Position numbers and translations under genes: made by a program. The notes below the pieces were generated by a model. That model saw only the letters and a program-made list of their open reading frames with translations, searched no databases and was not told where the DNA came from. Of a stretch of DNA of 5,718 nt, positions 1 to 5,718 are shown one piece after another. The stretch covers positions 1-5,718 of the forward strand of contig DRGT01000062.1 of NCBI GenBank assembly GCA_011055585.1, written 5' to 3'. The first letter of the stretch is position 1. The number at the start of each line of letters is the position of its first letter. The stretch comes from Candidatus Nitrosopumilus sp. GTDB taxonomy: Archaea; Thermoproteota; Nitrososphaeria; Nitrososphaerales; Nitrosopumilaceae.

Positions 1-312
1 AACCAAAACTGTATCTACTTTCTCCTTAATTTTTTCAAAAAACAAAGGAACTTCGTTCCATTCATTTTTTGAAATTGATTTTATGCTAGATTTTACGTCT
101 CCTAACAGAATTAATGAATCTGGTTTTGCTTTTTCAATAATTTCTGAAAGCTCGGATATTGTTTCATTAATTGTAGTATTTTTTCCTAAAAAAATATCGT
201 TTGATGCTAGATTTGCCTCAAATCCAATATGCAAATCTGTGACAATGAGATTTCTAGTCTCACCTTCTAAAATTAGGGCGGGTTTTGATGGAATAATTCT
301 AGTTTCAACCAT
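1..312 (-). CDS. Archaeal calcineurin-like metallophosphoesterase (SbcD-related family), 3' end cut by window edge
   Basis: An open frame on the minus strand runs without a stop from an ATG at 312 to the window edge, 104 codons. It carries the first two metal-binding motifs of the metallophosphoesterase fold: TDLHIGFE (residues 25-32; Asp26 and His28 as ligands) and LILLGDVKSS (67-76; Asp72). The spacing and the GDVK form resemble the small archaeal phosphoesterases related to SbcD (MJ0037-like), which usually have about 220-250 residues, so roughly half is missing. The family hydrolyses phosphoesters with two metal ions; the physiological substrate is unknown. The start is supported by a TATA-like element at about 332-340, giving a leaderless transcript. 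It is divergent from the SWIM gene. Fold confidence is high; the specific substrate cannot be stated. Confidence 0.82.
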   Translation of the reverse strand, partial: MVETRIIPSKPALILEGETRNLIVTDLHIGFEANLASNDIFLGKNTTINETISELSEIIEKAKPDSLILLGDVKSSIKSISKNEWNEVPLFFEKIKEKVDTVLV

Positions 313-315
313 CAA

Positions 316-325
316 AAATATACTA
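316..325 (+). promoter_or_regulatory. TATA-like element of the SWIM zinc-finger gene
   Basis: AAATATACTA is centred about 26 bases upstream of the GTG start at 347, which predicts a leaderless mRNA beginning at the GTG. An in-frame TAA at 338-340 rules out a longer protein, which agrees with this start. Confidence 0.5.
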
Positions 326-331
326 CGCATT

Positions 332-340
332 TGAAATTAA
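332..340 (-). promoter_or_regulatory. TATA-like element of the phosphoesterase gene
   Basis: An AATTAATTT-like sequence on the minus strand is centred about 25 bases upstream of the ATG at 312, the archaeal spacing for transcription starting at or next to the start codon. It overlaps the transcribed start region of the divergent plus-strand gene's promoter. Inferred from position and composition only. Confidence 0.4.
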
Positions 341-346
341 TTCCTT

Positions 347-649
347 GTGAAAAAAGAAAATAGCAAAATAGAATCGACCGTTTCGGAAAAGCGAGTAAAA
401 CTACACATCTTTGAGCCAAGTAACCGAAAGATTTGGACTGTGGTTGGTAAGGGAGAAGAATATTGGCTATATCCAGAAATGGAATTTTGTTCTTGTCCTG
501 GGTTTTACTTTGGAAAAATTAACGGAAAAAAAGAGTGCTATCATCTAGAATCTGCTAAATTAGCTGAAAAAGAGAACAAAACTGAGATCATAAAATTCTC
601 AGATGATGAATATAGCGATTTTTTATCAGGATTAATTTCTGATTTGTAA
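347..649 (+). CDS. Small SWIM-type zinc-finger protein
   Basis: The 100-residue protein carries a SWIM zinc-binding signature, CxC-x(n)-CxH: Cys48, Cys50, then Cys64 and His66 (CSC, 13 residues, CYH). SWIM fingers bind DNA or protein partners and occur in transposases, SNF2 helicases and recombination mediators. Here the finger is nearly the whole protein, with a charged N-terminus (1-18), a short beta-like stretch ending in EYWLYPEMEF (38-47), and an acidic C-terminal helix. The start is a GTG: an in-frame TAA lies just upstream at 338-340, there is no in-frame ATG nearby, and a TATA-like element sits about 26 bases before it. No catalytic domain is present. It is probably a nucleic-acid or partner-binding accessory factor; its partner is unknown. 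The motif is clear, the role is not. Confidence 0.8.
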   Translation: MKKENSKIESTVSEKRVKLHIFEPSNRKIWTVVGKGEEYWLYPEMEFCSCPGFYFGKINGKKECYHLESAKLAEKENKTEIIKFSDDEYSDFLSGLISDL

Positions 650-675
650 GAATTCAATTTAAACAAAATCAAGTG

Positions 676-683
676 TTATATTA
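676..683 (+). promoter_or_regulatory. TATA-like element of the DUF6659-like gene
   Basis: TTATATTA is centred at about 680, 26-27 bases before the TTG at 707, predicting a leaderless transcript. This supports the unusual TTG start. Confidence 0.5.
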
Positions 684-706
684 ACGAAAAAAATTTTGTG
701 ATTTAA

Positions 707-1084
707 TTGAAATCACCGCATGAAGTTTTGCGTAAAGTAGCTGAAGAAATCATTGACTTGGATACTAAAATGAGATTTGTTGGAATCATTGATTTGAAAG
801 GTAGTATTGTTGAAGGAATCATGAAAAAAGGAAAAACCTCACTTGAATCACAAAAAGAAGATGAGCATTTTTGCAGGCAAGTTGCTGAAAGACGAAAAAT
901 GAGGACCGAATTTGATAAAAATCTTGGCAAAGTAAGATATGTACATGTTGAACGAGAGAACGTAACTCAATTGGTTGTTTATACTAAAAAAAATACAATT
1001 TTAGTAACCATAGAGCCTGAACTTGACATTAAAAAGAAAATGCAAATTGTTAACAGTATTAAAAAAATAGCTTCTAAAATCTAG
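707..1084 (+). CDS. DUF6659-like thaumarchaeal protein of unknown function
   Basis: The 125-residue protein resembles the DUF6659 family common in ammonia-oxidising archaea. It has an N-terminal helix, then LDTKMRFVGIIDLKGSIVEG (residues 18-37), which looks like a profilin/roadblock-type beta hairpin. A charged helix with RRKMRTEFDKNLGKVRY follows, then a final beta strand pair VTQLVVYTKKNTILVTIEP and a C-terminal helix. No signal peptide, membrane segment or catalytic motif is visible. The start is taken as TTG at 707 because TAA lies in frame at 704-706 and a TATA element sits at leaderless spacing. The next in-frame ATG (codon 23) would remove conserved-looking residues. The following gene begins 30 bp downstream and may be co-transcribed. 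The family assignment is by recall of its pattern; the function is unknown. Confidence 0.75.
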   Translation: MKSPHEVLRKVAEEIIDLDTKMRFVGIIDLKGSIVEGIMKKGKTSLESQKEDEHFCRQVAERRKMRTEFDKNLGKVRYVHVERENVTQLVVYTKKNTILVTIEPELDIKKKMQIVNSIKKIASKI

Positions 1085-1086
1085 AC

Positions 1087-1104
1087 TATAATGGTTTTAG
1101 GAGA
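1087..1104 (+). promoter_or_regulatory. TATA-like element and Shine-Dalgarno before the 83-residue gene
   Basis: TATAA at 1087-1091 lies about 26 bases before the ATG at 1115, so a leaderless transcript could start there. AGGAGA at 1099-1104 is a good Shine-Dalgarno with 10 bases of spacing. The two together suggest the gene can be translated both from a read-through message of the DUF6659-like gene and from its own promoter. Inference from position. Confidence 0.4.
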
Positions 1105-1114
1105 TTAACAAAAC

Positions 1115-1366
1115 ATGGATGAATCAGAATATAATTCTCAGATTGCAAAAATTGCTTCCTTAATGACTGATGATAAATTATCTACAGATGAACAGGACCC
1201 ACAAAAACTGAAAAAATATCATGATTATGCCAAAACAAATTTCAAACTAAACGATGAATCCGCATTGCAACTGGTTTACGAATCATTACTTTACCTAAAA
1301 CTTCAAGTTTCAGATTCGGCTGATCCTTTGCAAGAAGGAGACAAATTTGGAGTAGGTTTTAGTTAG
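1115..1366 (+). CDS. Hypothetical 83-residue acidic protein
   Basis: I do not recognise this protein. It is soluble, with no signal peptide or membrane segment, and rich in Asp, Glu, Lys and Ser. The middle (residues about 28-65) reads as two amphipathic helices, PQKLKKYHDYAKTNF and ESALQLVYESLLYLKLQ; the C-terminal 15 residues look disordered. The start is an ATG with an AGGAGA ribosome-binding site upstream. Codon use matches its neighbours, which supports a real gene. It follows the DUF6659-like gene by 30 bp on the same strand and probably shares a message with it. Its stop is 4 bp from the stop of the convergent gene. It is likely restricted to thaumarchaea, but I cannot verify that here. 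Confidence 0.7.
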   Translation: MDESEYNSQIAKIASLMTDDKLSTDEQDPQKLKKYHDYAKTNFKLNDESALQLVYESLLYLKLQVSDSADPLQEGDKFGVGFS

Positions 1367-1370
1367 TTGT

Positions 1371-1670
1371 TTATTCTAGGGGTATAGTAAACAAGTCTTC
1401 TTTTGAAACTCCTTTCCATAACCCAGTCACATCTACTGACTCAACTTTTTCTATATTGGTAATTTTTTGTATCTTGATATGATCAGGGTTTGGTGGCATC
1501 CAAAGCATTGCCATATAGTCACCAATTGAACCAAGTTTGTCTGGCATTGCAGTGATTATCTTTTCTTTTGAAAATCCTTTTGCTAGTAATGCATTGACTG
1601 ATTTTTCCTGCAGGTCCATTCTTCCATGAGTAAAAAGATAAACATCTTTTTCAAAATCTATTTCTGACAT
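1371..1670 (-). CDS. Hypothetical 99-residue protein
   Basis: I do not recognise a family. The protein is soluble. It has an N-terminal VYLFTHGRMDLQEKSVNALLAKGFSK segment that reads as strand-loop-helix, followed by a central SIGDYMAMLWMPPNPDHIKI stretch with two prolines in a hydrophobic setting, and a C-terminal beta-like IEKVESVDVTGLWKG segment. No metal-binding or catalytic signature stands out; the single His-Gly-Arg motif is not diagnostic. The start is the ATG at 1670, with AT-rich sequence resembling a TATA box about 20-25 bases upstream (1688-1697). It is divergent from atpF, with 90 bp between, and convergent with the 83-residue gene with 4 bp between stops. Codon use fits the surrounding genes, so it is probably real. 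Confidence 0.7.
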   Translation of the reverse strand: MSEIDFEKDVYLFTHGRMDLQEKSVNALLAKGFSKEKIITAMPDKLGSIGDYMAMLWMPPNPDHIKIQKITNIEKVESVDVTGLWKGVSKEDLFTIPLE

Positions 1671-1717
1671 GAATCTTGTAACAAATTAAACTAAATCAAT
1701 CTTTCGTGAACGCATTG

Positions 1718-1749
1718 TTTTCCTAAAAAGGGTTAAATTAGTAGGAAAA
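1718..1749 (+). promoter_or_regulatory. atpF promoter: TATA-like element flanked by an 8-bp inverted repeat
   Basis: GGTTAAATTA (1731-1740) is centred about 25 bases before the ATG at 1761, predicting a leaderless atpF mRNA. It lies between the perfect inverted-repeat arms TTTTCCTA (1718-1725) and TAGGAAAA (1742-1749). The arms lie upstream of the predicted transcription start, so they would act as a DNA operator and not as an RNA hairpin. The repeat is directly visible; its binding by a regulator is inference. Confidence 0.45.
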
Positions 1750-1760
1750 AAACCGCAGTT

Positions 1761-2054
1761 ATGAAAATTGTAACTGTTGGAAGTAAGGCTTTTGTTACAA
1801 GCTTTCAATTAGCCGGAGTTCCAGGTGTTATTTCTGACACTCCTGAAAAAGCATTGGATGAAATCAAAAAACTAACAGATGATTCCGATATTGGACTTGT
1901 GCTAATCAGCGATGATATTTCAGAACCAATTAATGATCAACTAACTTCTCTTCGAACAGAAAAGTCTACTCTAGTATTTGCATTGCCTTCTGTTGGTAGC
2001 AAAAAAGTGGATGTGGATTATAGGGCAATGTTGAAAAAAATTCTTGGCGTCTAA
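1761..2054 (+). CDS. atpF: A-type (V/A-type) ATP synthase subunit F
   Basis: Subunit F sits in the central rotor stalk of the archaeal A1Ao ATP synthase and contacts subunits D and B. The 97-residue length is normal. The sequence shows the family's pattern: an N-terminal strand MKIVTVGSKAF, the FQLAGV motif (15-20), the DIGLVLISDDIS segment (43-54) corresponding to the CheY-like Rossmann core, and the C-terminal PSVGSKKVDVDYRAMLKKILG (76-96), where related proteins have a Pro-Ser-x-Gly turn followed by the helix that couples rotation. The start is ATG with a TATA element at leaderless spacing. No other ATPase subunit is adjacent: the neighbours are an unrelated hypothetical and a dehydrogenase, so it is separated from the main ATPase cluster. 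The identification is firm. Confidence 0.88.
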   Translation: MKIVTVGSKAFVTSFQLAGVPGVISDTPEKALDEIKKLTDDSDIGLVLISDDISEPINDQLTSLRTEKSTLVFALPSVGSKKVDVDYRAMLKKILGV

Positions 2055-2077
2055 CCTCTAAAAAAATTTGAATATTC

Positions 2078-2086
2078 TTTAATATA
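2078..2086 (+). promoter_or_regulatory. TATA-like element of the zinc dehydrogenase gene
   Basis: TTTAATATA is centred about 26 bases upstream of the ATG at 2108, which predicts a leaderless start there and supports this ATG over a TTG six bases upstream. An 8-bp palindrome GAATATTC (2070-2077) directly precedes it, where TFB would bind. Confidence 0.5.
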
Positions 2087-2107
2087 CTCTATGGGCTTGA
2101 TTTGGGC

Positions 2108-3136
2108 ATGAAAGCTGCTTTAGTTAAAAACGACTCTACTATTACTGTAGATGACGTTGAAAAACCGTCATTAGGACCTGGAGATATTCTTGTAAAGATG
2201 GAATCTTGTGGGATTTGTGGTTCAGATCTAGAGAAAGTTTTTGGAAAATATGGTAAACCTTCGAGAAAATTAGGTCATGAACCTGCTGGAATGATTTCTG
2301 AAGTTGGCTCAAAAGTAAAAGATTTCAAAAAAGATGATAGAGTTTTTACACATCACCATGTTCCATGTTATTCATGTCATTTTTGTAATCATGGAAATGA
2401 AACAATGTGCCCAAAATATTATGAGACAAATTTGTCTCCTTGTGGTTTAGCTGAAGAGTATCTCGTTCCTGAATGGAATGTGTCTCATGGTGGTGTACTA
2501 AAAATTTCAGATTCTATGAGTTTTGATGAAGCAGCAATGATTGAACCTCTTGCATGCTGTATAAGGTCATGGCATAAATTCCCTTATAAAAAAGGTGATT
2601 CCGCAGCAATTTTTGGAGTAGGTCCTACCGGAATGATGCATGTTATGCTTGCTAAGGACAAAGGTTTTGAAAAGATTTTTTGTTTGGATGTAAATGACTT
2701 TCGTTTAGAATTTGCTAAAAAGTTTCAAATTACTCAAAGTATAAACTCGAATGATTCTTCTAGAAAAGAAAAAATTCTTCATGAGACCGAAAACAGAGGT
2801 GTTGATGTTGCAATTGTTGCTACTGGGAATCTAAAAGCTCTAGATGATGCAATTGAACTTGTTAGAAAAGGTGGCGCTATAATGATGTTTGGCGTTCCAT
2901 CAGAGGGCGACACAATGAATATTGACATGAGTAAAGTTTACTCTAAAGAAATCACGTTGACGACAAGTTATGCCGCATCTGATTACGATACAAAAGAAGC
3001 CTTGGAATTGATAAAATCATCACGAGCTGATGTAAAGAGTCTGATAACTCACAAATATTCTATTTTAGAAACTCAAAAAGCATTTGATCATGCTCGTGAT
3101 GGGTCTGACGCAATGAAAATTATAATCACCAAATGA
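2108..3136 (+). CDS. Zinc-dependent medium-chain alcohol/polyol dehydrogenase
   Basis: This 342-residue protein has the full medium-chain dehydrogenase layout (threonine/sorbitol dehydrogenase-like, COG1063). The GroES-like catalytic domain has ESCGICGSD (Cys34 as catalytic-zinc ligand) and LGHEPAG (His57, Glu58). A structural zinc site is formed by Cys87, Cys90, Cys93 and Cys101. The nucleotide-binding domain has the glycine-rich GVGPTG, followed by an acidic residue at the end of the second strand (CLDVND), which favours NAD over NADP. The start at MKAALVK is typical of the family; a TTG six bases upstream would add only two residues and is less likely. It would oxidise a secondary alcohol or polyol, or reduce the matching ketone, in the cytoplasm; the substrate cannot be read from sequence. 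An LsrF-like aldolase/thiolase begins 46 bp downstream, suggesting linked metabolism. Confidence 0.88.
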   Translation: MKAALVKNDSTITVDDVEKPSLGPGDILVKMESCGICGSDLEKVFGKYGKPSRKLGHEPAGMISEVGSKVKDFKKDDRVFTHHHVPCYSCHFCNHGNETMCPKYYETNLSPCGLAEEYLVPEWNVSHGGVLKISDSMSFDEAAMIEPLACCIRSWHKFPYKKGDSAAIFGVGPTGMMHVMLAKDKGFEKIFCLDVNDFRLEFAKKFQITQSINSNDSSRKEKILHETENRGVDVAIVATGNLKALDDAIELVRKGGAIMMFGVPSEGDTMNIDMSKVYSKEITLTTSYAASDYDTKEALELIKSSRADVKSLITHKYSILETQKAFDHARDGSDAMKIIITK

Positions 3137-3154
3137 GAAAGGCTTAAGAAAGGC
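3136..3154 (+). promoter_or_regulatory. Possible lsrF-like gene promoter with tandem 8-bp direct repeats
   Basis: AGAAAGGC occurs at 3136-3143 and again at 3147-3154, one helical turn (11 bp) apart, with CTTAAGAA between and over them as a weak TATA candidate about 36 bases before the ATG at 3183. The first copy overlaps the stop codon of the dehydrogenase. The repeats are visible; promoter activity is uncertain. Confidence 0.3.
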
Positions 3155-3182
3155 AATTCGTTTCTTTCAAAATCTAAGAATA

Positions 3183-3968
3183 ATGGACTGGGGATTAAAA
3201 AATAGATTAGCACGAATAATCAAACCTGCAAATAACAGGGCTGTTATGCTTGCAGTTGATCATGGTTACTTTTTGGGTCCTACAGAACAATTAGAAAATC
3301 CAAAACAAACAATCCGACCTTTGCTAAAGTATTGTGACTCTTTAATGGTAACAAGAGGTGTTCTTAGAACATCAGTAGATGCAAACTATCCCGTGCCTGT
3401 GGTGTTACGTGTATCGGGAGGTACTAGTATAATTGGTGAAGATTTGTCAAATGAAGAAATCACCGTCAGTGTTCAAGATGCTATAAGAGTAAATGCTAGC
3501 GCACTTGCAATGTCAATTTTTGTGGGTAGCAAATATGAAAAACAAACAATTGTTAATCTTGGAAATCTTGTAAATGAAGCTGAACAATATGGAATTCCTG
3601 TCTTGGCAGTTACTGCTGTGGGAAAAGATATGGTAAGAGATGCTCGTTATCTTTCATTAGCATGTAGAATTGCAGCAGAACAAGGTGCACACATTGTAAA
3701 GACCTATTATTGTAATGACTTTGAAAAAGTTGTAAACTCTTGTCCTGTTCCAGTAATCATTGCTGGTGGAAAAAAGATTCCAGAACGTGAAGCATTAGAA
3801 CTAACTTACAATGCCATTAAAGCCAGCGCAGTTGGCGTTGATATGGGACGAAATATTTGGCAATCAAATTCACCAGTTGCAATGATAAAAGCAGTGAGGG
3901 CGATAGTTCATGGAAATGCAGATGTTAATCAGGCATATGATTTATTCCAAAAACCTGAAAAAGAATAA
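3183..3968 (+). CDS. lsrF: LsrF-type class I aldolase/thiolase (3-hydroxy-5-phosphonooxypentane-2,4-dione thiolase family)
   Basis: The 261-residue protein closely matches, from memory, bacterial LsrF along its whole length: DWG..RL.RI at the start, VMLAVDHGYFLGPT (21-34), TRGVLR (57-62), VGKDMVRDARY (146-156), IVKTYY (171-176), IAGGKKIPEREALE and GVDMGRNIWQS near the end. Lys173 in IVKTYY aligns with the Schiff-base lysine (Lys203) of E. coli LsrF, so it should be a catalytic TIM barrel of the DhnA/DeoC-like aldolase group. It lacks the roughly 30-residue N-terminal extension of the bacterial enzyme. In E. coli, LsrF moves an acetyl group from the autoinducer-2 breakdown product to CoA; whether that is the archaeal role is doubtful, as no other lsr gene is visible. 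ADH synthase of archaeal aromatic synthesis is a more distant relative. The frame continues past the stop with a Lys/Gln-rich tail. Confidence 0.85.
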   Translation: MDWGLKNRLARIIKPANNRAVMLAVDHGYFLGPTEQLENPKQTIRPLLKYCDSLMVTRGVLRTSVDANYPVPVVLRVSGGTSIIGEDLSNEEITVSVQDAIRVNASALAMSIFVGSKYEKQTIVNLGNLVNEAEQYGIPVLAVTAVGKDMVRDARYLSLACRIAAEQGAHIVKTYYCNDFEKVVNSCPVPVIIAGGKKIPEREALELTYNAIKASAVGVDMGRNIWQSNSPVAMIKAVRAIVHGNADVNQAYDLFQKPEKE

Positions 3969-4073
3969 CCAAAACAAAGCAAACCAAAATCAAAACCACA
4001 AGAACAAAACAAGCCTCAAAATAAACAAAAGAAAACAAAATCCAAAAAAACAGCAAAAGAAAAAGTAATCTAG
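3969..4073 (+). other. A-rich tract, in frame with lsrF after its stop, coding-like Lys/Gln/Pro tail
   Basis: After the TAA at 3966-3968 the same frame stays open for 34 codons to a TAG at 4071-4073 and reads as a low-complexity tail (PKQSKPKSKPQEQNKPQ, then Lys-rich). This could be the remnant of a basic C-terminal tail cut by one nonsense change. It could also be simple A-rich sequence, since one other frame is also open for most of this stretch. On the minus strand the same tract is T-rich and can terminate the NTF2-like gene. Confidence 0.45.
4010..4070 (-). terminator. U-rich termination zone downstream of the NTF2-like gene
   Basis: Read on the minus strand, the sequence just after the stop of the NTF2-like gene contains several runs of T, including runs of five and seven, which is the usual archaeal terminator signal without a stable hairpin. 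Inferred from composition and position. Confidence 0.45.
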
Positions 4074-4092
4074 TTTTAACTAGTTAATTTTT
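4070..4092 (+). terminator. Palindrome followed by T-run, probable terminator of the lsrF-like gene
   Basis: A perfect 12-bp palindrome TTAACTAGTTAA (4076-4087) overlaps the end of the convergent gene. It is followed by a run of T (4088-4092) on the plus strand, with a preceding T4. This suits termination of plus-strand transcripts, but the hairpin would be short and AT-rich. Confidence 0.35.
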
Positions 4093-4487
4093 GAAAGATG
4101 AATATGTGCAATTTTCCAGGATGAATTCTTTATTAGAACAAAAGTTGCCCTTCCTTCAATTGTGATTATTTCACCTGTGAAAGACTTGTTATCTACAACC
4201 ATTCCCTTTTGAAGCAACTCAAACGCAACAATTGCCGTGTCATCAAACACGCTTATTTTGGGATTTTTTATTTGATAATCATAATCTGAAATACTAACAA
4301 ATCTTAATTCTTCTAATACAATTGTTGTTGCAAAATCTTTTAGATCATGTGGGGGAACATCACTGAAACTAGAAAATCTAGTATCGTCTAATTGGATTTC
4401 ACGCAATACTGCCAAGTCCTTGGTTTTTCCTATTTGAAAGAATCTTTCAATTACATTGATTACCTGTTCATTTTCAGACATTGTCAT
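4080..4487 (-). CDS. SnoaL/NTF2-like fold protein (DUF4440-type)
   Basis: The protein (about 135 residues) has the pattern of the small alpha+beta barrel NTF2/SnoaL superfamily. An N-terminal helix ENEQVINVIERFFQIGKTKDLAVLREI is followed by DDTRFSSFSDVPPHDLKDF, the usual short segment before the sheet. Then come long beta strands, including DYQIKNPKISVFDDTAIVAFEL and GRATFVLIKNSSWKIAHIHLS; the closing WKIAHIHLS is a hallmark of this group. Members include ketosteroid isomerase-like enzymes and ligand-binding or oligomerisation domains, so no reaction can be assigned. Three ATGs are possible (4493, 4487, 4481). I chose 4487 because a GAGAGG ribosome-binding site lies about 7 bases upstream and the TATA element at 4508-4517 also predicts transcription starting near it. 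It is divergent from the ilvB leader. Confidence 0.78.
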   Translation of the reverse strand: MTMSENEQVINVIERFFQIGKTKDLAVLREIQLDDTRFSSFSDVPPHDLKDFATTIVLEELRFVSISDYDYQIKNPKISVFDDTAIVAFELLQKGMVVDNKSFTGEIITIEGRATFVLIKNSSWKIAHIHLSKIN

Positions 4488-4507
4488 ATGCATTCCTCTC
4501 GTAATCT

Positions 4508-4517
4508 TTATTAATTA
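4508..4517. promoter_or_regulatory. Shared bidirectional TATA-like element for the NTF2-like gene and the ilvB leader
   Basis: TTATTAATTA is nearly symmetric. Its centre (about 4512-4513) lies about 26 bases from 4487 on the minus strand, the preferred start of the NTF2-like gene. It lies about 26 bases from about 4538 on the plus strand, five bases before the leader-peptide ATG at 4543. One element could therefore direct both divergent transcripts. Prediction from spacing and composition. Confidence 0.45.
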
Positions 4518-4542
4518 TCGTCAATGTTTTAACTTGACCACA

Positions 4543-4605
4543 ATGAATACAATAAACACAGCTGGCGATTTGAGCGTTGTACTGCTAGTTGTTCTAGTAC
4601 TGTAA
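4543..4605 (+). CDS. Putative branched-chain leader peptide of ilvB (20 residues, ends VVLLVVLVL)
   Basis: A short ORF runs from ATG (4543) to TAA (4603-4605), 20 codons, ending 53 bases before the ilvB start. Eleven of the 20 residues are branched-chain amino acids: five valines, five leucines and one isoleucine. The last nine residues before the stop are only Val and Leu (VVLLVVLVL). This is what a ribosome-stalling leader peptide should look like upstream of acetolactate synthase, the gene that bacterial ivbL/ilvL leaders control by sensing charged Val, Leu and Ile tRNAs. Two of its five Leu codons are CTG, while none of the 23 Leu codons I counted in the visible part of ilvB is CTG, so it may sense a scarce tRNA. 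The start lies about 5 bases after a predicted transcription start, fitting near-leaderless translation. The ORF and composition are seen; expression and function are inferred. Confidence 0.75.
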   Translation: MNTINTAGDLSVVLLVVLVL

Positions 4606-4625
4606 AGTGTGGTCCATTTTTAACA

Positions 4626-4635
4626 GTTAAAATTA
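4626..4635 (+). promoter_or_regulatory. Alternative internal TATA-like element for ilvB
   Basis: GTTAAAATTA is centred about 26-28 bases before the ilvB ATG at 4659 and resembles the atpF element GGTTAAATTA. If active, it would give a leaderless ilvB mRNA that bypasses the leader peptide. It is the main competing explanation of this region, or a second unattenuated promoter. Confidence 0.3.
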
Positions 4636-4649
4636 TGGACTTGAGGTTT

Positions 4650-4655
4650 GGTGAT
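4650..4655 (+). promoter_or_regulatory. ilvB Shine-Dalgarno GGTGAT
   Basis: GGTGAT complements the ATCACC portion of the conserved archaeal 16S rRNA 3' end and sits three bases before the ilvB ATG. A second weak match, GAGG, lies at 4643-4646. A ribosome-binding site fits an ilvB that is translated from a message with a long 5' leader; most other genes here look leaderless. Confidence 0.5.
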
Positions 4656-4658
4656 TAA

Positions 4659-5718
4659 ATGGAAAATATGATCGGCGCAAAAGCTTTGATGAAAGCATTG
4701 GAAAAAGAAGGCGTTAAGGAGGTCTTCGGGTTACCGGGAGGTGCAAATCTTCCAATGTACGATGAATTATCCAAAAGTAACATTCGACATATCCTAGCTA
4801 GACATGAACAGTCTGCTGCACACATGGCAGACGGTTTTGGTAGAGTAAGTAGAAAGGCTGGAGTTTGTTTTGCAACATCAGGACCTGGCGCAACAAACAT
4901 TCTAACAGGATTAGCAACTGCTCATGCAGACTCTGCACCGATGATTGCAGTAACTGGCCAAGTTCCTGTTGCAATGATTGGCAGAGACGCATTTCAAGAA
5001 AGCGACATCATTGGAATGTCAAATCCTTGTGTAAAGTATGCATTTCAACCACGAACTCCTGAAGAGATTCCAGAAGTTGTAAAGAAAGGATTCTACATTG
5101 CAGAAACTGGAAGACCGGGACCTGTATTGCTTGACATTCCAAAAGATGTTCAACAGAATGAAGCAGAAATGACTTTTCCAGATACCATTAAGATGAGAGG
5201 ATATCATCCTTGGACTGATCCAGATATTGTCAATGTAGAAAGAGCAATTGAGATGTTACTCTCAGCTGATAAACCAATCATTTTAGCTGGCGGAGGTGTA
5301 ATTATCTCATCAGCATTTGCTGAATTGCAAGCGATAGCTGAAATGTTGATGATTCCAGTTGTTACCACTTTCAAAGGCAAAGGTGCATTTCCTGAAAATC
5401 ATGCACTATCCCTTGGTCCAATAGGAATGCATGGACATGCAGAGGCCAACAAACTCATGACTCAAGCTGACTGTGTATTAGCAACAGGTACCAGATTTTC
5501 TGATCGTTCAGTTGGAACCTTTGAAGAATTTGAAAAGCGCCTAAAGATTATTCATATGGATGTTGATCCAGCCGAGATAGGCAAGAACCAAACAACTCAG
5601 GTCGCAGTGGTTGGCGATGTAAAAGCATCACTTAGAATTATGATAAAGATGCTTCAACAAAAGGCAATCAAAAAGTCAGATGATAACAAGTGGCTAAAAC
5701 ATGTAAACGAAACAAAAG
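4659..5718 (+). CDS. ilvB: Acetolactate synthase large (catalytic) subunit, 3' end cut by window edge
   Basis: IlvB joins two pyruvates to acetolactate, or pyruvate and 2-oxobutyrate to acetohydroxybutyrate, the first shared step of valine, leucine and isoleucine synthesis, using thiamine diphosphate and FAD. The 353 visible codons cover the N-terminal pyrimidine-binding domain: FGLPGGAN (23-30), RHEQSAAHMADG with the catalytic Glu50 that activates the cofactor, then SGPGATN, the GQVP/IGRDAFQESD stretch and GPVLLDIPKDVQ. They also cover most of the central domain: ILAGGGVI, KGKGAFPENH, GMHG and TGTRFSDRSVGTFEEF, where many homologues have RFDDR. The C-terminal domain with the GDG...N thiamine motif lies beyond the edge. 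The ATG at 4659 is directly preceded by an in-frame TAA and by a GGTGAT ribosome-binding site. A Val/Leu-rich leader ORF lies upstream; ilvN and ilvC would be expected next. Confidence 0.93.
   Translation, partial: MENMIGAKALMKALEKEGVKEVFGLPGGANLPMYDELSKSNIRHILARHEQSAAHMADGFGRVSRKAGVCFATSGPGATNILTGLATAHADSAPMIAVTGQVPVAMIGRDAFQESDIIGMSNPCVKYAFQPRTPEEIPEVVKKGFYIAETGRPGPVLLDIPKDVQQNEAEMTFPDTIKMRGYHPWTDPDIVNVERAIEMLLSADKPIILAGGGVIISSAFAELQAIAEMLMIPVVTTFKGKGAFPENHALSLGPIGMHGHAEANKLMTQADCVLATGTRFSDRSVGTFEEFEKRLKIIHMDVDPAEIGKNQTTQVAVVGDVKASLRIMIKMLQQKAIKKSDDNKWLKHVNETK

What the first reader, a model, noticed from the sequence alone, without database searches (positions are those of the whole stretch)
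4543..4605. Val/Leu-rich leader peptide upstream of archaeal ilvB: a putative amino acid attenuator
A 20-codon ORF ends in nine consecutive Val/Leu codons (VVLLVVLVL) and sits just upstream of acetolactate synthase, whose end products are Val, Leu and Ile. It starts a few bases after a predicted transcription start. Such composition at this position is very unlikely by chance and copies the logic of bacterial ilv leaders. I know of no described ribosome-stalling leader peptide in archaea, so this could be a new regulatory system or an independent invention of attenuation.
Basis: partly seen in the sequence, partly recalled or inferred. Interest (0 to 1): 0.95.

Follow-up and report, generated by a model that had tools for sequence, protein, structure and literature searches.

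The report
Archaeal leucine/valine leader-peptide attenuator
Relatives of the marine archaeon Nitrosopumilus carry, just ahead of their genes for making leucine and valine, a tiny open reading frame that ends in leucine and valine codons; it likely lets a slowed ribosome switch those genes on when the amino acids run short, a kind of control known from bacteria but for which our searches showed no described archaeal case.

Summary
The ORF at 4543-4605 (MNTINTAGDLSVVLLVVLVL*) is real and beyond chance: 1 of 20,000 shuffles holds as long an I/L/V run before a stop. A rule blind to composition (TATA-like word, start codon 26-46 nt later) finds a short ORF before ilvB in 155 of 181 regions; 112 of these 155 have at least 6 I/L/V in the last 9 codons, against 4 of 70 control ORFs. 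A looser scan passes for 130 of 178 ilvB regions but 7 of 116 ilvD, ilvC, trpE and hisG regions. In a relative the operon is ilvB-ilvN-leuA-leuB-like. Leu codons in the tails are rare ones. RNA stems at the stop codon recur with unrelated sequences in different clades; in the window's group the RNA 5' end pairs with the post-stop stretch, with compensatory changes. Best reading: a ribosome-mediated attenuator that senses Leu/Val(/Ile) supply. It shows no excess of U-tracts (27 seen, 27.1 expected), so the output step is inferred: likely factor-dependent termination, possibly translation. A 2021 paper says no archaeal attenuation was known (PMC8448881, passage). Nothing here is experimental.

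The parts
4507..4515 (+). TATA-like box, predicted promoter of the leader and operon
   Evidence: sequence; TATA-to-start distance 36-38 nt in 47 of 73 leaders found by the rule among 81 loci
4536..4542 (+). arm 1, GACCACA, at or near the predicted RNA 5' end
   Evidence: complementary to arm 3; L001, L002, L003 share it
4543..4605 (+). leader ORF, 20 codons plus TAA
4576..4602 (+). nine Val/Leu codons, predicted sensing stretch
4608..4614 (+). arm 3, TGTGGTC, after the stop codon
   Evidence: pairs with arm 1
4611..4641 (+). 3:4 hairpin, GGTCCATTTTTAAC with GTTAAAATTATGGACT
   Evidence: folding; TTAAAATTATGG (4627-4638) is invariant in the 28 aligned relatives of A1
4635..4658 (+). second mini-ORF MDLRFGD*, stop directly before the ilvB ATG
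   Evidence: sequence; role unknown
4650..4655 (+). GGTGAT, Shine-Dalgarno-like, of ilvB
   Evidence: sequence; assignment by recalled archaeal consensus
4659..5718 (+). ilvB, acetolactate synthase large subunit, cut by the window end

Best explanation
The 20-codon ORF ahead of ilvB is a conserved leader that likely works as a ribosome-mediated attenuator of the branched-chain amino acid operon. When charged leucyl- and valyl-tRNA are scarce, the ribosome is predicted to dwell on the rare Leu codons and Val codons at the end of the ORF; its footprint would then keep the RNA around the stop codon from folding (a stop hairpin in many clades, the pairing of the RNA 5' end with the post-stop stretch in the Nitrosopumilus/Nitrosarchaeum group, this window included), and the operon would be expressed. 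When supply is good the ribosome would finish and leave, the structure would form, and expression would be cut. Shown by sequence: the ORF, its conservation, its codon make-up, its link to ilvB, the operon content and the recurring complementary stretches. Inferred: start site, translation, stalling, direction of the switch, and the output, which is most likely factor-dependent (FttA/aCPSF1-type) premature termination of RNA that no ribosome follows, because U-tracts are not enriched and the folding model shows no change in access to the ilvB Shine-Dalgarno-like site.
For: ORF in 155 of 181 regions by a composition-blind rule, 112 with at least 6 of 9 I/L/V vs 4 of 70 controls; in-frame I/L/V 479 of 657 vs 140 and 145 in the +1 and +2 frames; 130 of 178 ilvB regions vs 7 of 116 at ilvD, ilvC, trpE, hisG; operon ilvB, ilvN, leuA, leuB-like in L039; Leu written CTG 39 and CTA 65 of 190, vs 2.3% and 11.9% of 8295 background Leu; stems at the stop above their shuffles in 108 of 137, with unrelated sequences by clade; own 5'/post-stop arms pair better than arms swapped between species, 0 of 5000 permutations, and perfect pairs of different sequence.
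Against: No experiment. U-tracts after the stop equal expectation (27 vs 27.1 of 134). Stop-hairpin energies are moderate (z below -2 in 28 of 141) and several Nitrosopumilus leaders have none. The one stem counted on an alignment shows no compensatory change. The fixed-register arm test is weak (p 0.0066), and no test corrects for relatedness. Non-synonymous changes do not stay preferentially within I/L/V (21 stay, 38 leave). The rule finds no leader in 26 of 181, some of them close relatives. In the window model arms 1:3 and hairpin 3:4 largely coexist rather than exclude each other.
Confidence: 0.7

Rival explanations
1. Same leader and same sensing, but the output is translational: the ribosome at the end of the leader changes folding or reinitiation so that ilvB is translated more, without an effect on transcription.
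For: No U-tract excess; stop codon only about 25-70 nt before ilvB; a Shine-Dalgarno-like word within 22 nt of ilvB in 95 of 134; mini-ORF 4635-4658 abuts ilvB in the window.
Against: In the window model access to the Shine-Dalgarno-like site stays at 0.13-0.19 unpaired whatever the ribosome position tested.
Confidence: 0.3
2. Nascent-peptide arrest: the ribosome stops at the end of the ORF because the hydrophobic peptide itself, or free leucine, acts in the exit tunnel, as recalled for TnaC, not because of uncharged tRNA.
For: Last residue is Leu in 110 of 134 distinct peptides; Asp recurs in the tail.
Against: The tails differ in sequence between clades (LLLVDLVL, LQVVVLL, ILVLLLLA, VIVILIK) and use rare Leu codons.
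Confidence: 0.12
3. DNA-level control: the inverted repeats are operator sites of a transcription factor and the short ORF is incidental.
For: Inverted repeats lie at the predicted start and after the stop; palindromic GCTGTA/TACAGC in several clades.
Against: Frame-specific I/L/V content and rare codons have no reason then; the gap inside the GCTGTA/TACAGC palindrome runs from 3 to 9 nt and other clades have unrelated stems.
Confidence: 0.05
4. A small functional protein rather than a regulatory leader.
For: Conserved hydrophobic C-terminus.
Against: The N-terminal half is not conserved across clades, and the stop is embedded in complementary RNA stretches.
Confidence: 0.04

Closest known systems
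ilvBNC leader attenuator of Corynebacterium glutamicum (PMC11857589, passages)
   Same: Leaderless short leader (MTIIRLVVVTARRLP) before ilvB; BCAA codons; a hairpin (H1) that covers the leader's start region; proposed stalling on Leu and Val codons.
   Different: Bacterium; the BCAA codons are not run into the stop; has a terminator hairpin (H3) and antiterminator (H2) backed by mutants. Here no U-tract excess, and the stop codon itself lies in or beside the structure.
E. coli leuL, ilvL and ivbL leader attenuators (recalled, no call)
   Same: Runs of Leu/Val/Ile codons, rare Leu codons, BCAA biosynthesis operon.
   Different: Shine-Dalgarno-led leader, classical 1:2/2:3/3:4 structures and intrinsic terminator; bacterial.
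FttA/aCPSF1-dependent termination in archaea (PMC11616081, passages)
   Same: Candidate output machinery; the paper proposes as a hypothesis that FttA and a coupled ribosome exclude each other.
   Different: A general factor; no leader or amino acid sensing in the passages seen.
Short ORFs in long 5'-UTRs of Haloferax volcanii (PMC4983044, passages)
   Same: Archaeal short ORFs upstream of genes.
   Different: No amino acid run or attenuation in the passages seen ('attenuat' occurs 0 times in the text).

Membership tests
Ribosome-mediated (leader-peptide) transcription attenuator of the bacterial kind | Short leader ORF with codons of the pathway's end product | tested here: met
Ribosome-mediated (leader-peptide) transcription attenuator of the bacterial kind | Downstream operon makes those amino acids | tested here: met
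   ilvB in the window; ilvN, leuA and a partial leuB-like gene follow in L039; not seen in the window itself, which ends in ilvB
Ribosome-mediated (leader-peptide) transcription attenuator of the bacterial kind | Leader and operon share one transcript | not testable with these tools
   only a TATA-like word at a fixed distance
Ribosome-mediated (leader-peptide) transcription attenuator of the bacterial kind | Mutually exclusive RNA structures set by ribosome position | tested here: inconclusive
   ribosome masks at codons 13-21 cut 1:3 pairing from 4.65 to 0-1.4 pairs, and at codons 20-21 cut 3:4 from 9.5 to 1.4-1.9, but 1:3 and 3:4 coexist in the free RNA
Ribosome-mediated (leader-peptide) transcription attenuator of the bacterial kind | Intrinsic terminator (hairpin followed by U-tract) between leader and first gene | tested here: not met
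   runs of at least 5 T within 45 nt after the stop in 27 of 134, 27.1 expected from shuffles
Ribosome-mediated (leader-peptide) transcription attenuator of the bacterial kind | Ribosome stalls and expression rises on starvation | not testable with these tools
   needs experiment
Known leader RNA family in Rfam 15 | Match at the gathering score | tested here: not met
   0 matches in the window; 0 in 16 related loci

The most novel reading that the evidence does not exclude
Archaea have ribosome-mediated attenuation of their own making: an ancient leader-peptide switch on the ilvB-ilvN-leuA-leuB operon, kept across the class of Nitrosopumilus down to its deep branches, that starts at the very 5' end of the RNA, senses leucine with rare codons that run into the stop codon, and acts through stop-codon structure and loss of the trailing ribosome, followed by FttA-type termination, instead of through a bacterial U-tract terminator.
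Probability: 0.42. Interest if true: 0.95.

Novelty: new variant of a known kind. Interest (0 to 1): 0.88.

Why it matters
[quoted passage not shown] A leader kept across an archaeal class would be a first case and would mean that the archaeal ribosome can read amino acid supply in cis. [quoted passage not shown]

Tried and rejected
Rejected: chance ORF (and 52 against 80); bacterial-type U-tract terminator; known Rfam element. Tried without result: leaders at other biosynthetic genes (I/L/V at ilvD and ilvC; W at trpE 0 of 28, H at hisG 2 of 29, both far from the gene and alike by chance); a 400-kb stretch of genome G011 gave 8 short ORFs behind a TATA-like word and ahead of a long ORF, at most 5 of 10 I/L/V, while the same scan finds the leader in 4 of 4 positive controls; compensatory change inside the conserved Nitrosopelagicus-type stem (none). 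Of 30 ilvB loci from a phylum-wide draw of 121 genomes (the 30 best-scoring), 6 pass the looser scan: L332 is G017, already in the class set; L347 and L353 show a leader plus strong hairpin; L331, L336 and L345 I take for chance.

Mistakes mended on the way: genome-search loci are not turned for minus-strand matches, so read some loci on the wrong strand; one search turned them, but its trpE and hisG counts start from a domain inside the gene; one search starts from the gene's first ATG and only its counts are used as controls (7 of 116; one search had given 9 of 116). The composition-blind rule is imperfect: among its 26 misses are leaders visible by eye (L065, L097, L140, L185; L035, L065 and L140 are cut short), and among its 155 finds are wrong frames (L022, L070, L100, L163, L166).

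Selection: one search kept the best 80 of 378 relatives. One search found ilvB in 254 of 300 genomes and printed places for part of them; I fetched 60 of those at 82% identity or less, then 40 of the 80 genomes (80 of the 101 I first asked for). Some fetched regions come from genomes already; as cut, all 181 upstream sequences differ, and 142 of 155 peptides are distinct.

Papers: PMC8448881, PMC11616081, PMC11857589, PMC4983044, PMC13158618, PMC2965389, PMC10219788, PMC6393860 and PMC10450193: only passages found by term. [quoted passage not shown] The searches listed no title or abstract opening on an archaeal leader-peptide attenuator; several listings were capped, and the library lacks most subscription journals and all preprints.

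Full report
What is there. Before ilvB the window carries a divergent SnoaL-like gene (4493-4080, minus strand), a TATA-like box (4507-4515), the ORF 4543-4605, a stretch of inverted repeats (arms 4536-4542 and 4608-4614, hairpin 4611-4641) and ilvB from 4659. The ORF reads MNTINTAGDLSVVLLVVLVL*; its nine final codons are all Val or Leu. One of 20,000 shuffles of the intergenic stretch contains an ORF that ends in as long an I/L/V run.

Conservation. A scan of genome contigs kept the 80 best of 378 ilvB relatives, titled Nitrosopumilus, Nitrosarchaeum, Nitrosopelagicus and the like. A rule that uses a TATA-like word and a start codon at a set distance, not composition, finds a short ORF in 73 of 81 (window included); 479 of its 657 tail residues are I/L/V in frame, 140 and 145 in the +1 and +2 frames. 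With 60 less similar and 40 deeper regions of the same class a slightly wider rule finds an ORF in 155 of 181; 112 have at least 6 of 9 I/L/V and 80 at least 7, against 4 and 0 of 70 control ORFs found by the same rule elsewhere in the loci. The N-terminal half differs from clade to clade (L016 MSTTITGKLGVLLLVDLVL, L099 MKLGGSASISGILLLVDPLL, L154 MPHTGSESSRHKVKILVLLLLA, L181 MINNDMNSIKGKASFKVLEDIIKEVLLVILI); the kind of tail stays. The rule finds nothing in 26 of 181; some of these are leaders it misses, others, such as L058, L059, L062 and L068, are close relatives that seem to have lost it.

Specificity. A looser scan (any ORF of 8-45 codons within 320 nt whose last ten codons hold at least six I/L/V) passes for 130 of 178 ilvB regions but for 1 of 29 ilvD, 4 of 30 ilvC, 0 of 28 trpE and 2 of 29 hisG regions from 30 genomes of the class. 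No Trp-rich leader appears at trpE (0 of 28), and the two His-rich hits at hisG (of 29) lie more than 220 nt away. In L039 (Nitrosopumilus salaria) ilvB is followed by the acetolactate synthase small subunit, a 2-isopropylmalate synthase with the LeuA allosteric domain, and the start of an isopropylmalate/isocitrate dehydrogenase family protein: the leucine branch. That fits tails that are Leu first (537 of 1206 residues), Val second (238), Ile third (81).

Codons. In 61 distinct tails, last codon excluded, Leu is written CTG in 39 and CTA in 65 of 190 cases; long open frames of the same loci use these for 2.3% and 11.9% of 8295 Leu. Rare codons are what a charging sensor would be expected to use (inference). 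Between 81 nearest pairs, changes fall 124 times on third, 103 on first and 50 on second codon positions. Against a simple story, non-synonymous changes of I/L/V codons are not biased to stay within I/L/V (21 stay, 38 leave; about 19% and 46% of all possible changes would).

Structure. Stems at the stop codon score above their own shuffles (single-base shuffles) in 108 of 137 distinct sequences, and 45 of the 83 good stems begin 4 to 6 nt before the stop. The stems are unrelated between clades: GCTGTA/TACAGC with loops of 3 to 9 nt, GCGCGT/ACGCGC, GGACTCACA/TGTGAGTCC, CCCACAG/CTGTGGG, GGGCTCA/TGAGCCC. That is expected of an RNA hairpin kept at this place, less so of a fixed protein site. By folding energy the effect is moderate: mean z -1.02, z below -2 in 28 of 141. 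In the window's group the stop stem is weak; instead the start of the RNA pairs with the stretch after the stop. Over 138 sequences of all clades own arms beat shuffled arms in 82, that is, the pairing is a feature of part of them. Among 69 sequences with the TTAAAATTATGG element own arms bind better than arms swapped between species (-7.45 vs -5.38 kcal/mol, 0 of 5000 permutations). Perfect pairs of different sequence occur: GAGCACA/TGTGCTC, GAGCAAA/TTTGCTC, GAGTGCA/TGTACTC, GAATACA/TGTGTTC, GGACACA/TGTGTCC and, with the arm on the other side of the ATG, GACCACA/TGTGGTC in the window. A fixed-register test on 40 sequences (24 without the anchor dropped, the window's arm out of register) is weaker: 4.83 vs 4.55 of 7 pairs, p 0.0066. 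No test corrects for relatedness. The Nitrosopelagicus-type stem is 89.5% paired in register and 10-39% when slid, but shows no change on both sides.

How it would work. In a folding model of the window (start assumed at 4537, ribosome mask of -12 to +15) the free RNA forms part of 1:3 and the 3:4 hairpin together. At the tested codons 13, 15, 17, 19, 20 and 21 a ribosome lowers 1:3 from 4.65 pairs to between 0 and 1.4; on codons 20 and 21 it also lowers 3:4 from 9.5 to 1.9 and 1.4. Access to the ilvB Shine-Dalgarno-like site does not change (0.13-0.19 unpaired). Runs of at least five T within 45 nt after the stop are not enriched (27 of 134, 27.1 expected). So the switch is likely read by a ribosome at the end of the leader, and the output is not a bacterial U-tract terminator. 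I commit to ribosome-mediated attenuation with factor-dependent termination as the likelier output; that FttA competes with a coupled ribosome is so far a hypothesis of its structural study (PMC11616081, passage). A translational output stays open.

Place among known things. It works like the BCAA leader attenuators of bacteria, most like the leaderless ilvBNC leader of Corynebacterium glutamicum (PMC11857589, passages), but it fails their terminator test, so I do not file it as a member. No Rfam family matches. A 2021 study states that no archaeal attenuation or antitermination was known (PMC8448881, passage), and ten full-text searches listed no archaeal leader-peptide attenuator, within an open-access library and with capped listings.

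Noticed in passing
L327, L328, L335, L340, L341, L346, L349, L351, upstream of ilvB: In a phylum-wide draw, 8 of 30 ilvB loci carry a recurring structured-looking stretch (GUGAGGGAU..CCUC type) 66-182 nt before ilvB in place of a leader; no Rfam match in these loci. Perhaps a separate ilvB cis-RNA.
   Followed up: partly
window 4635-4658: A 7-codon mini-ORF (MDLRFGD) whose ATG lies in the invariant TTAAAATTATGG element and whose stop abuts the ilvB ATG; in some relatives (for example L057) the same ATG is in frame with ilvB and could be its start.
   Followed up: partly
L005 and L009 (both Nitrosopumilus sp. b1): Two ilvB copies in one genome: L009 has the leader MNKSTDKTALFLLVVLL, L005 has none by the rule.
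   Followed up: no
L173-L177: A deeper clade has leaders ending in only two or three Leu codons (KTKLLL, RRFLL, GFLLL) and no stop hairpin (z -0.3 to 1.8), perhaps a leucine-only version.
   Followed up: no
window 3966-4070; L080 about 2057-2440: A K/Q/N-rich low-complexity stretch after the DeoC-like aldolase gene; in L080 the same place holds a repeated RNQTSQRTTLTK-like stretch.
   Followed up: no
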